A stretch of DNA of 64,000 nt, taken from positions 1 to 64,000 of the forward strand of contig JBBDNB010000027.1 of assembly GCA_040877935.1 (NCBI GenBank), read 5' to 3'. Position 1 is the first letter of the stretch, and each line of letters starts with the position of its first letter. The translations under genes and the position numbers were made by a program. The DNA comes from Chitinophagales bacterium (GTDB lineage Bacteria; Bacteroidota; Bacteroidia; Chitinophagales; CAIOSU01). Below, piece by piece: positions 1-64,000 of this stretch. The notes beneath the pieces were generated by a model, which saw only the letters and a program-made list of their open reading frames with translations, was not told the DNA's origin and did no database searches.

Positions 1-76
1 GTTTCTTTCAAAGGTACAAAATAAATACGTCATATTATACTTAACTTAACACTAGGTAGGCATTTGCGACAAATAA

Positions 77-529
77 TTAAACCAAATGATCCAGGTCATC
101 CTTATCCTTGTTTCTATCAGCGGCTTTTTTGGCAATTATCAAATCATTGATATCAATTATTCGAAGCTTTAACTCGTCAAATTTTGTTGATTTTGCATTT
201 TTATATACTTTATCAAATTCCAAACCCTTCACTGAAGTCAGTATATCAATACAAACAGGCGGTTTACCAAATGAAAACACCTCATTTCTATTAGTGTCCA
301 AAAAGTTTTCTTCTGTCATATTAAAAAGGCTCATTCCAAATATAGAGAATGCCTTTTTCAAGCTTTGGTAATTTTCAGCAGTTGGGTTTACCCAAATACC
401 CAGATCACCCGTTGTCCTGTTGTATCCGTGAAAAATAACTGCATAACCACCAATTAGTATATATTCTACTTCTGCTTGCTCTAAGGCATTGATAAAATCC
501 CTGAAATCATCGTTGAAAATATTACCCAT
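77..529 (-). CDS. Nucleotidyltransferase-fold protein, possible toxin of a two-gene cassette
   Basis: 150-residue protein of the MNT/DUF6036-like nucleotidyltransferase group, recognised by G27-G28-Y29-A30 followed by an H-G-Y-N-R-T-T stretch and an acidic motif. The usual D-x-D metal-binding pair reads D42-L43-G44, so the second aspartate is glycine (a single GAT-to-GGT type change), while a third acidic position, D95 in C-I-D-I-L, is present. It may therefore be weakly active or inactive. The ATG overlaps the stop of the upstream small gene by 8 bp, implying translational coupling. Such pairs are often annotated as toxin-antitoxin-like; substrate and role are unknown here. Confidence 0.75.
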   Translation of the reverse strand: MGNIFNDDFRDFINALEQAEVEYILIGGYAVIFHGYNRTTGDLGIWVNPTAENYQSLKKAFSIFGMSLFNMTEENFLDTNRNEVFSFGKPPVCIDILTSVKGLEFDKVYKNAKSTKFDELKLRIIDINDLIIAKKAADRNKDKDDLDHLV

Positions 530-719
530 GCTTTCTCATTGAGAATTTTTGCCTATCCATTTTAGGAGGGTTTTCAGGGTCAATATTGTAGGCAGAACAA
601 ATCAGGTACCAGGCAGCCCTAAATCTTTCACTTGGTGGTTTTTTCAACCAGTACTCCCTGTTTTGGTCTGCCTCCCTGAAGGTTTTGATTGAAAAAGATG
701 TGCGATCCAAACGGTACAT
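522..719 (-). CDS. Small partner protein of the nucleotidyltransferase
   Basis: 65-residue protein with no signal peptide or membrane segment. It carries an L-D-R-T start, an E-A-D-x-N-R-x-Y-W-L stretch, E-R-F-R-A-A-W-Y-L-I in the middle and a basic R-x-K-F-S-M-R-K-H tail. From memory this type of small protein recurrently precedes DUF6036-like nucleotidyltransferases in Bacteroidota, and here it overlaps that gene by 8 bp as the first gene of the pair. By position it could be the antitoxin or a regulatory subunit, but no function can be assigned from sequence. Confidence 0.7.
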   Translation of the reverse strand: MYRLDRTSFSIKTFREADQNREYWLKKPPSERFRAAWYLICSAYNIDPENPPKMDRQKFSMRKHG

Positions 720-913
720 TGCTGTTCATTTTTATAGGCCTGCTTACTAAAATAACAAATTTCCAAGAGGGCATCGAGAAGATGGTAAAAGAAGTTTCGG
801 CATTGCACTAACGAGCATATTCAGGCTCAACACTTTTTGTTTACAGCTGTTCAATATGTAGGAAGAAATCAATCAAAATTTTAGAAACAACATTTTTTTA
901 GTACATTCCCTTT

Positions 914-1468
914 ATGGTTTCAGAAAAGATACAATCACTCGATCAATTACTTGAAGTTCTGCCACAATGCTCCGGCAGCGATTATGTGGATATTGCAAAG
1001 GATATGGAGCTCAATGCAGAAGATCTTTTGCCCTATGCATTTTGGTCAAAAGAATTTTATACTCGCAATTGCCTGGCCCGCAGCGATGATTATGAATTGC
1101 TGCTGCTATGCTGGGAACCGGGACAGGAAACACCCATTCACGGACATGGAGGGCAGGAATGTTGGGTATATCTCGTCCAGGGTCTGATCGAGGAATTCAG
1201 GTACGACCTGGAAGAAGAACCTGCCATTCAATTGAATAACAAACAAAGGGTTTTGCTCCGCGAGAGCAAACTTTCGTACATGAACGATGATATGGGACTA
1301 CACTCCCTAAAAAACATCAGCGAAGGCCGGGCAATGACCCTGCACCTGTATATGAATCCCATTGACAAATGCAGGATTTACGACCCTTCTACAAAGAAAC
1401 TAAGTTGGATGGAAACAGAATACCATTCTTTCAAGGGAAAAAAGCTGAGCGATAAAATCGCTAAATAA
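914..1468 (+). CDS. Cysteine dioxygenase family protein
   Basis: 184-residue cupin of the cysteine dioxygenase type I family, which oxidises cysteine to cysteine sulfinate with non-haem iron and O2. The facial iron triad is visible as H76, H78 (P-I-H-G-H-G) and H130 (G-L-H-S). C83 and Y146 fall at the positions of the Cys-Tyr cofactor of mammalian enzymes, H144 at the conserved second-shell histidine, and R51 in Y-T-R-N at the carboxylate-binding arginine. Cytoplasmic, single-gene unit. A short imperfect palindrome follows the stop. Other thiol dioxygenases are possible, but the conserved Cys-Tyr pair favours cysteine. Confidence 0.88.
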   Translation: MVSEKIQSLDQLLEVLPQCSGSDYVDIAKDMELNAEDLLPYAFWSKEFYTRNCLARSDDYELLLLCWEPGQETPIHGHGGQECWVYLVQGLIEEFRYDLEEEPAIQLNNKQRVLLRESKLSYMNDDMGLHSLKNISEGRAMTLHLYMNPIDKCRIYDPSTKKLSWMETEYHSFKGKKLSDKIAK

Positions 1469-1532
1469 TAACTTGAGTTCGGAAATTATTTATTGCTCAG
1501 AGCTCTTAGATAATTATCAAACTAAGGTTAAT
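1467..1532. repeat. Imperfect palindrome, member of a dispersed family
   Basis: The left arm (1467-1490) contains AACTTGAGTTCGGAAAT; the right arm (1511-1532), read on the other strand, contains AACCTTAGTTTGATAATTA. The arms resemble each other and a sequence at 12101-12122 (19 of 22 positions shared between the right arm and that copy). It lies between the convergent cysteine dioxygenase and ferritin genes, where it could also act as a bidirectional transcript end. Confidence 0.55.
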
Positions 1533-1533
1533 A

Positions 1534-2025
1534 CTATCCAATCAACTCTTCCAATTCCTTATCGATATAATAAGCGCCCATTCCATCAAGACCTATCAGT
1601 TCTATTTTTTCAAGGATATTGGCAAAGAGGATTTCTTCTTCCCTTTGTTCATCCACATAAAACTGCACAAAATTATAGGTGCCATAGGCTTTTTCCTTGC
1701 TGGACAGTTCTGAAAGATCATGCACAGCTTGGGTAACCTCCTGTTCTTCTTTCAATGAATGCTCAACAACCTCTTTGATATTCTTAAAATCCTGCTTGGG
1801 TTGATCAAGTGCCGGTACAACAGAATGCCCGCCAATGTCATTCAGATATTTGAACACTTTGAGCATGTGCTGCCTTTCTTCCTCAGAATGCGCATAGAAA
1901 AATTTAGCACATCCGTTCAATCCTCTTTGCTCGCACCACGATGCTTTGGCAAGATATGAGTAAGAAGCAGAAGCTTCCAATTTTATTTGTTGATTTAATG
2001 CTTTCTCCAGTTTTTTGGATTCCAT
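1534..2025 (-). CDS. ftnA: Ferritin (bacterial non-haem ferritin)
   Basis: 163-residue ferritin-like four-helix bundle, the usual length for bacterial ferritins that oxidise Fe(II) and store it in a 24-mer shell. The ferroxidase residues E17, E50 and H53 are in the expected spacing (E-A-S-A-S-Y and E-E-E-R-Q-H-M), with further acidic residues of the second half-site downstream. The cytosolic protein has no signal peptide. It is transcribed alone and faces the cysteine dioxygenase gene. No clear Fur or Dps-type operator was identified. Confidence 0.92.
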   Translation of the reverse strand: MESKKLEKALNQQIKLEASASYSYLAKASWCEQRGLNGCAKFFYAHSEEERQHMLKVFKYLNDIGGHSVVPALDQPKQDFKNIKEVVEHSLKEEQEVTQAVHDLSELSSKEKAYGTYNFVQFYVDEQREEEILFANILEKIELIGLDGMGAYYIDKELEELIG

Positions 2026-2096
2026 AACGTTTTATTTTTTGCTTTGTAAAGTAACTATGATTAAACTACAAATGGAAATTGCAAATTGTTGAAGAA

Positions 2097-2231
2097 TCAA
2101 CAGCGCATCTCCTGTGAGTTTTTATTTTCAAGCTGTACTTTTGGGCAATCGCACTTAGATGCCGAACAGGCTGATAAAATAAGCATAAGTGTACTAAAAA
2201 CCAGCAAATGGTATTGTTTTTTTTCAAACAT
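2097..2231 (-). CDS. Small putative lipoprotein
   Basis: 44-residue protein beginning with E-K-K, a hydrophobic stretch and a lipobox L19-S-A-C22; the mature part is only about 22 residues and contains two more cysteines (C-D-C) and a C-terminal cysteine. I chose the ATG at 2231 because a longer reading from 2294 would overlap the divergent gene and place charged residues before the signal. Function unknown; it could be an envelope metal- or redox-linked peptide, but the sequence does not prove it. Confidence 0.5.
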   Translation of the reverse strand: MFEKKQYHLLVFSTLMLILSACSASKCDCPKVQLENKNSQEMRC

Positions 2232-2286
2232 AATCTTGATTTTTATAAATATTCTGATTTTACTAACAAAATAAAACCCTTTTTTA

Positions 2287-3381
2287 TTGGCCAAACAATA
2301 TAAAATATTTTACGGAATTCTCGATTGGGGGCTGGGACATGCAAGCAGAAGCATCCCCATAATAAGGTATCTTTTGAAAAAAGGCAATGAGCTGCACATC
2401 GGCTCTTCCGGCAGGGCTTTTGATCTTTTAAGCAAGGAAATCCACCCGGATAAAAATGTGCAATTTTTCCGCCTGCCGGACTACGCCCCGGAATACAAAG
2501 GCAAAAAAGGCCTTTTGGGGGATATGCTGCGCCAAACCCCGCATTTCCTCAAAACAATCAAACAGGAAGAAAAATGGATGCGCCTGAAGCAGCACAGTGA
2601 AAACTACGACCTGATAATATCAGACAACCGCTATGGATTGCACAGTGAGGGCGCTAAAAATATTTTCCTGAGCCATCAGGCTACTATTCTTACGCCAGGA
2701 AAATTTGGGCTCTTACAATATTTTGTGAATAGGTGGTATAAAAACAAATACCTCAAATATTTTGATGAAATATGGATTCCCGACAGCAAAGACAAACACA
2801 ACCTTTCAGGCAAACTTTCACTGGGACATCTGCCGCTTAAGAAAAGGTACATTGGTCCATTGAGCAGATTTTGGAATATAGAATCCAAAGGCAAGAAGCG
2901 AAAAAAATACGATTTGCTGTTGTTGCTTTCAGGACCTGAACCACAGCGCAGCTTTCTTGAGGAAATGCTTTTGGAACAAATTCGTGGCATGGGTTATACA
3001 ACACTGTGTGTACAAGGCAAGACCGAACTCTTTTCTAAAGCACCATTTACCGACAATATTGACCAAATCAGCTATTTGAATGGCGATGAATTATTGGATG
3101 CCATTCAAAGTTCTGAGAAAATCATCTGTCGCTCTGGCTATTCCACAATAATGGAACTGGCAGGACTTGGGAAATCAGCAATTTTAATTCCCACACCTGG
3201 ACAAAGCGAGCAGGAATACCTGGCGCACAGCCTAAAAGAAAAGGGGTGGTTTTACAGTATTGAACAGGATAAATTCATGCTGGAAACTGCACTTGAAGCA
3301 GCAGAAAATTACAAGCTGCCCTATAAAATCCCGGTGAATTACTTCTACAAAAAAATAGGTTCAGTCTTTAAAAGACTCTAA
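2287..3381 (+). CDS. MurG-like family 28 glycosyltransferase
   Basis: 364-residue protein with a GT-B type layout: an N-terminal glycine-rich acceptor segment (G-L-G-H-A-S-R near residue 17) and a C-terminal nucleotide-sugar region with S-G-Y-S-T-I-M-E-L-A and P-x-P-G-Q-x-E-Q. These motifs match the MurG/UDP-glycosyltransferase superfamily rather than MurG itself. The start codon is TTG at 2287; there is no nearby in-frame ATG. The 3' end overlaps the convergent thioredoxin gene by 21 bp. Substrate unknown; a glycolipid or surface glycan is likely. Confidence 0.75.
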   Translation: MAKQYKIFYGILDWGLGHASRSIPIIRYLLKKGNELHIGSSGRAFDLLSKEIHPDKNVQFFRLPDYAPEYKGKKGLLGDMLRQTPHFLKTIKQEEKWMRLKQHSENYDLIISDNRYGLHSEGAKNIFLSHQATILTPGKFGLLQYFVNRWYKNKYLKYFDEIWIPDSKDKHNLSGKLSLGHLPLKKRYIGPLSRFWNIESKGKKRKKYDLLLLLSGPEPQRSFLEEMLLEQIRGMGYTTLCVQGKTELFSKAPFTDNIDQISYLNGDELLDAIQSSEKIICRSGYSTIMELAGLGKSAILIPTPGQSEQEYLAHSLKEKGWFYSIEQDKFMLETALEAAENYKLPYKIPVNYFYKKIGSVFKRL

Positions 3382-3780
3382 AGCCGAACGGCCTTCGCTC
3401 AAAAACATATCTGGCGGATAGGCACCCATTACTTTTTTTACCACACTGCCATCGGCCCTCAGGAAAAAGAAAGTGGGATAGGCTGTAACTCTGTATTTTC
3501 CTGCAAATTCACGGCCATTGCCTTTTTCTGCATCCAACTTAAGGTTGATGAAATTTGCATTGTAAAACGCTGCTACATCGGCATCCTTAAAAGTGTTGGC
3601 ATCCATCCATTTGCAGGGCCCACACCAAACGGCATAAGCATCAACAAATACAGGTTTATTTTCAGACTTTGCTTTTTCAAGCGCCTCCTGGTAGGTCCCT
3701 TCAAAAAAATCAATTTGTGCATTTGCCATCAAAACCAAGCTGACAAAACAAATGCTGAGGTATAGTTTTTTCATAAACAT
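3361..3780 (-). CDS. Secreted thioredoxin-family protein
   Basis: 139 residues with a signal peptide ending near A-N-A-Q (residue 22) and a thioredoxin fold carrying W52-C53-G-P-C56. A cis-proline site is visible as A-Y-P-T. A periplasmic disulfide reductase or isomerase role is expected for this architecture. Translation may begin at 3780 or at the second ATG at 3774 (M-K-K), which gives a cleaner signal peptide. It sits directly downstream of murI on the same strand. Confidence 0.85.
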   Translation of the reverse strand: MFMKKLYLSICFVSLVLMANAQIDFFEGTYQEALEKAKSENKPVFVDAYAVWCGPCKWMDANTFKDADVAAFYNANFINLKLDAEKGNGREFAGKYRVTAYPTFFFLRADGSVVKKVMGAYPPDMFLSEGRSALESFKD

Positions 3781-3798
3781 CTTATTCTTTGATTTTTA

Positions 3799-4611
3799 TC
3801 ATTTGCTTAACGCATAAAACTCACTTTCTATTTCAGAACCAAACAAAATCTTTGCAGTAGCTCTAAATGAAGCAGTATTGTCTGAAAGGAAAAATCGGTG
3901 TTGCCCTTTCTTTTTCTGATTATTGAGCAATTGTTCTTTTTCCAGCACATTTTTCACTGCTTTTTGTGTGAAATCTGTAGAATCAAAAACCTTTACTTTT
4001 TCTCCAAAAAATACTTGTATTTCCTTTTTTATCAAAGGATAATGGGTGCAAGCCAGTACAATAGCATCAATATTCTTAAACTGCTGGTCGCTCAAATAAG
4101 CCTCAATAATTTCCTGGCTGATCTTGTCGTGAAAAAAACCTGCCTCGATCATAGGTGCTAAAAGCGGTGTTTCCTTACATACTACTTCTACATTGGGAAT
4201 GACTGCTTTAATTTTCTTTGGGTAAACTCCTGAAGCAATAGTGCCTCGCGTTCCGATAATCGCGATTTTTGACAAGCTGCGGTCTGCCTCTAAGTTTTCT
4301 ACCAGTGGCTCTACTACATTAATGATTTTAATACGCTGGCCATAATTTTCCTGCAGAAAATCATAGGCAAATGCCGAAGCTGTATTACAAGCTATTACCA
4401 GCATTTTACAATTATGTTCTAATAAAAATTCAGTGATCTGTGCAGCATATTTCCTTACCAACTCGGGTGATTTGTCCCCGTAGGGAAGATGTGCCGTATC
4501 ACCAAAATACAAAATGTCTTCATGAGGAAGACATTTTATAATAGCATCGGCAATGGTCAAGCCTCCAATACCGGAGTCGAAAATGCCAAGCGGAAAGTTA
4601 TTTTTAAGCAA
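3799..4611 (-). CDS. murI: Glutamate racemase
   Basis: 270-residue glutamate racemase that makes D-glutamate for peptidoglycan. The two catalytic cysteines are C75 (A-C-N-T) and C188 (A-C-T-H), with D12-S13-G-I-G-G at the N-terminus and H190 next to the second cysteine. Only a TTG start is available at 4611, seven bases past the upstream skp stop; the in-frame codons before it contain a stop. It is the last envelope gene of the bamA-skp block. Confidence 0.95.
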   Translation of the reverse strand: MLKNNFPLGIFDSGIGGLTIADAIIKCLPHEDILYFGDTAHLPYGDKSPELVRKYAAQITEFLLEHNCKMLVIACNTASAFAYDFLQENYGQRIKIINVVEPLVENLEADRSLSKIAIIGTRGTIASGVYPKKIKAVIPNVEVVCKETPLLAPMIEAGFFHDKISQEIIEAYLSDQQFKNIDAIVLACTHYPLIKKEIQVFFGEKVKVFDSTDFTQKAVKNVLEKEQLLNNQKKKGQHRFFLSDNTASFRATAKILFGSEIESEFYALSK

Positions 4612-4617
4612 GGTGAA

Positions 4618-5139
4618 TTAGTTGATTTTCGCCCTTACCAAAGGTGTAATATTATCAGATTCTGGCGCAACAATTATTGATTGTCCCGGGCTGGAATCAA
4701 ATACGTAAGCATAACCTTTTTCGGCAGCAACTTCATTTACAGCAGTCATGATTTGTTCCTCGAGTGGCGCCAAAAGTTCATTTTGTTTTTCCATCAATTG
4801 CTGTTCAGAACTTCCCTGCAGTTTTTGAATGCGCTGTTCCAAGTCAACGATTTCCTTTTGCCTGGTTTCTTTTATACTCGGCAGCATATCAGCTTCTTCT
4901 TCATAGTACTGCTTAACCTTCGATTCGTATTCGCTGTTCAGGTTGCCAAGATAAGTTTGCAATTCCTGGGCAAACTTTTGCAGTTGTTTTTCGGCAGCGG
5001 CATAAGAGGGTAAATCAGCTAATAGGGTCTGGAAATTCACATGTCCCATTTTTACGTTAGTTCCTTGGGCGCTTAGACTTAGGCTTAATGTCAGTAATGC
5101 AAATGTTAGAAGCAGTGTTTTACTTATTGATTTGATCAT
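4618..5139 (-). CDS. Skp/OmpH-family periplasmic chaperone (second copy)
   Basis: 173-residue protein with a signal peptide (L-S-L-S-A-Q cleavage region near residue 25) and a long charged coiled-coil segment typical of Skp/OmpH, ending with a beta-rich A-Y-V-F-D-S-S segment. Skp holds unfolded outer membrane proteins for the BAM complex. It follows another skp gene and bamA on the same strand, and a paired skp arrangement downstream of bamA is common in Bacteroidota. Confidence 0.88.
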   Translation of the reverse strand: MIKSISKTLLLTFALLTLSLSLSAQGTNVKMGHVNFQTLLADLPSYAAAEKQLQKFAQELQTYLGNLNSEYESKVKQYYEEEADMLPSIKETRQKEIVDLEQRIQKLQGSSEQQLMEKQNELLAPLEEQIMTAVNEVAAEKGYAYVFDSSPGQSIIVAPESDNITPLVRAKIN

Positions 5140-5236
5140 TTTTCTTTGATTTTTTAATGATTTACAATTATTAAATGAGTAATAGTGTTATAAAAAGCCT
5201 TTTATTTTGAGGCACAAATATAGTTTAATTATGAAA

Positions 5237-5773
5237 TTATTTTTCTTCCTGTGTTTTAATGGCCGCATAGCCCATAGCTTTTAAAATTTCATCACTCAGG
5301 TCGAGCTTTTGATTGTAATAAAGCATAGTTACGGCAGAACGGTCAAATATTACATCGTAGCTTTTCGCTTTTGAAATTTTTTGGATTTCATTGTAAATAT
5401 TGTCTTGCAAGGGTTTGGTCAGTTCTTGTCTTTTTTGAAACAGCTCCCCTTCATAGCCAAATTTTTGTTTTTGGTATTCTTTAACCTGGCGTTCTTTTTC
5501 CTCAATGGCATTTTGGCGCTGTACTTTTTGTTGTTCTGTCAGCAGTACTTGTTCTGCCTGGTAGGATTTGTACATTTTGTCAATTTCGCGGTAGCGCTGA
5601 TCAATTTCATCGCGCCATTCACCAGCCAGTTCATCTAATTTTTCCTGGGCTTTTTGATAATCCGGTATTCTTTCCAAAATATAGTCGGTATCGACATATG
5701 CAAAGCGCTGGGCAAAAGCCTGGCTGAAACTAAGCATGATAAAAGCAGTGACAATTAGAGTTGATTTTTTCAT
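5237..5773 (-). CDS. Skp/OmpH-family periplasmic chaperone (first copy)
   Basis: 178 residues from the ATG at 5773, which begins M-K-K-S with a signal peptide ending at A-F-A-Q; a longer reading from 5851 would overlap bamA and lacks a signal. The mature protein opens with R-F-A-Y-V-D-T-D-Y-I-L and has the long central helix pair of Skp. It begins 16 bp after bamA, so it is probably cotranscribed with its client insertase. Confidence 0.9.
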   Translation of the reverse strand: MKKSTLIVTAFIMLSFSQAFAQRFAYVDTDYILERIPDYQKAQEKLDELAGEWRDEIDQRYREIDKMYKSYQAEQVLLTEQQKVQRQNAIEEKERQVKEYQKQKFGYEGELFQKRQELTKPLQDNIYNEIQKISKAKSYDVIFDRSAVTMLYYNQKLDLSDEILKAMGYAAIKTQEEK

Positions 5774-5789
5774 AAGATTGTTTTTTAAA

Positions 5790-8453
5790 CTACTCTGGTT
5801 CAAAACCGAGCACAATGGTAAATTTACCGTATTTGCCCAGAAAATCCCCAAAGCTTGTTGGTTTTTCTATAACTACGTTTTCAAACATCTCCTTATCAAA
5901 TCCAATGCCATAATCGAAACCTAGGAGTCCGAACATTGGTAAAAATATACGGACACCCAGTCCCACAGAGCGTGCCTGATCAAATGGGTTGTATTTTTTT
6001 ATGCTGTTCCAGTAATTTCCTGCTTCAAAAAATGCGTGTGCATAAATGGTAGAGGAAGGATTGGTAGAAAATGCATAACGCAATTCAGTTGTAAACTTAT
6101 TATAGAATGGAGAACCTTCACTTGGGGTTCCTACTTCATAACCCCTCATTGAGATAATATCACGACCAAAGAACTGGAAATTTGACAATCCGTCTCCACC
6201 CAATTCAAAGCGCTCAAATGGGGAGTGGCCAATGTCCTGATTGTAATAGCCCATGAATCCAAGTTTGGCTGCAGTTCTCAATACTAGGTTGCCCTTAATA
6301 TTTAAAAACCATTCGGCTTTGACTTTCCATTTGTGGTATTCTATGTAGCGGTACTTATCATTATTTTCCATTGTAGCATAATCCTTATTGCTAAAAGATG
6401 AATAAGGTGGTGTCATAGCCAATGAAAGTGAAAAATTTGAGCCTCTTTTGGGGAAATGAGGGGCATCGACAGAACTTCTGGAGAGCGTGAAATTAATATT
6501 GAAATTATTGGATACACCATCTGTAATAATGAAATTGGAGGATGTCCAGTTGTCTAATTTATAAGTTTGGAAATTCAAAGACGTTTGGAAAACAAAGAAA
6601 TCATCGGGCCATTTCAATCTTGTGCCAATTCCTACAGAAGTGGAATTGTTTATCATTCGTCCTCTGACTTCTCTTGTAGCAAAATTAAAATCAGCAAAAC
6701 GAGAGTGAAAATAGCTTACTGTAAATGAGTTTGGTTTTTTACCTCCAATCCAGGGCTCGGTAAATGAAAGGTTGTAGGACTGATAAATTTTTCCGTTGGT
6801 TTGTACACGCAAGGATAGTTTTTGTCCATCTCCTGATGGCAGTGGAGACCAGGAGCCTTTGTCAAACAAATTCTGAATGGAGAAATTGGTAAAGGAAATA
6901 CCTACAGTACCTACAACACCTCGGCCTCTACCGCCCCAACCTGCAGAAAGCTCCAGCTGATCCGATGGTTTTTCTACAACGTGGTATTCAATATCAACCG
7001 TACCTTCCTCTGGATTTGGAATTGGGCGCACATCCATTTGTTCCGGATCAAAATAACCAAGTTGAGCAATTTCTCTTTGTGAACGAATCAAATCCGATCG
7101 GCTGAATTTATTACCCGGCAATGTTCTCAACTCTCTTCTCACTACTTTTTCATTGGTCTTGGTATTCCCATATATCCTCACTTCATCGATTGTTGCCTGG
7201 GGACCTTCATAAATCCTTATCTCAACATCAATCGAATCCTCTTCAACTGCAACTTCTACCGGGGTTACCTGGAAAAAGAGATATCCATCATCCATATAAA
7301 GTGAGCTGACATCCATACCGGTTTGGCTCATAAAGAGCCGCTCATCCAGCAAGGTTCTGTCATATATGGTTCCTTTTTTAATGTCGAGTATTTGAGCCAG
7401 TTTATCATCACTGTAGATTGTATTGCCCTTCCATGTAATGTGCCTGAAGTAATACTCATGACCTTCGAATAGATCTATATCAATATAGATATTGCCATCT
7501 TTCAGATAAAATGTGTCTCGAAGAATTCTGGCATCGCGATAGCCATTGGAGTGATAAAAATCAACGATGTTTTGCTTGTCGTTTTCGTATTCCTTTTCAA
7601 TTAGTTTAGATGCACTGAAAATATTGAAATTGGCATACTGACTGGTATAACGATACATTTTAGTAGGTGCAAGCCCGCTGAGCCAATCAATGAAATTGAA
7701 ATTGCTGTCGGCAAATTCCCGCATGTTTTTTACTTTAAAGATTTCCCAGGGTTCAAAATGTGCTTTCTCCTTGGTCTCTTTCATTTTTCTGTGAAGCTTA
7801 ATATCACTATACTTTTCATTGCCATTAATATTGATCTCAGCTATTTTTACTTTCTGCCCTTTGTTGATTTCAATTTGAAGTAATATACTATTGGTCATCA
7901 CTGTATCAGGTATTTCTGAGATAGTGACTTTAGTATTGTAAAATCCTTTTTCTTTGTAGAAATCCTTAATAATATTAACGGTATTGCTCTTGGTATTTTC
8001 GGTAACTACACGTCCTTTGATCAGCCTGATCTTTTCGCGAAGATCATCCGCGTCTCCTTTTTTAATTCCATCCAGTGTAAACCTTGACATTCGGGCTCTT
8101 TCCTGAAGGGCAATTTCGAGAAACATAGTGTTCCCAACAGTTTTGGTGCGATATATTTGTACATCGGTAAACAAACCCTGTTTCCACAAATTTGACATAG
8201 CCTTTGCTATTTCATCTCCGGGAATTTGTATGGTTTGTCCGACACTGAGTCCTGAGAGTGTTACCAAAATATCCGGATCCAGATACTTTGTGCCTGAAAC
8301 AGTTATGCCACCAATTTTATACTCACCGGGAGTAGCATAGTTCAGTGGCTCTACCGGAGTATCCTTTAGGTCTTGATCTTCCTGTGCAGATATCAGAGTT
8401 ATTGAACTTAAGAGAACAACAATAATTGCTAAAAGCCTGGGCTTCAATTTCAT
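5790..8453 (-). CDS. bamA: Outer membrane protein assembly factor BamA
   Basis: 887 residues: a signal peptide, an N-terminal POTRA series (roughly residues 45-480) and a C-terminal 16-strand barrel of the Omp85 family. The barrel contains the S-M-R-G-Y-E motif, the counterpart of the V-R-G-F/Y lid-loop motif, and ends in a beta signal F-T-I-V-L-G-F followed by three residues. BamA folds and inserts outer membrane beta-barrels. Its ATG overlaps the uppS stop by 4 bp (ATGA), so the two are translationally coupled; skp genes follow. Confidence 0.97.
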   Translation of the reverse strand: MKLKPRLLAIIVVLLSSITLISAQEDQDLKDTPVEPLNYATPGEYKIGGITVSGTKYLDPDILVTLSGLSVGQTIQIPGDEIAKAMSNLWKQGLFTDVQIYRTKTVGNTMFLEIALQERARMSRFTLDGIKKGDADDLREKIRLIKGRVVTENTKSNTVNIIKDFYKEKGFYNTKVTISEIPDTVMTNSILLQIEINKGQKVKIAEININGNEKYSDIKLHRKMKETKEKAHFEPWEIFKVKNMREFADSNFNFIDWLSGLAPTKMYRYTSQYANFNIFSASKLIEKEYENDKQNIVDFYHSNGYRDARILRDTFYLKDGNIYIDIDLFEGHEYYFRHITWKGNTIYSDDKLAQILDIKKGTIYDRTLLDERLFMSQTGMDVSSLYMDDGYLFFQVTPVEVAVEEDSIDVEIRIYEGPQATIDEVRIYGNTKTNEKVVRRELRTLPGNKFSRSDLIRSQREIAQLGYFDPEQMDVRPIPNPEEGTVDIEYHVVEKPSDQLELSAGWGGRGRGVVGTVGISFTNFSIQNLFDKGSWSPLPSGDGQKLSLRVQTNGKIYQSYNLSFTEPWIGGKKPNSFTVSYFHSRFADFNFATREVRGRMINNSTSVGIGTRLKWPDDFFVFQTSLNFQTYKLDNWTSSNFIITDGVSNNFNINFTLSRSSVDAPHFPKRGSNFSLSLAMTPPYSSFSNKDYATMENNDKYRYIEYHKWKVKAEWFLNIKGNLVLRTAAKLGFMGYYNQDIGHSPFERFELGGDGLSNFQFFGRDIISMRGYEVGTPSEGSPFYNKFTTELRYAFSTNPSSTIYAHAFFEAGNYWNSIKKYNPFDQARSVGLGVRIFLPMFGLLGFDYGIGFDKEMFENVVIEKPTSFGDFLGKYGKFTIVLGFEPE

Positions 8454-9196
8454 TTAGTTTGAATTTGCTCGCTTATTTTACCAAATCTTCTTTCCCTGTT
8501 TTGAAAATGAATAAGGGTTTTGTAAAGGTCTTCTTTTGTGAAATCAGGCCAAAATTTTTCAGAAAAAACAAATTCCGCATAAGCCATTTGCCAAAGCAAA
8601 AAATTGCTCAACCTTTGCTCCCCACTTGTTCTTATCAAAAGTTCAGGGTTTGGAATATCTTTGGTGTATAGATTGCTCGAAATTAATTTTTCGTCAATAT
8701 CTTCTGTTTTGATAATTCCGTTTGCTATATCTTCAGCTATTTTTTTAAAAGCCATTACTATTTCACCTTTTGATCCATAGTTAAGTGCCAAAACAAGATC
8801 CATTCGATCATTATCTTTAGTGGTTTCCATTGCTTCCAGCAAATTTTTATAACAATTGCCCGGAAGTCCGTCTATCTCACCTATCGTTCTCAATCGAATT
8901 TTATTTTTCATTAGCCGGTTCATTTCTTTTCTGAGCGAGTTAACCAACAACTCCATCAGTGCCGTAACTTCCATTTTTGGTCGCGCCCAGTTTTCTGTAG
9001 AAAAGGCATAAAGCGTCATGTATCTTATACCCAGCTCAGCACCAGCCTCAGTGATCTCTCGCACCGTTTGCACCCCTTTTCTGTGGCCAAAAACACGCAT
9101 TTTTCCCTGCTGCTTGGCCCAGCGTCCATTCCCGTCCATTATAATAGCAATGTGGCGAGGTAAATTATTGAGATCGATTTGTGCTTTTAAGTCCAT
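8450..9196 (-). CDS. uppS: Isoprenyl transferase (undecaprenyl diphosphate synthase)
   Basis: 248-residue cis-prenyltransferase that builds undecaprenyl diphosphate, the lipid carrier for wall and surface glycans. The signature H-I-A-I-I-M-D21-G-N-G-R-W is complete, and the C-terminal L-I-R-T-S-G-E-Q-R-L-S-N-F-L-L-W motif with the downstream F-W-P-D is present. It lies between a porG-like gene and bamA, the same order as in Porphyromonas gingivalis (established knowledge of that locus). Confidence 0.96.
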   Translation of the reverse strand: MDLKAQIDLNNLPRHIAIIMDGNGRWAKQQGKMRVFGHRKGVQTVREITEAGAELGIRYMTLYAFSTENWARPKMEVTALMELLVNSLRKEMNRLMKNKIRLRTIGEIDGLPGNCYKNLLEAMETTKDNDRMDLVLALNYGSKGEIVMAFKKIAEDIANGIIKTEDIDEKLISSNLYTKDIPNPELLIRTSGEQRLSNFLLWQMAYAEFVFSEKFWPDFTKEDLYKTLIHFQNRERRFGKISEQIQTK

Positions 9197-9210
9197 AATT
9201 TATAAAACCA

Positions 9211-10044
9211 TCAAAAACCTTTAGAAGATGGATCCGGGCATCTAACCTTCAGAATATTATAAGAGAGGGACAAACCTACAAACAAATAATCATCCTTTCG
9301 ATTATTGCTACCTCTTTGCTTACCGGGAAGACCAATTGGTTCGCTAACTTCACTTGAGCGATCAGAAAGCCGCTCTCCCAAACTATTATCAGGTGTATTG
9401 TTGACAAATTCTGGGTAAGTTCCACTTATATCGTCTAAATAATCGGTAAAAGTTTTTCTTATTCCTCCCTCTAAGCCCAAAGTCCATCGAGGGTCAAAAC
9501 TGTATTTAAACCCAAAGCCCATAGGTACAGCAAAGCTCGCGCGCGTGTATTTTCTTTTTTCGCTGTCTTCAGTGCCCTGTCCTTCGGTAGCGTATTCCTG
9601 AAGCCTTACCTGCATGCCATCAAGTTCTGTAGTGGGGTTGAAATAGAAAACTGAAAACCCGATCAGTAAATAAGGAGTGAAGTTGTGTTTTTCCTCTTTA
9701 ACATCAAATTTAAAGAAGTTAAACTCCAGTTCATTGCTGAATTCAATAATAGGCGATTCAAAGCTGAGATTTCTTGTTTTTTGATAAACATTGTCATTGG
9801 CTTCGTCACTAAAGGCTATTTTTCCATAATTAATACTGCCTTTATAAGCAAAACGCGTATTGAATGCTTTGCGCAAAAAAATACCGGTTCCAGGGCCGGC
9901 ATATTCAAAATTGGCCGTAGTATTTAAATCCCCGAAATAATTGGAAATACCTACCCACACTCCAATTGACAAACCTTGAGCGGACAAATTTCCAATGCTT
10001 AAACACAAAACGATAAAAGAAAGCCAATGCTTTACAGGACTCAT
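9211..10044 (-). CDS. porG: PorG-like T9SS outer membrane protein (DUF6089)
   Basis: 277-residue secreted beta-barrel protein with a signal peptide ending near L-S-A-Q (residue 23) and many short aromatic beta strands; the opening I-G-V-W-V-G-I-S-N-Y-F-G-D-L-N is characteristic of DUF6089/PorG. PorG is the outer membrane partner of the PorK/PorN ring of the T9SS in P. gingivalis. Synteny with uppS-bamA-skp supports the call. A hairpin terminator separates it from the paralogue upstream, so it probably has its own promoter. Confidence 0.82.
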   Translation of the reverse strand: MSPVKHWLSFIVLCLSIGNLSAQGLSIGVWVGISNYFGDLNTTANFEYAGPGTGIFLRKAFNTRFAYKGSINYGKIAFSDEANDNVYQKTRNLSFESPIIEFSNELEFNFFKFDVKEEKHNFTPYLLIGFSVFYFNPTTELDGMQVRLQEYATEGQGTEDSEKRKYTRASFAVPMGFGFKYSFDPRWTLGLEGGIRKTFTDYLDDISGTYPEFVNNTPDNSLGERLSDRSSEVSEPIGLPGKQRGSNNRKDDYLFVGLSLSYNILKVRCPDPSSKGF

Positions 10045-10046
10045 AA

Positions 10047-10084
10047 TAAAAAATAAAGCCCAAATTTAAGAAATTCGGGCTTTT
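10047..10084 (-). terminator. Rho-independent terminator after the upstream porG paralogue
   Basis: On the minus strand AAAGCCC-GAATTT pairs with AAATTT-GGGCTTT (10055-10083), followed by an ATTTTTTATT run. It lies immediately ahead of the next start codon, so it may attenuate read-through into porG. Confidence 0.7.
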
Positions 10085-10109
10085 ATAACGTCAATCGGCA
10101 TTTTTTATT

Positions 10110-11066
10110 CTAACGAGCCATCCTGCGGTAATTGCTCATTCTTTTGAGTCTTTTCTTTTTATTAAAAGGATTGCCATATAATTTATCCACATCATTTTTG
10201 CTAAATCGGTATGTCACTGTAAGCATACTCATCAAATAAGCATCATTACCATTTGGATTTCCTCGATATTGACCTTCTTCAGTAATATAAGAGAACTCCC
10301 CTTCAGGGTCATTTTCTCCGGATCTTACAGAAAGTCCTTGTACCAAATCTGCCCTTTCGATGCCGTAATAGGCATATATATCATCTTCACTTGGGTAAAC
10401 AGTACTTACATCATCCAAATAATCGGTGAAAGTGATTCTGTGTCCAAATTCAACTCCCAGGGCAATGTATTTATTGATATTGTATTTAAACCCTATCCCT
10501 ACTGTAATAGTGGGTTGTATTAATGAGTACTTCTTACCATAACCGGGCATTCCCTGACCTTCAGTCCCTAGATTTCTAAGGCCTACCCATTCTCCGTTGT
10601 ATTCAGCCTTGGGGTTAAAATACAATGCATTTATACCCCCAACAACATAAGGGGTCATTCGATCTTTCAAACTTCCCGGTCTGTATCGCATAATATGCAC
10701 TTCGCTTGAAACACCAAGCTCTACAATATGTGATTTAAAACTAAGATTTCTGTAACTTCTAAACCAGTCATCATCCATCATTTCTTGTGATCTGGCAAGT
10801 CGATCATCTCCAGCAAATTGACCATAACTAAGTGCAACTTTCACAGCTACATAGTTATGAAGCGAAGTCCTGTAAAAAACACTTGCGCCAGGGCGAAAAA
10901 TTGAACCGTCAATATCTCCGAAATAGAGGTTCATCCCACTGGATTTTTTCCCCAGATCACCGAGAAAATTTGTAGCTCCAATACCTACTCCTACCTCACT
11001 GATTTGTCCGTATGAGCTGGTTGTGAAAAGCAATCCCACAAATAAAAAAGTAAAAATACGCTTCAT
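10110..11066 (-). CDS. Second PorG-like/DUF6089 outer membrane protein
   Basis: 318-residue paralogue of the adjacent porG gene. It has a signal peptide ending near S-Y-G-Q (residue 21), the family opening G-V-G-I-G-A-T-N-F-L-G-D-L, shared F-N-P-K/T-x-E-x-x-G and I-T/F-T-D-Y-L-D-D motifs, and a basic C-terminal tail (K-K-K-R-L-K-R-M) not seen in the shorter copy. Two tandem DUF6089 genes suggest duplication. Which copy serves the T9SS ring, or whether both do, cannot be told from sequence. Confidence 0.78.
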   Translation of the reverse strand: MKRIFTFLFVGLLFTTSSYGQISEVGVGIGATNFLGDLGKKSSGMNLYFGDIDGSIFRPGASVFYRTSLHNYVAVKVALSYGQFAGDDRLARSQEMMDDDWFRSYRNLSFKSHIVELGVSSEVHIMRYRPGSLKDRMTPYVVGGINALYFNPKAEYNGEWVGLRNLGTEGQGMPGYGKKYSLIQPTITVGIGFKYNINKYIALGVEFGHRITFTDYLDDVSTVYPSEDDIYAYYGIERADLVQGLSVRSGENDPEGEFSYITEEGQYRGNPNGNDAYLMSMLTVTYRFSKNDVDKLYGNPFNKKKRLKRMSNYRRMAR

Positions 11067-11068
11067 GA

Positions 11069-11151
11069 CTAAGTGTTTTAGTGTTCTTGTTCAAATTGAA
11101 TTTGGCGTTGTCATGTGGTATACGCCAATGAACACGAAAGGTTACACTTAG
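11069..11151. repeat. Nested inverted repeats in the leader of the second porG-like gene
   Basis: Three nested perfect pairs: CTAAGTGT (11069-11076) with ACACTTAG (11144-11151), GTGTTC (11081-11086) with GAACAC (11130-11135), and GGCGT (11104-11108) with ACGCC (11122-11126). The structure ends three bases before the start codon at 11066, so in mRNA it could influence translation of that gene. There is no T-run of terminator type. Confidence 0.6.
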
Positions 11152-11163
11152 TCTGTTACACGT

Positions 11164-12048
11164 TTAGTTGCGCTGATCAGCGCCCCACATAAGTTTAGTT
11201 CTGATAGTTGAAAGGAAATCAATATCGTCCAAACGGAGGAGGTTAATGTAAAAATGCTCTTTTTTTACTGCCAACTGAATGGAGGAATCAATATTGGCAT
11301 AACGAGAATCAAGGGTACAAAGGAAGTGATCGGCACGGCCTTCTACTTCAAAAGAAATTACGGTATCACTGGAAACAACCATTGGCCTTACATTCAAATT
11401 GTGTGGTGCAATAGGTGTAATAACAAAATTTTCTGAAGTAGGAAATATAATAGGGCCGCCACAACTTAAAGAATAACCTGTAGAGCCGGTAGGTGTAGCA
11501 ACAATCAATCCATCTGCCCAGTATGAGTTCAACAATTCACCATTAATATAAGTATGAATGGTAATCATTGAAGAAGTATCGTTTTTATGAATAGAAAATT
11601 CATTAAGCGCATAATTCACTCCATCAAAGAGTTCTCGATTAGAATCAAGATGAAGAAGCGTACGCTTGTCTATCTTATAGCTTTTATTTTTAAGTGCAAA
11701 TACTGCAGCGCGAATATTCTCTTTTGCTGTACTTGCCAAAAAACCAAGCCTTCCGAGGTTAATGCCAAGAATAGGAATATTAGAACTTTGTACATAAGGC
11801 AATGTATCGAGCAATGTACCATCGCCACCCAAACTGATCAGGTATTCTACTTCCTTATCTTCTAAATCGTTGTATGCTGAAAATGTCTTGTAATCATTAT
11901 TTTCTAATCTTCCGGTAGCATTTAATTGTGTCAAGAAATCTCCAAAGATCACAACTTCAATATCATTTTCTTTTAAAAGATTCAGCAATTCCAGCACATA
12001 TGGAATCTGGCGTTCTTTTAAAACCCGGCCGTAAATAGCAGTTAGCAT
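11164..12048 (-). CDS. nadK: NAD kinase
   Basis: 294-residue ATP-NAD kinase that makes NADP. The nucleotide-binding G74-G-D-G-T78 motif and the N-E-F-S and T-P-T-G-S-T-G-Y-S-L-S-C-G-G-P signature are intact. Cytosolic and of normal length. It is upstream of the porG-like genes on the same strand, separated by a structured 97-bp gap, so cotranscription is uncertain. Confidence 0.95.
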   Translation of the reverse strand: MLTAIYGRVLKERQIPYVLELLNLLKENDIEVVIFGDFLTQLNATGRLENNDYKTFSAYNDLEDKEVEYLISLGGDGTLLDTLPYVQSSNIPILGINLGRLGFLASTAKENIRAAVFALKNKSYKIDKRTLLHLDSNRELFDGVNYALNEFSIHKNDTSSMITIHTYINGELLNSYWADGLIVATPTGSTGYSLSCGGPIIFPTSENFVITPIAPHNLNVRPMVVSSDTVISFEVEGRADHFLCTLDSRYANIDSSIQLAVKKEHFYINLLRLDDIDFLSTIRTKLMWGADQRN

Positions 12049-12100
12049 TAGAATAATTTAATTCCTGCAAATATGCTAAAAAAGAAAGCGAAAAATGTAT

Positions 12101-12345
12101 AATAACCTGAGTTCGATAATTATTTAAAAGCTCACCTGCCCGAATGTTTCATGCCCGTCCGAATGGTTTGGCCGGGCGGACAGGCGGGGAATTCATTAAA
12201 ACGTAATAGACAAGGCGCATTTGTGAAGATCTATTGGGATAAACCAAGCATCCGCCCGGATGCTCCATGCGGACGGGAATGTAACGCAGCAAATTGCGTT
12301 TTATGGATTTCAAGAGGAATAGGTTTAGATTATCGTTATCGGGAG
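12101..12345. repeat. Intergenic repeat-like segment with GC-rich inverted repeats
   Basis: The gap between nadK and the next gene starts with AACCTGAGTTCGATAATTA (12104-12122), matching the palindrome at 1467-1532. It contains a perfect hairpin GCATCC-gccc-GGATGC (12248-12263) and a long-range pair CCCGTCCG (12154-12161) with CGGACGGG (12270-12277). GC-rich patches contrast with flanking AT-rich DNA. No coding potential was recognised; it looks like a MITE-sized or decayed element. Confidence 0.45.
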
Positions 12346-12346
12346 A

Positions 12347-12586
12347 TCACTTTTTCAAGAACCCCGGCACCAAAGCACCTATTGCTAATCCAACTAAAGT
12401 AGTGACCAAAACTTTAAGTCGGTCATTTTCAAGGATATTGTCACCAATATTATCGAATAATTCTACTCCGGTATCGGCTCCAAAAATCACCTGAGAAATA
12501 CTCAGGTCTTCGGCAAAAAGAAAATATCCCACAAAAAAACCGATTAATGCACCAACCACTGCGCCTATAATAATACTTCCTTTCAT
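12347..12586 (-). CDS. Small membrane protein of unknown function
   Basis: 79 residues from the ATG at 12586 (M-K-G-S); a longer reading from 12613 adds a less likely extension. Two hydrophobic segments (about residues 3-24 with G-x-x-x-G type spacing, and 58-75) flank an acidic middle. It resembles small glycine-zipper-type inner membrane proteins, but I recognise no family. Confidence 0.6.
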   Translation of the reverse strand: MKGSIIIGAVVGALIGFFVGYFLFAEDLSISQVIFGADTGVELFDNIGDNILENDRLKVLVTTLVGLAIGALVPGFLKK

Positions 12587-12718
12587 AATTGTTTTTTTTT
12601 GAAAAATAAGCAAAAAATAACACTTTATCCATAGTATTTACACAATATCAAGGAATCTATTAAAAACATCAGTTTTGGAACAGCTGAATTATTAAGCTGC
12701 AATAAAATCGATATGGGA

Positions 12719-13381
12719 TTAGACATTCAGATAATTCATCAAAGCATCGTAATGATCTTTGAGATGTTCAAAGTAATCCGATTCCTGGAAAGAAGCCGTT
12801 ACTTTATATTCAAAGCGCTCAAATGTAGAAATCACATGCTTCATATCGGATACATTGAGCTTTAATGTAACCTCAATTTTAGTAGAATCCCTGTGAGAAG
12901 TAATCATAGAGCTCAATATCTGTGCATTATTGGACTCAACAATTCGCGATATTTCAGTCAATGAGTAATCATTTTTATTCATCTCCAAAACTAAAATCCC
13001 CCCGGGATCTTCAATTGAGGAAAAGCTTGCCAATCTATTTATCAAACTTTCAAGTGAAATTGCCCCCTGATAGTGGTTGTGCTCATCTATTACGGGTATA
13101 ATACTGAGCTGCAATTGAGCTGCAATCTTAATAACTTCAAAAATATGATCCCCTTCTTTTACAAAAGGTTTGTGCAATGAAAACTTATGTTTTCCAATAG
13201 CTTCACTAGGGTCACTTAAATCTAGAATATCTTCTTCTGAAAGCAGTCCTAAAAACTCACCTTTGTCAATTACAGGCAGGTGGTGCACACTAAACTCCTG
13301 CATCCATTCAATGGCTTTTAGCCCCGAATCGGAATTTTTAAGTGGCGGTATCACGCCTGATATGAGTTCTTTAGCAGTCAT
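12719..13381 (-). CDS. CBS-domain protein with C-terminal ACT-like region
   Basis: 220 residues with a tandem CBS pair (about 1-55 and 65-120; G-L-L-S-E-E-D-I-L-D and G-A-I-S-L-E-S-L-I typical of the motif) and a C-terminal region of about 80 residues with ACT-like beta-alpha-beta pattern (V-L-E-M-N-K-N-D-Y-S-L-T-E-I-S-R-I). CBS pairs bind adenosyl ligands, so a regulatory sensor role is likely. It overlaps the upstream hydrolase gene by 4 bp, suggesting coupling. Confidence 0.78.
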   Translation of the reverse strand: MTAKELISGVIPPLKNSDSGLKAIEWMQEFSVHHLPVIDKGEFLGLLSEEDILDLSDPSEAIGKHKFSLHKPFVKEGDHIFEVIKIAAQLQLSIIPVIDEHNHYQGAISLESLINRLASFSSIEDPGGILVLEMNKNDYSLTEISRIVESNNAQILSSMITSHRDSTKIEVTLKLNVSDMKHVISTFERFEYKVTASFQESDYFEHLKDHYDALMNYLNV

Positions 13382-14151
13382 TTCCTGTTTATACGGTCAA
13401 AAAAAGATTCTGTTACCTTGTTAAACTCCTTCGGTCTTTCCATCATTGGTGCATGTCCACATTTATCCAAATAATACAACTCCGAGTTCGGGAGCAGCTT
13501 GTGAAATTCTTCTCCTGCCCTGGGAGGTGTTATTCGATCCTCTTTACCCCAAATGAGTAAAACCGGTATAGTTAAGACAGATAAACTAGCACTAAGGTTG
13601 TGCCTTAACGCAGATTTCGCCAAATGCAATATTCTCATTGCTTTCTCTTTGTCGTTCACAATTTCATAAATTTCATCTACAAGGTCGTCTGTAGCTACAT
13701 CCGGGTTGTAAAATGTATACGCTGCTTTTTTTCGCACATAATCATAATCGCTTTTTCTGGGATAAGAATCGCCCAATGCATTTTCAAAAAGCCCGGAACT
13801 GCCTGTAAGCACCAGTGACTTTACACGATCTTGATGCTTCAGACAATACAGCAAGGCAATATGCCCGCCAAGTGAATTGCCCAAAATGCTGAAGTCTTTC
13901 AATGCTTTAAAATTGATAAAATCGCTCAAATAATTGACCATTCCATCAATTGAAGTCTCTTGAGCGGGCAGCGAGTATACGGGTAATACAGGAAGGTAAA
14001 TAGTGAATTTATTTTCAAAATACCGGATAAAATCATAGAAATTACTCAAGGCTCCAAACAATCCATGCATCAATATAATTACAGGACCTTTACCTGTTTG
14101 ATAATATTGAAAACCCTGTTCCTCAATTAATTTCATTTCCTTATTTTTCAT
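13378..14151 (-). CDS. Alpha/beta-fold hydrolase
   Basis: 257 residues from the ATG at 14151; an upstream TTG at 14172 would add seven residues. Canonical hydrolase motifs are visible: H-G-L-F-G oxyanion turn near residue 29, nucleophile elbow G-N-S93-L-G-G, an aspartate in W-G-K-E-D-R-I-T, and histidine in C-G-H-A-P. Esterase or carbon-carbon hydrolase activity on an unknown ester is expected. Its stop overlaps the start of the CBS gene, an ATGA junction. Confidence 0.85.
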   Translation of the reverse strand: MKNKEMKLIEEQGFQYYQTGKGPVIILMHGLFGALSNFYDFIRYFENKFTIYLPVLPVYSLPAQETSIDGMVNYLSDFINFKALKDFSILGNSLGGHIALLYCLKHQDRVKSLVLTGSSGLFENALGDSYPRKSDYDYVRKKAAYTFYNPDVATDDLVDEIYEIVNDKEKAMRILHLAKSALRHNLSASLSVLTIPVLLIWGKEDRITPPRAGEEFHKLLPNSELYYLDKCGHAPMMERPKEFNKVTESFFDRINRK

Positions 14152-14242
14152 AGCATACTCCTCAGGGCTCAAAATAAGGATAATGTTCTTAAAACAGTAT
14201 ATTTCATCATCTTGTTAACATAGATTTTACGAAAAGATTTTC

Positions 14243-14250
14243 TATCTTTG
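14243..14250 (+). promoter_or_regulatory. Bacteroidota-type -7 box of prs
   Basis: TATCTTTG matches TAnnTTTG, 28 bases before the prs start codon. The -33 element is not obvious at standard spacing. Confidence 0.5.
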
Positions 14251-14278
14251 TGCTCCATTTCAGAAAATTAAAATAGAA

Positions 14279-15238
14279 ATGAATCGGAACCAGGACATTA
14301 AGATTTTTTCAGGCAGTGGCTCTAAATATCTTTCTGACAGAATAGCAGATGCATACGGAAAAGAACTTGGGGATTTAACCATTCAGAAATTTTCTGATGG
14401 AGAATTTCAAGCAGTAATATCTGAGTCTGTTCGAGGTTCATTCTTTTTTATCATACAATCTACCTTTCCACCTTCTGATAATTTGATGGAACTGCTTATG
14501 ATCATCGACAGTGCGAAAAGAGCATCTGCCGACTATATAGTAGCAGTAATCCCATATTACGGATTGGCCAGGCAAGATCGCAAAGACAGACCAAGGGTGG
14601 CCATTGGCGCAAAATTGGTAGCCAATCTTTTAGTAGCTGCTGGCGCAAACCGCATAATGACCATGGATCTCCATGCCGGGCAGATACAGGGTTTTTTCGA
14701 TATCCCTGTGGATCACCTTACAAGTTCAGCTATTTTCATACCGCATATCGAGGCATTGAATTTAGACAGAAGCAACCTGACCTTTGCATCACCTGATGTG
14801 GGCAGTACAAAAAGAGCAAGAACATATGCGCAGCATTTTGGGGCCGACATGGTGATTTGCGATAAATACAGGAGAAAAGCCAATGAAATTGCTGACATGA
14901 TCGTCATTGGGGATGTTACAGGACGTGATGTAATTATTATAGACGATATTGTAGATACATCGGGTACACTTTGCAATGCAGCAAGAATATTAATGGAAAA
15001 AGGCGCTAAAAGTGTCCGTGCATTTTGCACACATCCAGTGCTTTCCGGGCCAGCATACGAACGTATTGCCGAATCGGAATTAACAGAGTTGGTTGTTACC
15101 GATACCATTCCATTGAAACAAGATAAAGACACCTCTAAAATAGTAGTGCTTTCTGTGAGTGACTTGTTTGCAAAAGCAATGAGAAATGCACACGATCATA
15201 AATCCATTACTTCACTTTTTATAGACTCTCAATTTTAA
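14279..15238 (+). CDS. prs: Ribose-phosphate pyrophosphokinase
   Basis: 319-residue PRPP synthetase, joining ATP and ribose 5-phosphate into PRPP for nucleotide, histidine and tryptophan synthesis. The flexible-loop and ATP-site D-R-K-D-R-P-R-V-A-I, the divalent cation motif D-L-H-A-G-Q-I-Q-G-F-F, and the PRPP-binding loop I-I-D-D-I-V-D-T-S-G-T are all intact. It begins an operon with rplY and pth, a familiar Bacteroidota order. Confidence 0.97.
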   Translation: MNRNQDIKIFSGSGSKYLSDRIADAYGKELGDLTIQKFSDGEFQAVISESVRGSFFFIIQSTFPPSDNLMELLMIIDSAKRASADYIVAVIPYYGLARQDRKDRPRVAIGAKLVANLLVAAGANRIMTMDLHAGQIQGFFDIPVDHLTSSAIFIPHIEALNLDRSNLTFASPDVGSTKRARTYAQHFGADMVICDKYRRKANEIADMIVIGDVTGRDVIIIDDIVDTSGTLCNAARILMEKGAKSVRAFCTHPVLSGPAYERIAESELTELVVTDTIPLKQDKDTSKIVVLSVSDLFAKAMRNAHDHKSITSLFIDSQF

Positions 15239-15249
15239 ATAGCAATACG

Positions 15250-15921
15250 ATGAATACAATTAACCTGAAAGGAACATTAAGAACAGATATTGGAAAAAAA
15301 GCGACTTCCAAACTCAGAGCTGATGGCTTTGTTCCTTGCAATTTATATGGTGGAGATAAAAACATCAATTTTCACGCTCCATACAATGATTTCACAAAAT
15401 TGATTTACACGCCCGATTTCTTTAAAACAATAATTGAAGTTGAAGGAAAAGAATACGAAGCAGTAATTCGCGAAGTGCAATTTCACCCAGTTACAGACAG
15501 AATAACACACATCGATTTCTTAGAGCTGATTCCCGGAAGAGCAGTTACTGTTGATATCCCTGTTGAACTCACTGGTTTAGCTAAAGGTGTTAAAAACGGT
15601 GGTAAACTGATTTTGAAAACCAGGAAAATTAGAGTAAAAGCTACTCCTGATAAAATGGTAAATGTTATTAAAGTAGATGTAACAAATTTGGCCCTGGGTA
15701 AATCCATTAAAGTAAAAGAAGCCATAACTAACGAACTTGAAGTCATTACTTCAGCATCTATCCCTGTAGCTTCAGTTGTTGTTCCAAGAGCAATGAGAAG
15801 TGCTGCTGAAATTGAAGAGGAAGAAGCTGCTGAAGCTGCTGCAGCAGAAGCTGGCGAAGACGAAGGCGAAGAAGGAGCTGGAGAAGAATCCAAGGAGAAA
15901 GAGGAATCTTCAGAAGCTTAA
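15250..15921 (+). CDS. rplY: 50S ribosomal protein L25/CTC
   Basis: 223-residue long form (CTC type) of L25, which binds 5S rRNA: N-terminal L25 beta-barrel (about 1-90), a second beta domain (95-185), and an acidic alanine/glutamate-rich tail (190-223). The tail is low-complexity and typical of the family. It follows prs by 11 bp and precedes pth by 12 bp. Confidence 0.95.
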   Translation: MNTINLKGTLRTDIGKKATSKLRADGFVPCNLYGGDKNINFHAPYNDFTKLIYTPDFFKTIIEVEGKEYEAVIREVQFHPVTDRITHIDFLELIPGRAVTVDIPVELTGLAKGVKNGGKLILKTRKIRVKATPDKMVNVIKVDVTNLALGKSIKVKEAITNELEVITSASIPVASVVVPRAMRSAAEIEEEEAAEAAAAEAGEDEGEEGAGEESKEKEESSEA

Positions 15922-15933
15922 AACTCAATTCAA

Positions 15934-16491
15934 TTGAAGTACCTGATCGCAGGTCTGGGAAATATCGGAGCCGAATATCATGCTACAAGGCATAATATCG
16001 GCTTTGATGTTTTAGATACCATTGCTGAAAAAGAAGGTTTTGCATTTGAAAGCGAACGACTTGCAGATTATGCAACCTGGAAATTCAAAGGCAGGCACAT
16101 TCATTTTATAAAGCCCACCACATACATGAACCTGAGTGGCAGATCGGTGGCCTATTGGCTGGATCGCCTGAAGCTGAGTCCCGATAAATTATTGGTAATA
16201 ACTGATGACCTTGCATTGCCACTGGGTAAATTGCGCCTGAAATCCAAAGGAAGCGATGGTGGCCACAATGGCTTGAAAAATATTATAGAGCACCTTGGCA
16301 CACAAAATTATCCGAGATTGCGCTTTGGCATAGGCAATGGTTTTAATCGCGGACAACAAATAGATTTTGTGCTGGGCAAATGGGAAGAACAAGAACATGA
16401 GCTGCTGAATAAAACTATAGAGCGTTGCTCAGAAGCTGTAAAAAGCTATGTGACACAAGGACTTGCTAGAACCATGAATCAATTTAATTGA
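15934..16491 (+). CDS. pth: Peptidyl-tRNA hydrolase
   Basis: 185-residue Pth that rescues peptidyl-tRNA. Motifs G-L-G-N-I-G-x-E-Y, R-H-N-I-G-F-D (catalytic His in T-R-H-N), P-T-T-Y-M-N-L-S-G and G-S-D-G-G-H-N-G-L-K-N are complete. The start codon is TTG at 15934, giving the standard opening K-Y-L-I-A-G-L-G-N. The stop codon runs into a GATCT tandem repeat. Confidence 0.96.
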   Translation: MKYLIAGLGNIGAEYHATRHNIGFDVLDTIAEKEGFAFESERLADYATWKFKGRHIHFIKPTTYMNLSGRSVAYWLDRLKLSPDKLLVITDDLALPLGKLRLKSKGSDGGHNGLKNIIEHLGTQNYPRLRFGIGNGFNRGQQIDFVLGKWEEQEHELLNKTIERCSEAVKSYVTQGLARTMNQFN

Positions 16492-16509
16492 TCTGATCTG
16501 ATCTGATCT
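16490..16509. repeat. (GATCT)4 tandem repeat
   Basis: Four perfect GATCT units begin within the pth stop codon (TGA at 16489-16491) and extend into the 38-bp spacer. Copy number could vary by slippage but would not alter the protein. Confidence 0.9.
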
Positions 16510-16529
16510 TATAAAATCAATTTTAACAG

Positions 16530-17141
16530 ATGAAGATTTTTTGCGTAGGTAGAAATTATGTGCAACATGCACAAGAACTGAACAATCCACTGCCTGAAAA
16601 GCCGGTGATTTTCATGAAAGCACCCACTGCCATTTTAAAAAACAAACAGCCTTTTTTCTATCCCGATTTTTCAAAAGACATCCATTTTGAAGGGGAACTG
16701 GTGCTAAAAATAAAAAGAAACGGAAAGTCCATCCAGGAAAAATTCGCTGAAAAATACATTGAATCCTTTAGCCTGGGCATTGATTTTACAGCGCGCGATA
16801 TTCAAAATGAACTAAAAGAAAAAGGCCTGCCCTGGGAGCTGGCCAAGTCCTTTGACGGAGCTGCCGCCATTGGTGATTTTGTGCCTTTTGGAAACCTTGA
16901 AAGATTAAGTAAAAGTACTTTTCAGATTTTCAAAAATGATGAATTGGTTCAAGAAGGGCTTCCAGAACAAATGATATTTTCCATTCCGCAGCTCATTGCA
17001 TTTATTTCCAATTATTTTACCCTGCAACAAGGTGATCTGATATATACAGGCACACCTGCTGGAGTTGGTCCTGTTAAAATTGGCGATAAAATCAGCGGAA
17101 AATTAGCCGAAAAAGAGCTGCTCCAAGTCGAAATCAAATAG
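16530..17141 (+). CDS. Fumarylacetoacetate hydrolase family protein
   Basis: 203-residue FAH/YcgM-type enzyme. It opens with the family pattern C-V-G-R-N-Y, has the metal-binding acidic residues in F-E-G-E-L-V-L, an arginine/aspartate motif G-I-D-F-T-A-R-D, and the C-terminal G-D-L-I-Y-T-G-T-P-A-G-V-G-P. Members hydrolyse acylpyruvates or decarboxylate oxaloacetate; substrate is not resolved here. It follows pth and may share its transcript. Confidence 0.88.
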   Translation: MKIFCVGRNYVQHAQELNNPLPEKPVIFMKAPTAILKNKQPFFYPDFSKDIHFEGELVLKIKRNGKSIQEKFAEKYIESFSLGIDFTARDIQNELKEKGLPWELAKSFDGAAAIGDFVPFGNLERLSKSTFQIFKNDELVQEGLPEQMIFSIPQLIAFISNYFTLQQGDLIYTGTPAGVGPVKIGDKISGKLAEKELLQVEIK

Positions 17142-17181
17142 GAAAGGAGCATTTCTTATCTTTAAGAAAAACATAAAAGCT

Positions 17182-19263
17182 ATGAGCCTGAAAGAAGCAG
17201 ATACTAAAATCAAGAGAAGCACACTGCTGAAAGCTTACCGGCTAATGCACACAGCCAAGGCAATGGCAGAACTCTACGAGGATAATAAAGACATTTGCAG
17301 CAAATACGTCCATGCCACTTCACGCGGGCACGAAGCTATACAGCTTGCCGTAGCAATGCAATTGAAAAAACAGGATTTTGTAGCACCCTACTACCGCGAT
17401 GATTCCATTTTGTTGGGAATTGGTTACCGCCCTTATGAACTGATGCTGCAATTGTTGGCAAAAAAAGACGATCCTTTTTCAGGTGGAAGAACTTATTATT
17501 CCCACCCAAGCTCTATCCGGGAAGATATGCCCAAAATCCCCCATCAATCATCGGCAACGGGTATGCAAGCCATTCCAACTACTGGGCTTGCGCATGGAAT
17601 AAAATACCTTGAAAATCAGGGCTTGGCCAAAAATAATGAAGAAGCACCAATTGTGGTTTGCTCACTGGGCGATGCATCTATCACTGAAGGAGAAGTTTCC
17701 GAAGCTTTTCAAATGGCAATACTTAAGGAATTGCCCATCATTTACCTGGTACAGGACAATGAATGGGATATTTCAGCTTCGGCAAAGGAAGTCAGGGCAA
17801 TGGATGCCGCGCATTATGCAAAAGGTTTTAAGGGATTGAAATGCTACAGCATCAATGGCAGTGATTTTATTGAAAGCTACAGCACTTTTAACAAGGCTAT
17901 GGAATATGTGCGCGACAAGCGCAAGCCTGTAATGCTACACGCTAAAGTACCCTTGCTCAACCACCACACATCGGGTGTGCGCAAGGAATGGTACCGATCT
18001 GAAGAAGACCTTACAGATCATGCTAAAAGAGACCCCATTCCTCATCTGAAAGATCAATTGCTTTCTTTTGATTTTACGGAACAAGAATTGAGTGAAATTG
18101 AAGCTGAAGTAAAAATTGAAGTGGCAGAAGACTATGCAGAAGCTTTAAAAGCTGTGGATCCCAAGCCGGAAGACCTACACACCCATATTTTTGCACCAAC
18201 GCCTGTTACAGGGGAAAAAGGACAGCGTTCGCCAGCCGGAGCAGAAAAAGTAGTAATGGTAGATGCCGCATTGCACGCTGTAGATGAAATTCTAAAAAAA
18301 CATCCAGAAGCACTGCTCTATGGGCAGGATGTAGGGGGAAAGCTGGGCGGTGTTTTTCGTGAAGCCGCTCTTTTGGCAAAAAAATACGGAGATCAGCGTG
18401 TTTTCAATACGCCCATTCAGGAGGCCTATATTATTGGCAGTACGGTTGGAATGTCTGCTGCCGGATGCAAACCCATTGTAGAGGTTCAGTTTGCCGATTA
18501 TATCTGGCCGGGGCTGAATCAATTGTTTACGGAAGTCAGCCGCTCCTGCTATCTTTCTGAGGGAAAATGGCCGGTTCAATCTCTAATACGTGTACCCATT
18601 GGCGCCTATGGAAGCGGTGGGCCTTATCACAGCTCCAGCGTGGAATCTGTGTTGCTTCAAATCAAAGGCATTAAAGTAGTTTACCCTTCCAATGCTGCTG
18701 ATATGAAAGGTTTGCTGAAAGCAGCTTTTTATGATCCCAATCCTGTGGTAATTCTTGAACACAAAGGGCTTTACTGGTCCAAAGTGCCCGGGACATCCGC
18801 AGCAAAAACCATAGAACCCGATGAAGATTATATCCTTCCGCTGGGCAAAGCCAATATTGCTTTAGAAGCTAATGATGAAAAGGTAAATACTGGTGAAAGC
18901 TTGTGTATCATCACCTATGGAATGGGTGTGCACTGGGCATTAAATGCTGCAAAGGATTTTGCAGGGAAAATCGAAGTTCTTGATTTGAGAAGTCTCAATC
19001 CCCTAGATGAAGAAAGCATTTATCAAAGTGTGAAACACCACAACAAATGCATCGTGCTTACGGAAGAAACACTGGCCCATTCATTTGCTGAAGCATTGGC
19101 CGGAAAAATTGCCAAAAACTGCTTTGAATTTTTAGATGCTCCGCTGGAAATTATCGGCTCCGAAAATACTCCTGCAATACCTTTGAATTCTGTATTGGAG
19201 AAGGCCATGCTGCCATCCGTGGAAAAATTAAAGCATACAATTTCTAAGCTGCTTAATTATTAG
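17182..19263 (+). CDS. Fused alpha/beta E1 component of a 2-oxoacid dehydrogenase
   Basis: 693 residues in one chain: an E1-alpha-like half (about 1-340) with a thiamine diphosphate motif starting at G163-D-A-S-I-T-E-G, and an E1-beta-like half (about 355-693) with the E-A-Y-I-I-G and Y-G-S-G-G-P-Y-H-S motifs. Branched-chain 2-oxoacid dehydrogenase E1 is the nearest assignment (inference); pyruvate or acetoin dehydrogenases are alternatives. E2 and E3 partners are not in the window. The fusion of the normally separate subunits is typical of a Bacteroidota subgroup. Confidence 0.85.
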   Translation: MSLKEADTKIKRSTLLKAYRLMHTAKAMAELYEDNKDICSKYVHATSRGHEAIQLAVAMQLKKQDFVAPYYRDDSILLGIGYRPYELMLQLLAKKDDPFSGGRTYYSHPSSIREDMPKIPHQSSATGMQAIPTTGLAHGIKYLENQGLAKNNEEAPIVVCSLGDASITEGEVSEAFQMAILKELPIIYLVQDNEWDISASAKEVRAMDAAHYAKGFKGLKCYSINGSDFIESYSTFNKAMEYVRDKRKPVMLHAKVPLLNHHTSGVRKEWYRSEEDLTDHAKRDPIPHLKDQLLSFDFTEQELSEIEAEVKIEVAEDYAEALKAVDPKPEDLHTHIFAPTPVTGEKGQRSPAGAEKVVMVDAALHAVDEILKKHPEALLYGQDVGGKLGGVFREAALLAKKYGDQRVFNTPIQEAYIIGSTVGMSAAGCKPIVEVQFADYIWPGLNQLFTEVSRSCYLSEGKWPVQSLIRVPIGAYGSGGPYHSSSVESVLLQIKGIKVVYPSNAADMKGLLKAAFYDPNPVVILEHKGLYWSKVPGTSAAKTIEPDEDYILPLGKANIALEANDEKVNTGESLCIITYGMGVHWALNAAKDFAGKIEVLDLRSLNPLDEESIYQSVKHHNKCIVLTEETLAHSFAEALAGKIAKNCFEFLDAPLEIIGSENTPAIPLNSVLEKAMLPSVEKLKHTISKLLNY

Positions 19264-19300
19264 CCTGAATTTGATAATTAATTGTGCTCAGGTTATTAGC
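19262..19300. repeat. Short palindromic element downstream of the E1 gene
   Basis: The left arm AGCCTGAATTTGATAATTA (19262-19280) and the right arm, read on the other strand as TAATAACCTGAGCACAAT (19281-19298), belong to the same family as 1467-1532 and 12101-12122. It starts within the E1 stop codon and precedes the metK promoter. Confidence 0.5.
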
Positions 19301-19309
19301 ATATTTTCC

Positions 19310-19317
19310 TATTTTTG
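19310..19317 (+). promoter_or_regulatory. -7 box of metK
   Basis: TATTTTTG matches TAnnTTTG, 23 bases ahead of the metK ATG. No SAM-riboswitch fold was recognised in the 77-bp gap. Confidence 0.45.
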
Positions 19318-19340
19318 ACGCTCATTAAAACAAATTTCAA

Positions 19341-20630
19341 ATGCCATACTTTTTTACTTCCGAATCCGTATCGGAAGGACACCCCGATAAAGTTTCCGAT
19401 CAAATATCAGATGCCCTTGTAGATCATTTCATTGCTTTTGACCCCGACTCAAAAGTAGCTTGTGAAACACTGGTTACAACCGGGCAGGTGATGCTTGCCG
19501 GAGAGGTAAAATCCAATACTTATCTCGATGTGCAAAAAATTGCAAGGGATGTAATTGAAAAAATCGGTTACACCAAGTCGGAATATATGTTTGAAGCCCA
19601 ATCCTGTGGAATTTTGTCGGCCATTCACGAACAATCATCCGACATCAACCAAGGTGTAGATCGAGGCAACCCAGAAGAGCAGGGAGCAGGCGACCAGGGG
19701 ATGATGTTTGGTTATGCCACCAAAGAAACCAAAAGCTATATGCCTTTGGCACTTGATCTTTCACATAAATTATTGAAAGAACTGGCAAGGTTGAGAAGGG
19801 AAAATAAAGAGATTGGCTATTTGGCACCCGATTCGAAAGCACAAGTTACCATTGAATACAGCGATGACAATCAACCCATTCGCATTCATACCATTGTGGT
19901 TTCTACACAGCATGATGAATTTGTAAAAGCAAAAGACAATTCCTCAAAAGCAAGCAAAGAGGCTGAAAAAGAAATGCTGGAAAAAATCAGCTCAGATATT
20001 ATCAATATTTTGATTCCCCGTGTGAAAGCACAATTGAAACCCGAATTGCAGAAATTATTTACCGATGATATCATTTATCACGTCAATCCTACTGGAAAAT
20101 TCGTTATCGGAGGTCCCCATGGCGATACCGGATTGACCGGAAGAAAGATCATCGTAGATACATACGGAGGTAAAGGCGGACATGGTGGAGGAGCTTTTTC
20201 AGGAAAAGACCCTTCCAAAGTGGATCGCTCGGCTGCCTATGCTACCCGACATATTGCCAAAAACCTGGTAGCTGCCGGAGTTTGCGATGAAGTATTGGTT
20301 CAGGTTTCCTATGCCATTGGAGTGGCAGAGCCTATGAGTATTTTTGTAAATACTTATGGTACAGCCAAGGTCAATAAAACCGACAGTGAAATTGCGCGTA
20401 TAGTGGAGAAAATTTTCGATATGCGCCCTTATGCCATTGAACAAAGGCTGAAACTTAGAAATCCCATTTACTCAGAAACTGCAGCATACGGACACATGGG
20501 CAGAAAATCTGAAATTGTGAAAAAGAGTTTTTTCTCTTATGATGGGAAAGAACATATTCGCGAAGTTGAGCTCTTTACCTGGGAAAAACTCGATTATGTC
20601 GGTCAGGTGAAAGCTGCCTTTGGTTTGTGA
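19341..20630 (+). CDS. metK: S-adenosylmethionine synthetase
   Basis: 429-residue methionine adenosyltransferase, forming SAM from methionine and [16 protein letters not shown] (ATP/Mg site), [10 protein letters not shown] hexapeptide region and the phosphate loop [12 protein letters not shown] are present. Length is in the longer Bacteroidota range. A 34-bp copy of its 3' end recurs 219 bp downstream. Confidence 0.97.
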
Positions 20631-20860
20631 TCATATAATTTGCTACGAGAGACAATATGGTTTATAGGTTAAACCGTTTTAGGGGGTATGGTTGGGTTAT
20701 CAACTACAAACTTTTGAACAAACTGTCTGACGGTTTGTAACTTAATAGTTATTATGTTTATACAAAGGTTTGGACTTTATTAAGCGCATAGCCGTGTAAA
20801 TACACTAACCGTCTGACAGGTTCTGATGAAGGCAGCCTTTGATTTGTGATCATATAATTT
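20608..20860. repeat. Direct repeat of the metK 3' end flanking a 185-bp intergenic insert
   Basis: The segment 20608-20641 (end of metK plus 11 bases past the stop) recurs at 20827-20860 with 3 differences in 34 positions. Between them lie related motifs GTCTGACGGTTTG (about 20731) and CGTCTGACAGGTTC (about 20809). No gene is visible in the 316-bp gap between metK and tyrS; this looks like a tandem duplication or target-site copy with an inserted or eroded segment. Confidence 0.7.
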
Positions 20861-20922
20861 ACCGAAACATTACAATTGAAGCCCATTATTGGCATTGCCT
20901 TCTGCAATTGCAATAGGCTCAG

Positions 20923-20930
20923 TATATTTG
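20923..20930 (+). promoter_or_regulatory. -7 box of tyrS
   Basis: TATATTTG fits TAnnTTTG, 16 bases before the tyrS start; it follows the metK-end repeat copy. Confidence 0.5.
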
Positions 20931-20946
20931 CAAAAAAACCAGATAA

Positions 20947-22224
20947 ATGGAAACTTTTATTGAGGAGCTGAAATGGCGCGGCCTTTACTTTGATGCGATT
21001 GAAAACACGGACAAACATTTATCCGATGCCAAAAGGGTGGGCTATATTGGTTTTGACCCTACAGCTCCATCCCTGGGAATAGGAAACTTGGTGCAGGTTA
21101 TTTTGCTGCGCCATTTCCAAAATGCTGGGCATCAGCCCATTGCATTGATAGGTGGCGCAACTGGAATGATTGGTGACCCATCCGGAAAATCGGATGAAAG
21201 AAAGTTGCAAAGCACCGAGCAGATTGAATTCAATATTAAAAAAATAAAATCGCAGTTAGGAAAATTCCTTGATTTTAAAGGGCAAAACCCTGTTATTCTG
21301 GCGAATAATTACGATTGGTATTCAGGAATGGGCGTGCTTGATTTTCTGCGCGATGTGGGAAAATTACTTACCGTCAATTATATGTCGGCCAAAGATTCAG
21401 TGAAAAGCAGATTGGAAACAGGCATTTCCTTTACCGAATTTTCCTACCAATTGTTGCAGGGCTACGATTTTCACGTGCTGAACAACAAATTCAATTGCAG
21501 TGTGCAGCTGGGCGGCTCCGATCAATGGGGCAATATCACTACAGGAATAGAAATCATTCGCAGGGTAAGCGGAAAAGAAGCCTACGGCATTACCAGTCCG
21601 CTGGTGACCAAAGCCGATGGCTCTAAATTCGGCAAATCGGAAAAAGGGAATATTTACCTCGACCGGGAAATGACCAGTCCCTATGCTTTTTACCAGTTTT
21701 GGCTGAATTGCAGTGATGAGGACGCCCGCAATTTTATCAAGATATTCACCTTTAGGGAAAAGGAGGAAATTGAAAAGCTAATTGCCCAACATGAGGAAGC
21801 ACCCCATAAAAGATTACTGCAAAATATTTTGGCAGAAGACCTGACCTTAATGGTGCACTCACAGGAAGATTTGGATTTGGCAAAAAAAGCCTCGGAAATC
21901 CTTTTTGGAAAAGCCACCAAAGCGACTTTTGAGGGTGTTAGCGAAGAACAGTTGGATGAAATCCTGACGGGTGTCCCCAAGTTTGATATTGCCAGAACTG
22001 ACTTGGAACAAGGTGTTCCCCTTTTTGATTTTCTGGCTGCTAAAACGGGCATATTCGCCTCCAATGGTGAAATACGCAGAGCCATCAAAGGCAATGCGCT
22101 GCAAATCAACAAGGAACGCATTCAAGATGAACAGATTAGTATTGACACTTCTTACCTCATCAACGATCGCTACCTGATCGTGCAAAATGGCAAGAAGAAA
22201 TATTTTATTGTAAGGGCGGTTTAA
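20947..22224 (+). CDS. tyrS: Tyrosyl-tRNA synthetase
   Basis: 425-residue class I synthetase with an S4-like RNA-binding domain at the C-terminus (about 345-425). Conserved sites include G-F-D-P-T-A, G-G-A-T-G-M-I-G-D-P-S-G-K, the tyrosine pocket S-Y-Q-L-L-Q-G-Y-D, Q-L-G-G-S-D-Q-W-G-N and a K-F-G-K-S signature. The HIGH box reads G44-I-G-N47, so both usual histidines are changed; N at the last position is common, G at the first is not in the examples I recall. Confidence 0.95.
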   Translation: METFIEELKWRGLYFDAIENTDKHLSDAKRVGYIGFDPTAPSLGIGNLVQVILLRHFQNAGHQPIALIGGATGMIGDPSGKSDERKLQSTEQIEFNIKKIKSQLGKFLDFKGQNPVILANNYDWYSGMGVLDFLRDVGKLLTVNYMSAKDSVKSRLETGISFTEFSYQLLQGYDFHVLNNKFNCSVQLGGSDQWGNITTGIEIIRRVSGKEAYGITSPLVTKADGSKFGKSEKGNIYLDREMTSPYAFYQFWLNCSDEDARNFIKIFTFREKEEIEKLIAQHEEAPHKRLLQNILAEDLTLMVHSQEDLDLAKKASEILFGKATKATFEGVSEEQLDEILTGVPKFDIARTDLEQGVPLFDFLAAKTGIFASNGEIRRAIKGNALQINKERIQDEQISIDTSYLINDRYLIVQNGKKKYFIVRAV

Positions 22225-22383
22225 TCTATCGGTATTGCTTCACAAAAAATGAGCTCCTTAAACGCAAAGGCCAACAAGACTCATGAACAATGAAGAAAGT
22301 GTTTCGTTAGAGCCTTCATGATCACTATTTTTATTTCAGGTGAAATTTACTTAATGTTAATGTTTTGTTTTGAATAGAGCAAA

Positions 22384-23535
22384 ATGAGGCAGCATATTAT
22401 ATTATTTATTGTTACTTTGTTCTGTTTCCCGTTTGCAGAGGTAAGTGCACAGGACAAGCCGGTTGTAGATCTTGGCGGGGCACTTAGGTTCAACTATAAT
22501 ATGTCATCCTGGAAATCTGCTCAGCAAAAACGCGGGGGAGATTTTGGATATGACATTTTCAGAATCAATGCAGAAGTAAAGTACAAAGGAGTTTATCTAA
22601 ATGCAGAATACCGGCTATACTCCAGAGCCTTTGGTGGAGGCGTGCTCAAGCAGGGCTGGATAGGGTATCCCTTTAAAGAAAATCATGAAATACAGCTCGG
22701 CTTAGCCCAGGTTCCTTTTGGCATTCAGCGCTATAATTCACACAATTGGTTTTTTAGCCTTGCCTATTATTTTGGGCTGGAAGACGACCACGATATGGGC
22801 TTGAAATATATCTATAAAAATGAAAAAATAGATTTTCATTTTGCCTATTTCAAAGGCGCTGAAGAGCTGAGCTTTGGCAATAAAAGTGAACACAGTTTTA
22901 GTCGCTACTCTTATGATGTGGTTGGTCGAAATAAAGAAGCCAATCAATTGAATGGCAAGTTTGTGTATAAACTAGGTGATAAGGTGAAAAACAAACTGGG
23001 AATTTCGGGGCAATATGGTGGCCTTTTTAATCTTGATACCGAAAAATACGGCAACCACTATGCCTTTGCCGGACATTACGAAATGGATTATAAATCGTGG
23101 AATATAAAAGCACAGGCGATATATTGCAGTCACAATCCTGCAAATGCCGATGGAGAGCTAAGAGATCGTGTAACAATGGCCGCTTATGGATTTCCATATG
23201 AGGTAGCTGCAAATTTTGCCCTCTACACTTTAGGCGTTTCCAAAACAATTCCCGTAAACTGGGGATCCATCTCAAGCCTTCAGTTTTACAACGATTTTTC
23301 TTTCATGGACAAAGACAAATCAGACTTTGAAGATTCATTTATGAATGTAACCGGCATTTTGGTTTCAGCCGGAAATGTTTATACCTATATTGATTATGCA
23401 GCAGGCTATAATCACTCTTGGCTGGGTGGAAATTTTGTAGATGATTTTTCTGTAGGAAACTCTGATGCAAAATGGGAAGCCCGCTTCAATATCAATTTTG
23501 GCTATTACTTTTTAACAGATAATAAATCGAGGTAA
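22384..23535 (+). CDS. Porin-like outer membrane beta-barrel protein
   Basis: 383 residues, signal peptide to about S-A-Q (residue 23), then regularly alternating aromatic beta strands with a G-G-A-L-R-F-N-Y-N opening and N-F-G-Y-Y-F-L-T ending, as in 16-18-strand bacterial porins of the phosphate-selective-porin superfamily. It starts a cluster with a BCCT transporter 27 bp downstream, so it probably supplies outer membrane passage for the same solute (inference). Substrate unknown. Confidence 0.7.
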   Translation: MRQHIILFIVTLFCFPFAEVSAQDKPVVDLGGALRFNYNMSSWKSAQQKRGGDFGYDIFRINAEVKYKGVYLNAEYRLYSRAFGGGVLKQGWIGYPFKENHEIQLGLAQVPFGIQRYNSHNWFFSLAYYFGLEDDHDMGLKYIYKNEKIDFHFAYFKGAEELSFGNKSEHSFSRYSYDVVGRNKEANQLNGKFVYKLGDKVKNKLGISGQYGGLFNLDTEKYGNHYAFAGHYEMDYKSWNIKAQAIYCSHNPANADGELRDRVTMAAYGFPYEVAANFALYTLGVSKTIPVNWGSISSLQFYNDFSFMDKDKSDFEDSFMNVTGILVSAGNVYTYIDYAAGYNHSWLGGNFVDDFSVGNSDAKWEARFNINFGYYFLTDNKSR

Positions 23536-23562
23536 GGCCAATTTTAATTAAAAAATCAGCTT

Positions 23563-25164
23563 ATGGCTAAAAAAGTAGTAAGAAGTGATGAAAAGAAATC
23601 TATATTTGGATTGCAGGTGAACGGCCCTGTTTTCTTCACTTCCTCAATTATCATTGTTTTAAGTGTAGCGCTCACTTTAATCTTCAGTGAAGATGCTGAA
23701 AAATATTTCACTTCTATTCAAGAATGGGTTTCCAATAATGGAGACTGGGTTTTCATTTTGGGTGTCAATGTTTTTCTGGTATTTATGTTTTATCTGGCAT
23801 TTAGCAAATACGGGCGATTGAAAATTGGCGGAGAGGATGCCAGGCCTGAGTTTAAAACATTATCTTGGTTTGCCATGCTTTTCAGTGCCGGTATGGGCAT
23901 TGGCCTTTTGTTTTGGAGTATTGCAGAGCCTGTTTTCCACTTCAGCAGCCCACCTTTATCTGAAGGAGGTACTGCGGAAGCAGCTCGCGAAGCAATGAAT
24001 TTTACTTTTTTGCACTGGGGTCTACATGCCTGGGGGATATACGCACTGGTAGGTCTTTCACTCGCATATTTTACTTATTCCAGAGGATTGCCACTTACCA
24101 TTCGTTCTGTATTTTATCCCTTTTTGGGCGATCGTATTTACGGTATTATAGGAGACATCATAGATATTTTTGCGGTATTGGCTACACTATTTGGTCTTGC
24201 TACATCACTGGGCTTTGGCGTGCAGCAAATAGCGGCCGGTCTGGAGCACGTCTTTGGTATAGGTAGTGGTTTGTTAACACAGGTGTCGCTGATTGGTGGC
24301 ATTACCTTAATAGCTACAGCCTCTGTAGTACTGGGTGTAGATAAAGGCGTAAAGTTTTTGAGCGAATGGAATATGCGCATTGCCATATTGCTGCTTTTAC
24401 TGGTAGTAGTAATGGGTCCCAGCATTTTTATTTTTAAAACATTTATTCAAAATACAGGCAGCTACTTGTCCAGCCTTTTAGAGATTGCCACTTGGTCGGA
24501 AAGTTATACGAATACAAGCTGGCAAAACTCCTGGACTGTTTTTTATTGGGGTTGGTGGATTGCCTGGTCTCCCTTTGTAGGAATGTTTATAGCCAGGATA
24601 TCCAAGGGGCGCAGGATTCGTGAATTTATCTTAGGTGTTCTTATCGTACCTACTTTGGTTACTTTCTTTTGGATCACTGCTTTTGGGAGTGTTTCCATAG
24701 AACAGATAATATCCGGAGATACACGCTTAATAGATGCTGTAAATGACAATGTTGCTACAGCCCTATTTGTCTTTTTAGAAAAATACCCATTTGCAATTGC
24801 TTTAAATGTCGTTGCCGTAATACTGATTGCAGGGTTTTTTGTGACTTCATCGGACTCTGGCTCTCTGGTAATCGATAGTTTAACATCTGGTGGTAAAATT
24901 GACGCACCTGTTGGGCAGCGGATTTTCTGGGCTGTTTCAGAGGGTGCCGTGGCTGCTGTTTTGCTTATAGGCGGAGGCTTGCAGGCATTGCAAACAGCCG
25001 CTATTGTTACGGGGCTGCCTTTCACACTTATCTTGATGATTATGTGCTATTCCCTTTACAAGGGATTGAAGGAGGATATGCAAAAGCACGAGAAAAAAGC
25101 ATCACAAAAAGAGGCAGAAAATTATGAAGAGATTGTTAGGAAAATTGTGAAAAAAAGAAGTTAA
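23563..25164 (+). CDS. BCCT-family betaine/choline/carnitine transporter
   Basis: 533 residues with about 12 transmembrane helices and the BCCT signature W-T-V-F-Y-W-G-W-W-I-A-W-S-P-F-V-G-M-F plus G-M-G-I-G-L-L-F-W-S. Members import compatible solutes with Na+ or H+. The C-terminus is a charged cytosolic tail, often osmosensory in this family. Lies between a porin-like gene and a universal stress protein in a likely three-gene unit. Confidence 0.93.
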   Translation: MAKKVVRSDEKKSIFGLQVNGPVFFTSSIIIVLSVALTLIFSEDAEKYFTSIQEWVSNNGDWVFILGVNVFLVFMFYLAFSKYGRLKIGGEDARPEFKTLSWFAMLFSAGMGIGLLFWSIAEPVFHFSSPPLSEGGTAEAAREAMNFTFLHWGLHAWGIYALVGLSLAYFTYSRGLPLTIRSVFYPFLGDRIYGIIGDIIDIFAVLATLFGLATSLGFGVQQIAAGLEHVFGIGSGLLTQVSLIGGITLIATASVVLGVDKGVKFLSEWNMRIAILLLLLVVVMGPSIFIFKTFIQNTGSYLSSLLEIATWSESYTNTSWQNSWTVFYWGWWIAWSPFVGMFIARISKGRRIREFILGVLIVPTLVTFFWITAFGSVSIEQIISGDTRLIDAVNDNVATALFVFLEKYPFAIALNVVAVILIAGFFVTSSDSGSLVIDSLTSGGKIDAPVGQRIFWAVSEGAVAAVLLIGGGLQALQTAAIVTGLPFTLILMIMCYSLYKGLKEDMQKHEKKASQKEAENYEEIVRKIVKKRS

Positions 25165-25184
25165 TAACAGAAAAATAAATATTT

Positions 25185-26039
25185 ATGGTAATCAAAAAAA
25201 TATTGGTAGCGCTGGATCTATCAGAAATTGATAATCGCTTGATAGAATACGCAGCTTTTTTGGCAAATGAATTAGCGCTTGAAAAAGTTTATTTCATTCA
25301 CAATATCAGAAAATATGCTATTGGCGATTTGTTTGAAGAGGAGCTAAAAGATGTCAACCTTGATGAAGTCATTGGCGATGAGCTGAATGAGCAGGTAGCC
25401 ACTGGATTTAAATCTGATACCCCTTGGGAGGTATTGATCTCTGAAGATACTTACACTGAATCGCTTATCTCATATATTGCTAATAAATACAGTATTGACC
25501 TCATGCTACTGGGCAATAAAAACAATGTGAAAGGTACTGGCCAACTTACAGGCAAATTGATCAGGATGCTGAAGTGCCCTGTACTTTCGTTACCAGCCAG
25601 CTCGCCCATTAAATTAGAGCAAGTATGGGTTGGAACTGATTTTTCCACTGCATCTGAAAAGTCTTTTCGATATGCCTTTGAATTAAGCAAAGAAATACCG
25701 CTTAAACTATCCGCAGTGCATGTGTACAATCTTCCTCTGCAATTTGCGCCCTATGTACCACAGGAATCGATGGTGCTAAAGGTAGAAAAGCACGTGCAGG
25801 AGAAATTCAGTCGTTTCATTAAGCGATTGAAATACGATAAAGAGATAAAACCTGTAATCATTCCAGGCAGGGATGCCACCATCGCTGAAAAAATCATAGA
25901 AAAAGCAAATCGCTCGGGAGTGGATTTACTCATAGTGAGTGATAAAGGAGAAAATACTTTTTCGCACCTAATAATAGGTAGTGTGGCAGATGATCTGTTT
26001 GATCAGGAATTAAATGTTCCTTTAATGATCGTAAAATGA
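25185..26039 (+). CDS. Tandem universal stress protein (two UspA domains)
   Basis: 284 residues containing two UspA folds (about 1-140 and 145-284). Each starts with a K-I-L-V-A-L-D-L-S or V-W-V-G-T-D-F-S type strand; the second ends near S-D-K-G-E-N-T-F-S-H-L-I-I-G-S-V-A-D, resembling the nucleotide-binding G-S-x-A motif. It follows the BCCT gene by 20 bp, suggesting a stress- or osmolyte-linked regulatory role. Confidence 0.88.
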   Translation: MVIKKILVALDLSEIDNRLIEYAAFLANELALEKVYFIHNIRKYAIGDLFEEELKDVNLDEVIGDELNEQVATGFKSDTPWEVLISEDTYTESLISYIANKYSIDLMLLGNKNNVKGTGQLTGKLIRMLKCPVLSLPASSPIKLEQVWVGTDFSTASEKSFRYAFELSKEIPLKLSAVHVYNLPLQFAPYVPQESMVLKVEKHVQEKFSRFIKRLKYDKEIKPVIIPGRDATIAEKIIEKANRSGVDLLIVSDKGENTFSHLIIGSVADDLFDQELNVPLMIVK

Positions 26040-26209
26040 TATAGCGACCCCCTTGCACGACAGGGCAATTGTTTTGGTGTGATTTTAAGCTATGATCTTA
26101 ACTGCTGTAAGCAGTAATTCCCTAATGTATCAGGCTCGCAGCAATATTCTTTCGCTCATTATCGCTATTTTTGACCTTAATTAAAAGCATCGCTTTAGTA
26201 GATATATTT

Positions 26210-27730
26210 ATGGACAAAGTAGAAAAAGTAGAGATTCGCCAGCTCAGGCTGGAAGATTATCGAGAGCTGAAAAGCTCAATGGTAAAAGCCTACGAAAATT
26301 GGGAAAATTCCCATTGGCTGGAAAGTGAAATCAAAAAACTGCTGGAAAAATTTCCCGATGGGCAGATTTGCGTGGTGGTCAATGACAAGGTTGTTGGCGC
26401 TGCCCTTTCGCTGATTGTGGATTATGACAAATTTGGTGACAACCACGATTACAACCAAATTACCGGAAACGAAACCTTCAGCACGCAGGATCCCAATGGC
26501 GATGTACTTTATGGTATAGATGTGTTTATCCATCCTGACTATCGCGGTTTGCGTCTGGGGCGAAGATTGTACGAGGCGCGCAAAGAACTTTGCGAGAGCC
26601 TGAACCTGAAATCCATTATTGCAGGCGGGAGAATCCCAAATTACAAAGAACACTCCAAGGAAATGACCCCGCGCCAATACATTGAAAAAGTGAGGCTCAA
26701 TGAGATTCACGACCCGGTGCTGAGTTTTCAATTTTCCAATGATTTTCACGTGATCAAAGTACTGAAAAGCTATATGGAAGGCGATGAAGAATCGCTGGAA
26801 TATGCAACTTTGCTGGAATGGAACAATATCTATTACCAAAAAACGGAGAAGCTGATCAATGCCACCAAATCCGTGGTGCGCTTGGGGCTGGTGCAATGGC
26901 AAATGCGCAATGTCTCGGGAATCGAAGCCCTTTACGACCAAATGGAATTTTTCATCGATACGGTTTCGGGCTATAAAAGCGATTTTGTGGTATTCCCGGA
27001 ATTGTTCAATGCCCCGCTGATGTCGAAATACAATCACCTGAACGAATGGGAGGCCGTGCGTGAACTTTCGGCATTTACCCAGCCCATTTTGGAAAAATTC
27101 ATAGACTATGCCATCTCCTATAATGTAAATATCATTACCGGAAGTATGCCCGTATTAAGAGACGACAAACTCTACAATGTGGGTTACCTGTGCCGTAGGG
27201 ATGGCTCTTATGAATCCTACGAAAAGTTGCACATTACGCCCAATGAAGGACATTACTGGGGCATGCACGGTGGTCATAAACTGAAAATGATAGAAACGGA
27301 TTCGGGAAAAATTGGCGTGCTGATTTGCTACGATGTGGAGTTTCCTGAACTTGGCCGCATATTGGCCGATGAAGGGGTGGAAATCCTAATGGTGCCTTTC
27401 CTGACCGATACACAAAATGGCTATTCGCGGGTGCGCAGTTGTGCACAGGCGCGGGCGATAGAAAATGAATGCTATGTGGCCATTGCCGGCAGTGTAGGCA
27501 ATTTGCCCAAGGTACAGAACATGGACATTCAGTTTGCGCAATCGGCTGTTTTTACCCCCTGCGATTTTGCCTTTCCCACCAATGGCGTAAAAGCAGAAAC
27601 CACACCCAATTCTGAAATGACCCTGATTGTGGATGTGGATTTAAATCTGCTGAAAGAACTGCACAGCTATGGCAGCGTAAGGAATTTAAAAGACAGAAGG
27701 AAAGATTTTTATAGCTTGGTGAGAAAGTGA
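26210..27730 (+). CDS. GNAT acetyltransferase fused to a nitrilase-superfamily hydrolase
   Basis: 506 residues from the ATG at 26210; a TTG reading from 26171 is possible but less likely. The N-terminal GNAT domain (about 1-215) has an R-G-L-R-L-G-R-R-L acetyl-CoA loop. The C-terminal carbon-nitrogen hydrolase (about 220-506) has the catalytic triad E264 (F-P-E-L-F), K339 (Y-E-K-L-H) and C373 (I-C-Y-D-V-E). This two-domain protein is a known family annotated without firm substrate; amide hydrolysis with acetyl transfer is inferred. Confidence 0.9.
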   Translation: MDKVEKVEIRQLRLEDYRELKSSMVKAYENWENSHWLESEIKKLLEKFPDGQICVVVNDKVVGAALSLIVDYDKFGDNHDYNQITGNETFSTQDPNGDVLYGIDVFIHPDYRGLRLGRRLYEARKELCESLNLKSIIAGGRIPNYKEHSKEMTPRQYIEKVRLNEIHDPVLSFQFSNDFHVIKVLKSYMEGDEESLEYATLLEWNNIYYQKTEKLINATKSVVRLGLVQWQMRNVSGIEALYDQMEFFIDTVSGYKSDFVVFPELFNAPLMSKYNHLNEWEAVRELSAFTQPILEKFIDYAISYNVNIITGSMPVLRDDKLYNVGYLCRRDGSYESYEKLHITPNEGHYWGMHGGHKLKMIETDSGKIGVLICYDVEFPELGRILADEGVEILMVPFLTDTQNGYSRVRSCAQARAIENECYVAIAGSVGNLPKVQNMDIQFAQSAVFTPCDFAFPTNGVKAETTPNSEMTLIVDVDLNLLKELHSYGSVRNLKDRRKDFYSLVRK

Positions 27731-27910
27731 CGCTTCATTAAATAATCCTAAATTATCATGTTTAACAACCAGTTTAATACACAATTATCTAAACCACAAT
27801 AAGGTTTAAATCTGGGCTAATGTGAAATTAACATTGTATTAATGTCGTGATTGTAATTGCAAGAAAATTAATTTTTTGTGAAAATGTTAGTCAGAATTGT
27901 GATAAATGCC

Positions 27911-27918
27911 TACATTTG
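27911..27918 (+). promoter_or_regulatory. -7 box of the cold-shock gene
   Basis: TACATTTG fits TAnnTTTG, 22 bases before the cold-shock protein start codon; it is preceded by an AT-rich 180-bp leader region. Confidence 0.5.
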
Positions 27919-27939
27919 CATTTAATTTAAAATTTTATT

Positions 27940-28131
27940 ATGAGTAACGGAACAGTAAAATTCTTCAATAATTCTAAGGGATTTGGGTTCATCACCCCAG
28001 AAGAAGGAAACAAAGATGTATTTGTACATGTAAATGGACTAATTGATGAAATCAATGAAGGGGACAAAGTAAGCTACGATGTAGAAGAAAGCCCTAAAGG
28101 ATTGAATGCAGTAAATGTTAAAGTGGTTTAA
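27940..28131 (+). CDS. cspA: Cold-shock domain protein
   Basis: 63-residue single cold-shock domain, an RNA chaperone fold. RNP-1 appears as K-G-F-G-F-I, RNP-2 as V-F-V-H-V. Length is at the short end for CspA-type proteins. It stands alone with its own promoter and a clear terminator. Confidence 0.95.
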   Translation: MSNGTVKFFNNSKGFGFITPEEGNKDVFVHVNGLIDEINEGDKVSYDVEESPKGLNAVNVKVV

Positions 28132-28159
28132 TCAACTTCTTTTAACGTTCTTGTATGCT

Positions 28160-28189
28160 AAAGCCTGTCATTATTGATGGGCTTTTTTT
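28160..28189 (+). terminator. Rho-independent terminator of the cold-shock gene
   Basis: AAAGCC (28160-28165) pairs with GGCTTT at about 28179-28185 around a 13-14-base loop, followed by a T-run. Confidence 0.7.
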
Positions 28190-28286
28190 GTTGAAATAAT
28201 TATAGCGCTGAATAACCCTATAACTGTCTTTTTAGCATTGCTCAAGTCCTTTAATAAAGGCAAAAGGAAGTTTGTGAAGTAATTTA

Positions 28287-28375
28287 CTCGATAATCGAGA
28301 TTTGAATGCTCCGAGGCTTGCCTCGTAATCAAAAGTATTTTTTCCAAATAAATGCCTCGTGGGCTTGCCCCGAGG
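28287..28375. repeat. Cluster of three small palindromes
   Basis: CTCGAT-a-ATCGAG (28287-28299), CGAGGC-tt-GCCTCG (28312-28325) and CCTCG-t-GGGC-tt-GCCC-CGAGG (28355-28375) lie between the cold-shock terminator and the RelE/ParE-type gene. The last two share a core GGCTTGCC and may be copies of a REP-like element. Confidence 0.6.
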
Positions 28376-28392
28376 TTGTTTACTATTGCATT

Positions 28393-28674
28393 TTAAAATT
28401 CAAGATCCATCCGATTATCCACTATAGCAATGATTATCACTTCCACCTTTTCAATCACATAAAACAATGATGCATTTGGATGAAAGACACATCTTCTAAG
28501 CTGGGTGGTTCCATTAAAAATCGGGCATAGATGATTGTTTTGAGCAACTAGGTCCAGCAAGCTATTCACTCTATTTTCAAAGTCTTCTACAACTGATATT
28601 CCCCATTGATCGATAATAAAATCAACTAAATTTTCATAGGTGAGTTTGGCAGTATCTGACCAAACAATTTTCAT
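28393..28674 (-). CDS. RelE/ParE-family toxin
   Basis: 93-residue protein of the ParE/RelE fold: opening K-I-V-W-S-D-T-A-K-L-T-Y-E, a helical middle and C-terminal L-R-R-C-V-F-H-P-N...L-F-Y-V-I with final I-V-D-N-R-M-D. RelE members cleave ribosome-bound mRNA, ParE members poison gyrase; sequence alone does not settle which. It overlaps the upstream antitoxin gene by 4 bp. Confidence 0.82.
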   Translation of the reverse strand: MKIVWSDTAKLTYENLVDFIIDQWGISVVEDFENRVNSLLDLVAQNNHLCPIFNGTTQLRRCVFHPNASLFYVIEKVEVIIIAIVDNRMDLEF

Positions 28675-28907
28675 TGTGACCTTTTGATCCGCTCTCTAAT
28701 GGATTGCTTCACTTCCTGATGGGCAATGAGCTTGTTGTTCCTCAAATCATCAAAGCCCTGATCAATCAATTTTTGCTCAATTTCACTTGGTTCATCTTGT
28801 AGCATTCTGGATTTTTTAAACTCTATAAAATCCAGGGTTTTCAGATATTCAATCAACGCTTTTGCTTTATTGCTGTTCTCAGGAACTCTTAAGTTATAAT
28901 TCTCCAT
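28671..28907 (-). CDS. Probable antitoxin paired with the RelE/ParE-type toxin
   Basis: 78-residue charged, largely helical protein with no membrane segment and a C-terminal basic tail (R-E-R-I-K-R-S-Q). First gene of the pair, overlapping the toxin start by 4 bp, the standard antitoxin position. I cannot place it in a named antitoxin family. Confidence 0.68.
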   Translation of the reverse strand: MENYNLRVPENSNKAKALIEYLKTLDFIEFKKSRMLQDEPSEIEQKLIDQGFDDLRNNKLIAHQEVKQSIRERIKRSQ

Positions 28908-28984
28908 TTGATAATTACTTTACGCCAATTTAATAATTCTACAACCAAAAAGTAGGTTCAAATAATTCATTTTAAAAACAAACA

Positions 28985-30220
28985 CTACTGCACCCTCCCA
29001 TTCAAAATCACCGACTCAATCAAATTACTGCCATAGGCATAGGGTAAAAATTCAACTGAGGGCATTTCCCTTGTGATAAAAAGATTGGCTTTTTTGCCTT
29101 TTGTTATACTGCCAAGCTGATCGGAAAGCCCCATAGCGTAAGCCCCATTTATTGTAGCAGCATTAATGGCCTCTGCCGGCAGCATTTTCATTTTGGCACA
29201 GGCCAGTGAAAGTACAAAGGGCATATTACCCGAAGGCGATGAACCGGGGTTGTAATCAGAAGCCAATGCCACGGCTAGTCCCGCATCAATCATTTTACGG
29301 GCAGGCGCATAATCAATGTCCAGGAAAAAGGCAGTGCCGGGCAACAGCGTAGCCATAGTGTCCGAATTTTTCAAGGCTTTGATTTCATCATCTCCTACAC
29401 ATTCCAAATGATCTACAGAAAGGGCATTTTGCTTTACGCCCACCTGCACGCCACCTGAAAAAGCCAGTTCATTGGCATGTATTTTTGCTTGAAGTCCGAT
29501 ATCCGCCCCGGCAACCAGAATTTCTTCTGTTTCTTCTGGAGTGAAAAAACCCTGATCGCAAAATACATCAATATAATCTGCCAGCTTTTCCTGCTTGATG
29601 GCCGGCAACATTTCCTTTTTAATCTGTTCAATATAGCCCCTGCGATTTTCCCTGAAATCAGCAGGAATGCTGTGCGCGCCCAAAAAGGTGGATTTTACCG
29701 TCATCGGGCTCATTTTTTTGATCTCGCGGATTACCCGCAACATTTTCAATTCGGCCTCGGTATTCAAACCATAACCACTTTTGATTTCCACGGCACCAGT
29801 TCCCAAACGCATAATTTCTTCGCAGCGCTGCAGTGCCTGCTCCAGCAAACTCTGCTCAGATGTCTCATTTAGTTTTTTAGAAGAATTGAGAATCCCTCCT
29901 CCCCTTTTGGCAATATCTTCATAACTCAAACCCCGGATGCGATCTACATATTCCAGTTCACGGCTTCCGGCATATACAATATGCGTGTGCGAATCGCACC
30001 AGGATGGAAAAACAAATTTGCCTTTTGCATTGATCACAACATCAGCTGCTTCCACATTGGCATTTTCCGTTTTGCCAAAATCCAGGATTTTATCCCCTTC
30101 CATCAACAGAAAGGCATCCTCTATCACATTCAAATCCTGCATATCCACACCGCTTCGTTTCTCTTCGGGCTTTTCTTCTGCCTTTACCAATCCTTTTATT
30201 TGATGAATAAGTGTTTTCAT
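28985..30220 (-). CDS. hutI: Imidazolonepropionase
   Basis: 411-residue amidohydrolase-fold enzyme of histidine degradation that hydrolyses 4-imidazolone-5-propionate. Metal and substrate sites show as S-H-T-H-I-V-Y-A-G-S-R near residue 77, G-A-H-S-I-P, I-H-A-N-E-L-A and D-H-L-E. No other hut genes lie alongside it; it stands alone here. Confidence 0.95.
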   Translation of the reverse strand: MKTLIHQIKGLVKAEEKPEEKRSGVDMQDLNVIEDAFLLMEGDKILDFGKTENANVEAADVVINAKGKFVFPSWCDSHTHIVYAGSRELEYVDRIRGLSYEDIAKRGGGILNSSKKLNETSEQSLLEQALQRCEEIMRLGTGAVEIKSGYGLNTEAELKMLRVIREIKKMSPMTVKSTFLGAHSIPADFRENRRGYIEQIKKEMLPAIKQEKLADYIDVFCDQGFFTPEETEEILVAGADIGLQAKIHANELAFSGGVQVGVKQNALSVDHLECVGDDEIKALKNSDTMATLLPGTAFFLDIDYAPARKMIDAGLAVALASDYNPGSSPSGNMPFVLSLACAKMKMLPAEAINAATINGAYAMGLSDQLGSITKGKKANLFITREMPSVEFLPYAYGSNLIESVILNGRVQ

Positions 30221-30307
30221 TGTGCTTGTATTTTCTAAAGCTGCTAAATTTAAAGGATTCTTTTTTATTTTTTTGGCTCAACTGCTGGTTCTATTGTTGA
30301 AATTTCT

Positions 30308-30315
30308 TACTTTTG
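30308..30315 (+). promoter_or_regulatory. -7 box of the rpsF operon
   Basis: TACTTTTG fits TAnnTTTG, 31 bases before rpsF. Confidence 0.5.
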
Positions 30316-30346
30316 CAATCCATTAAAAAGAAGCTTTAAAAAGAAT

Positions 30347-30721
30347 ATGGTAAATCAGTACGAAACCACAGTCATCGTAACCCCTGTGTTGACAGACACA
30401 GAGCTCAAAGAACTAACATCTGGTTACGTGAAATTCCTAAAGAGCAAGGGCGCTGAAATCATCGATGAGGATCATTGGGGATTGAAGCAACTTGCCTATC
30501 CGATTAAAAAGAAAACCACAGGGTTCTACTTTTTGGTAGAATACAAAGTGGACACGCAAGTGATCAGCGAATTTGAATTGAACCTGAAACGCGATGAAAG
30601 CATTATGCGCTTTTTGACCGTTAGTCTTGACAAATATGCTGTCAAGTACAATGACGACAAGCGCAAGGGTTTAATTGGAAAAAAGAAAACAGAAACTAAA
30701 GAAAAAGAGGAGGAAGCTTAA
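30347..30721 (+). CDS. rpsF: 30S ribosomal protein S6
   Basis: 124-residue S6 with a beta-alpha-beta fold and the typical W-G-L-K-Q-L-A-Y-P-I-K and R-x-D-E-S-I-M-R-F motifs; the tail is a charged K/E extension. It starts an operon with rpsR (2 bp gap) and rplI. Confidence 0.97.
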   Translation: MVNQYETTVIVTPVLTDTELKELTSGYVKFLKSKGAEIIDEDHWGLKQLAYPIKKKTTGFYFLVEYKVDTQVISEFELNLKRDESIMRFLTVSLDKYAVKYNDDKRKGLIGKKKTETKEKEEEA

Positions 30722-30723
30722 TT

Positions 30724-30990
30724 ATGGCACAAAATTCTGATATCAAATTTCTTACCACGCCAAAAATTGGCCTGCAAAAGAAAAAATACTGTAGATTTAA
30801 AAAAGCCGGAATTAAATATGTCGATTACAAAGACCCTAACTTCCTGCTTAAATTCGTGAACGAACAAGGTAAACTCTATCCCAGAAGGCTGACCGGGAAC
30901 TCTCTGAAATTCCAGAGAAAGGTAAGCACAGCGGTAAAAAGAGCACGCCATTTGGCATTGATGCCTTATGTTGCAGACCTTTTAAAATAA
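30724..30990 (+). CDS. rpsR: 30S ribosomal protein S18
   Basis: 88-residue S18 with the basic C-terminal core G-N-S-L-K-F-Q-R-K-V-S-T-A-V-K-R-A-R-H-L-A-L-M-P and Y-V-D-Y-K-D-P, as expected for the family, which binds S6. Middle gene of rpsF-rpsR-rplI. Confidence 0.97.
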   Translation: MAQNSDIKFLTTPKIGLQKKKYCRFKKAGIKYVDYKDPNFLLKFVNEQGKLYPRRLTGNSLKFQRKVSTAVKRARHLALMPYVADLLK

Positions 30991-30997
30991 TAAGAAC

Positions 30998-31444
30998 ATG
31001 CAAGTTGTATTATTAGAAGATGTAGAAAAGCTCGGAGCAGCCAACGACATTGTAGATGTAAAACCCGGATATGGTAGAAATTACCTGATTCCACAGGGCA
31101 AAGCTTTGTTTGCCAATGAAGGCAACAAAAAAATTGCTACTCAAAAACTTCGTTTGTTCGAAAAACGACAAGAGGAGATGATGAAAAATCTTCAGGAAAT
31201 CGTTGACAAACTGAAAGGTACAGTTGTGAAAGTTGGAGCCAAAGTTGGAGCCAATGATAAAATATTCGGTAGTGTAACCAGTGCTCAATTGGTAGATGCT
31301 GTTAAAAAACAATTGGATATTGAGATTGACCGCAAAAAGGTTGAGATTGAAGAAGATGTGAAAACCCTTGGTGCTTATAAAGCCCAGGTTGGACTGCACA
31401 AAGATGTTACAGTAGAAGTAAACTTTGAAGTAGTAGCCGAATAA
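30998..31444 (+). CDS. rplI: 50S ribosomal protein L9
   Basis: 148-residue L9: N-terminal rRNA-binding domain starting V-I-L-L-E-D-V type strand here Q-V-V-L-L-E-D-V-E-K-L-G and the Y-G-R-N-Y-L-I-P motif, connecting helix, C-terminal domain. Last gene of the operon, followed by a terminator. Confidence 0.97.
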   Translation: MQVVLLEDVEKLGAANDIVDVKPGYGRNYLIPQGKALFANEGNKKIATQKLRLFEKRQEEMMKNLQEIVDKLKGTVVKVGAKVGANDKIFGSVTSAQLVDAVKKQLDIEIDRKKVEIEEDVKTLGAYKAQVGLHKDVTVEVNFEVVAE

Positions 31445-31470
31445 AAATATTCTTCAAACAAACATTATAA

Positions 31471-31505
31471 AAAAGCCTCTGGAAATTATTTCAGAGGTTT
31501 TTTTG
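31471..31505 (+). terminator. Rho-independent terminator after rplI
   Basis: GCCTCTG (31475-31481) pairs with CAGAGG(T) (31492-31498) around a short AT loop, followed by a T-run to 31504. Confidence 0.85.
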
Positions 31506-31550
31506 TGTCATTAAGACAAGCATTTACCCGGACTATTAAAGCTTATTATT

Positions 31551-33254
31551 TCAGCTCCTTTGTGGCATCACCAACTGCACCAAAAATCCAAAGCCCATCA
31601 CCAGCAAACAGCCGATTAAATTGAGCCAGAGGTATTCCACATTTAGGATATCGTATTTATCAAGGAAATAAACAGTGATGACTACGCTTTCTGCCAGTAA
31701 AGCACCTATGAACACTGCATTGCCCTTGATTTTTTTCATAAAAAAAGCCACAATAAAAACACCCAAAATGGTACCGTAAAAAAGTGAGCCCAGGATATTC
31801 ACCGCCTGAATCAAATTTTCAAACAAAGAAGCCATCAGTGCAAAAGCAATGGCCAAAATGCCAAAAAGCAGCGTAAATAATTTAGAGGCGTTCAGATAGT
31901 GTTTTTCGCTGCCTTCCTGTTGAATATTGCGCTTGTAAATATCCACGGTAGTAGTTGATGCCAGCGCATTCAGTTCGGCAGAAGTGGAAGACATGGCCGC
32001 AGAGAAAATCACTGCCAACAATAATCCTACTATGCCGATTGGCAAATAATTCATTATAAAAGTGATGAAAATATAGTCGCTGTCGCGGGTCTCCAGTTTC
32101 TCATCCGTTTTGGAAATAATGCCTTTGGCGCGCTCTTTTAATGCATTTCTTTTTTCCAGGCTATTCACAAGCAATTCCTGCTGCTGATCAATAGCCGCTT
32201 CATCTCCGGCAGCCAATTTATCCAGCATGGCATAATTCTGCTCCTTTTTCTCCTGCCAAAGCATTTCGTATTCCTTTTCCAATGCATTCCATTCAGCTTT
32301 CGTGGCAGATTGCTCCACTGCATTGGATGCCACATTATTAAAATGCAATGGCTCTTTTTCAAATTGGTACAACACAAAAACCAGTACACCTGTGAGCAAA
32401 ATGAAAAACTGCATGGGGATTTTTACCAGTCCATTGAAGATCAGGCCCAAGCGACTTTCCTTTACTGAACTGCCCGAAAGGTAACGCTGCACCTGCGATT
32501 GATCAGTGCCAAAATAAGAAAGCTGCAAAAACAAACCACCCAGCAATCCCGACCAAAGTGTGTAACGATTGCTCAGGTCAAAATCCAGATCGATGATGTT
32601 CATACGCCCCATTTTTCCTGCCAATTGTAGCGATTCACCAAAACTCGCATGATCTGACAAATGCCAAACCAGCACACCAAAGGCAATGAACATGCCCGTA
32701 AAAATCACCGCCATTTGCTGCTTGTGGGTTTGACTCACGGCTTTGGTGCCGCCCGTTACGGTATATAAAATCACCAGCACCCCAATGAAAATCACTGTAA
32801 AGGAAAGGCTCCAGCCAATGATCTGCGAAAGAATAATGGCCGGGGCGTAAATGGTAATACCCGCTGCCAGTCCACGCTGCAAGAGAAAGAGCATTGCCGT
32901 AAAAACCCTTGTTTTTCTGTCAAAACGCTTTTCGAGAAATTCGTAAGCCGTATAGACTTTCAGGCGATAATAAAGCGGAATAAACACCACGGAAATAATC
33001 ACCATGGCCAGCGGCAAGCCAAAATAAAATTGCACAAAGCGCATCCCATCCTCAAAACCCTGCCCGGGCGTGGATAGAAAAGTAATGGCACTGGCTTGTG
33101 TGGCCATCACCGAAAGGCCAATGGCCCACCATTTGTCCTGATTATCGCCTTTCAGGTAAGCACCGATATTTTTACTGCCGCGCGTTTTCCAAATGCCATA
33201 GCCGACAATGAAAAACAAGGTACCCAACATTACCGTCCAGTCGATTACCGTCAT
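31551..33254 (-). CDS. Sodium:solute symporter (SSS family)
   Basis: 567 residues with about 13 transmembrane helices, including G-D-N-Q-D-K-W-W-A-I-G-L-S-V-M-A-T-Q-A-S-A-I-T-F motif residues that form the Na+ site region, and a long charged cytosolic insertion (about residues 310-385) rich in E/K. Substrate unknown. Its ATG overlaps the stop of a 48-residue one-helix protein by 4 bp, which overlaps a PIG-L gene in turn, so all three appear translationally coupled. Confidence 0.9.
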   Translation of the reverse strand: MTVIDWTVMLGTLFFIVGYGIWKTRGSKNIGAYLKGDNQDKWWAIGLSVMATQASAITFLSTPGQGFEDGMRFVQFYFGLPLAMVIISVVFIPLYYRLKVYTAYEFLEKRFDRKTRVFTAMLFLLQRGLAAGITIYAPAIILSQIIGWSLSFTVIFIGVLVILYTVTGGTKAVSQTHKQQMAVIFTGMFIAFGVLVWHLSDHASFGESLQLAGKMGRMNIIDLDFDLSNRYTLWSGLLGGLFLQLSYFGTDQSQVQRYLSGSSVKESRLGLIFNGLVKIPMQFFILLTGVLVFVLYQFEKEPLHFNNVASNAVEQSATKAEWNALEKEYEMLWQEKKEQNYAMLDKLAAGDEAAIDQQQELLVNSLEKRNALKERAKGIISKTDEKLETRDSDYIFITFIMNYLPIGIVGLLLAVIFSAAMSSTSAELNALASTTTVDIYKRNIQQEGSEKHYLNASKLFTLLFGILAIAFALMASLFENLIQAVNILGSLFYGTILGVFIVAFFMKKIKGNAVFIGALLAESVVITVYFLDKYDILNVEYLWLNLIGCLLVMGFGFLVQLVMPQRS

Positions 33255-33397
33255 GACAGCCAGGTTGTGATCAAATAATAAAGCAGGATCTGGAAAATCA
33301 GAAAACCGACCAATACGTAGTACCAGCCTTTCCAGTAGCCAAAAAGCGGAGCATCGTTTTCAGGGGGCGATTTGTCCTCCATGATATCATTTTCCAT
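33251..33397 (-). CDS. 48-residue single-helix membrane protein coupled to the symporter
   Basis: The minus-strand reading frame runs ATG at 33397 to TGA at 33251: a polar N-terminus (M-E-N-D-I-M-E-D-K-S-P-P), then G-Y-W-K-G-W-Y-Y and one hydrophobic segment (about residues 27-44) ending T-T-W-L-S. The ATG overlaps the PIG-L stop by 11 bp and its stop overlaps the symporter ATG as TCATGA. A second in-frame ATG at 33382 gives 43 residues. By position it resembles the small subunits known for some SSS symporters (inference). Confidence 0.7.
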   Translation of the reverse strand: MENDIMEDKSPPENDAPLFGYWKGWYYVLVGFLIFQILLYYLITTWLS

Positions 33398-35879
33398 AAT
33401 CGATCATATTGCTGAGTAAACGAAATGCGCCCGGCACACCTGCGGGCAATTCCCTGAAAAATGAAATGCCAGTGTACATAAAATGTCCTTTTCCAAAAGG
33501 CGCAATCAAAACACTGCCCTGTAGCGGTTCCTCGCCCGGATCGTTCATTTCAAAAACCGTTTGATAACGCTCGTCCCAGGTTTGGGCAAAATACAAGCCA
33601 CGCTCCTGCACCCAACCTTCAAAATCTGCTTTGCCGAGCTTATTTGGTTCGGATGCCAATTTTTTACCGCTGTCCAGAATCCTCATTTCTGCCTCTTCTA
33701 CCGTCACCCTGCCGTGATCAATTTCAAAAGGATAGGGCCCGATTTTATCCGTGAGCAATCCCCTTTTGGTTTGGTACTGCACAATCAGCGTTCCGCCATT
33801 TTTCACGTAATCCATCAATGCATCATATTTCTGCAAAAGCCATTCCTCGGTATTGTAAGCGCGCACGCCAATCAATATTGTGGGAAATTGGGAAAGCTCA
33901 GAAGCATCAAAATTGTCTTCATCAATCATGCTGACTTCATAGCCGGCTTCCTCCAGATTTTTATTCACCAGATCGCCAGCGCCCATGATATATCCGACCT
34001 TTTTTACATTTTGCGCACTTTCCAGTCGCAGCAATTTGGCTTCCGCATCGGGGAAAATACTTTGATATGGAATGTGGTCGTATTCTATATTTACAAAGCT
34101 TCTGTTCCAGCTTTTTTCACCAGAAACAAATACAGGTTTTATCGCTCCGCTTTTCTGTTTTTTTGAGGGCGAAATATTGAAAGCATAATTTTTCTCTTTG
34201 CCGGCCTCTTCCAAGCTTAGCGGAATTTCCTCCGGTTCAGATTTCCAGCCTTTGGGCAAATCCAGCTTAAGCGTGCCGCTTAGGTTTTCCTTCCAGCTTT
34301 TCAGTTTTATGCTGATTTCCCTTGCTTCATCCGAAGGAAAAATAAACACATCATTGCCCAGATTCAAACTCACATCGGGCGCAATAAAGAATGGGCGGTA
34401 CAATTCGCCTTTCACCCTGTCTGTCCATTTGTATTGCAGCGGAAGTTGGTATTCCAATTCGGCTCCCTGTATGTTCAATTTTACGCTGGCGAATATGCTC
34501 GCATCATTTTCCGGCATTCCTGTATATTCCATTCCGGGAATTTTAAACATCCCGATATTTTCCTGCGCTTCCCGCAACCAATATGCCTGATTTACAAGCG
34601 CATTATCCGCAATTTGCAATTCTGCCTCCACAACTTCTTCCTTATTATTTTCTAAATTTTCAGGCATTTCAAAAGAATTGAAAGCTGTATTGAATTGAAT
34701 GGATTCTACCGTGATTTTTGTATCACTTCGGTTCAATAATTTCACTTCAGCCTTGATTTTATTGCCCGCTACTGAATAATAATTTTCAGCCAAAGCTTCC
34801 AAATGCAAACCGCAAATGGCATAGATTACCTCGCTGAGCTCCTGCAATTTGATATCGACATAATGGTGGCTGCCTTTGATTTTTTGCAATTCCTTGTAAG
34901 CGGTCAACAATGCGGGCAAAATCAAAGTAGGGTTTTTCGGGTCGAAATTTTCTGCTGCTTTATTGAGGAAAAGGCCAGCATTTTGTGCGCCATCAATTCT
35001 GCCCCAGGTCAGGTTTACATCATCAAAAAGATCTGCCTTGGCCGTATCGCCCATCACGTATTCCAAGTATTCGGGCTGTTCACCTCTTGTTTTTTCCGAG
35101 CCAAAACCCTGGCTTTTGTGCTGACTGCGACTTTCCGCTGCAATCTCAGAGCAAGACAAGCCCAGTTCTGGCAGGTAAGCGCCAATATCCACAATTATTT
35201 TATTGGTGGTATCCAACTCCTGCCCCGTTCTGCGGTAAAACCAGGGCGATGTATTCCAGTACAATCTTTTGGGCGACCAGGTATCCAATGTTTTCAATTG
35301 CTCGGGAAATGCTTCCGGATCTCCGGCCATTTCAAAGGCTTTTTCGGCCAAATCTGCCGAGGCGCTGTGGTGGCCGTGGGTCGGGTAATTGTATTTGCTG
35401 GGAGGAAAGCGCGTGATCAGCACATCGGGGCGAAACTGCCGAATGACATAAACCATATCTTCCAGCACCTGCGCCTCATTCCAAATATTCAGGCTTTCAT
35501 CTGATGTTTTGGAATAGCCAAAATCTACCGCACGCGTAAAAAACTGGTGTCCACCATCAATCCTGCGTGCAGCGAGCAGCTCTTGTGTGCGGATGATGCC
35601 GAGATAAGAACCAATTTCGGTGCCGATCATATTTTGTCCGCCATCACCACGGGTGAGTGAGAGGTAGCCGCTCCTGATATTGCGCTTTTTCGAAAGCCAG
35701 GTAATCAGGCGGGTGTTTTCATCATCGGGATGGGCGGCAATGTAAAGGGCCGTACCGAGGGTATTGAGTTTTTCAAGCCGCAACTGGATTTCGCCCGCAT
35801 TTAGGTTTTGGGGCTTTTCGGCAGATAGATGCAGGCAAGTAAATAGTATTAAAAAAAGAACAGCACTTATTCTCAGCAT
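33387..35879 (-). CDS. PIG-L family deacetylase with C-terminal glutamine-amidotransferase-like region
   Basis: 830 residues, signal peptide to about residue 20, then a LmbE/PIG-L domain (about 30-240) with the zinc motif A-A-H-P-D-D-E-N and P-T-H-G-H-H-S-A-S. A long beta-rich middle (about 350-600) and a C-terminal region with V-G-Y-I-M-G-A-G-D-L-V and F-G-K-G-H-F-M-Y-T-G-I-S segments typical of GATase1-like/DUF4350-type folds. PIG-L enzymes deacetylate N-acetylglucosamine conjugates. Probably periplasmic. It heads a coupled trio with a small protein and the symporter. Confidence 0.88.
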   Translation of the reverse strand: MLRISAVLFLILFTCLHLSAEKPQNLNAGEIQLRLEKLNTLGTALYIAAHPDDENTRLITWLSKKRNIRSGYLSLTRGDGGQNMIGTEIGSYLGIIRTQELLAARRIDGGHQFFTRAVDFGYSKTSDESLNIWNEAQVLEDMVYVIRQFRPDVLITRFPPSKYNYPTHGHHSASADLAEKAFEMAGDPEAFPEQLKTLDTWSPKRLYWNTSPWFYRRTGQELDTTNKIIVDIGAYLPELGLSCSEIAAESRSQHKSQGFGSEKTRGEQPEYLEYVMGDTAKADLFDDVNLTWGRIDGAQNAGLFLNKAAENFDPKNPTLILPALLTAYKELQKIKGSHHYVDIKLQELSEVIYAICGLHLEALAENYYSVAGNKIKAEVKLLNRSDTKITVESIQFNTAFNSFEMPENLENNKEEVVEAELQIADNALVNQAYWLREAQENIGMFKIPGMEYTGMPENDASIFASVKLNIQGAELEYQLPLQYKWTDRVKGELYRPFFIAPDVSLNLGNDVFIFPSDEAREISIKLKSWKENLSGTLKLDLPKGWKSEPEEIPLSLEEAGKEKNYAFNISPSKKQKSGAIKPVFVSGEKSWNRSFVNIEYDHIPYQSIFPDAEAKLLRLESAQNVKKVGYIMGAGDLVNKNLEEAGYEVSMIDEDNFDASELSQFPTILIGVRAYNTEEWLLQKYDALMDYVKNGGTLIVQYQTKRGLLTDKIGPYPFEIDHGRVTVEEAEMRILDSGKKLASEPNKLGKADFEGWVQERGLYFAQTWDERYQTVFEMNDPGEEPLQGSVLIAPFGKGHFMYTGISFFRELPAGVPGAFRLLSNMIDYGK

Positions 35880-36030
35880 AGTTTTGGAATTTAAGTTTGC
35901 TAAGATAAATAAATTGGGATGTTGATAGGGGTGGTTGGGGAAGATTAACAGGGAAAGAGTAATCCTTGAAGGTTTTTCAAAAGTGTAACAAACTCTATCG
36001 AACTTGTGGACATAACAAAGTTTACCTTTT

Positions 36031-36081
36031 CATAGATGGAGATTCTGGATAAATTTTTTACAAAAATTTTCCAGAATGACG
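36031..36081. repeat. Palindromic repeat copy A beside the GIY-YIG gene
   Basis: A stem ATTCTGGA-t-AAATTTTT (from 36042) pairs with AAAAATTT-t-CCAGAAT, framed by CATAGATGGAG on the left and GACG on the right. A second, longer copy occurs at 36542-36621 in the same orientation. The surrounding 35880-36190 gap has no other gene. Confidence 0.75.
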
Positions 36082-36134
36082 AGTTTATTTAGGAGCATTC
36101 CCTTGAATAAACCAATGAAACTAACAACCGAAAC

Positions 36135-36162
36135 CGTCATTCCTGCGAAGGCAGGAATCTCC
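36135..36162. repeat. Palindromic repeat copy B (inverted)
   Basis: CGTCATTCCTGCGAAGGCAG followed by GAATCTCC: a TTCCTGC-gaag-GCAGGAA hairpin with the same CGTCATTC and GAATCTCC borders, but in opposite orientation to copies A and C. Confidence 0.75.
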
Positions 36163-36190
36163 AAAAATCAAGAAGATAGCCAGTTAATAC

Positions 36191-36493
36191 CTATTGAAAA
36201 TCCGCAACTTCATCAAACAAGTCACGCATATCCGGGTTTTGTTTTTTAATCAAATTTATCTTCCACTCCCTTTTCCAATATTTCAATTGCTTTTCTTTTA
36301 TAATAGCTGATTCAATCCTGTCATAAAATTCAAAATAAACCAGATCGGTACAATTGTATTTTTCAGTAAAATCGGAGCCCATAGCATTTTTATGCTCATA
36401 AGCCCTTTTGTAAAGGTTACTTGTCACACCAATATATAAAACTGTGCGATAAGGGTTCGAAACAATATACACATAGCCGCCCTTTGGTTTCAT
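36191..36493 (-). CDS. GIY-YIG nuclease-domain protein
   Basis: 100 residues from the ATG at 36493 (M-K-P-K). GIY-YIG motif as V-Y9-I...L-Y20-I-G22, catalytic R30 and the helix E-S-A-I-I-K-E-K-Q-L-K with the conserved glutamate. Stand-alone single-domain members of this size are common in Bacteroidota; endonuclease activity is plausible but unproven. It lies between repeat copies A/B and C. Confidence 0.88.
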   Translation of the reverse strand: MKPKGGYVYIVSNPYRTVLYIGVTSNLYKRAYEHKNAMGSDFTEKYNCTDLVYFEFYDRIESAIIKEKQLKYWKREWKINLIKKQNPDMRDLFDEVADFQ

Positions 36494-36541
36494 TACTTGG
36501 GATTTTTTAAAGCAGCAAAAAATAAGCATTTATTTCGTTTC

Positions 36542-36621
36542 CATAGATGGAGATTCCCTGCCTTGCCAAATCAAATGCAGGCAGGCGGATAAATTTTTGA
36601 AAAAAATTTTCCAGAATGACG
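36542..36621. repeat. Palindromic repeat copy C
   Basis: CATAGATGGAGATTC at the left and AAATTTTCCAGAATGACG at the right match the borders of copy A. The centre contains an extra CCTGCCT...AGGCAGG hairpin. Just upstream of the GIY-YIG start region on its transcribed strand. Confidence 0.75.
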
Positions 36622-36677
36622 GGTGAATTTGGGTTGTGTTCAAAGCGATTTTCAAAAAATGAATATGGTTGCAACCT

Positions 36678-37551
36678 CTATAATTCCTTTAATTTTTCAA
36701 TTACCGTTACAGCATCTCTGCTTAGTCGTGTAAATGCGAACCACTTTTTCCCTAAATCCTTGAGGGAAGCGCCAATATGATATACCGTTTCGTCATCAAT
36801 AATTAGGAAGCGGTCATGGGACTTATCAAATTTTTGTAGTTCTATAGCAGGATATTGTACATTGTGTTTTTCTATATCAAGCAGCAAGGTTTTAGAAAAT
36901 CTCTTACAATATATCGTTGTAAGTACATTTTTCTTTCTTTTCGAAAGCAACAGTAATACAGAATCATCGATATAATTATCAATTAGCCTGATTGATTTAT
37001 TAGCACTGCGGATTAAATCAGATACAAATGAATAGGAATCAAAGGTTTGCCCATCAAAATAAACACCTTGACTGGGTATGTCTGAACGAGATTCTAAAGC
37101 TTTAAAAACTTTCTCAAAATTTTGTTCGTTTTCTATTTGCTTCAATTCAAAATTATCCATTTGTTGAAGCAGCCTTGTGTATGCTGAAAAAGATTGTCGC
37201 ATTTTGATAAAGGCATCCATTATTAATATGCTCACCTGGATGGCAGTTTTGCTTCTCAAAACAGCTGAAAGCATAGCAACACCCTGTTCAGGGCAAATAT
37301 CTTCGACCACCGTGTTCAGAACTTGAGGTAACAAATTGTGACCTCAAGCCATCAAATTCTTTTTCTGTCAATTGAAATCTAAATCTTGCAGGAAAACGAT
37401 CAATATTTCTTTTTACAGCCTGGTTGAGCGCCTTGGTTTCTACATCATACATTTCTGCAATATCCTTGTCAAGCATTACCTGCTGACCCCAAACATTATA
37501 AATCCGGTTTTCTATGTCTTCTTGCTTGTATTTAGTAATTGCTTTTTTCAT
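36678..37551 (-). pseudogene. ORF6N-domain protein with PLD-like tail, frameshifted
   Basis: Two overlapping frames together match one protein. The first (37288-37551, 87 residues) is an ORF6N domain beginning V-M-L-D-K-D-I-A-E-M-Y-D-V-E-T and ending G-G-R-R-Y-L-P-stop. The second (36678-37334) resumes with E-Q-G-V-A-M-L-S-A-V-L-R-S and ends in a PLD-like region, H-D-R-F-L-I-I-D-D-E-T-V-Y-H-I-G-A-S-L-K-D-L-G-K-K-W. In intact relatives R-Y-L-P is followed by a short Y-x-F-T-E-Q-G, so about 11 bp appear deleted near 37310. Phage or defence-island regulators carry ORF6N domains. Confidence 0.8.
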
Positions 37552-37725
37552 TTATTGAGCGATCAATTTGTCTAAATTAAAAATATTTGATTTAAAAACA
37601 ATTGCATAGGTATGGAATACTGAATTACACCCACCGATTGCGCAAAAAACCAACCACATAGCAAACATCCATCTGCTATAGATTCATACAGGTGAGCATT
37701 ACACAGGCTTCCCAAGTCCCCAACT

Positions 37726-37755
37726 ATTCGTAGCACCCTTGCTGCGAATTTTTTA
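37726..37755 (+). terminator. Orphan terminator-like hairpin
   Basis: ATTCGTAGCA (37726-37735) pairs with TGCTGCGAAT (37740-37749, one G-U) around CCCT, with five Ts following on the plus strand. No plus-strand gene precedes it, so it is either a remnant or accidental. Confidence 0.4.
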
Positions 37756-37789
37756 AACTAATCCTTTATGAAAAGCTGCTGAAGTTTCA

Positions 37790-38437
37790 TTAAAACAACT
37801 TCTCAAAAACCTCCTTTATTAATGCCGGAATCTGACTAAATGCATGAAGTGTTGCTTCCGGCTTGGTAATCAGGAAGAAAATGATTTTTGGGATTGCCAG
37901 AACAAATTCAAGAACAAAGGCTAAAATGGGCAAGAGTAGGTAAGCCCATATCGGAAATTTAAATCTCGTACTGATTTTATTTTGAATGGCCTCCCAAATA
38001 ATAAAAAGCCTGTCTTTGTAATGCCACAGAATCAGGCAGTCAAGAATAATGTAGCCCGAGAGGCGCCAGGCAAAGCCTGTTTTTAAACTGGGCGGCATAA
38101 AAGAAAGGTCGATAATGAGGATATTGGCGACAATGGGCAGGAATAGAAAAGCTCCTAAAAGAACCGTTCGGTTGATGAGCAATAGCAACCCGCAAATCAG
38201 TTGGGAAACACCAATAAAAGTCTTGAATGGCTCGTGATCAAAAAGATACCAGGAAACCCTGAAGAGGCTTAGATCCTGGATGGGCGTGGTCAATTCTTCA
38301 GGCCTTAATCCAAATTGCCCATCTACTAATTTACCCCAGCCATAGCTGATAAAAGTCCAGGCCAGTAAAACCCTGAACACCAGGATAAGGTAATCCCAGT
38401 ATTTTGCTTTTGGAATGGATTTGATTTTTTGGAGCAT
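37790..38437 (-). CDS. DoxX-like integral membrane protein
   Basis: 215 residues with five or so hydrophobic segments. It opens with K-Y-W-D-Y-L-I-L-V-F-R-V-L-L-A-W-T-F-I-S-Y-G-W-G-K-L-V and has I-G-V-S-Q-L-I-C-G-L-L-L-L, a DoxX/MauE-like pattern. Function unknown; some DoxX members relate to oxidative stress or thiosulfate metabolism. No partners nearby. Confidence 0.65.
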   Translation of the reverse strand: MLQKIKSIPKAKYWDYLILVFRVLLAWTFISYGWGKLVDGQFGLRPEELTTPIQDLSLFRVSWYLFDHEPFKTFIGVSQLICGLLLLINRTVLLGAFLFLPIVANILIIDLSFMPPSLKTGFAWRLSGYIILDCLILWHYKDRLFIIWEAIQNKISTRFKFPIWAYLLLPILAFVLEFVLAIPKIIFFLITKPEATLHAFSQIPALIKEVFEKLF

Positions 38438-38546
38438 AGCTTTTGAAATAAATATCCAATAAATTTAAAAAATATCGCTTTCATTAAGGTCTATTTGATC
38501 ACTACTGATGTTTACAAAGTGGTTTGCGCAAACAAACCCTGATGCG

Positions 38547-38598
38547 GGCACGCATTCGCTATGCTTCAGGCTATGCTGCAAAATGCGCGCCAGTGGAG
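38547..38598. repeat. 52-bp RHS-associated repeat, copy 1
   Basis: 46 of 52 positions match copy 2 at 39277-39328 inside the RHS remnant. It has an internal duplication of CTATGCT. It lies just past the 3' end of the lipoprotein gene. Confidence 0.8.
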
Positions 38599-38608
38599 TT
38601 CGCGCCAG

Positions 38609-39076
38609 CTATGGGGATATTGGAAACTCAGTAAAACCTGTTATGTAATAAAAATCCTGATTTTTTTCTTTACGAAAAGAAATTCTATAAATAAATTTAT
38701 TCACATCATTCATCACATAAAAATTTTCTCTTTGTTCTATATTAAAACACCCTTCATTTAAAGGACTCAAGTTATATGTATTGAACAGGCGATTTAAAAG
38801 GTGCTCATCTATATTTTTAGATTTTATTTTAACGATCTCATAAACTGGCTTTTCATCTATATTGTCAAATTGATAATATATAAAAGTGTCATTTTTCTCA
38901 AATCCAAGTATGATTACATCTTCCACAATAGGTTTATAGCCATTTTTTAGAAGAGAGTTATATGTTACATTTGGATTCGGATTAAATAACTCATTTGTAG
39001 GTTGCAGATTGATTGGATTGCAAGAACAAACGTATAATAAACACACTATCAAAAATGCATTAATTTCCTGTTTCAT
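38609..39076 (-). CDS. Hypothetical lipoprotein, possible orphan immunity protein
   Basis: 155 residues with a lipoprotein signal (C-L-L-Y-V-C-S-C near residue 19) and a soluble alpha/beta mature part rich in N, Y, E and K (N-D-T-F-I-Y-Y-Q-F-D-N-I-D-E). No family recognised. It is downstream of the RHS remnant on the same strand and flanked by RHS-associated repeat copies at 38547 and 39155, the location in which toxin-immunity genes of RHS loci sit. Immunity is inference. Confidence 0.6.
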   Translation of the reverse strand: MKQEINAFLIVCLLYVCSCNPINLQPTNELFNPNPNVTYNSLLKNGYKPIVEDVIILGFEKNDTFIYYQFDNIDEKPVYEIVKIKSKNIDEHLLNRLFNTYNLSPLNEGCFNIEQRENFYVMNDVNKFIYRISFRKEKNQDFYYITGFTEFPISP

Positions 39077-39154
39077 TTCGCACGTTTTTTAACCGTTGCC
39101 ATTCGTTACTTGGAATCGTTTGTTCACCCCACTCACACTCATTTGCCGTCTAGC

Positions 39155-39179
39155 TTTTGCAGCATAGCGAACGCCCGCC
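39155..39179. repeat. Shortened inverted copy of the RHS-associated repeat
   Basis: TTTTGCAGCATAGCGAACGC at 39155-39174 matches the reverse complement of copy 1 with one sub-repeat missing (C-C-T-G-A-A-G-C-A-T-A-G absent) and CGCCC for GCGTG near the end. Confidence 0.6.
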
Positions 39180-39219
39180 TGCATAAAGCATTCGGGTAAG
39201 AGTGCGGACTCTAAATCGG

Positions 39220-39600
39220 TTATTTTATATTTTTCGGACATCCGACTAAAATAAGAAATTCTGGATTTGTTGGGTAGGCACGCATTCGCCTTGCTACAGG
39301 CCTTGCTGCAAAATGCGCGTCAGTGGAGGCCTCGTTGCCCGTTATTTCGTTTAGGTTTTCGTGGCCGCCTGCTCCATAGCGGTAAAGTTCACCGCTGTAA
39401 AACGTGCGCCCCGGTAAAGGCCATCCCCCGGGATACCTGTCCACTGCCTGTTTCACGTTGGCTTCGTAGTGGGATATAGTACCGGGGTTTAAAGGGTCTT
39501 CTATCGGTTTCCTCAAGTCCGAGACCACCGGCATAATATTTCCGGTGTGCGAGGTCAACTCATAGTTTAAGACTACTCTATGTTGTGTATCTATACCCAT
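39220..39600 (-). pseudogene. Decayed RHS-repeat core remnant
   Basis: 126 residues that read like the terminal core of Bacteroidota RHS proteins: N-Y-E-L-T-S-H-T-G-N followed by V-V-S-D, then a degenerate P-G-R-T-F-Y-S-G-E-L-Y-R-Y-G and E-N-L-N-E-I-T-G-N-E, after which the sequence runs into the 52-bp repeat and loses homology. Relatives have Y-x-L-T-D-H-L-G-N-V-R-A-V-V-S-D and a toxin tip behind the core. The ATG overlaps the PorP/SprF stop by one base (TGATG). Confidence 0.65.
39277..39328. repeat. 52-bp RHS-associated repeat, copy 2
   Basis: Direct counterpart of 38547-38598 with six differences; the two internal CTATG units are changed together to CCTTG. Lies inside the RHS remnant reading frame, encoding its C-terminal A-H-F-A-A-R-P-V-A-R-R-M-R-A-Y-P stretch. 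Confidence 0.8.
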
Positions 39601-40508
39601 CAATAATACCTCGGACTCTTAACCACCTGTGTTTTCTCCTTAAAGCCGGCAAAGCGGGCAATAAGGGAAACTTCGTGGGAGCCGCTGTTGTTGGTGCGGA
39701 GTTCGCCAAAATCAAAATCAAAGGAATAGCTGAGCAGCAGTGGTTTTACCACATACACCCCTAATAGAGCGGCAATATCATCGGTGGTGCGGTAAATGGC
39801 GCCCAATACCACCCGTTCGTTCCAGGTGGCGTTTACATTGATGTCCGCCTGGGAGATAAACCCTGCATTGCGGAAAAATACGGCCGGGGACAAGACCCAG
39901 CTTTCGCTCAATTTCCAATCGTAACGGGCATAGGCGAAGTAATGTCGCGGGTTTTGGAATACCGTGGCATTTTCCAGGGATTTCTGCAAATGGCTCACGG
40001 CCACGCCCAGGGTAAATCCCCTGGCATAGAGCTCAAGCCCCAGGCCAACATCCGCTTTCACCTGTCCTTCCTGAACATTGTAGGCACTTTGGTCACCCGT
40101 CTGCTGATAGCGCAATTCGCTACCTTTTACAAAATAATTGGCAATACCGAAATTGATGCCCGCAGAAAGGCGTATGTCATCGCCCAAGCGCTGGCGGTAA
40201 GCATAATTGATCCGTGCCGTAGTGGTGCGCTCCTCGCCCAGCATATCGTTCAGCACGGTGAGGCCCACACCACCCTTAATCTTTGGCACAAAGGCATGTG
40301 CATTGAGCAATTGAGTGGAAGGCGCTCCGTCAAAGCCCGTCCACTGCTGCCGTGCCAAGACCCCGACAAAAACATCATCGGTATTTCCCGCAGCAGCAGG
40401 ATTGTAAAAATTGCTGTGGTACATAAAATGATTCAGCATTGGGTCGGTCTGGCTCCATGCTAAAATGGGCAGCAACAATGCAATGAGTAAGGACAATAAT
40501 ATCTTCAT
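39600..40508 (-). CDS. PorP/SprF family T9SS outer membrane protein
   Basis: 302 residues from the ATG at 40508 (a TTG at 40514 is also in frame). Signal peptide ends near A-W-S-Q, then the family opening D-P-M-L-N-H-F-M-Y-H-S-N-F-Y-N-P-A-A-A-G and beta-barrel strands; the end is V-V-K-S-P-R-Y-Y. SprF-type proteins are needed to export partner adhesins with type B sorting domains in Flavobacterium johnsoniae. Last gene of the cluster headed by such an adhesin, so it is probably its dedicated partner. Confidence 0.9.
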   Translation of the reverse strand: MKILLSLLIALLLPILAWSQTDPMLNHFMYHSNFYNPAAAGNTDDVFVGVLARQQWTGFDGAPSTQLLNAHAFVPKIKGGVGLTVLNDMLGEERTTTARINYAYRQRLGDDIRLSAGINFGIANYFVKGSELRYQQTGDQSAYNVQEGQVKADVGLGLELYARGFTLGVAVSHLQKSLENATVFQNPRHYFAYARYDWKLSESWVLSPAVFFRNAGFISQADINVNATWNERVVLGAIYRTTDDIAALLGVYVVKPLLLSYSFDFDFGELRTNNSGSHEVSLIARFAGFKEKTQVVKSPRYY

Positions 40509-40521
40509 AATCAAGCGATTT

Positions 40522-42423
40522 CTATTGATTCAGTACTTTAAAAGTGGTTCTTCTATTTTTCTGGTGTTCTTCTTCCGTTTTGGCATTTTCAATCAGCAAT
40601 GCCGTTTTCCCCCAGCCTTTTGACTGCAAGCGAACGGGATTGATACCTTTTTCAATCAAATAATCCACAACGGCCTGCGCGCGCTTTTGCGACAATTCCA
40701 AATTGTATTTGGGGTTGCCCCTATCGTCTGTATGCGCATTGATCATCACTTCCACATCCGGGGAATCTTCCAAAAGTTTTACCAATTTATTGAGGTTTTC
40801 CTTGGAATTGGGACGCAAATTATAACTGTTGTAATCGTAGTAAATATCTTCAATGGTGATTTCCTCTTTGGGAATGCGCAACAGTGCAAAATCAAAATCG
40901 TGACCATTGGCTTTGGAAAAAGTCTTGCTGTATTTTTCGCCATCGGTGCTGAGCTTGCGCGAATCGCCAAAATATTCCGGCTTGTTGAGTTTCAATTTAT
41001 AATCCCGATCCTGCTCCAGTTCAAATTGATAATTTCCCCCTGCATCTGTCAGGGTGCTGTCCACAGCCTGGTCGTTTACCGTTAAATAAACCATTACATT
41101 TTCCAGCCCGGTGCCCGAATCAACATCCAAAACCTGACCTTTCACCAGCAAATTCACTGGTTTTAGGTAAAAGGAATAGATATCATCAGAGCCTTGTCCG
41201 CCCGAGCGATTGGAAGAAAAATAGCCTTCGCTTTTATCGCTTTTTTGCACCAGCAGAAAATCATCGGCATTGGAATTGAAAGGCACTCTTAAATTTTCGG
41301 GAGCTGACCATTTTTCATTTCTCCTTTCTGAAACGAATAAATCCAAAGCGCCCATGCCCACAAATCCGGTGGAGGAAAAATAGAGGCTGTTTTCATCGAA
41401 CAAAACGGGGTAAGCTTCATCGTATTCGGTATTGATGCCTTCTACAATTTGAGGTGCGCCCCAGCCACTGCCCTTTTTTTCCAGCAGCCAAATATCAGAA
41501 CCGCCCAGTCCGCCTTCTACATTTCTGCTGACGAAATACAGGCTATTGCCATCTTCAGAAACCGATGGATGCACCATTTCCACTTTTTCTCCTTCATAAA
41601 TAAGGGGTGCGGCTTTTCCCCAGCTTTTGCTTTCGGTATTGAATTCCGCTTGCATTATGCGGCAAAACGCTCCTTTTTCTCCGCTGCATTCTCCATAATA
41701 TGCCGTATTGGTTTTTTTGGAAAAAGTGAATGCGCCATTGTTCAAGTCTGCGGACAAGGCTTCCAGCTTTTCGACCTTGCTCCAGGTTTTGTCGGTATTG
41801 TTATAACTGCTAGTGTAAAAATTTGAAAATCCCTGCCCATCCACTTCATAGGTTTTGTTGCTGCCGGAAAGATCCATTCTGGAAGAGGTAAATACAATTT
41901 GATTGTTGAAATAATTGGCCCCGTAATCGCTTTCTGGCGAATTGATCTGACTTTCGTTTCCGAAGCTGTGCAGCGGTGGCGGATCATTTTTCATGCTTAG
42001 GGCAAAATCCACATTTCTCAACAATCGCAGCGCGTCTTTATCCCCGGGCTGTTTTTCCAGAAAATGATTCAGTGCGGCTTTACTTTTTTCGTATTCCCCA
42101 ACATTCAATAAGGTTTTCCCTTTTTGATAATGCAATGCAGGAAGCTGGTAAAATGCCGATTCCGCTCTTTTGTACCATTCCAAAGCCTCGCTGTATTCAA
42201 ACAATTTTCGGTAGGACTCTGCTATTTTAAAGTAAATTTCGCCTTTGTCTCCCGGATTGCGCTTTTTCTGCAAATGCTTTTGATATTGATTGATGGCAGA
42301 TTGGAATTTTCTGTTCTCAAAATCCTTATCTGCCAATTCCTTCAGCGATTGGGCAAAAGTTATGTTGCCAATAAAAAAGAAGAGCAAGAATAATATGCCG
42401 TTTGCTTTCATGTTTGTTTTCAT
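40522..42423 (-). CDS. PorE-like protein: TPR, PD40, carboxypeptidase-regulatory and OmpA domains
   Basis: 633 residues from the ATG at 42423 (42411 is an alternative). Signal peptide ends near T-F-A-Q; helical TPR region (about 25-140); beta-propeller-type PD40 repeats (about 190-400; e.g. P-S-V-S-E-D-G-N-S-L-Y-F-V-S); a carboxypeptidase-regulatory-like beta sandwich (about 410-500; G-Q-V-L-D-V-D-S-G-T-G-L); and an OmpA peptidoglycan-binding domain (about 525-633) with N-A-H-T-D-D-R-G and N-x-x-L-S-x-x-R-A. The same layout as PorE of the T9SS. It lies between adhesin and PorP/SprF. Confidence 0.88.
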   Translation of the reverse strand: MKTNMKANGILFLLFFFIGNITFAQSLKELADKDFENRKFQSAINQYQKHLQKKRNPGDKGEIYFKIAESYRKLFEYSEALEWYKRAESAFYQLPALHYQKGKTLLNVGEYEKSKAALNHFLEKQPGDKDALRLLRNVDFALSMKNDPPPLHSFGNESQINSPESDYGANYFNNQIVFTSSRMDLSGSNKTYEVDGQGFSNFYTSSYNNTDKTWSKVEKLEALSADLNNGAFTFSKKTNTAYYGECSGEKGAFCRIMQAEFNTESKSWGKAAPLIYEGEKVEMVHPSVSEDGNSLYFVSRNVEGGLGGSDIWLLEKKGSGWGAPQIVEGINTEYDEAYPVLFDENSLYFSSTGFVGMGALDLFVSERRNEKWSAPENLRVPFNSNADDFLLVQKSDKSEGYFSSNRSGGQGSDDIYSFYLKPVNLLVKGQVLDVDSGTGLENVMVYLTVNDQAVDSTLTDAGGNYQFELEQDRDYKLKLNKPEYFGDSRKLSTDGEKYSKTFSKANGHDFDFALLRIPKEEITIEDIYYDYNSYNLRPNSKENLNKLVKLLEDSPDVEVMINAHTDDRGNPKYNLELSQKRAQAVVDYLIEKGINPVRLQSKGWGKTALLIENAKTEEEHQKNRRTTFKVLNQ

Positions 42424-42498
42424 TTTAAATTCCGAACACAAGTTTAACCGATTCAGCCCTTTCTGTTATCAGGTAGCAGCGTTCCAATTTTTCAATTA

Positions 42499-45400
42499 TT
42501 AATCATGTACCAATACCGATCCCTTGATAATATTTTCCTTATCGGTGATGTCCTGTACTTTCACGATATAAAAATAAGTGCCTGGCGCCACGCGCTTTCC
42601 GTTGAAAGTTCCGTCCCAACCATCGCTGCCTTGGTAAAGCTCCTGCCCCCAGCGGTTGACAATCACCAAATCAAAACCCTCTAGGAAAATATCGTTTCTG
42701 CCATCGCCATTGGGCGTAAAGGCATTGGGGAAATCATTTACCGTAATGGTAATTTCCGCTTTGTTTCCAATACAGCCAGCATCCGTAGCGATTACGGAAA
42801 TCACGTCACCATTCTCTAAAATACTGCTCGCCCAAGTATTGATACTGTCGATTTGCACCTCTTCCTCATTGAGGAAAAATTGGTACAGATCGTAATAATC
42901 CGGCTCGGCAATGGCCGTAAGTGCCTCACTGATAAATATGCTGTTGTTATTGGCATCTGTGCCCAAGCTGAGCGAAGGATTTTCCAATACATTTAGATTT
43001 ACGCTAGCCCTTGCCGTGATTTGCTCACAACCATTTGCTGCGGTGGTACTTACATAAAAAGTTGTGCTTTCAGTAGCGGAACCGGTATTGAATTCGGTGC
43101 CAGTTCCCAAAAGTGTTCCGCCATCTGCTGCGCTCCACCAATTAATGCTTGCACCACTGCTTGCACTTGCGGTAAACACGGCACTGTCACCGCTACATAC
43201 GCTTTGGTTATCCACCTCAACGCTTGGTGCATTTGGTGCTTGCAATACAACTACCTCAACAGGCACTCGCCCTCCTGCATAGCTACAGCCCGATTCGTTT
43301 ACGGCTTCTACATAATAGGTCGTGGTATTTTGCGGACTCACATCCAATGAGGTATTTCCAAGGAAATTCCCGCCATTTGCAGCATCGTACACTTGATAGC
43401 TGATGTTTCCACCAGAAGAACCGCTTGCATTTATAGTGGTGGATTCTCCCTCGCAAATATTATTGGCCGTTACATTTACGGATGGAGCCGAGGGACTTTG
43501 CAATACATTTACCTCTAAATTTTGTGCGGATGAACTGCCGCAGGTATTTTCAGCAATTACACTTAAAGTATAAGGCCCGCCACTTGTTGTCCAGTTGACT
43601 TCAATGTTTTCACTGCCTTGACCAGAAACAATATTTCCGCCTGCACTCAAAATCCAGTTATAAGAACTGGCATCTTGCACCGAAGCAATGCTGTAGTTTT
43701 CCGTTCCCGGGCAAATTTCTATGGGTCCATTGATGGCCAATGGCTGTGCGGGCGCACCTGCAATAATATTGACCGAGTGATTGATATCCGCACTGAAACC
43801 ACAAGAGTTTTCCGCCCTTACGCTAAACTGATAATTCCCGGGACTTCCCGTCCAGTCGATCAAGATGCTGTCCGTTCCCTGACCACTCACAATTGTGCCT
43901 CCGCCATTCAACATGGTCCAAACATAATCCGTGGCATTTGGCACTGTTTCCACCACATACAATTCAGTCCCGCTGCCTTCGCAAATGGTAACTTCCCCTG
44001 TAATGGAAGGAGGTGTAGAAGGTGGGCCGGGCAATACATTAATGTTTTGGGAAACTGCTAATCCGCTGCCGCAATCGTTTACAGGTTCCACGCTTAAAGT
44101 ATAAGGACCGCCAGATGTAGTCCAATCTACAGAAATGGAATTGCTGCCCTGACCAGAAGCGATGCTGCCGCCTCCGCTCAATGTCCAATTGTAGCTGTTG
44201 GCATTCGCTACGCTGCCAATGCTATAATTTTCCGTACCCGGGCAAATCTCTATGGCTCCAACAATGGTATCTCCATCAAATTCGGGAATGCTATCTACAA
44301 AAACGGCAAGTGTATTGGTATCTCCCGCTCCGCATGAATTTTCCGAAAATACCTCAATAGTGAAAGGGCCACCGGAATTTGCCCAATTGATATCTACACT
44401 TGAAGTTCCTTGTCCAGAATTGATGCTTCCTCCTGCATCAACAGACCAAGTGTAAGTGCTTGCTCCTGTTACACCACTTACGGTATATGTTTCTGTCCCG
44501 GGACAAGCGGGGTTTGTACCACTAATAGTAGGCAAACCACTTGGAGGGCCTGAGGTAACATCTACCGACAAGGTACTGGCATTGCTGCTTCCGCAAATGC
44601 TATTGGCTGTAACGGATAAGGTGTAATTGCCCGTTGTTGAGCCCCAATCCACATCAATTGAATTGGTGCCTTGGCCTGAAACAATATTTCCACCACTACT
44701 CAGCGTCCAGGTATAACTGTCTGCTCCACCCACTGCCGAAATGCTGTAGGATTCTACTCCCGGGCAGACGGCAATTGGTCCCGTGATATTTCCGGGAGCA
44801 ACAGGTGCGTTGGGCAATACCGTAACCTCATAAGGCGTGGCATCAATATCCCCACAATCGTTTTCAGCCGTAACATTTATGGTATAAGTGCCGGTTGTTG
44901 TCCAATTGATACTGATATTATTAGTCCCCTGACCGCTGGCAATATTTCCACCACCACTGATTGTCCATGCATAATTGCTAGCTCCATTTACAGAAGGAAT
45001 ATTATAGTTTTCAGCACCCACACAAACCGTATCGCTTCCGCTGATATTTCCAATGCTGGAGGGTGCCGCATCTTTTACATTTACTTGAAGGGTTTGAGCT
45101 GCGCTACTTCCACAGCCATTTTCTGCCACAACGGATAATGTGTAAGGGCCACCTGAACTTGTCCAGTCAACATCTATTGAAGTGCCAGAACCACTAATAG
45201 TTCCACCGCCACTTAATGTCCAATCATAGCTAGTCGCTCCACTGACAGAGGCAATTGAATAAGATTGAGAACCCGGGCATGGATCGACTACTCCTGAAAT
45301 AGCTCCAGGCTGTGCAGGTGGCGGATCGCTTACGGTTACTTGTAAAGTTTGGTTGCTGCTTGGTCCACAGGAATTTTCAGCATTTACGGAAACCGTCCAG

Positions 45401-47325
45401 GTACCGGGTGTAGTCCAGGCAATATTTACCGATGTTCCAGAGCCCGTTAAATTACCACCGCCATTGAGGCTCCAATTGTAGCTACTGGCATCCGCAACGG
45501 GACTAATGCTGTATGTTTCATTGTTTCCAGGGCAAACTGGTGTTACTCCTGCAATTGTTCCAGGCGTATTGGGTGTATCGGGCAATACGGTTACGGTAAC
45601 AGAATCCCGTGGAGTCACACACAACGGATCGCTGTTTTCATAAGCCTCTACATAATAGGTTGTAGTGGTATTTGGGGTGAATGTTTGGGGTGCATTGCCC
45701 AGCGAATTCCCGCCACTTGCCTGATCAAAAATCTCATAGGTGGTGTTGGGGCCAGAGCCAGTTGCAGAAATTGTTACAGACCCTCCTGGACAGAAATTGT
45801 TGTTGTCCGCACTTGCTGTAGGAGTTGGGGGTGCATTGCAGACGATGGTGCGGCATTCCACATTAGGTGTTGGATTAACATTAACTCCTGTTGGAGAAAT
45901 AGAGTTGTTGCTTACATTATTGGTGTTCCAGCTATTGTAAATAGGCGTTCCATAAGTATAGGATACGCTCTCGCTGCCAATACTAATATCTGAAGATGGA
46001 CAATCAGTAGGTCCTTCTCCATTAGCATCAGCTTTGATTAGGTGCAAATCATGCCCCGTTCCTGCAAGTGTATATGAAGTTCCTATAAAACCTCCATCAG
46101 AAACTTGTTCCCCGTGAGGCAAAATAGAAGCAAAGTTGAAAGTGTATTCCTTTGCGAAAACCACGCTATTATTATTAGGATTGATTTTCATCAAAGCATT
46201 GGAAAATCTTGGAGTGAAACCTATGGGCAAATAATTTAACCATGCAGCATAATTTCCATCACTGGTTTCAAAGAATCTACTGGGAAAAAAAGGATGATAG
46301 TCAAACAAAAAATTGCCCCCATCAAATTTTCTTACCCATGTAGGGTTTAACCATCCGCCTGAACCTGGCAACCTCATTAATAGGCAAGGTCTTCCATTAT
46401 TGTCGTTACCGGAAACAAGTGGCAAACCTGAACTTGTTTTTGTAATTGAAGCAAAAGTTTTACTTGATTGAGTGGTAGATGTGCTGGGATTGTCTAATTG
46501 ACGATGATAAGTGATAGCCCCGGTAATAGAGGTCTTTAAGAACATTGCATCTCTTGGTGTTGTGTCATCACAATCTTGAGAGTCAAATCTCGAAAAAACA
46601 TCATTCACATCATAATTTCCTACAGCTATATAGCCATCGCTTACTTCGGTTACATCCACAAAACTACCATCATTGTAGATTCTGTTTGCAGGAGTTGCAG
46701 AACCACTATAATATCTAAAAACACGATGCCACAAGTGGTTACCACTTGCATCGAATTTTACTATTAACGGTGAGGAAATGGTTTCTGTAGAAGATTCATC
46801 ACAGCCCGGGTCATTGTTGGTCTGGGAACTGAATTTAACTTCGGGGCCTGCTCCATCCGGATCGTATCCGATTACATGCCCTACGCAAACATATCCGCCA
46901 TCGCTGGTTTTGATTGCTCTATTAAAAAACGCCCCATCTGCCTGGGATATCGAGAAATTTCTTGCAGAAAGTGTGTTTCCGCTGGCATCCAAAAACATTA
47001 AAAATGCTGAAGAAGAACTGCTTGTTCCCCCTCCGCAAACAAAATACCTGTTTAATGCATCGTCTCTTTTGACATCTCCAAATGTATATCCAGAATAATT
47101 TTTTCCCCAGACAAGACTTCCGATTGCATCAACCTGCAAAACAGAAGATGATAATGCATGTGTGCCTGAAAAAATGTAATTATCCTGGGTTAGTGCCTCG
47201 GTTGAAGCTACCGGAATATCAAATAATTGTACATCATAGTTTATCCTAAATGTAGTTTGCTGGGCATTAAGGGACAGATACAGCAGTACAGCTATTACTG
47301 TAAAAAAGAAAATTTTTCTAATCAT
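42499..47325 (-). CDS. Giant T9SS surface protein with PKD-like repeats (SprB-like adhesin)
   Basis: 1608 residues from the ATG at 47325 (M-I-R-K-I-F-F-F with a signal peptide to S-L-N-A-Q); the longer reading from 47364 is less likely. About 470 residues of a beta-propeller-like N-terminal region, one Ig-like domain, then eight tandem PKD-like repeats of about 85 residues, each with C-P-G/E and S-Y-x-W-T-L-S-G-G-G, then two Ig-like domains. The end carries the type B T9SS sorting domain (N-A-F-T-P-N-G-D-G-R-N-D and V-A-P-G-T-Y-F-Y-I-V). Transported to the cell surface; probable adhesin or gliding-related protein. Confidence 0.9.
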   Translation of the reverse strand: MIRKIFFFTVIAVLLYLSLNAQQTTFRINYDVQLFDIPVASTEALTQDNYIFSGTHALSSSVLQVDAIGSLVWGKNYSGYTFGDVKRDDALNRYFVCGGGTSSSSSAFLMFLDASGNTLSARNFSISQADGAFFNRAIKTSDGGYVCVGHVIGYDPDGAGPEVKFSSQTNNDPGCDESSTETISSPLIVKFDASGNHLWHRVFRYYSGSATPANRIYNDGSFVDVTEVSDGYIAVGNYDVNDVFSRFDSQDCDDTTPRDAMFLKTSITGAITYHRQLDNPSTSTTQSSKTFASITKTSSGLPLVSGNDNNGRPCLLMRLPGSGGWLNPTWVRKFDGGNFLFDYHPFFPSRFFETSDGNYAAWLNYLPIGFTPRFSNALMKINPNNNSVVFAKEYTFNFASILPHGEQVSDGGFIGTSYTLAGTGHDLHLIKADANGEGPTDCPSSDISIGSESVSYTYGTPIYNSWNTNNVSNNSISPTGVNVNPTPNVECRTIVCNAPPTPTASADNNNFCPGGSVTISATGSGPNTTYEIFDQASGGNSLGNAPQTFTPNTTTTYYVEAYENSDPLCVTPRDSVTVTVLPDTPNTPGTIAGVTPVCPGNNETYSISPVADASSYNWSLNGGGNLTGSGTSVNIAWTTPGTWTVSVNAENSCGPSSNQTLQVTVSDPPPAQPGAISGVVDPCPGSQSYSIASVSGATSYDWTLSGGGTISGSGTSIDVDWTSSGGPYTLSVVAENGCGSSAAQTLQVNVKDAAPSSIGNISGSDTVCVGAENYNIPSVNGASNYAWTISGGGNIASGQGTNNISINWTTTGTYTINVTAENDCGDIDATPYEVTVLPNAPVAPGNITGPIAVCPGVESYSISAVGGADSYTWTLSSGGNIVSGQGTNSIDVDWGSTTGNYTLSVTANSICGSSNASTLSVDVTSGPPSGLPTISGTNPACPGTETYTVSGVTGASTYTWSVDAGGSINSGQGTSSVDINWANSGGPFTIEVFSENSCGAGDTNTLAVFVDSIPEFDGDTIVGAIEICPGTENYSIGSVANANSYNWTLSGGGSIASGQGSNSISVDWTTSGGPYTLSVEPVNDCGSGLAVSQNINVLPGPPSTPPSITGEVTICEGSGTELYVVETVPNATDYVWTMLNGGGTIVSGQGTDSILIDWTGSPGNYQFSVRAENSCGFSADINHSVNIIAGAPAQPLAINGPIEICPGTENYSIASVQDASSYNWILSAGGNIVSGQGSENIEVNWTTSGGPYTLSVIAENTCGSSSAQNLEVNVLQSPSAPSVNVTANNICEGESTTINASGSSGGNISYQVYDAANGGNFLGNTSLDVSPQNTTTYYVEAVNESGCSYAGGRVPVEVVVLQAPNAPSVEVDNQSVCSGDSAVFTASASSGASINWWSAADGGTLLGTGTEFNTGSATESTTFYVSTTAANGCEQITARASVNLNVLENPSLSLGTDANNNSIFISEALTAIAEPDYYDLYQFFLNEEEVQIDSINTWASSILENGDVISVIATDAGCIGNKAEITITVNDFPNAFTPNGDGRNDIFLEGFDLVIVNRWGQELYQGSDGWDGTFNGKRVAPGTYFYIVKVQDITDKENIIKGSVLVHD

Positions 47326-47475
47326 GGTACTGAATAATAGGGTTCGACAACAATAATTTTCCAATAAAATAGCAAGGTGCTACTAAATGGGTTCGGGAAG
47401 TTACAAAGATTTATATAATTCGCATATTTTATAGTGCAGAAGCATGTATAGTCCGGTTTAAAAGGCAAGATAATA

Positions 47476-47509
47476 TTGGATATCAGGCCAAAGAAATTGT
47501 ATAACTTTG
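47476..47509 (+). promoter_or_regulatory. Promoter of the OmpA lipoprotein gene
   Basis: TTG (47476-47478) and TAACTTTG (47502-47509), 23 bases apart, fit the Bacteroidota -33/-7 pattern, ending 18 bases before the ATG. Confidence 0.55.
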
Positions 47510-47527
47510 CATTCTAAAGCCAATCTT

Positions 47528-48529
47528 ATGAAAACCAAATATATCCTGATCTTATCGCTTTTCTTTTTGTCCTCTTGTGTCTCCAAGAAAAAATTTACAG
47601 AGCAAAGCGGAGAAATAAAACAATTAGAATTGGAAAACGAAGCGCTGGAAAACAAATTGGAAGGAGCTGTTGAAGCCAATGCCGGGCTAGAAGCCAAAGC
47701 TGATTTTTTTGGAAAGCAAAATGCTACGCTAAAAAATGATACTACTAAACTCGGACAGAAATTAAGAGCTGAGCAAAGCAAAAACAAAGAATTGAATAAG
47801 CTCTATGAAGATTTAGTAGATCAGAATAAAAAACTGCTTTCTGCATCTTCTGCGCAAAAACAACGCCTGCTTTCCGAGTTGGAAAAGCAAAAAAGGGAAG
47901 TCGCTTCAAAGAATGCTACGCTCACTGAAAAAGAAAAATCCTTAAAAAAACAGCAGCAGGAAATGGATGTCCTGCAAGCCGCTATTAAACAAAAAGAGGC
48001 TACCATAGAAGAATTGCAGCGCTTGCTAAAAGAAAGGGAAGAAAAAATCAGCGGACTGAAAAACAGGATTGAACAGGCATTGCTCAATTTTGATAAAGAC
48101 GAGTTGAGCGTAGAGATCAGAGATGGAAAAATTTATGTTTCCCTTGCCGAAAAACTCCTGTTCCAATCGGGCAGTACTGCTGTAGATGCCAAAGGTGTAG
48201 ATGCTTTGAGTAAACTTGCACGGGTATTGGACAAACAGACAGAAATCAATATCCTGATAGAGGGGCATACCGATAATGTTCCCGTAGGTACCAATGCTTC
48301 CTTTAAAGACAACTGGGATTTGAGTGTATTGCGCGCCACATCTATTGTGCGCATTCTGCTTGATAAAGGCAATATCGATCCTGAAATGGTAGTGGCTTCG
48401 GGTCGCGGAGAACATGTGCCCGTAGCAGATAATTCAACTAAAGATGGCCGTGCCAAAAACCGCAGGACTGAAATTATATTATCTCCCAACCTGGGAGAAA
48501 TATTTGAGATTCTTGAAAGCGATTTCTAA
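47528..48529 (+). CDS. OmpA-family lipoprotein with coiled coil
   Basis: 333 residues from the ATG at 47528 (M-K-T-K-Y); the upstream start at 47507 has no signal. Lipobox L-S-S-C near residue 16, a long coiled coil (about 25-200) and an OmpA C-terminal domain with E-G-H-T-D-N-V-P-V and L-S-V-L-R-A-T-S-I and R-T-E-I-I-L-S. Such proteins tether the outer membrane to peptidoglycan. Followed by tatC after 3 bp. Confidence 0.9.
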   Translation: MKTKYILILSLFFLSSCVSKKKFTEQSGEIKQLELENEALENKLEGAVEANAGLEAKADFFGKQNATLKNDTTKLGQKLRAEQSKNKELNKLYEDLVDQNKKLLSASSAQKQRLLSELEKQKREVASKNATLTEKEKSLKKQQQEMDVLQAAIKQKEATIEELQRLLKEREEKISGLKNRIEQALLNFDKDELSVEIRDGKIYVSLAEKLLFQSGSTAVDAKGVDALSKLARVLDKQTEINILIEGHTDNVPVGTNASFKDNWDLSVLRATSIVRILLDKGNIDPEMVVASGRGEHVPVADNSTKDGRAKNRRTEIILSPNLGEIFEILESDF

Positions 48530-48532
48530 AAG

Positions 48533-49396
48533 ATGGCACTCGATCAAATAGATGTTGACAAGGTCAATGTTCGTGAAGACGGCAGCATAGAAGACACCGA
48601 AATGAGTTTTATCGATCATTTGGAATCTTTGCGCTGGCATGTAGTCAGGGCTGTATTGTCCATTTTGATTTTTACCATTGCTACATTTCTTTTCAAAGGT
48701 TTTGTATTCGATACTTTGATTTTTGGCCCTACCAAACTGGATTTTCCAACTTACCGAGGATTGTGTGCTTTATCTGAAGCACTTTCCCTGGGAAATATGC
48801 TGTGTATCGAAAAACTGAATTTGCGTTTTATCAATATTGAAATGGCCGGACAGTTTTTGGTGCACCTGAAGGTTTCTTTTGTGTTTGGCTTTGTAATGGG
48901 CTTTCCCTATACCCTGTGGGAGTTGTGGAAATTTATCCGCCCGGGACTGTACCAAAAGGAAATTCGATATACAAGGGGAATTGTGTTTTTTAGTTCTTTG
49001 CTTTTCTTTTTAGGCGTAAGCTTTGGTTACTTTATCCTTACACCATTTGCGATTAACTTTTTTTCCAATTATCAAGTAAGTGAATTGGTGAGCAATGATT
49101 TTACGCTGACAAATTACGTGAGTTTTCTCACCATGTTTGTGCTGGCATCAGGATTGATCTTTGAATTGCCTATGCTGGTCTATTTCCTTTCAAAGATAGG
49201 TTTGCTTACTCCCGGAATGATGCGGGAATACAGAAGACATGCTGTTGTGGCAATTTTGGCTGTTTCTGCGGTAATCACTCCCGCTGATGTAGGCACCATG
49301 CTATTGGTTTTTGTGCCGGTGTATTTCTTGTATGAAATCAGTATATTTATTTCTGCCTCGGTAGCGGCAAAAATTGAAGAAGAACTAAACTCATAG
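48533..49396 (+). CDS. tatC: Sec-independent translocase protein TatC
   Basis: 287-residue six-helix membrane protein that recognises twin-arginine signals. M-S-F-I-D-H-L-E-S-L-R-W (conserved H-L-x-E/L-L-R), F-x-L-x-F-G-F-x-F-x-F-P and V-S-A-V-I-T-P-A-D motifs are intact. The N-terminus has about 24 extra acidic residues before them. tatA is not in the window. It ends 3 bp before rpiB. Confidence 0.95.
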   Translation: MALDQIDVDKVNVREDGSIEDTEMSFIDHLESLRWHVVRAVLSILIFTIATFLFKGFVFDTLIFGPTKLDFPTYRGLCALSEALSLGNMLCIEKLNLRFINIEMAGQFLVHLKVSFVFGFVMGFPYTLWELWKFIRPGLYQKEIRYTRGIVFFSSLLFFLGVSFGYFILTPFAINFFSNYQVSELVSNDFTLTNYVSFLTMFVLASGLIFELPMLVYFLSKIGLLTPGMMREYRRHAVVAILAVSAVITPADVGTMLLVFVPVYFLYEISIFISASVAAKIEEELNS

Positions 49397-49399
49397 ATC

Positions 49400-49840
49400 A
49401 TGGAAAAAATTAAAATAGGAATAGGCGCAGATCATGCTGGTTATGATTACAAGGAAGCCATTATAGAAGCATTGGAAGCCAAAGGCTATTCGATTAAAAA
49501 TTTCGGAACCTTCAATAAAGATTCGGTGGATTACCCCGATTTTGTACACCCTGTTTGCAATGCGCTCGATACCGGAGATTATAAAATGGGCATTCTCATT
49601 TGTGGCAGTGCCAACGGAGTGGCCATGACAGCCAACAAACATCAAAATATTCGTGCTGCGATAGCCTGGGAAAAGGAAATTTCCAAATTATCCCGACAAC
49701 ACAATGATGCCAATGTCATTTGTGTGCCTGCACGCTTTGTGACCTTGCCCGAGGCATTACAGATTGTAGAAACCTTTTTGGCTACTGAATTTGAAGGTGG
49801 CCGTCATCAACGAAGGGTGGAGAAAATTGCGTGTGTTTAA
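49400..49840 (+). CDS. rpiB: Ribose 5-phosphate isomerase B
   Basis: 146-residue RpiB/LacAB-family enzyme. D11-H12-A-G motif and C68-G-S-A-N-G with A-N-K-H; the catalytic cysteine C68 is present, though the common C-G-T-G reads C-G-S-A. Pentose phosphate pathway isomerisation of ribose 5-phosphate and ribulose 5-phosphate. Probably cotranscribed with tatC. Confidence 0.95.
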   Translation: MEKIKIGIGADHAGYDYKEAIIEALEAKGYSIKNFGTFNKDSVDYPDFVHPVCNALDTGDYKMGILICGSANGVAMTANKHQNIRAAIAWEKEISKLSRQHNDANVICVPARFVTLPEALQIVETFLATEFEGGRHQRRVEKIACV

Positions 49841-49876
49841 GCATGAGCACACTGTTCTTTGTAAATAGTAAATCCT

Positions 49877-51673
49877 ATGAAGCATCTAAGATCGATTTTT
49901 ACAATCACGACTCTTCTGGGATTATTTATGCATGGCTTCGCCCAAACCCTCCCATCCAACCGCTCTGTGGACTGGACGCTGGCCGGGTTGAATGATACTT
50001 CAACTGCGGGGTTTGAAATTATAGCACTTGAAAATGCCGGACTGATTGGCGACAGCATCACACCAAATGACTCTGTGATGGATAGCCTGCTCAACCTCAG
50101 CTACAGTCCCGGGGTGATCTTTCAGTTTCCGGAGGGCAATTTTCTCTTCAATCAATCCATTCAGCTCCAGTCAAACAAGATCATAAAAGGTGCCGGACCG
50201 GATACCACACAATTGATCTTTGACCAGGGCGGAAATGGCCATTCCATTCGCATTCAGGGTTCTGCCACCAATATCATCAGTGACTTTTCTGCGGCTGCTG
50301 CCAAAGGAGATCAGGAGATTACACTAACGGATGCCAGCGCATTTACCGCAGGCGACTGGATCCATATTTCACAAAACGACAGCGATTGGGTGACTTCAAG
50401 CTGGGCGGAAGGAACGGTAGGACAGGTTGTTAAAATTGAGTCTGTCCAGAACAATACACTTACATTGGCTTCACCCCTGAGAATGGATTACGATATCCTG
50501 CGAAATCCACGTGTAAAAAAGCTCAACATGGTGCGTAATGTGGGAATTGAATGCCTGAAAATCCTAAGGCTGGACAACACAGCCCCACAGCAGAGTTCCA
50601 ATATTATTTTCAGTTATGCTGAAAATTGTTGGGTCAATGGCATAGAATCAGAGAACTGCACATTCAGCCATATGGAAAGCAATTATTCCTCCAACCTGAC
50701 ATTGAGCAAATCCTATTTTCACCACGGTTTTGAGTATGGCGGGGGCGGCAGGGCCTATGGGTTGGTCTGGCATTTTACAAGCAATGAATGCCTGGCGGAA
50801 GACAATATCTTTGAACACCTCAGACATTCTATTCTCTTACAGGCAGGAGCCAATGGCAATGTAGCTGCATTCAACTATTCTTTTGATCCTTATTGGGAAA
50901 TCGGCAACCCTCCGGTTGGGGGTGATTATGCAGGGGAATTGGTTTTACATGGCAACTATGTCTATGCCAATCTATTTGAGCAAAACATCTGCCAGAATAT
51001 AGTGATCGACAATTCGCATGGCGCCAATGGGCCTTACAATACATTCCTGCGCAACCGTGCCAATAAATACGGCATTTTCTTCAGCGACAACACTTCTCCA
51101 CGACAAAATTTTTTGGGCAATGAAGTCACCAATGAAAACACACCCTACAGCCTGGTGAATTATAACTTACAGGGAACTGATCATTTTATTTATGGCAACA
51201 ACAACAAAGGAAGCATTGACCCGCCTGGTACGGACAGCCTGGCCGATATTTCCTACGCCTATACTTCCCGTCCTGATTTTGTAAGCAGTGATCAATGGGG
51301 AAAAATAGGCCCTCCCAATGCCATCAATTCCTCTGATATTCCCGCGCGGATCAGGAACAACAGTGGTGCATTGTTTTCCACTACCTGCGGCAATGCCCCG
51401 CCACCGGATGAGGACACTGTTTCGGTCAGAACCATTGATGATCCTGAATTTATCTTGTATCCCAACCCTGCCAAAGATCAAATTCATATCCAAGCCCCGG
51501 ATGAATATAGCGAAAGCCCTTTTCGTGTTTTTGAACTTACGGGAAAAACCGTTTTGAGCGGCAAACTGCATGTATCGCTCACTAGCCTTGATTTAAGCGG
51601 CCTTTCTCCCGGGCTATATTTTGTCAATATTGCGGCTGAAGAAAATTATACTTTTAAGGTGGTTAAAAAGTAG
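49877..51673 (+). CDS. Right-handed beta-helix protein with T9SS type A sorting domain
   Basis: 598 residues, signal peptide to about F-A-Q (residue 23), beta-helix region (about 100-420) with many N/S-rich turns (G-S-A-T-N-I-I-S-D-F, N-I-I-F-S-Y-A-E-N-C-W-V-N-G-I), and a C-terminal L-Y-P-N-P-A-K-D...L-S-G-L-S-P-G-L-Y-F-V-N-I. The latter is a type A T9SS secretion tag. Possible polysaccharide lyase or adhesin; catalytic residues not assigned. Confidence 0.88.
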   Translation: MKHLRSIFTITTLLGLFMHGFAQTLPSNRSVDWTLAGLNDTSTAGFEIIALENAGLIGDSITPNDSVMDSLLNLSYSPGVIFQFPEGNFLFNQSIQLQSNKIIKGAGPDTTQLIFDQGGNGHSIRIQGSATNIISDFSAAAAKGDQEITLTDASAFTAGDWIHISQNDSDWVTSSWAEGTVGQVVKIESVQNNTLTLASPLRMDYDILRNPRVKKLNMVRNVGIECLKILRLDNTAPQQSSNIIFSYAENCWVNGIESENCTFSHMESNYSSNLTLSKSYFHHGFEYGGGGRAYGLVWHFTSNECLAEDNIFEHLRHSILLQAGANGNVAAFNYSFDPYWEIGNPPVGGDYAGELVLHGNYVYANLFEQNICQNIVIDNSHGANGPYNTFLRNRANKYGIFFSDNTSPRQNFLGNEVTNENTPYSLVNYNLQGTDHFIYGNNNKGSIDPPGTDSLADISYAYTSRPDFVSSDQWGKIGPPNAINSSDIPARIRNNSGALFSTTCGNAPPPDEDTVSVRTIDDPEFILYPNPAKDQIHIQAPDEYSESPFRVFELTGKTVLSGKLHVSLTSLDLSGLSPGLYFVNIAAEENYTFKVVKK

Positions 51674-51790
51674 GGGGATGAGTTTTCATGTCTGAAATGT
51701 GAGTTTTGAGCTCACTTTTGGGGTATAAAACTGGAAGGTTGACATCCATTTGCAGCATAGACGATATATAGTGCGTGCCCAAATAAACGT

Positions 51791-52264
51791 CTATTCAGAA
51801 ATTGTTTGTTCCACGGATTTTCCGGCAACTTTGGAGTAGTGCCTGTTCATGTGTTTGTATTTTTCTGCTGTTTCAGGATCAACTTCCGCATCACCAACAA
51901 AAACGGGTGCTGTGGGAGGCATAAATTCTGCCGCAACTTTCTGTTCTTCATTTCGCACAATTTCATCCCATGAAGGCGGGTTTTTTCTCAATGCCGAAAG
52001 CTTTTCATACAAAGACAGGTAATTTGCTTTGTCTTCTTTCGGTATATTTTCGGTGGGTAAATCCGGGTAGGGCAACAAGTTGATATGTGCATCCAACAAA
52101 ATCTTGCCACAGGCCTTTCCGTATGGCGTTTGAAAAACAGGCACTAAATCCTTTGCTGCGAAAGAGGCTCTGAGCAATTCATCCTGGCAATTATCCGTAG
52201 TTTGAGCATTTACAAAACCTATGCTCAACAACCCTATCATTAAAAAATTAACTATCGTTTTCAT
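51791..52264 (-). CDS. Hypothetical secreted protein
   Basis: 157 residues with a signal peptide ending near F-V-N-A-Q (residue 21). The mature protein has a C-Q-D-E-L-L-R start, two cysteines (C-G-K) and a helical charged C-terminus (P-E-T-A-E-K-Y-K-H-M-N-R-H-Y). No family recognised. It is 17 bp after the tail-fibre-like gene and may be its partner. Confidence 0.65.
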   Translation of the reverse strand: MKTIVNFLMIGLLSIGFVNAQTTDNCQDELLRASFAAKDLVPVFQTPYGKACGKILLDAHINLLPYPDLPTENIPKEDKANYLSLYEKLSALRKNPPSWDEIVRNEEQKVAAEFMPPTAPVFVGDAEVDPETAEKYKHMNRHYSKVAGKSVEQTISE

Positions 52265-52281
52265 GATAAAAATATTTTTGG

Positions 52282-54075
52282 TTATCGTTTGATTTCAGTA
52301 ACATTTAATCCATGTCCGTAGTAGGTCATCCCTCCTGATGGATAATACACATAAATCTCGTACTTATTGTTTCCTGCCGGTGGCTCATCTACCCATTGCA
52401 GGTGTATGGTTTTATCTACATTTACTTGCGAATATTCAGAAATCTCAGATATTTGGGAGCCGTTTCTGTACAATCCGAATACCACATAGGTGGAAGAGCT
52501 TGTTTTATAATAATCAATCTCACAATGTATCAAAACAACACTATTATTAATGCCTGTACCGTGGGTCTGAATATCAACGGTACGCATCAGCCATAAACCT
52601 CCTGTAAGGAATGTTGACTCACCATAAGCGGATTCCTGGTTATAAAAATCGCCCACTACATGCAATCTTCCCTGGGGATTTGTAGTGTTTATTCCCACGT
52701 TGCCATTGTCCATTATCCTAACTCTTTCGGAAGCACCTGCAAGTAGGCGCATGCTTTGTCCAGTGTGGACCATGCCCACATCCTGGGAAAGTCCCCCATT
52801 GTCATAGGTGCCGGACCAAAACCCGTCTCTTGCCCATGCACCGGTTCCTTGTGTTACACCAAAACGCGTAGCACCCCCCGAGGATTCTACGGCAAAAATG
52901 GGGTTTTCATTCGATGGGTTGCTGATGGCTCGAACCACCACGCCCGTAGCAACATTTTGTCCGGCCCTTATTTGGTAATCATTGCCTTCGCTGCCCGGAA
53001 GCCGGATAAAACCATTTACATGAAGTTGATCTGCAGGGGCAGTCGTCCCTATGCCAACATTGCCGCTTCTTCCAATATCACCACTGGTATTATCAGTACC
53101 GTCCCATTTGTTTCCTTTTATGGTAGGAGCTCCAGAAATATCGACCCAGGGCACAGTTGCTGAAGCAGAAAGCAGACCGTTGTTGTCGGTCTTTACATAT
53201 CGATCACCACCGCCCGCCAGGGTTTCAAACCTAACTCCACCCGAGGTATGTAATTGAGAGGAAGGACCGGTGATACCAATACCCACATATCCGTTATTGG
53301 CAATTCTAAGGCGTTCATCCCACGCGATTGGATCGCCTGCTGTACCTGAGGGAGCGGTATAAAATTTTATACCATCAGTGTGCATGGTTATTCTATTGGC
53401 CTGCTCAGATTGCAAATATTCAGTTCCTGCATTAGTGGCATTCTCATATATATTAAAACGCCCGTTACCATCGGTGTATCCCATGCTTGCCCAGCTTGAA
53501 AATGTAAGGGCATCAGCACCACCTTCCATCAGCACATCGTCTCTCAAGCGAGTTGTGCCGTTTACATCAAGTCTGTCAGTTGTGCTATTGGTGCCAATCC
53601 CAACATTCCCCTGGGTATAAATATTATCGTTGATATTGCCGGGAGCAGTGGTGGTTCCTTGTTCATACCAATCGTGGTCTTTGTCGTTTTCTGTGGCGAG
53701 CCTAATCCAGTTGGGCGAGGCCGTTGTTCCTGCATTGAAATAAAATCCGGCTGTCCCCCAGTTTGAAGCTGTGTTCCACAACATTAGGCCCATAGCGGGC
53801 GAGGGTATTGTTACCGCATCATTTGCTCCGGTTAAATTAACTTTCGGAATAAGGACACCTGCATCGTTTGCATTAATTTCAAGTTTGGCACTGGGGTGGG
53901 GCGTACTTCCTATACCTACGTTTTGGGCGTGAGAATAAGACAGGACAAATAAGTGGGCTATAATGAGTATATGTATTTTAAAACCGAAAGAATAAAATCT
54001 TAAAATTGAAAATAGCTTTCTGCTTTTTATTATTGATGAGCCAGTAATATTTGAGAGTAATTTTTTATTCTTCAT
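52282..54075 (-). CDS. Tail-fibre-like surface protein with GIG repeats
   Basis: 597 residues with an N-terminal hydrophobic signal (residues 25-50, A-Q near 51). Five motif copies read (N/Y)-V-G-I-G or V-G-I-N with L-H/D/E-V/I-N/x-G close behind (about 53, 165, 265, 340 and 470). The pattern is typical of Bacteroidota surface or phage tail-like proteins. C-terminal domain (480-597) is beta-rich, N-S-V-V-L-I-H-C-E-I. Lacks an obvious T9SS tag and an endosialidase chaperone end. Function unknown. Confidence 0.7.
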   Translation of the reverse strand: MKNKKLLSNITGSSIIKSRKLFSILRFYSFGFKIHILIIAHLFVLSYSHAQNVGIGSTPHPSAKLEINANDAGVLIPKVNLTGANDAVTIPSPAMGLMLWNTASNWGTAGFYFNAGTTASPNWIRLATENDKDHDWYEQGTTTAPGNINDNIYTQGNVGIGTNSTTDRLDVNGTTRLRDDVLMEGGADALTFSSWASMGYTDGNGRFNIYENATNAGTEYLQSEQANRITMHTDGIKFYTAPSGTAGDPIAWDERLRIANNGYVGIGITGPSSQLHTSGGVRFETLAGGGDRYVKTDNNGLLSASATVPWVDISGAPTIKGNKWDGTDNTSGDIGRSGNVGIGTTAPADQLHVNGFIRLPGSEGNDYQIRAGQNVATGVVVRAISNPSNENPIFAVESSGGATRFGVTQGTGAWARDGFWSGTYDNGGLSQDVGMVHTGQSMRLLAGASERVRIMDNGNVGINTTNPQGRLHVVGDFYNQESAYGESTFLTGGLWLMRTVDIQTHGTGINNSVVLIHCEIDYYKTSSSTYVVFGLYRNGSQISEISEYSQVNVDKTIHLQWVDEPPAGNNKYEIYVYYPSGGMTYYGHGLNVTEIKR

Positions 54076-54356
54076 AATGAATCAGCTTATGTTCACATTT
54101 GAATATACAAAATTTACTTTAAATTAAAAATGTAAAAATGGATTTTGTGAAGGGTATGAGAGGAAAGTGAATAAATGCTTGATCAATAACATTAAATTTT
54201 TAGTCCTGTAATGGATTGTGATGATCATCAGAAATATCCTGTGATTTTCCTCAACTTCTGTCATTTGGCTTGGGCCAGCGGGAGCTTATACTAAAGAAAT
54301 TAACGTTAATTCCTTCAGTTGTTCATTTTTTTGTACCCATTCACGGAATATAAACC

Positions 54357-55586
54357 CTACTTCATCATATAATCCGGATAGGCGTTCATGCCGTGTTCGG
54401 AAATGTCCAGGCCCCGTTCTTCTTCCGATTCGCTTACACGTATGCCCACTGTCTTTTTGAGCAAGAACAAAATGATAAAAGCGCAGGCAAATGAAAAAAG
54501 CCCAATGGCCACTATTCCTTTCAACTGGCTGAATAGCTGAGCACCGCTTGCAAGGTTTCCAAAAATCCCCACAGCAAGCGTTCCCCAAATGCCACAAATC
54601 AAATGCACGGAAATGGCACCTACGGGATCGTCTATCTTTATGCGGTCGAAAAACACCACGGCAAACACCACCAAAAATCCACCGATCAGGCCAATGATGC
54701 CCGCTTCGTTCAGACTCATTAAATCTGCTCCGGCAGTAATGCCTACCAATCCGCCCAAAATGCCATTGAGCACCATCGTCAAATCCGGTTTTTTAAATAA
54801 GACATAAGAAGCCAGAAAGGCTCCGATAGCCCCGGCTGATGCAGAAATACTGGTAGTGACAAATACCAGCGACACCGTTGCGGCATCGGCAGAAAGCACC
54901 GAACCGCCATTGAAACCAAACCAGCCAAACCACAACAAAAACACACCGATAACGGCAAAGGGAATAGAGTGCCCGGGAATGGGCTTGATTTTTCCGTTGA
55001 GGTATTTTCCTGCCCTGGGCCCCAGCAGCCAGGCCGCTACCAATGCGCCCCAGCCTCCAAAGGAGTGCACAATGGAAGAGCCGGCAAAATCGTAAAAGGG
55101 CACTGCCAGGGTATCGAGAAATCCACCGCCCCATTTCCACATGCCCACCACCGGATAGCAAATGGCCACATAAATGGCAGCAAAAAACAAAAAAGGCAGC
55201 ATTTTTATTCTTTCTGCAACAGCTCCCGAAACTATCGTGGCGGCAGTTGCGGCAAACATGGCCTGAAACAGAAAATCGGTCCAATAGGTGTATGATCCGC
55301 TATAGGCCGGGGTCAAACCGCCCGAGGGCAATTCCAGACCAATTCCTGCAAATCCAAAAACAGCTCCTTCAAAGCCGGCTCCGGGATACATCAAATTGAA
55401 ACCAATAAAGGCATAGGACAAAATCCCGATACTGAGGATCATCGTGTTTTTAAACATGATGTTTACCGTGTTTTTTGCCCGGGTGAGTCCCGCTTCAAGG
55501 GCAGCAAAGCCCAAATGCATTACAAAAACCAAAATGGTGGCCATCATCAACCATAGGTTATCCACTGTGAAACTGATCACTTCCAT
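54357..55586 (-). CDS. amt: Ammonium transporter
   Basis: 409 residues with 11 membrane helices. The twin-histidine pore sites are visible in I-V-H-S-F-G-G and S-V-H-L-I-C-G-I-W-G-T. The gene immediately follows glnB on the same strand with a 14-bp gap; GlnB/GlnK binds Amt when nitrogen is plentiful. The 281 bp downstream (54076-54356) are AT-rich with no gene seen. Confidence 0.96.
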   Translation of the reverse strand: MEVISFTVDNLWLMMATILVFVMHLGFAALEAGLTRAKNTVNIMFKNTMILSIGILSYAFIGFNLMYPGAGFEGAVFGFAGIGLELPSGGLTPAYSGSYTYWTDFLFQAMFAATAATIVSGAVAERIKMLPFLFFAAIYVAICYPVVGMWKWGGGFLDTLAVPFYDFAGSSIVHSFGGWGALVAAWLLGPRAGKYLNGKIKPIPGHSIPFAVIGVFLLWFGWFGFNGGSVLSADAATVSLVFVTTSISASAGAIGAFLASYVLFKKPDLTMVLNGILGGLVGITAGADLMSLNEAGIIGLIGGFLVVFAVVFFDRIKIDDPVGAISVHLICGIWGTLAVGIFGNLASGAQLFSQLKGIVAIGLFSFACAFIILFLLKKTVGIRVSESEEERGLDISEHGMNAYPDYMMK

Positions 55587-55600
55587 TGTCTATTAAATTA

Positions 55601-55939
55601 TTAAAGTCCTTTAATTCCTTCGTCCCCGGTGCGGATGCTGACAACGCGGTCAATATTGGAGACAAAAATTTTACCATCGCCCACTTCTCCTGTTTGTGCA
55701 GCAGCCCGAATGCAATTCACAACGGCATCCTCCTGGTCTTCGGGAACAATCAGCTCCAACTGTATGCGGGCAATATAACCGACATCATAAACGGCACCCC
55801 GGTAGGAAACTTCTTCTCCTTTTTGACGGCCAAAACCCTTAACTTCCAAAAAAGTAAAAAAATTGATGCCTATGCCTGAAAGTGCTTCGCGAACTTCCTC
55901 GAATTTTGAAGAGCGTATGATTGCTATGATTTTCTTCAT
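55601..55939 (-). CDS. glnB: P-II nitrogen regulatory protein
   Basis: 112-residue P-II protein. Core beta-alpha-beta pattern with the T-loop R-G-A-V-Y-D, in which Y is the classical uridylylation site, and the C-terminal G-D-G-K-I-F-V-S-N-I-D-R-V nucleotide-binding signature. It senses ATP/ADP and 2-oxoglutarate and controls Amt. First gene of glnB-amt; operon position makes it GlnK-like. Confidence 0.95.
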   Translation of the reverse strand: MKKIIAIIRSSKFEEVREALSGIGINFFTFLEVKGFGRQKGEEVSYRGAVYDVGYIARIQLELIVPEDQEDAVVNCIRAAAQTGEVGDGKIFVSNIDRVVSIRTGDEGIKGL

Positions 55940-56044
55940 TTATAAAAAATATTAAGAGCTATTTGAAACAAAGCCCAAATTAAGCTAAAATTTTTGAATA
56001 ATTTATGCCTAAATCGGTCATAATTCTGAAATTAAACGATAAAA

Positions 56045-56674
56045 ATGAAATTTTTAAGAACTAAAGTTATTTTCCTATTTCTGTGTTTTGCTATTTTCTT
56101 TCTAAATTTTACAATAATGAAAGTACAGGACAAAGCAAATTGGTGGGAGGCATATCGGGATCAGGCCATTGAGCAATATAATTATTCAGTGGAAGCCCCA
56201 CTTCTGATTGTTAAAATTTCATCGCAGGAGCTTTATCTTATACAAGACAATAAACAAAGAAAATGCTATGCTGTGTCTGCCAGCAAATACGGCATTGGCA
56301 GTGAGGGGGGCAGCAACAAAACGCCTTTGGGTTATCATAAGGTAAAATACAAATTTGGTGATGATGCGCCATTGGGGGCTATTTTTAGGGGAAGAAAATT
56401 CACCGGGGAAATTGCCAAAATCTATACCGATGATACCGACAAAGAAGAAGACCATGTGACCACCCGGATTCTTTGGCTGGAAGGTTTGGAACCCGGAAAA
56501 AACAGTGGAAAGGGCATCAGCTCCTTCGACCGATACATTTATATTCACGGCACTGCTGAGGAAGGGCTGATCGGAAAGCCGGCCTCGCATGGTTGTATAA
56601 GAATGAAGAACAATGAAGTAATCGAACTTTATGATTTGGTGCCCGAAGGCAGTATTGTTTTGATAATTCCATAA
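56045..56674 (+). CDS. L,D-transpeptidase (YkuD domain)
   Basis: 209 residues with an N-terminal signal anchor (about 5-27), then a YkuD catalytic domain. H168-G-T...S-H-G-C184-I-R holds the nucleophilic cysteine and histidines. L,D-transpeptidases crosslink or trim peptidoglycan or attach proteins to it. Probably periplasmic. Confidence 0.9.
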   Translation: MKFLRTKVIFLFLCFAIFFLNFTIMKVQDKANWWEAYRDQAIEQYNYSVEAPLLIVKISSQELYLIQDNKQRKCYAVSASKYGIGSEGGSNKTPLGYHKVKYKFGDDAPLGAIFRGRKFTGEIAKIYTDDTDKEEDHVTTRILWLEGLEPGKNSGKGISSFDRYIYIHGTAEEGLIGKPASHGCIRMKNNEVIELYDLVPEGSIVLIIP

Positions 56675-57065
56675 GGTCAGGCAGTAAACAAATTCTTTTT
56701 GGAATGTTTTTATCTAAACATGAATAATGGTTCAAGCAATTTTAAATTCAAAACACAGATTAAACTTTTATAATGAAAATATTTCTTGTCAATGTAAAAT
56801 TTTAAATTATTGAAAATCAAAACTTTGTCTTCTATTTTTCTTTTTTCTTGAAAAAAAAGAAAGAAAAATTCAAGGGCGGCAAAAAAACAAAACGCCTCCA
56901 CTTTGCCTGTGCTAAGTTCGACCGGGTGATCTCCTCAATGCTTCGGAGCTTCCCGGTCTCCCTAAGCACAAGCTTTGTTCCAGCGTTTGTTTATTTTGAA
57001 TGCCCACTTCGCAAAGATTGAACTGTTTTCCCTTGTCCATTATTGACGTTATTTTAAATAAATTT
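56675..57065. repeat. Gap with two inverted-repeat elements
   Basis: 56838-56872 is an A/T-rich palindrome (TTTTTCTTTTTTC with AAAAAAGAAAGAAAAA). 56884-56992 is a nested inverted repeat: AAACAAAACGC with GCGTTTGTTT, GTGCT (56909-56913) with AGCAC (56965-56969), GACCGGG (56920-56926) with CCCGGTC (56952-56958), CTCC with GGAG. No gene is evident in this 391-bp gap. Confidence 0.6.
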
Positions 57066-57839
57066 ATGAACCCCTTTCTTGCAGCCGCACTTGCCATTTT
57101 TGTTTATATGCTGATCTTGTTTTTGATCGCGCAATTCCTGGAGGACAACAGCATTGCGGATATTGCCTGGGGACCTGGTTTTGTGCTGGTTTATTTTGTA
57201 ACGCTTTTTCAGGCAGAATACATTGAAATTACCCAGTTGCTGATAGGAGTAGCAACTATAATCTGGGCCTTGCGCTTGTTCATTTATATTTTTAATCGCA
57301 ACAAAGGAAAAGGAGAGGATTTCCGCTACAAAAAGTGGCGAGAGGAATGGGGTAAATACGCTTCAATCCGGGCGTTTTTCCAGGTATTTATGTTGCAGGG
57401 TCTGTTTATGTATATTATCGCGCTACCGATAATCATTGTGAACTACAGGGCTTATCCCGGTTTTGGTGTATCGGAAATTATTGGACTGCTGTTCTGGCTT
57501 ATCGGTTTTTATTTTGAAGCGGTGGGAGATTATCAAAAATCCAGCTTCAAGGCAAAACCTGAAAACAAAGGGAAAATCATGCAGGAAGGGCTGTGGAAAT
57601 ACACCCGGCATCCCAATTATTTTGGCGAGGCCCTTTTATGGTGGGGTATTTTTCTTATTGCTTATCCTTCGGGAATGGTTTTGATTTCCATAATCAGTCC
57701 CCTGGTGATTACTTATTTATTGCTGAAAGTATCGGGAGTGGCCATGCTCGAAAAGAAATACGAAGGCAATCCTGAATTTGAGGCATATGCCAAAAGGACC
57801 AATGCGTTTGTTCCGGGACCGATAAAGAAAAGCGATTGA
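57066..57839 (+). CDS. DUF1295 family membrane protein (steroid 5-alpha-reductase-like)
   Basis: 257 residues from the ATG at 57066 (M-N-P-F-L); the upstream reading from 57000 lacks support. About seven membrane segments and a C-terminal [14 protein letters not shown] signature, shared with DUF1295/isoprenylcysteine methyltransferase-like families. Substrate unknown. Confidence 0.88.
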
Positions 57840-58862
57840 TTATTGCTTTTTTAGATTCTGCTCCCAGCGCCAGGCACTGTCCATCATTTCTTCTATACCT
57901 CTCTTAGCTTTCCAGTTCAGCAATTCAGCTGCTTTTTTATTGTCGGCATAAATCGCTTCTACATCACCGGCTCTTCGTGGGCCTGTTGTATAGTTGAGCT
58001 TTTGGCCGCTTAACTTTTCAAATGCTTTAATGGCTTCCAGTACACTTACACCATTTCCTGTCCCAAGATTGAAAATTTCAAATTGCGCTTTATTTTTTCC
58101 TGTTTGCAAATATTCCAACGCCTTGGTATGCGCATCGGCAATGTCCATCACATGAATATAATCCCGGATGCAGCTGCCATCGCGGGTATTGTAATCCGTT
58201 CCGTGTACCTGCATGCTTTTTCTGCGGCCAATGGCGGTCTGGGTAATTACAGGAACAAGATTCTCAGGTTGTTCTGCATATTCGCCCAACAAGGCAGACT
58301 CATGCGCGCCTACAGGATTGAAATAGCGCAACGCAATCTGTTTGATGTTGGGGTTGGCTTTTCCAAAATCCGCTAATATTTGCTCGCCCATTTGTTTGGT
58401 ACGGGCATAGGCGCATTCTGCTTCTCCCAGTGGGTTTGATTCATCCACGGGTAATTTGGTCACATTGCCATAAACCGAACAGGAAGAAGAAAAAACAAAA
58501 TTTTCTACCTGAAATTCCTGGGCACATTCCAGCAAATTGAGCAGGGAATTGAGGTTGTTTTTAAAGTATTTGAGCGGATATTTTACCGATTCTGGAACCG
58601 TTTTATAGGCCGCAAAGTGGATGATTCCCTCAATGTCTGTATTTTCTTTGAAAATTTGCCGGGTGGCATCAATATCACAGAGATCAACGAGGTAATTGTC
58701 AACTTCTGTTCCGGTGATTTTTTTTATTCCTTCAAGGGTTTTGATATTTCCCCTGGATAAATTGTCAACTGAAATGACTTCAAAACCCTTTTCGATAAGA
58801 TCGACCAAAGTATGTGAGCCGATGTAGCCACAAGCCCCACTTACAAGAATTTTTTTAGCCAT
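57840..58862 (-). CDS. galE: UDP-glucose 4-epimerase
   Basis: 340-residue extended SDR enzyme that converts UDP-glucose and UDP-galactose. The G-A-C-G-Y-I-G-S-H NAD motif, catalytic S-S-S-C-S-V-Y-G, Y-A-R-T-K (Y-x-x-x-K) and R-Y-F-N-P-V-G-A-H motif are intact. Last of a three-gene nucleotide-sugar group starting with rfbA. Confidence 0.95.
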   Translation of the reverse strand: MAKKILVSGACGYIGSHTLVDLIEKGFEVISVDNLSRGNIKTLEGIKKITGTEVDNYLVDLCDIDATRQIFKENTDIEGIIHFAAYKTVPESVKYPLKYFKNNLNSLLNLLECAQEFQVENFVFSSSCSVYGNVTKLPVDESNPLGEAECAYARTKQMGEQILADFGKANPNIKQIALRYFNPVGAHESALLGEYAEQPENLVPVITQTAIGRRKSMQVHGTDYNTRDGSCIRDYIHVMDIADAHTKALEYLQTGKNKAQFEIFNLGTGNGVSVLEAIKAFEKLSGQKLNYTTGPRRAGDVEAIYADNKKAAELLNWKAKRGIEEMMDSAWRWEQNLKKQ

Positions 58863-58871
58863 AAAAGCTGT

Positions 58872-59810
58872 TTACTTTACAAAGAAACTTTTTTCAACGA
58901 CCATTTTCACTCCTTCTTCAAGAGAAATCAATTCTTGTCCCATCAATTCTTTCATTTTGCTGATATCCGGTACTCTTCTTTTCATATCACCTTCTTGCAA
59001 TGGTGGCAAATGAACGATTTTAGACTTGGAATTGGTGAATTCAATAATTTTTTCAGCCAGCTCTTTTACAGAAATCTCAATATCTGAACCGATGTTCACT
59101 ATATCGTTTACACATTTGCTATTATAGAGGGTATTGGTGGTCGCCTGAATATTGTCGTCTATATAACAGAAAGTTCGTGTTTGTGTGCCATCTCCATAAA
59201 TGGTAATATCCTCATTTTTCAATGCCATTCTTATAAATCTGGACATTACAAAGTCTATACTTTGTTTAGGTCCATAGGTATTGAAAAATCTGAAAATGGT
59301 ATAATCCAGGTTGTATTCTTTTTTGTAGGAGCGACAAAATGCTTCCCCGATATTTTTTACTACTGCATAGGGCAGGCGCGAGTTGAGCGGAGTAGTATAT
59401 TCGTTTTGCGGCAAAGTAGTGGGTTCGCCATACACCTCAGATGAACTGGCATAAAACACCCGTTTCACACCAGTGTTTTTCGAAAGGTTTAAAATGTTTT
59501 TAATCCCTTCGATGTCATTTAATACCATTACAGGATTTTCCAAAGTACGCTGAACACCTACAACAGCAGCATAATGAAACACATAATCAAAACTGTAGGA
59601 GACCATGAGTGGGGAAATATCTTCCAGAATATTGACATCGCATTTGATAAATTTCCAGTTGTCCTGGTTTTTTGTTTTAGGAAGCCTTTTCTTTTTTCCG
59701 GTGAGCAAATTGTCTACTATTACAACGAAATTTTCAGGATCGCTGATCAGTTTTTCAGCCAACGAACTGGCGATAAAGCCCGCGCCTCCTGTTACAAGTA
59801 TTTTTCTCAT
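58872..59810 (-). CDS. NAD-dependent epimerase/dehydratase, UDP-glucuronate decarboxylase-like
   Basis: 312 residues from the ATG at 59810 (M-R-K-I-L-V-T-G-G); extended SDR with G-G-A-G-F-I-A-S-S NAD motif, S-S-S-E-V-Y-G and Y-A-V-V-K active site, and R-F-F-N-T-Y-G-P-K. The last motif with Y-x-D-D-N is typical of UXS or UDP-glucose 4,6-dehydratase relatives. Substrate is uncertain. Follows rfbA. Confidence 0.8.
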   Translation of the reverse strand: MRKILVTGGAGFIASSLAEKLISDPENFVVIVDNLLTGKKKRLPKTKNQDNWKFIKCDVNILEDISPLMVSYSFDYVFHYAAVVGVQRTLENPVMVLNDIEGIKNILNLSKNTGVKRVFYASSSEVYGEPTTLPQNEYTTPLNSRLPYAVVKNIGEAFCRSYKKEYNLDYTIFRFFNTYGPKQSIDFVMSRFIRMALKNEDITIYGDGTQTRTFCYIDDNIQATTNTLYNSKCVNDIVNIGSDIEISVKELAEKIIEFTNSKSKIVHLPPLQEGDMKRRVPDISKMKELMGQELISLEEGVKMVVEKSFFVK

Positions 59811-59856
59811 CAATAAAATTTTTAGCAATGATAAGAATCAATTGCCGATTGAATGC

Positions 59857-60720
59857 CTATTTCTTCATTAATTTAAGCAAATATTCTCCATAGCCACTTT
59901 TAAGCAGGGGCTGTGCCAATTTTTCCAGTTGGGATTTGTCAATAAAACCTTTTTTGTAGGCGATCTCCTCTATGCAACCGATTTTCAGTCCCTGCCTTTC
60001 TTCTATTACCTGTACAAATTGACTGGCCTGCATCAGCGATTGAAAAGTCCCTGTATCTAACCAGGCGGTTCCGCGCGAAAGTATTGAAACCCTGAGTTTG
60101 TTTCTTTTCAGGTATTCTTTATTGACATCGGTAATTTCATATTCCCCTCGCGCACTGGGTTTAATGTTTTTGGCAATTTCTACCACATCATTGTCGTAAA
60201 AATACAAGCCCGGTACTGCATAGCTCGATTTCGGGTTTTGGGGTTTTTCCTCAATTGAAATGGCCCTTTTGTTTTCATCAAACTCCACCACGCCATAGCG
60301 CTCGGGATCCGAAACATGGTATGCATAAATAATGCCTCCTTCGGGATTGGTATTTGCCGTAAGTAAGTCCTGCAGGCCGGAGCCATAGAAGATATTATCG
60401 CCCAAAATCAATGCTACATTGTCATTTCCGATAAATTCCTCTCCAATTGTAAATGCCTGTGCCAGCCCTTTGGGTTCGGGCTGCTCTGCATAGGAAAAAC
60501 GGCAACCAACATGGCTGCCATCACCGAGCAATCGTTTGAAATTGGGCAAATCCTCAGGTGTGGATATGATGAGAATTTCGTTGATTCCCGACATCATCAG
60601 CACCGACAGCGGATAATAAATCATCGGCTTGTCGTAAATAGGCATGATCTGCTTGCTGATGGCATATGTAATAGGGTAAAGCCTTGTACCGGAACCTCCT
60701 GCCAGTATTATCCCTTTCAT
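59857..60720 (-). CDS. rfbA: Glucose-1-phosphate thymidylyltransferase
   Basis: 287 residues; signature [12 protein letters not shown] near the N-terminus with [22 protein letters not shown] and E-E-K-P. Makes dTDP-glucose for rhamnose-type sugars. rfbB, C and D are not in this window. A TACCTTTG box (60742-60749, minus strand) lies 21 bases upstream. Confidence 0.94.
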
Positions 60721-60741
60721 GTACGTTTGTTTTTAGGCAGT

Positions 60742-60749
60742 CAAAGGTA
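60742..60749 (-). promoter_or_regulatory. -7 box of rfbA
   Basis: On the minus strand TACCTTTG fits TAnnTTTG, 21 bases ahead of the rfbA start. Confidence 0.45.
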
Positions 60750-60991
60750 AAAATTTTATTGATGCTATGTCTTTCCGGCTTTCGGGAATTGGTCGCAATT
60801 ATTTTCAAAAGTATGTTATACCGATTGTGTTTAAATATACCCATGAACAACAAGGTCTTGACTGCCCGAAAAGTCGATTATGCCCGAATGTCCTCCCTGG
60901 TGAACCTTTGGAAAATGGCTTTAATAGGAGCAGGTACTTCGGCATTAAGTAATTAAAATTGGTATTACTCTTTAGTTTGAACTACTCTCGA

Positions 60992-61819
60992 CTACCCAAG
61001 TGCCAATCGCCTGAAAGATACAATCTTGAGACCATCTTCGGTTTCTTTCAGCACTTGTGCAACTGTCTTAGAGGAGTCTTTAACAAATTGCTGATTCAGC
61101 AGGGTATTTTCTTTCAGGAATTTCTTAACAGTTCCTTCAGCAATTTTTTCTACAATATTTTCAGGTTTTCCCTCAGCTAGCGCTTTCTCTTTGCCTAAGT
61201 CCATTTCCCGATCAATCACGGATTGTTCTACTCCATCCTGATCCAAAGCAATGGGATTCATTGCTGCAATTTGCATGGCAATATCCCTTCCAACAGCAGC
61301 AGCTTTTTCACCCGATTTGTTGAGTCCTACAAGCACACCGATTTTATTGCCTGCATGTATATATGGCACAACTGCATCTGCACTAAGTGTAACATAATTG
61401 GAAAGTTCTATTTTTTCATTGATTTTGCCCACCAGCTCAATCACTTTTTCACTGAGCTTCAAACCGTCCAGTTCGAGGTTTAATAATGCTTCGAGATTTT
61501 CAGGACGTTTTTCCAGGGCCAGTTTAGCAGCTTTATCAGCCAGGGCAACAAAATCGTCATTTTTGGCAACAAAATCCGTTTCACTACTGAGGTGAATCGC
61601 AACACCAAAATCTTTATTGTCATTTACAAGAGCTACAATAACACCTTCGGTAGCTGCTCTTCCCGCTCGTAAAGCGGAAACTTTCTGTCCTTTTTTTCTA
61701 AGCAGATCAACAGCATTATCAATATTTCCTTCTGCTTCTGTCAATGCTTTTTTGCAGTCCATAAGGCCTGCACCTGTCATCTTTCTTAGCTCATTTACCT
61801 GAGCGGCACTAATTCCCAT
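60992..61819 (-). CDS. tsf: Elongation factor Ts
   Basis: 275 residues: UBA-type N-terminus with G-A-G-L-M-D-C-K-K-A-L, the T-D-F-V-A-K-N EF-Tu contact, and a core dimerisation domain. Nucleotide exchange factor of EF-Tu. Follows rpsB by 4 bp. The 271-bp gap beyond has no gene seen. Confidence 0.97.
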   Translation of the reverse strand: MGISAAQVNELRKMTGAGLMDCKKALTEAEGNIDNAVDLLRKKGQKVSALRAGRAATEGVIVALVNDNKDFGVAIHLSSETDFVAKNDDFVALADKAAKLALEKRPENLEALLNLELDGLKLSEKVIELVGKINEKIELSNYVTLSADAVVPYIHAGNKIGVLVGLNKSGEKAAAVGRDIAMQIAAMNPIALDQDGVEQSVIDREMDLGKEKALAEGKPENIVEKIAEGTVKKFLKENTLLNQQFVKDSSKTVAQVLKETEDGLKIVSFRRLALG

Positions 61820-61823
61820 TTAT

Positions 61824-62705
61824 CTAATCTTTTTTAGGTTTTTTTGTAACAATTTTTTTCTTGGCTTTTTTCACAGTTGTGTCTTCTCCCTTCTCATCTT
61901 CTTCCTGGGCCTGTTTTTCTAATTTCTTTTTCTTCTTTTCTTCTTCCTGTGTCAATACATCGTCATCTTCTTCCTCTTCTTTAGCAGCCTTTGCAGCTTC
62001 CACTTCTGCCTTGTCTTTTTGACGCTCCATCAAACCTTCTTTAATTGCCTCTGTAACGTATTCTACAATCAGGTGAATAGACTTGGAAGCATCGTCATTT
62101 GCTGGAATAGGAAAGTCAACGGTATTGGGGTTGGAATTGGTGTCCACCATAGCAATACTTGTCATATTCAGTTTGTTGGCTTCTGCCAGTGCAATGTGCT
62201 CATGACTGATATCCACTATGAAAATTGCAGCGGGTATGCGTGAAAGTCCTGCGATACCACCAATAACGCGTTCAAGTTTTTCTTTTTCGCGGGAAAGCAC
62301 CAGCTTTTCCTTTTTCGTTATGTTTTCAAAAGTGCCATCACTGAGCATTTTCTCAATGGTTTGCATCTTTCTGATAGACTTGCGAATGGTAGCGAAGTTG
62401 GTCAGCATACCACCCAGCCATCTTTCGGTAACAAAGGGCATATTGACACTTGTGGCACATTCTTTCACAAAGTCTTTGGCTTGTTTTTTAGTCGCTACAA
62501 AGAGGACTTTCTTTCCGGTGCGCGCAATAGATTTTACTGCATTCGCAGCCGTTTCCAGCTTATCCTGTGTTTTGTAGAGGTCTATAAGGTGGATGCCTTT
62601 TTTCTCCATAAAGATATAAGGAGACATTTTTGGATTCCACTTCTTTTTGAGGTGTCCGAAATGAACCCCTGCTTCAAGCATTTTTTTATATTCTAATTGC
62701 TCCAT
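61824..62705 (-). CDS. rpsB: 30S ribosomal protein S2
   Basis: 293 residues: standard S2 core (about 1-230; H-F-G-H-L, W-N-P-K-M, F-V-A-T-K-K-Q and G-M-L-T-N) and a charged C-terminal extension of about 60 residues, alternating acidic and lysine-rich blocks and ending K-K-P-K-K-D. Such tails occur in Bacteroidota S2. rpsB-tsf is the standard pair. Confidence 0.97.
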   Translation of the reverse strand: MEQLEYKKMLEAGVHFGHLKKKWNPKMSPYIFMEKKGIHLIDLYKTQDKLETAANAVKSIARTGKKVLFVATKKQAKDFVKECATSVNMPFVTERWLGGMLTNFATIRKSIRKMQTIEKMLSDGTFENITKKEKLVLSREKEKLERVIGGIAGLSRIPAAIFIVDISHEHIALAEANKLNMTSIAMVDTNSNPNTVDFPIPANDDASKSIHLIVEYVTEAIKEGLMERQKDKAEVEAAKAAKEEEEDDDVLTQEEEKKKKKLEKQAQEEDEKGEDTTVKKAKKKIVTKKPKKD

Positions 62706-62723
62706 GCTATTATTAAATTCAAA

Positions 62724-63110
62724 TTAACGTTTACTGAATTGGTCTCTCTTACGGGCTTTTCTCAATCCCGGCTTTTTACGCTCTACAACTCTTGGGTCTC
62801 TGAACAGGTAACCGGCTTTTTTCAAAGTCGGGCGCAGTTCTTCGTCCAATTTTATCAGTGCTCTTGCGATACCGAGTTTAATGGCCTCTGCCTGTCCTTT
62901 TTTCCCTCCGCCATTCACTTTGATAACTACATCGTAGGCATCTGCTGCGTCAATAGCTTTAAAAGGATCATCCAAATGATTTCTCAGGTGTACTACCGGG
63001 AAATATTCTTTATAGTCAGTGCCATTCACACTGATCTTGCCTTTACCTTTTTCGAGATAGACACGCGCAATAGAAGCTTTTCTTCTTCCTACAGCATTCA
63101 CTCTTGCCAT
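62724..63110 (-). CDS. rpsI: 30S ribosomal protein S9
   Basis: 128 residues with G-R-R-K-A-S-I-A-R-V at the start, V-N-G-G-G-K-K-G-Q-A and the C-terminal K-K-P-G-L-R-K-A-R-K-R-D-Q-F-S-K-R tail contacting tRNA in the P site. Second gene of rplM-rpsI-rpsB-tsf. Confidence 0.98.
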   Translation of the reverse strand: MARVNAVGRRKASIARVYLEKGKGKISVNGTDYKEYFPVVHLRNHLDDPFKAIDAADAYDVVIKVNGGGKKGQAEAIKLGIARALIKLDEELRPTLKKAGYLFRDPRVVERKKPGLRKARKRDQFSKR

Positions 63111-63112
63111 AA

Positions 63113-63556
63113 TTATAATTTTAAAGTTTCGGGTTTCTGTGCTGTATGAGGATGTTCTGTTCCTGCGTACACAAATAATTTTTTAAACATTTGCCTGCCC
63201 AGTGCATTTTTCGGTAACATTCCACGCACTGCATTTTCTACCAGGAATTCTGGCTTTTTCTCAAGCATCAGCCTGGGATTGGCAAAGCGCTGACCTCCCG
63301 GATAGCCGGTATAGTGCACATATTTTTTATCTGTAAGTTTCTTGCCGGTCAGTTTTACCTTTTCGGCATTGATTACAACCACATAATCACCGCAATCGTG
63401 ATGAGGGGTGAAATAGGCTTTGTTTTTTCCGCGGAGAACATGCGCGATTTTACTCGACATTCTTCCCAGTACCTGATCTTCAGCATCAATAATATACCAG
63501 GCTCTTTTTACGAGCTTGTCATTGGCTGAAACAGTTTTGTAGCTTAAAGTATCCAC
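63113..63556 (-). CDS. rplM: 50S ribosomal protein L13
   Basis: 147 residues from a GTG start at 63556 (D-T-L-S-Y opening typical of Bacteroidota L13). Contains [19 protein letters not shown], and M-L-P-K-N-x-L-G-R. First gene of the operon. Stop 2 bp before rpsI. Confidence 0.97.
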
Positions 63557-63915
63557 AATGTATTTTTTATTTTTACCGAAATGGTCTGCAAAGATATTTT
63601 TAATAAATTAGCAAACCAAGCTTTTCTTTAAAAAAATACATCACACTTCTGTAAGTCACTGAAAAACAGGGTGATTTTTGACATTTGTACTATTTAGCCA
63701 TTTTATATTAGCATATTGTTGCTCGACCAAACTGCACGGAAAATATTTTAAATTTGTTTAAAATTAAAATCTATGGGATAATTGTGATTTTTTAAGATCA
63801 ATTCTGTCTGTCATTGTGTAGAATACAAATAAATCGTTGCTCAGTAAAATAATCTTAAGAGATATAGTTAAAATATACAGCAATAAAGCAAATTAATAGC
63901 TAACTTATATAGAAC
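63557..63915. other. Divergent intergenic region between rplM and fcl
   Basis: 359 bp of AT-rich DNA. It holds the rplM promoter; on the plus strand TAAATTTG at 63749-63756 is a weak candidate -7 box with a 159-base leader before fcl. No gene or RNA was recognised. Confidence 0.5.
63589..63619 (-). promoter_or_regulatory. Promoter of the rplM-rpsI-rpsB-tsf operon
   Basis: On the minus strand, TTG at about 63617-63619 and TATCTTTG at 63589-63596 with a 20-base spacer fit the Bacteroidota -33/-7 consensus, followed by a 32-base leader. It is the best-spaced promoter in the window. Confidence 0.65.
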
Positions 63916-64000
63916 ATGGAAAAGAAAGATAAAATATATATAGCAGGTCACAATGGATTGGTGGGCTCTGCAATATGCAGACGACTTGAAAATGAAGGTT
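63916..64000 (+). CDS. fcl: GDP-L-fucose synthase, partial
   Basis: The first 28 codons give M-E-K-K-D-K-I-Y-I-A-G-H-N-G-L-V-G-S-A-I, an SDR dinucleotide motif with the H-N-G/x-G-L-V-G-S-A form typical of GDP-fucose synthase (WcaG/Fcl). The gene runs off the end of the window. Confidence 0.8.
   Translation, partial: MEKKDKIYIAGHNGLVGSAICRRLENEG

Follow-up and report, generated by a model that had tools for sequence, protein, structure and literature searches.

Ssn is reportedly a GIY-YIG nuclease that cuts single-stranded repeats (NTS) in Neisseria. Among short dispersed palindromes, the CGTC-tagged REPs carry a CGTC or TGTC tag, a stem of 8-9 bp that starts with AT, a loop of 4-5 nt and a short unpaired tail, mostly CCA, and in the CGTC-1 family the stem is 8 and the loop 4 (Di Nocera et al. 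2013, PMC3733652). According to the same paper these elements occur in five phyla and apparently lack a dedicated transposase; A. lipoferum, S. meliloti and Neisseria are named as carriers, and the parts of its text on which we rely contain no mention of GIY.

The DNA analysed here is a 64,000-nucleotide stretch from a Chitinophagales bacterium (contig JBBDNB010000027.1, positions 1 to 64,000), called the window below, in which three REPs, A, B and C, accompany a GIY-YIG gene as follows:

36031-36081, tag on the minus strand (CGTC ends at 36081): REP copy A, single-strand folding z -5.8
36135-36162, tag on the plus strand: REP copy B, single-strand folding z -4.3
36191-36493, minus strand: GIY-YIG gene, 100 aa from its likely start, PF01541
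36191-36529, minus strand: open frame around the GIY-YIG gene, 112 aa
36542-36621, tag on the minus strand (CGTC ends at 36621): REP copy C, single-strand folding z -3.1
36557-36586, no strand: insert in copy C, 30 nt, partly palindromic, not in A

Set against the published description, within the parts of it used here, A, B and C all carry the CGTC tag, an AT-starting stem and a short tail, and copy B matches CGTC-1 exactly in stem (8 bp) and loop (4 nt); they differ in that the window tail is CTCC instead of the usual CCA and that the stems of A and C are longer, A having 16 bp with one bulged base and a 3-nt loop and C being branched. Copy A runs from its CGTC tag through this hairpin to a GAATCTCC tail followed by a CATCTATG extension, which is common to A, C and three of eight solo copies elsewhere in the genome (L008, L009 and L016). 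Copy B consists of CGTC, its stem (ATTCCTGC/GCAGGAAT), the loop and CTCC, and copy C is an A-type REP with the 30-nt insert, for which a branched fold is predicted. The first two stem positions are AT pairs in all three copies, the CGTC tag is left unpaired when they are folded as single-stranded DNA, and all three fold better than shuffles in that form (z values above).

Along the coding strand of the gene one meets C(+), the gene, B(-) and A(+) in turn. C (upstream) and B (downstream) flank the gene with their tags outward, and copy A is an additional REP outside the cassette, just beyond B and facing it. An earlier, sequence-only reading of this DNA had A and C as direct copies and B as inverted, with edge motifs common to all three and a GIY-YIG protein of about 100 residues between A/B and C; each of these points holds at the coordinates above, the common edges being CGTCATTC and GAATCTCC, and the gene (PF01541, E 9.9e-14) is the sole ORF of at least 60 aa between B and C. 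The 8-mer edges by themselves are not rare in the window (3 matches each versus 1.33 and 1.97 expected), so their chance clustering was dropped as the basis of a test, and copy number, palindromes and controls were used instead; by these the whole REP element is not due to chance. Beyond copy C lies an ORF6N-domain gene (36678-37551, minus strand; PADLOC candidate PDC-S05, anti-repressor-like) that is split into two overlapping frames, N-terminal 37288-37551 and C-terminal 36678-37334, and is either a frameshifted pseudogene or the product of a sequencing error.

The window protein has a complete GIY-YIG domain, and Tyr21, Tyr32, Arg42, Glu79 and Asn98 are invariant in an alignment of 13 sequences; the Tyr, Arg, Glu and Asn residues presumably have the catalytic roles usual in the superfamily. 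Its AlphaFold2 model (pLDDT 86, pTM 0.78) is confident except for the last block and for residues 1-13 of the 112-aa frame, the latter with pLDDT below 50. We therefore take M13 as the likely start and 100 aa as the likely product. The best structural matches in a fold search were UPF0213, Slx1 and UvrC, all weak and none at E <= 0.001; the closest solved relatives, the UPF0213 GIY-YIG proteins 1zg2 and 1ywl, are distant in sequence (best E 6.4e-8), and 1zg2 is closest by fold too. A search of NCBIfam gave no name for the protein. PADLOC gave no match, and a defence role was rejected on that ground.

In the host's own genome (4.03 Mb in 63 contigs) the exact pattern GTCATTC-N4-34-GAATCTCC has 10 copies and its reversed control none, and the repeats resemble the CGTC-tagged REPs in being repeated, dispersed and mostly extragenic. 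A pattern with a shorter tail has 16 matches (2 for the control), 13 of them palindromic by eye. When these 13 copies were examined at inner stem positions 5-9, 49 of 65 cells pair (shuffle mean 26.2, maximum 44), a count made after the three non-palindromic matches had been removed by eye and with near-identical copies retained. The outer edges of the own-genome REPs are thus constant and their inner stems variable yet still pairing. All eight tested solo REPs lie outside ORFs of 100 aa or more, and 11 of the 13 palindromic matches are on contigs without a PF01541 match, so that most own-genome REPs are solo.

The association between gene and repeat was followed across the phylum with a profile made from the window protein and 12 homologues, which has a match at E 1e-10 or better in 65 of 118 Bacteroidota genomes and up to 15 matches in one genome among the matches listed. 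We fetched 100 regions with 109 GIY-YIG genes, best first among the matches listed: a core set of 80 regions and 89 genes (matches down to E 4.5e-31, omitting the window's own gene and four matches near contig ends), and a weaker-scoring set of 20 genes hand-picked as a part of those between E 3e-22 and 8e-18; matches scoring between the two ranges were left out of the sample. A common repeat (score >=40) is present in both 500-bp flanks of 83 of the 109 GIY-YIG genes and of 7 of 281 other genes in the same regions, where direct-repeat scores are inflated at the clustered genes L066, L076, L081, L119 and L127, whose flanks may include a neighbouring copy. Runs of N aside, the top enriched 5-mer in the 300-bp flanks, with no motif preset, is GTCAT (421 versus 162). 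With one gene taken per region (80 genes), GTC-tagged palindromes number 6.42 per kb at 0-150 bp from the gene, 3.55 at 150-300 bp and about 0.2 beyond 1.2 kb, and five permuted tags are flat at 0.33 per kb at most in every distance bin; the detector requires AT after GTC, so stems of the CGTCA- or CGTCG-type are missed. At least one GTC-tagged palindrome lies within 350 bp of 82 of the 89 core genes, on both sides in 68 (innermost REPs outward in 31, inward in 15 and same-way in 22), and 7 core genes have none within that distance. Repeats unlinked to GIY-YIG genes genome-wide had been held to speak against the sequence-only reading; such solo copies are indeed the larger part of the own-genome REPs, as above, but seen from the genes the link stands at 82 of 89, and mostly solo REPs together with a REP at most genes is the pattern expected of a non-autonomous repeat and its enzyme gene.

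At the level of whole genomes, one REP pattern has 2531 occurrences in the 118 genomes and its reverse 147, and the median REP count is 20 for the 65 genomes that the profile hits versus 4 for the other 53 (p 9e-10), although eight of these 53 contain 15 or more REPs. REP count rises with match number (Spearman 0.61, gene counts including the weaker-scoring matches), though the reversed control pattern also correlates (0.45). Between genomes, protein identity and REP stem identity are correlated (Mantel r 0.27, P 5e-4, which is the floor of 2000 permutations; 94 genes), and as the proteins become more alike, REP identity climbs from 0.50 to 0.84, with a value of 0.76 for the 13 pairs of the top bin. 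This matching of protein and REP could be explained by plain co-inheritance of gene and repeat.

Among the 20 weaker-scoring genes, a set defined by score and not by tree position, 15 form one clade (100/99), 3 another, and 2 are long-branched among core rows. None of the 20 has a GTC-tagged palindrome within 350 bp. Around the 15-gene clade (L131, L132, L135-L143, L145-L147 and L149) there are no GTC-tagged REPs, and 13 of the 15 are flanked by other repeats, many of them TCGAG-rich, such as TTCTCGATAC...CACTCGAACTGAC; repeats of this other kind are absent from the flanks of the remaining five. For all 20 genes taken together, TCGAG heads the list of flanking 5-mers (69 versus 10 expected). 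The gene-repeat association is thus specific to the GIY-YIG subfamily. A third short GIY-YIG type was also seen (L003, which is in the own genome at G000:C21:90460-90657, and L038, L040, L042, L043 and L044), with direct repeats of a tRNA-gene segment and nearby sequence on either side, one of the two being interrupted by a short palindrome in some cases; ARAGORN places a tRNA within 300 bp of 4 of these six genes, which were chosen for such repeats. A tRNA-linked reading of the window-type cassette was rejected, as ARAGORN, applied to the 300 bp around each of the 89 core and the 20 weaker-scoring genes, found no tRNA.

Outside the Bacteroidota, the window protein matches 33 records of a plasmid collection, including two gonococcal records of chromosome size. 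CGTC-type palindromes stand on both sides in 12 of 14 fetched homologue loci (from alpha-, beta- and gammaproteobacteria, a cyanobacterium and Spirosoma), two of the 12 being one Sphingobium site; the Photobacterium locus has one on one side, and none was found at the Rhizobium K1/93 locus (L152). The stem that follows the tag varies with lineage: ATTCCCGC in Neisseria and Aeromonas, ATCCTCGGG in Sinorhizobium and Shinella, ACCCCGGG in Sphingobium and GCCCCGTG in Novosphingobium. CCA tails are present at the REPs of the proteobacterial homologues, and the Roseivirga and gammaproteobacterial MAG homologues have the arrangement of the window. Unannotated gonococcal ORFs are 43-45% identical to the window protein, and the one that was fetched lies among CGTCATTCCCGCG..GGCGGGAATC CGTC palindromes. 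In a 122-row protein tree, whose short alignment limits resolution, with many forks unresolved and a bootstrap that had not settled, the window protein pairs with the Roseivirga protein (99/91), and it falls with the gonococcal, Aeromonas and alphaproteobacterial proteins, mixed with Bacteroidota proteins, in one 45-row group (97/92).

Is the cassette absent from the same place in some relatives? This was seen in three genera, two of which show a solo REP in its stead. In Azospirillum lipoferum 4B (L159) a cassette separates sufB from sufC within the suf cluster; eleven other Azospirillum records, among the matches listed, match both flanks and not the middle, and in the four that were aligned the cassette is absent, the exact junction being blurred by diverged intergenic sequence. 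Seven Sphingobium plasmids carry a cassette between fnrL and a response regulator gene and four are gapped there, among the matches listed; three of the gapped ones were aligned, and two of these retain one symmetric REP (CGTC...GACG) and one has no REP. Sinorhizobium meliloti Ak57 (L151) has two tandem GIY-YIG cassettes, the first truncated to the end of its gene, where Sinorhizobium K101 has a solo REP with one tag base changed; since Ak57 repeats, together with the cassette, the sequence that the right flank in K101 matches, the K101 solo REP may be a remnant. Solo REPs at such sites may be what a deletion left behind, and not unoccupied targets. For the Rhizobium CIAT894 site there was no clean empty site among the matches listed. 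The window cassette itself has no two-sided empty site in six same-family genomes. The neighbour at 33387-35879 has a match in all six and the other neighbour in none of them, and the comparison is therefore one-sided; on the 5' side of the six matches there is no GIY-YIG match among the matches listed, and a loose REP pattern has 3 matches there, in two of the six stretches, which is about the permuted-tag rate in the window.

Dispersed copies were seen in one Bacteroidota genus, where a 524-bp unit (REP, gene, REP) occurs at several sites with 85-95% identity and sharp ends. The ends of this unit are inverted repeats, TTGTAGATGT..., that are unrelated to the REPs, and since they bound it, another transposase may have moved the unit. 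At the six sites of the seven near-full copies, REP pieces abut the ends at five by eye (one of these, L223, degenerate), and L214 is ambiguous. The copies L207, L208 and L215 are without the left outer end and start about 8 nt outside the left REP. The same genus has gene-less forms of 148-149 bp, centred on one symmetric REP (four copies, apparently at two sites). The loci L218-L221, L227 and L228 comprise MITE-like elements in which TTGTAGATGT inverted repeats enclose a REP core, and a 282-bp form (L227 and L228) whose interior is bracketed by REPs and gave no similarity to GIY-YIG genes; these are possible non-autonomous relatives of the cassette.

Where cassettes at different sites were compared in pairs, which are not independent of one another, the point where similarity is lost lies no more than 6 nt from a REP tag in 58 of 245 cases on the left and 38 of 253 on the right, about four times more often than random positions fall that close (5% and 4%). 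When each gene contributes its best hit alone, REP tags coincide with just 11 of 66 similarity ends on the left and 16 of 66 on the right.

The arrangement, its subfamily-specific association, the presence and absence of cassettes elsewhere and the dispersed copies in one genus are observations from sequence comparison. We think it somewhat better than an even bet, with a probability of roughly 0.6, that B, gene and C (36135-36621) form a mobile nuclease cassette that would spread by the cutting of REP hairpins and copying during repair. The nuclease would recognise the CGTC tag and stem start of a REP that is folded as a hairpin in DNA made single-stranded by replication, uptake or transfer, and would cut within the stem-loop. 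Repair of the cut REP from a copy whose REP halves flank a cassette would copy the cassette into it; if the gene were left out of the copying, new stems or solo REPs would result. Several features suggest that the breaks fall within the hairpin: the constant outer edge with a variable but paired inner stem, inserts inside stems (as in copy C), and cassettes that take the place of the central part of a symmetric REP. Because GIY-YIG enzymes hydrolyse DNA and are not known to transfer strands, spread would go via host repair as in homing endonucleases, and the cassette would behave as these do, except that it would aim at a repeat and not at one gene. The nuclease-driven repeat mobiliser suggested by the sequence-only reading is partly supported, by the cross-genome association, presence and absence at given sites and dispersed copies; the step from association to catalysed mobility is the part that we infer.

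Other accounts of the same facts are conceivable. The nuclease could serve the host by cutting REP-bearing single-stranded DNA to control uptake or recombination, the REPs being its sites and nothing spreading by itself. A role of this kind is reported for Ssn, acting on the Neisseria NTS repeats (Chenal et al. 2025), and the gonococcal homologue among CGTCATTCCCGCG..GGCGGGAATC repeats fits it too. The parts of the 2013 paper used here equate Neisseria CGTC-1 elements with dRS3 (Di Nocera et al. 2013, PMC3733652), which fits as well. A pure service nuclease sits badly, however, with whole cassettes that are present or absent at a given site, with tandem and dispersed copies and with up to 15 profile matches per genome among the matches listed, and we consider it unlikely. 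That REPs simply accumulate in intergenic regions, with the gene there by accident, agrees with the solo copies outside ORFs (8 of 8 tested) but hardly with flank repeats at 83 of 109 GIY-YIG genes versus 7 of 281 control genes, or with GTC-tagged REPs at 0 of 20 weaker-scoring GIY-YIG genes in the same phylum sample; its probability is close to nil.

The cassette could also be a passenger, bracketed by REPs and moved in MITE-like fashion by another transposase acting on outer inverted repeats, with the nuclease uninvolved. The 524-bp units with TTGTAGATGT terminal inverted repeats and the gene-less 148-149-bp forms are what this would produce, in one genus. Those outer repeats were noticed only in that genus, the one where they were looked at, and even there L207, L208 and L215 begin near the left REP with no left outer end; across phyla the gene's constant partner is the tagged REP, and common DNA stops at REP tags more often than by chance. 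We therefore rate the passenger account as decidedly improbable, and retain a cassette spread by its own nuclease as the main reading.

A wider generalisation, to which we would give slightly less than even odds, is that stand-alone GIY-YIG nucleases are general repeat drivers, each subfamily with its own repeat class (CGTC REPs, TCGAG-rich repeats or tRNA-gene copies) that it would cut in single-stranded DNA, itself being copied into the cut. They would then be the long-missing mobilisers of CGTC REPs, and REP-like repeats would have arisen at least twice, with unrelated enzymes. If the GIY-YIG family is the partner, a 100-aa protein and a 28-nt hairpin allow a direct test of where a widespread class of bacterial repeats comes from, and a nuclease-driven, transposase-free mode of spread would be able to seed tens to hundreds of hairpins per genome.

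How does the cassette compare with known systems? An insertion sequence has a transposase, terminal inverted repeats and a target-site duplication; here the GIY-YIG gene is the one ORF of at least 60 aa between B and C, and outer inverted repeats were seen in one other genus, with an ambiguous target-site duplication. The likeness to Ssn is that of a stand-alone GIY-YIG protein of about 100 aa, and the gonococcal homologue ORF, probably Ssn itself, is in the same group (97/92) as the window protein; the window protein is probably a distant member of the Ssn family, and the enzyme family is probably already known. The differences are that the window protein is from another phylum, that its repeats have another stem and that the cassette and its mobility are added here. 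With regard to the CGTC REPs, the named carriers A. lipoferum, S. meliloti and Neisseria all have the gene-REP pair in our data, and where the 2013 paper, in the parts used, leaves these repeats without a dedicated transposase, the GIY-YIG gene is here a constant partner. Neither a link of GIY-YIG genes to REPs, dRS3 or CGTC repeats nor a separate repeat class per GIY-YIG subfamily was found in the open-licence literature, which does not imply absence from print, and the link of GIY-YIG genes to CGTC REPs may be the new part. The REP/RAYT systems (REPtrons) share with the cassette the dispersed short tagged palindromes and a small enzyme gene flanked by the same palindromes; RAYT is a Y1 HUH transposase with a GTAG tag and the window has a GIY-YIG nuclease with a CGTC tag, which places it outside that class. 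By analogy, the cassette would be for CGTC REPs the functional counterpart of what RAYT is supposed to be for GTAG REPs.
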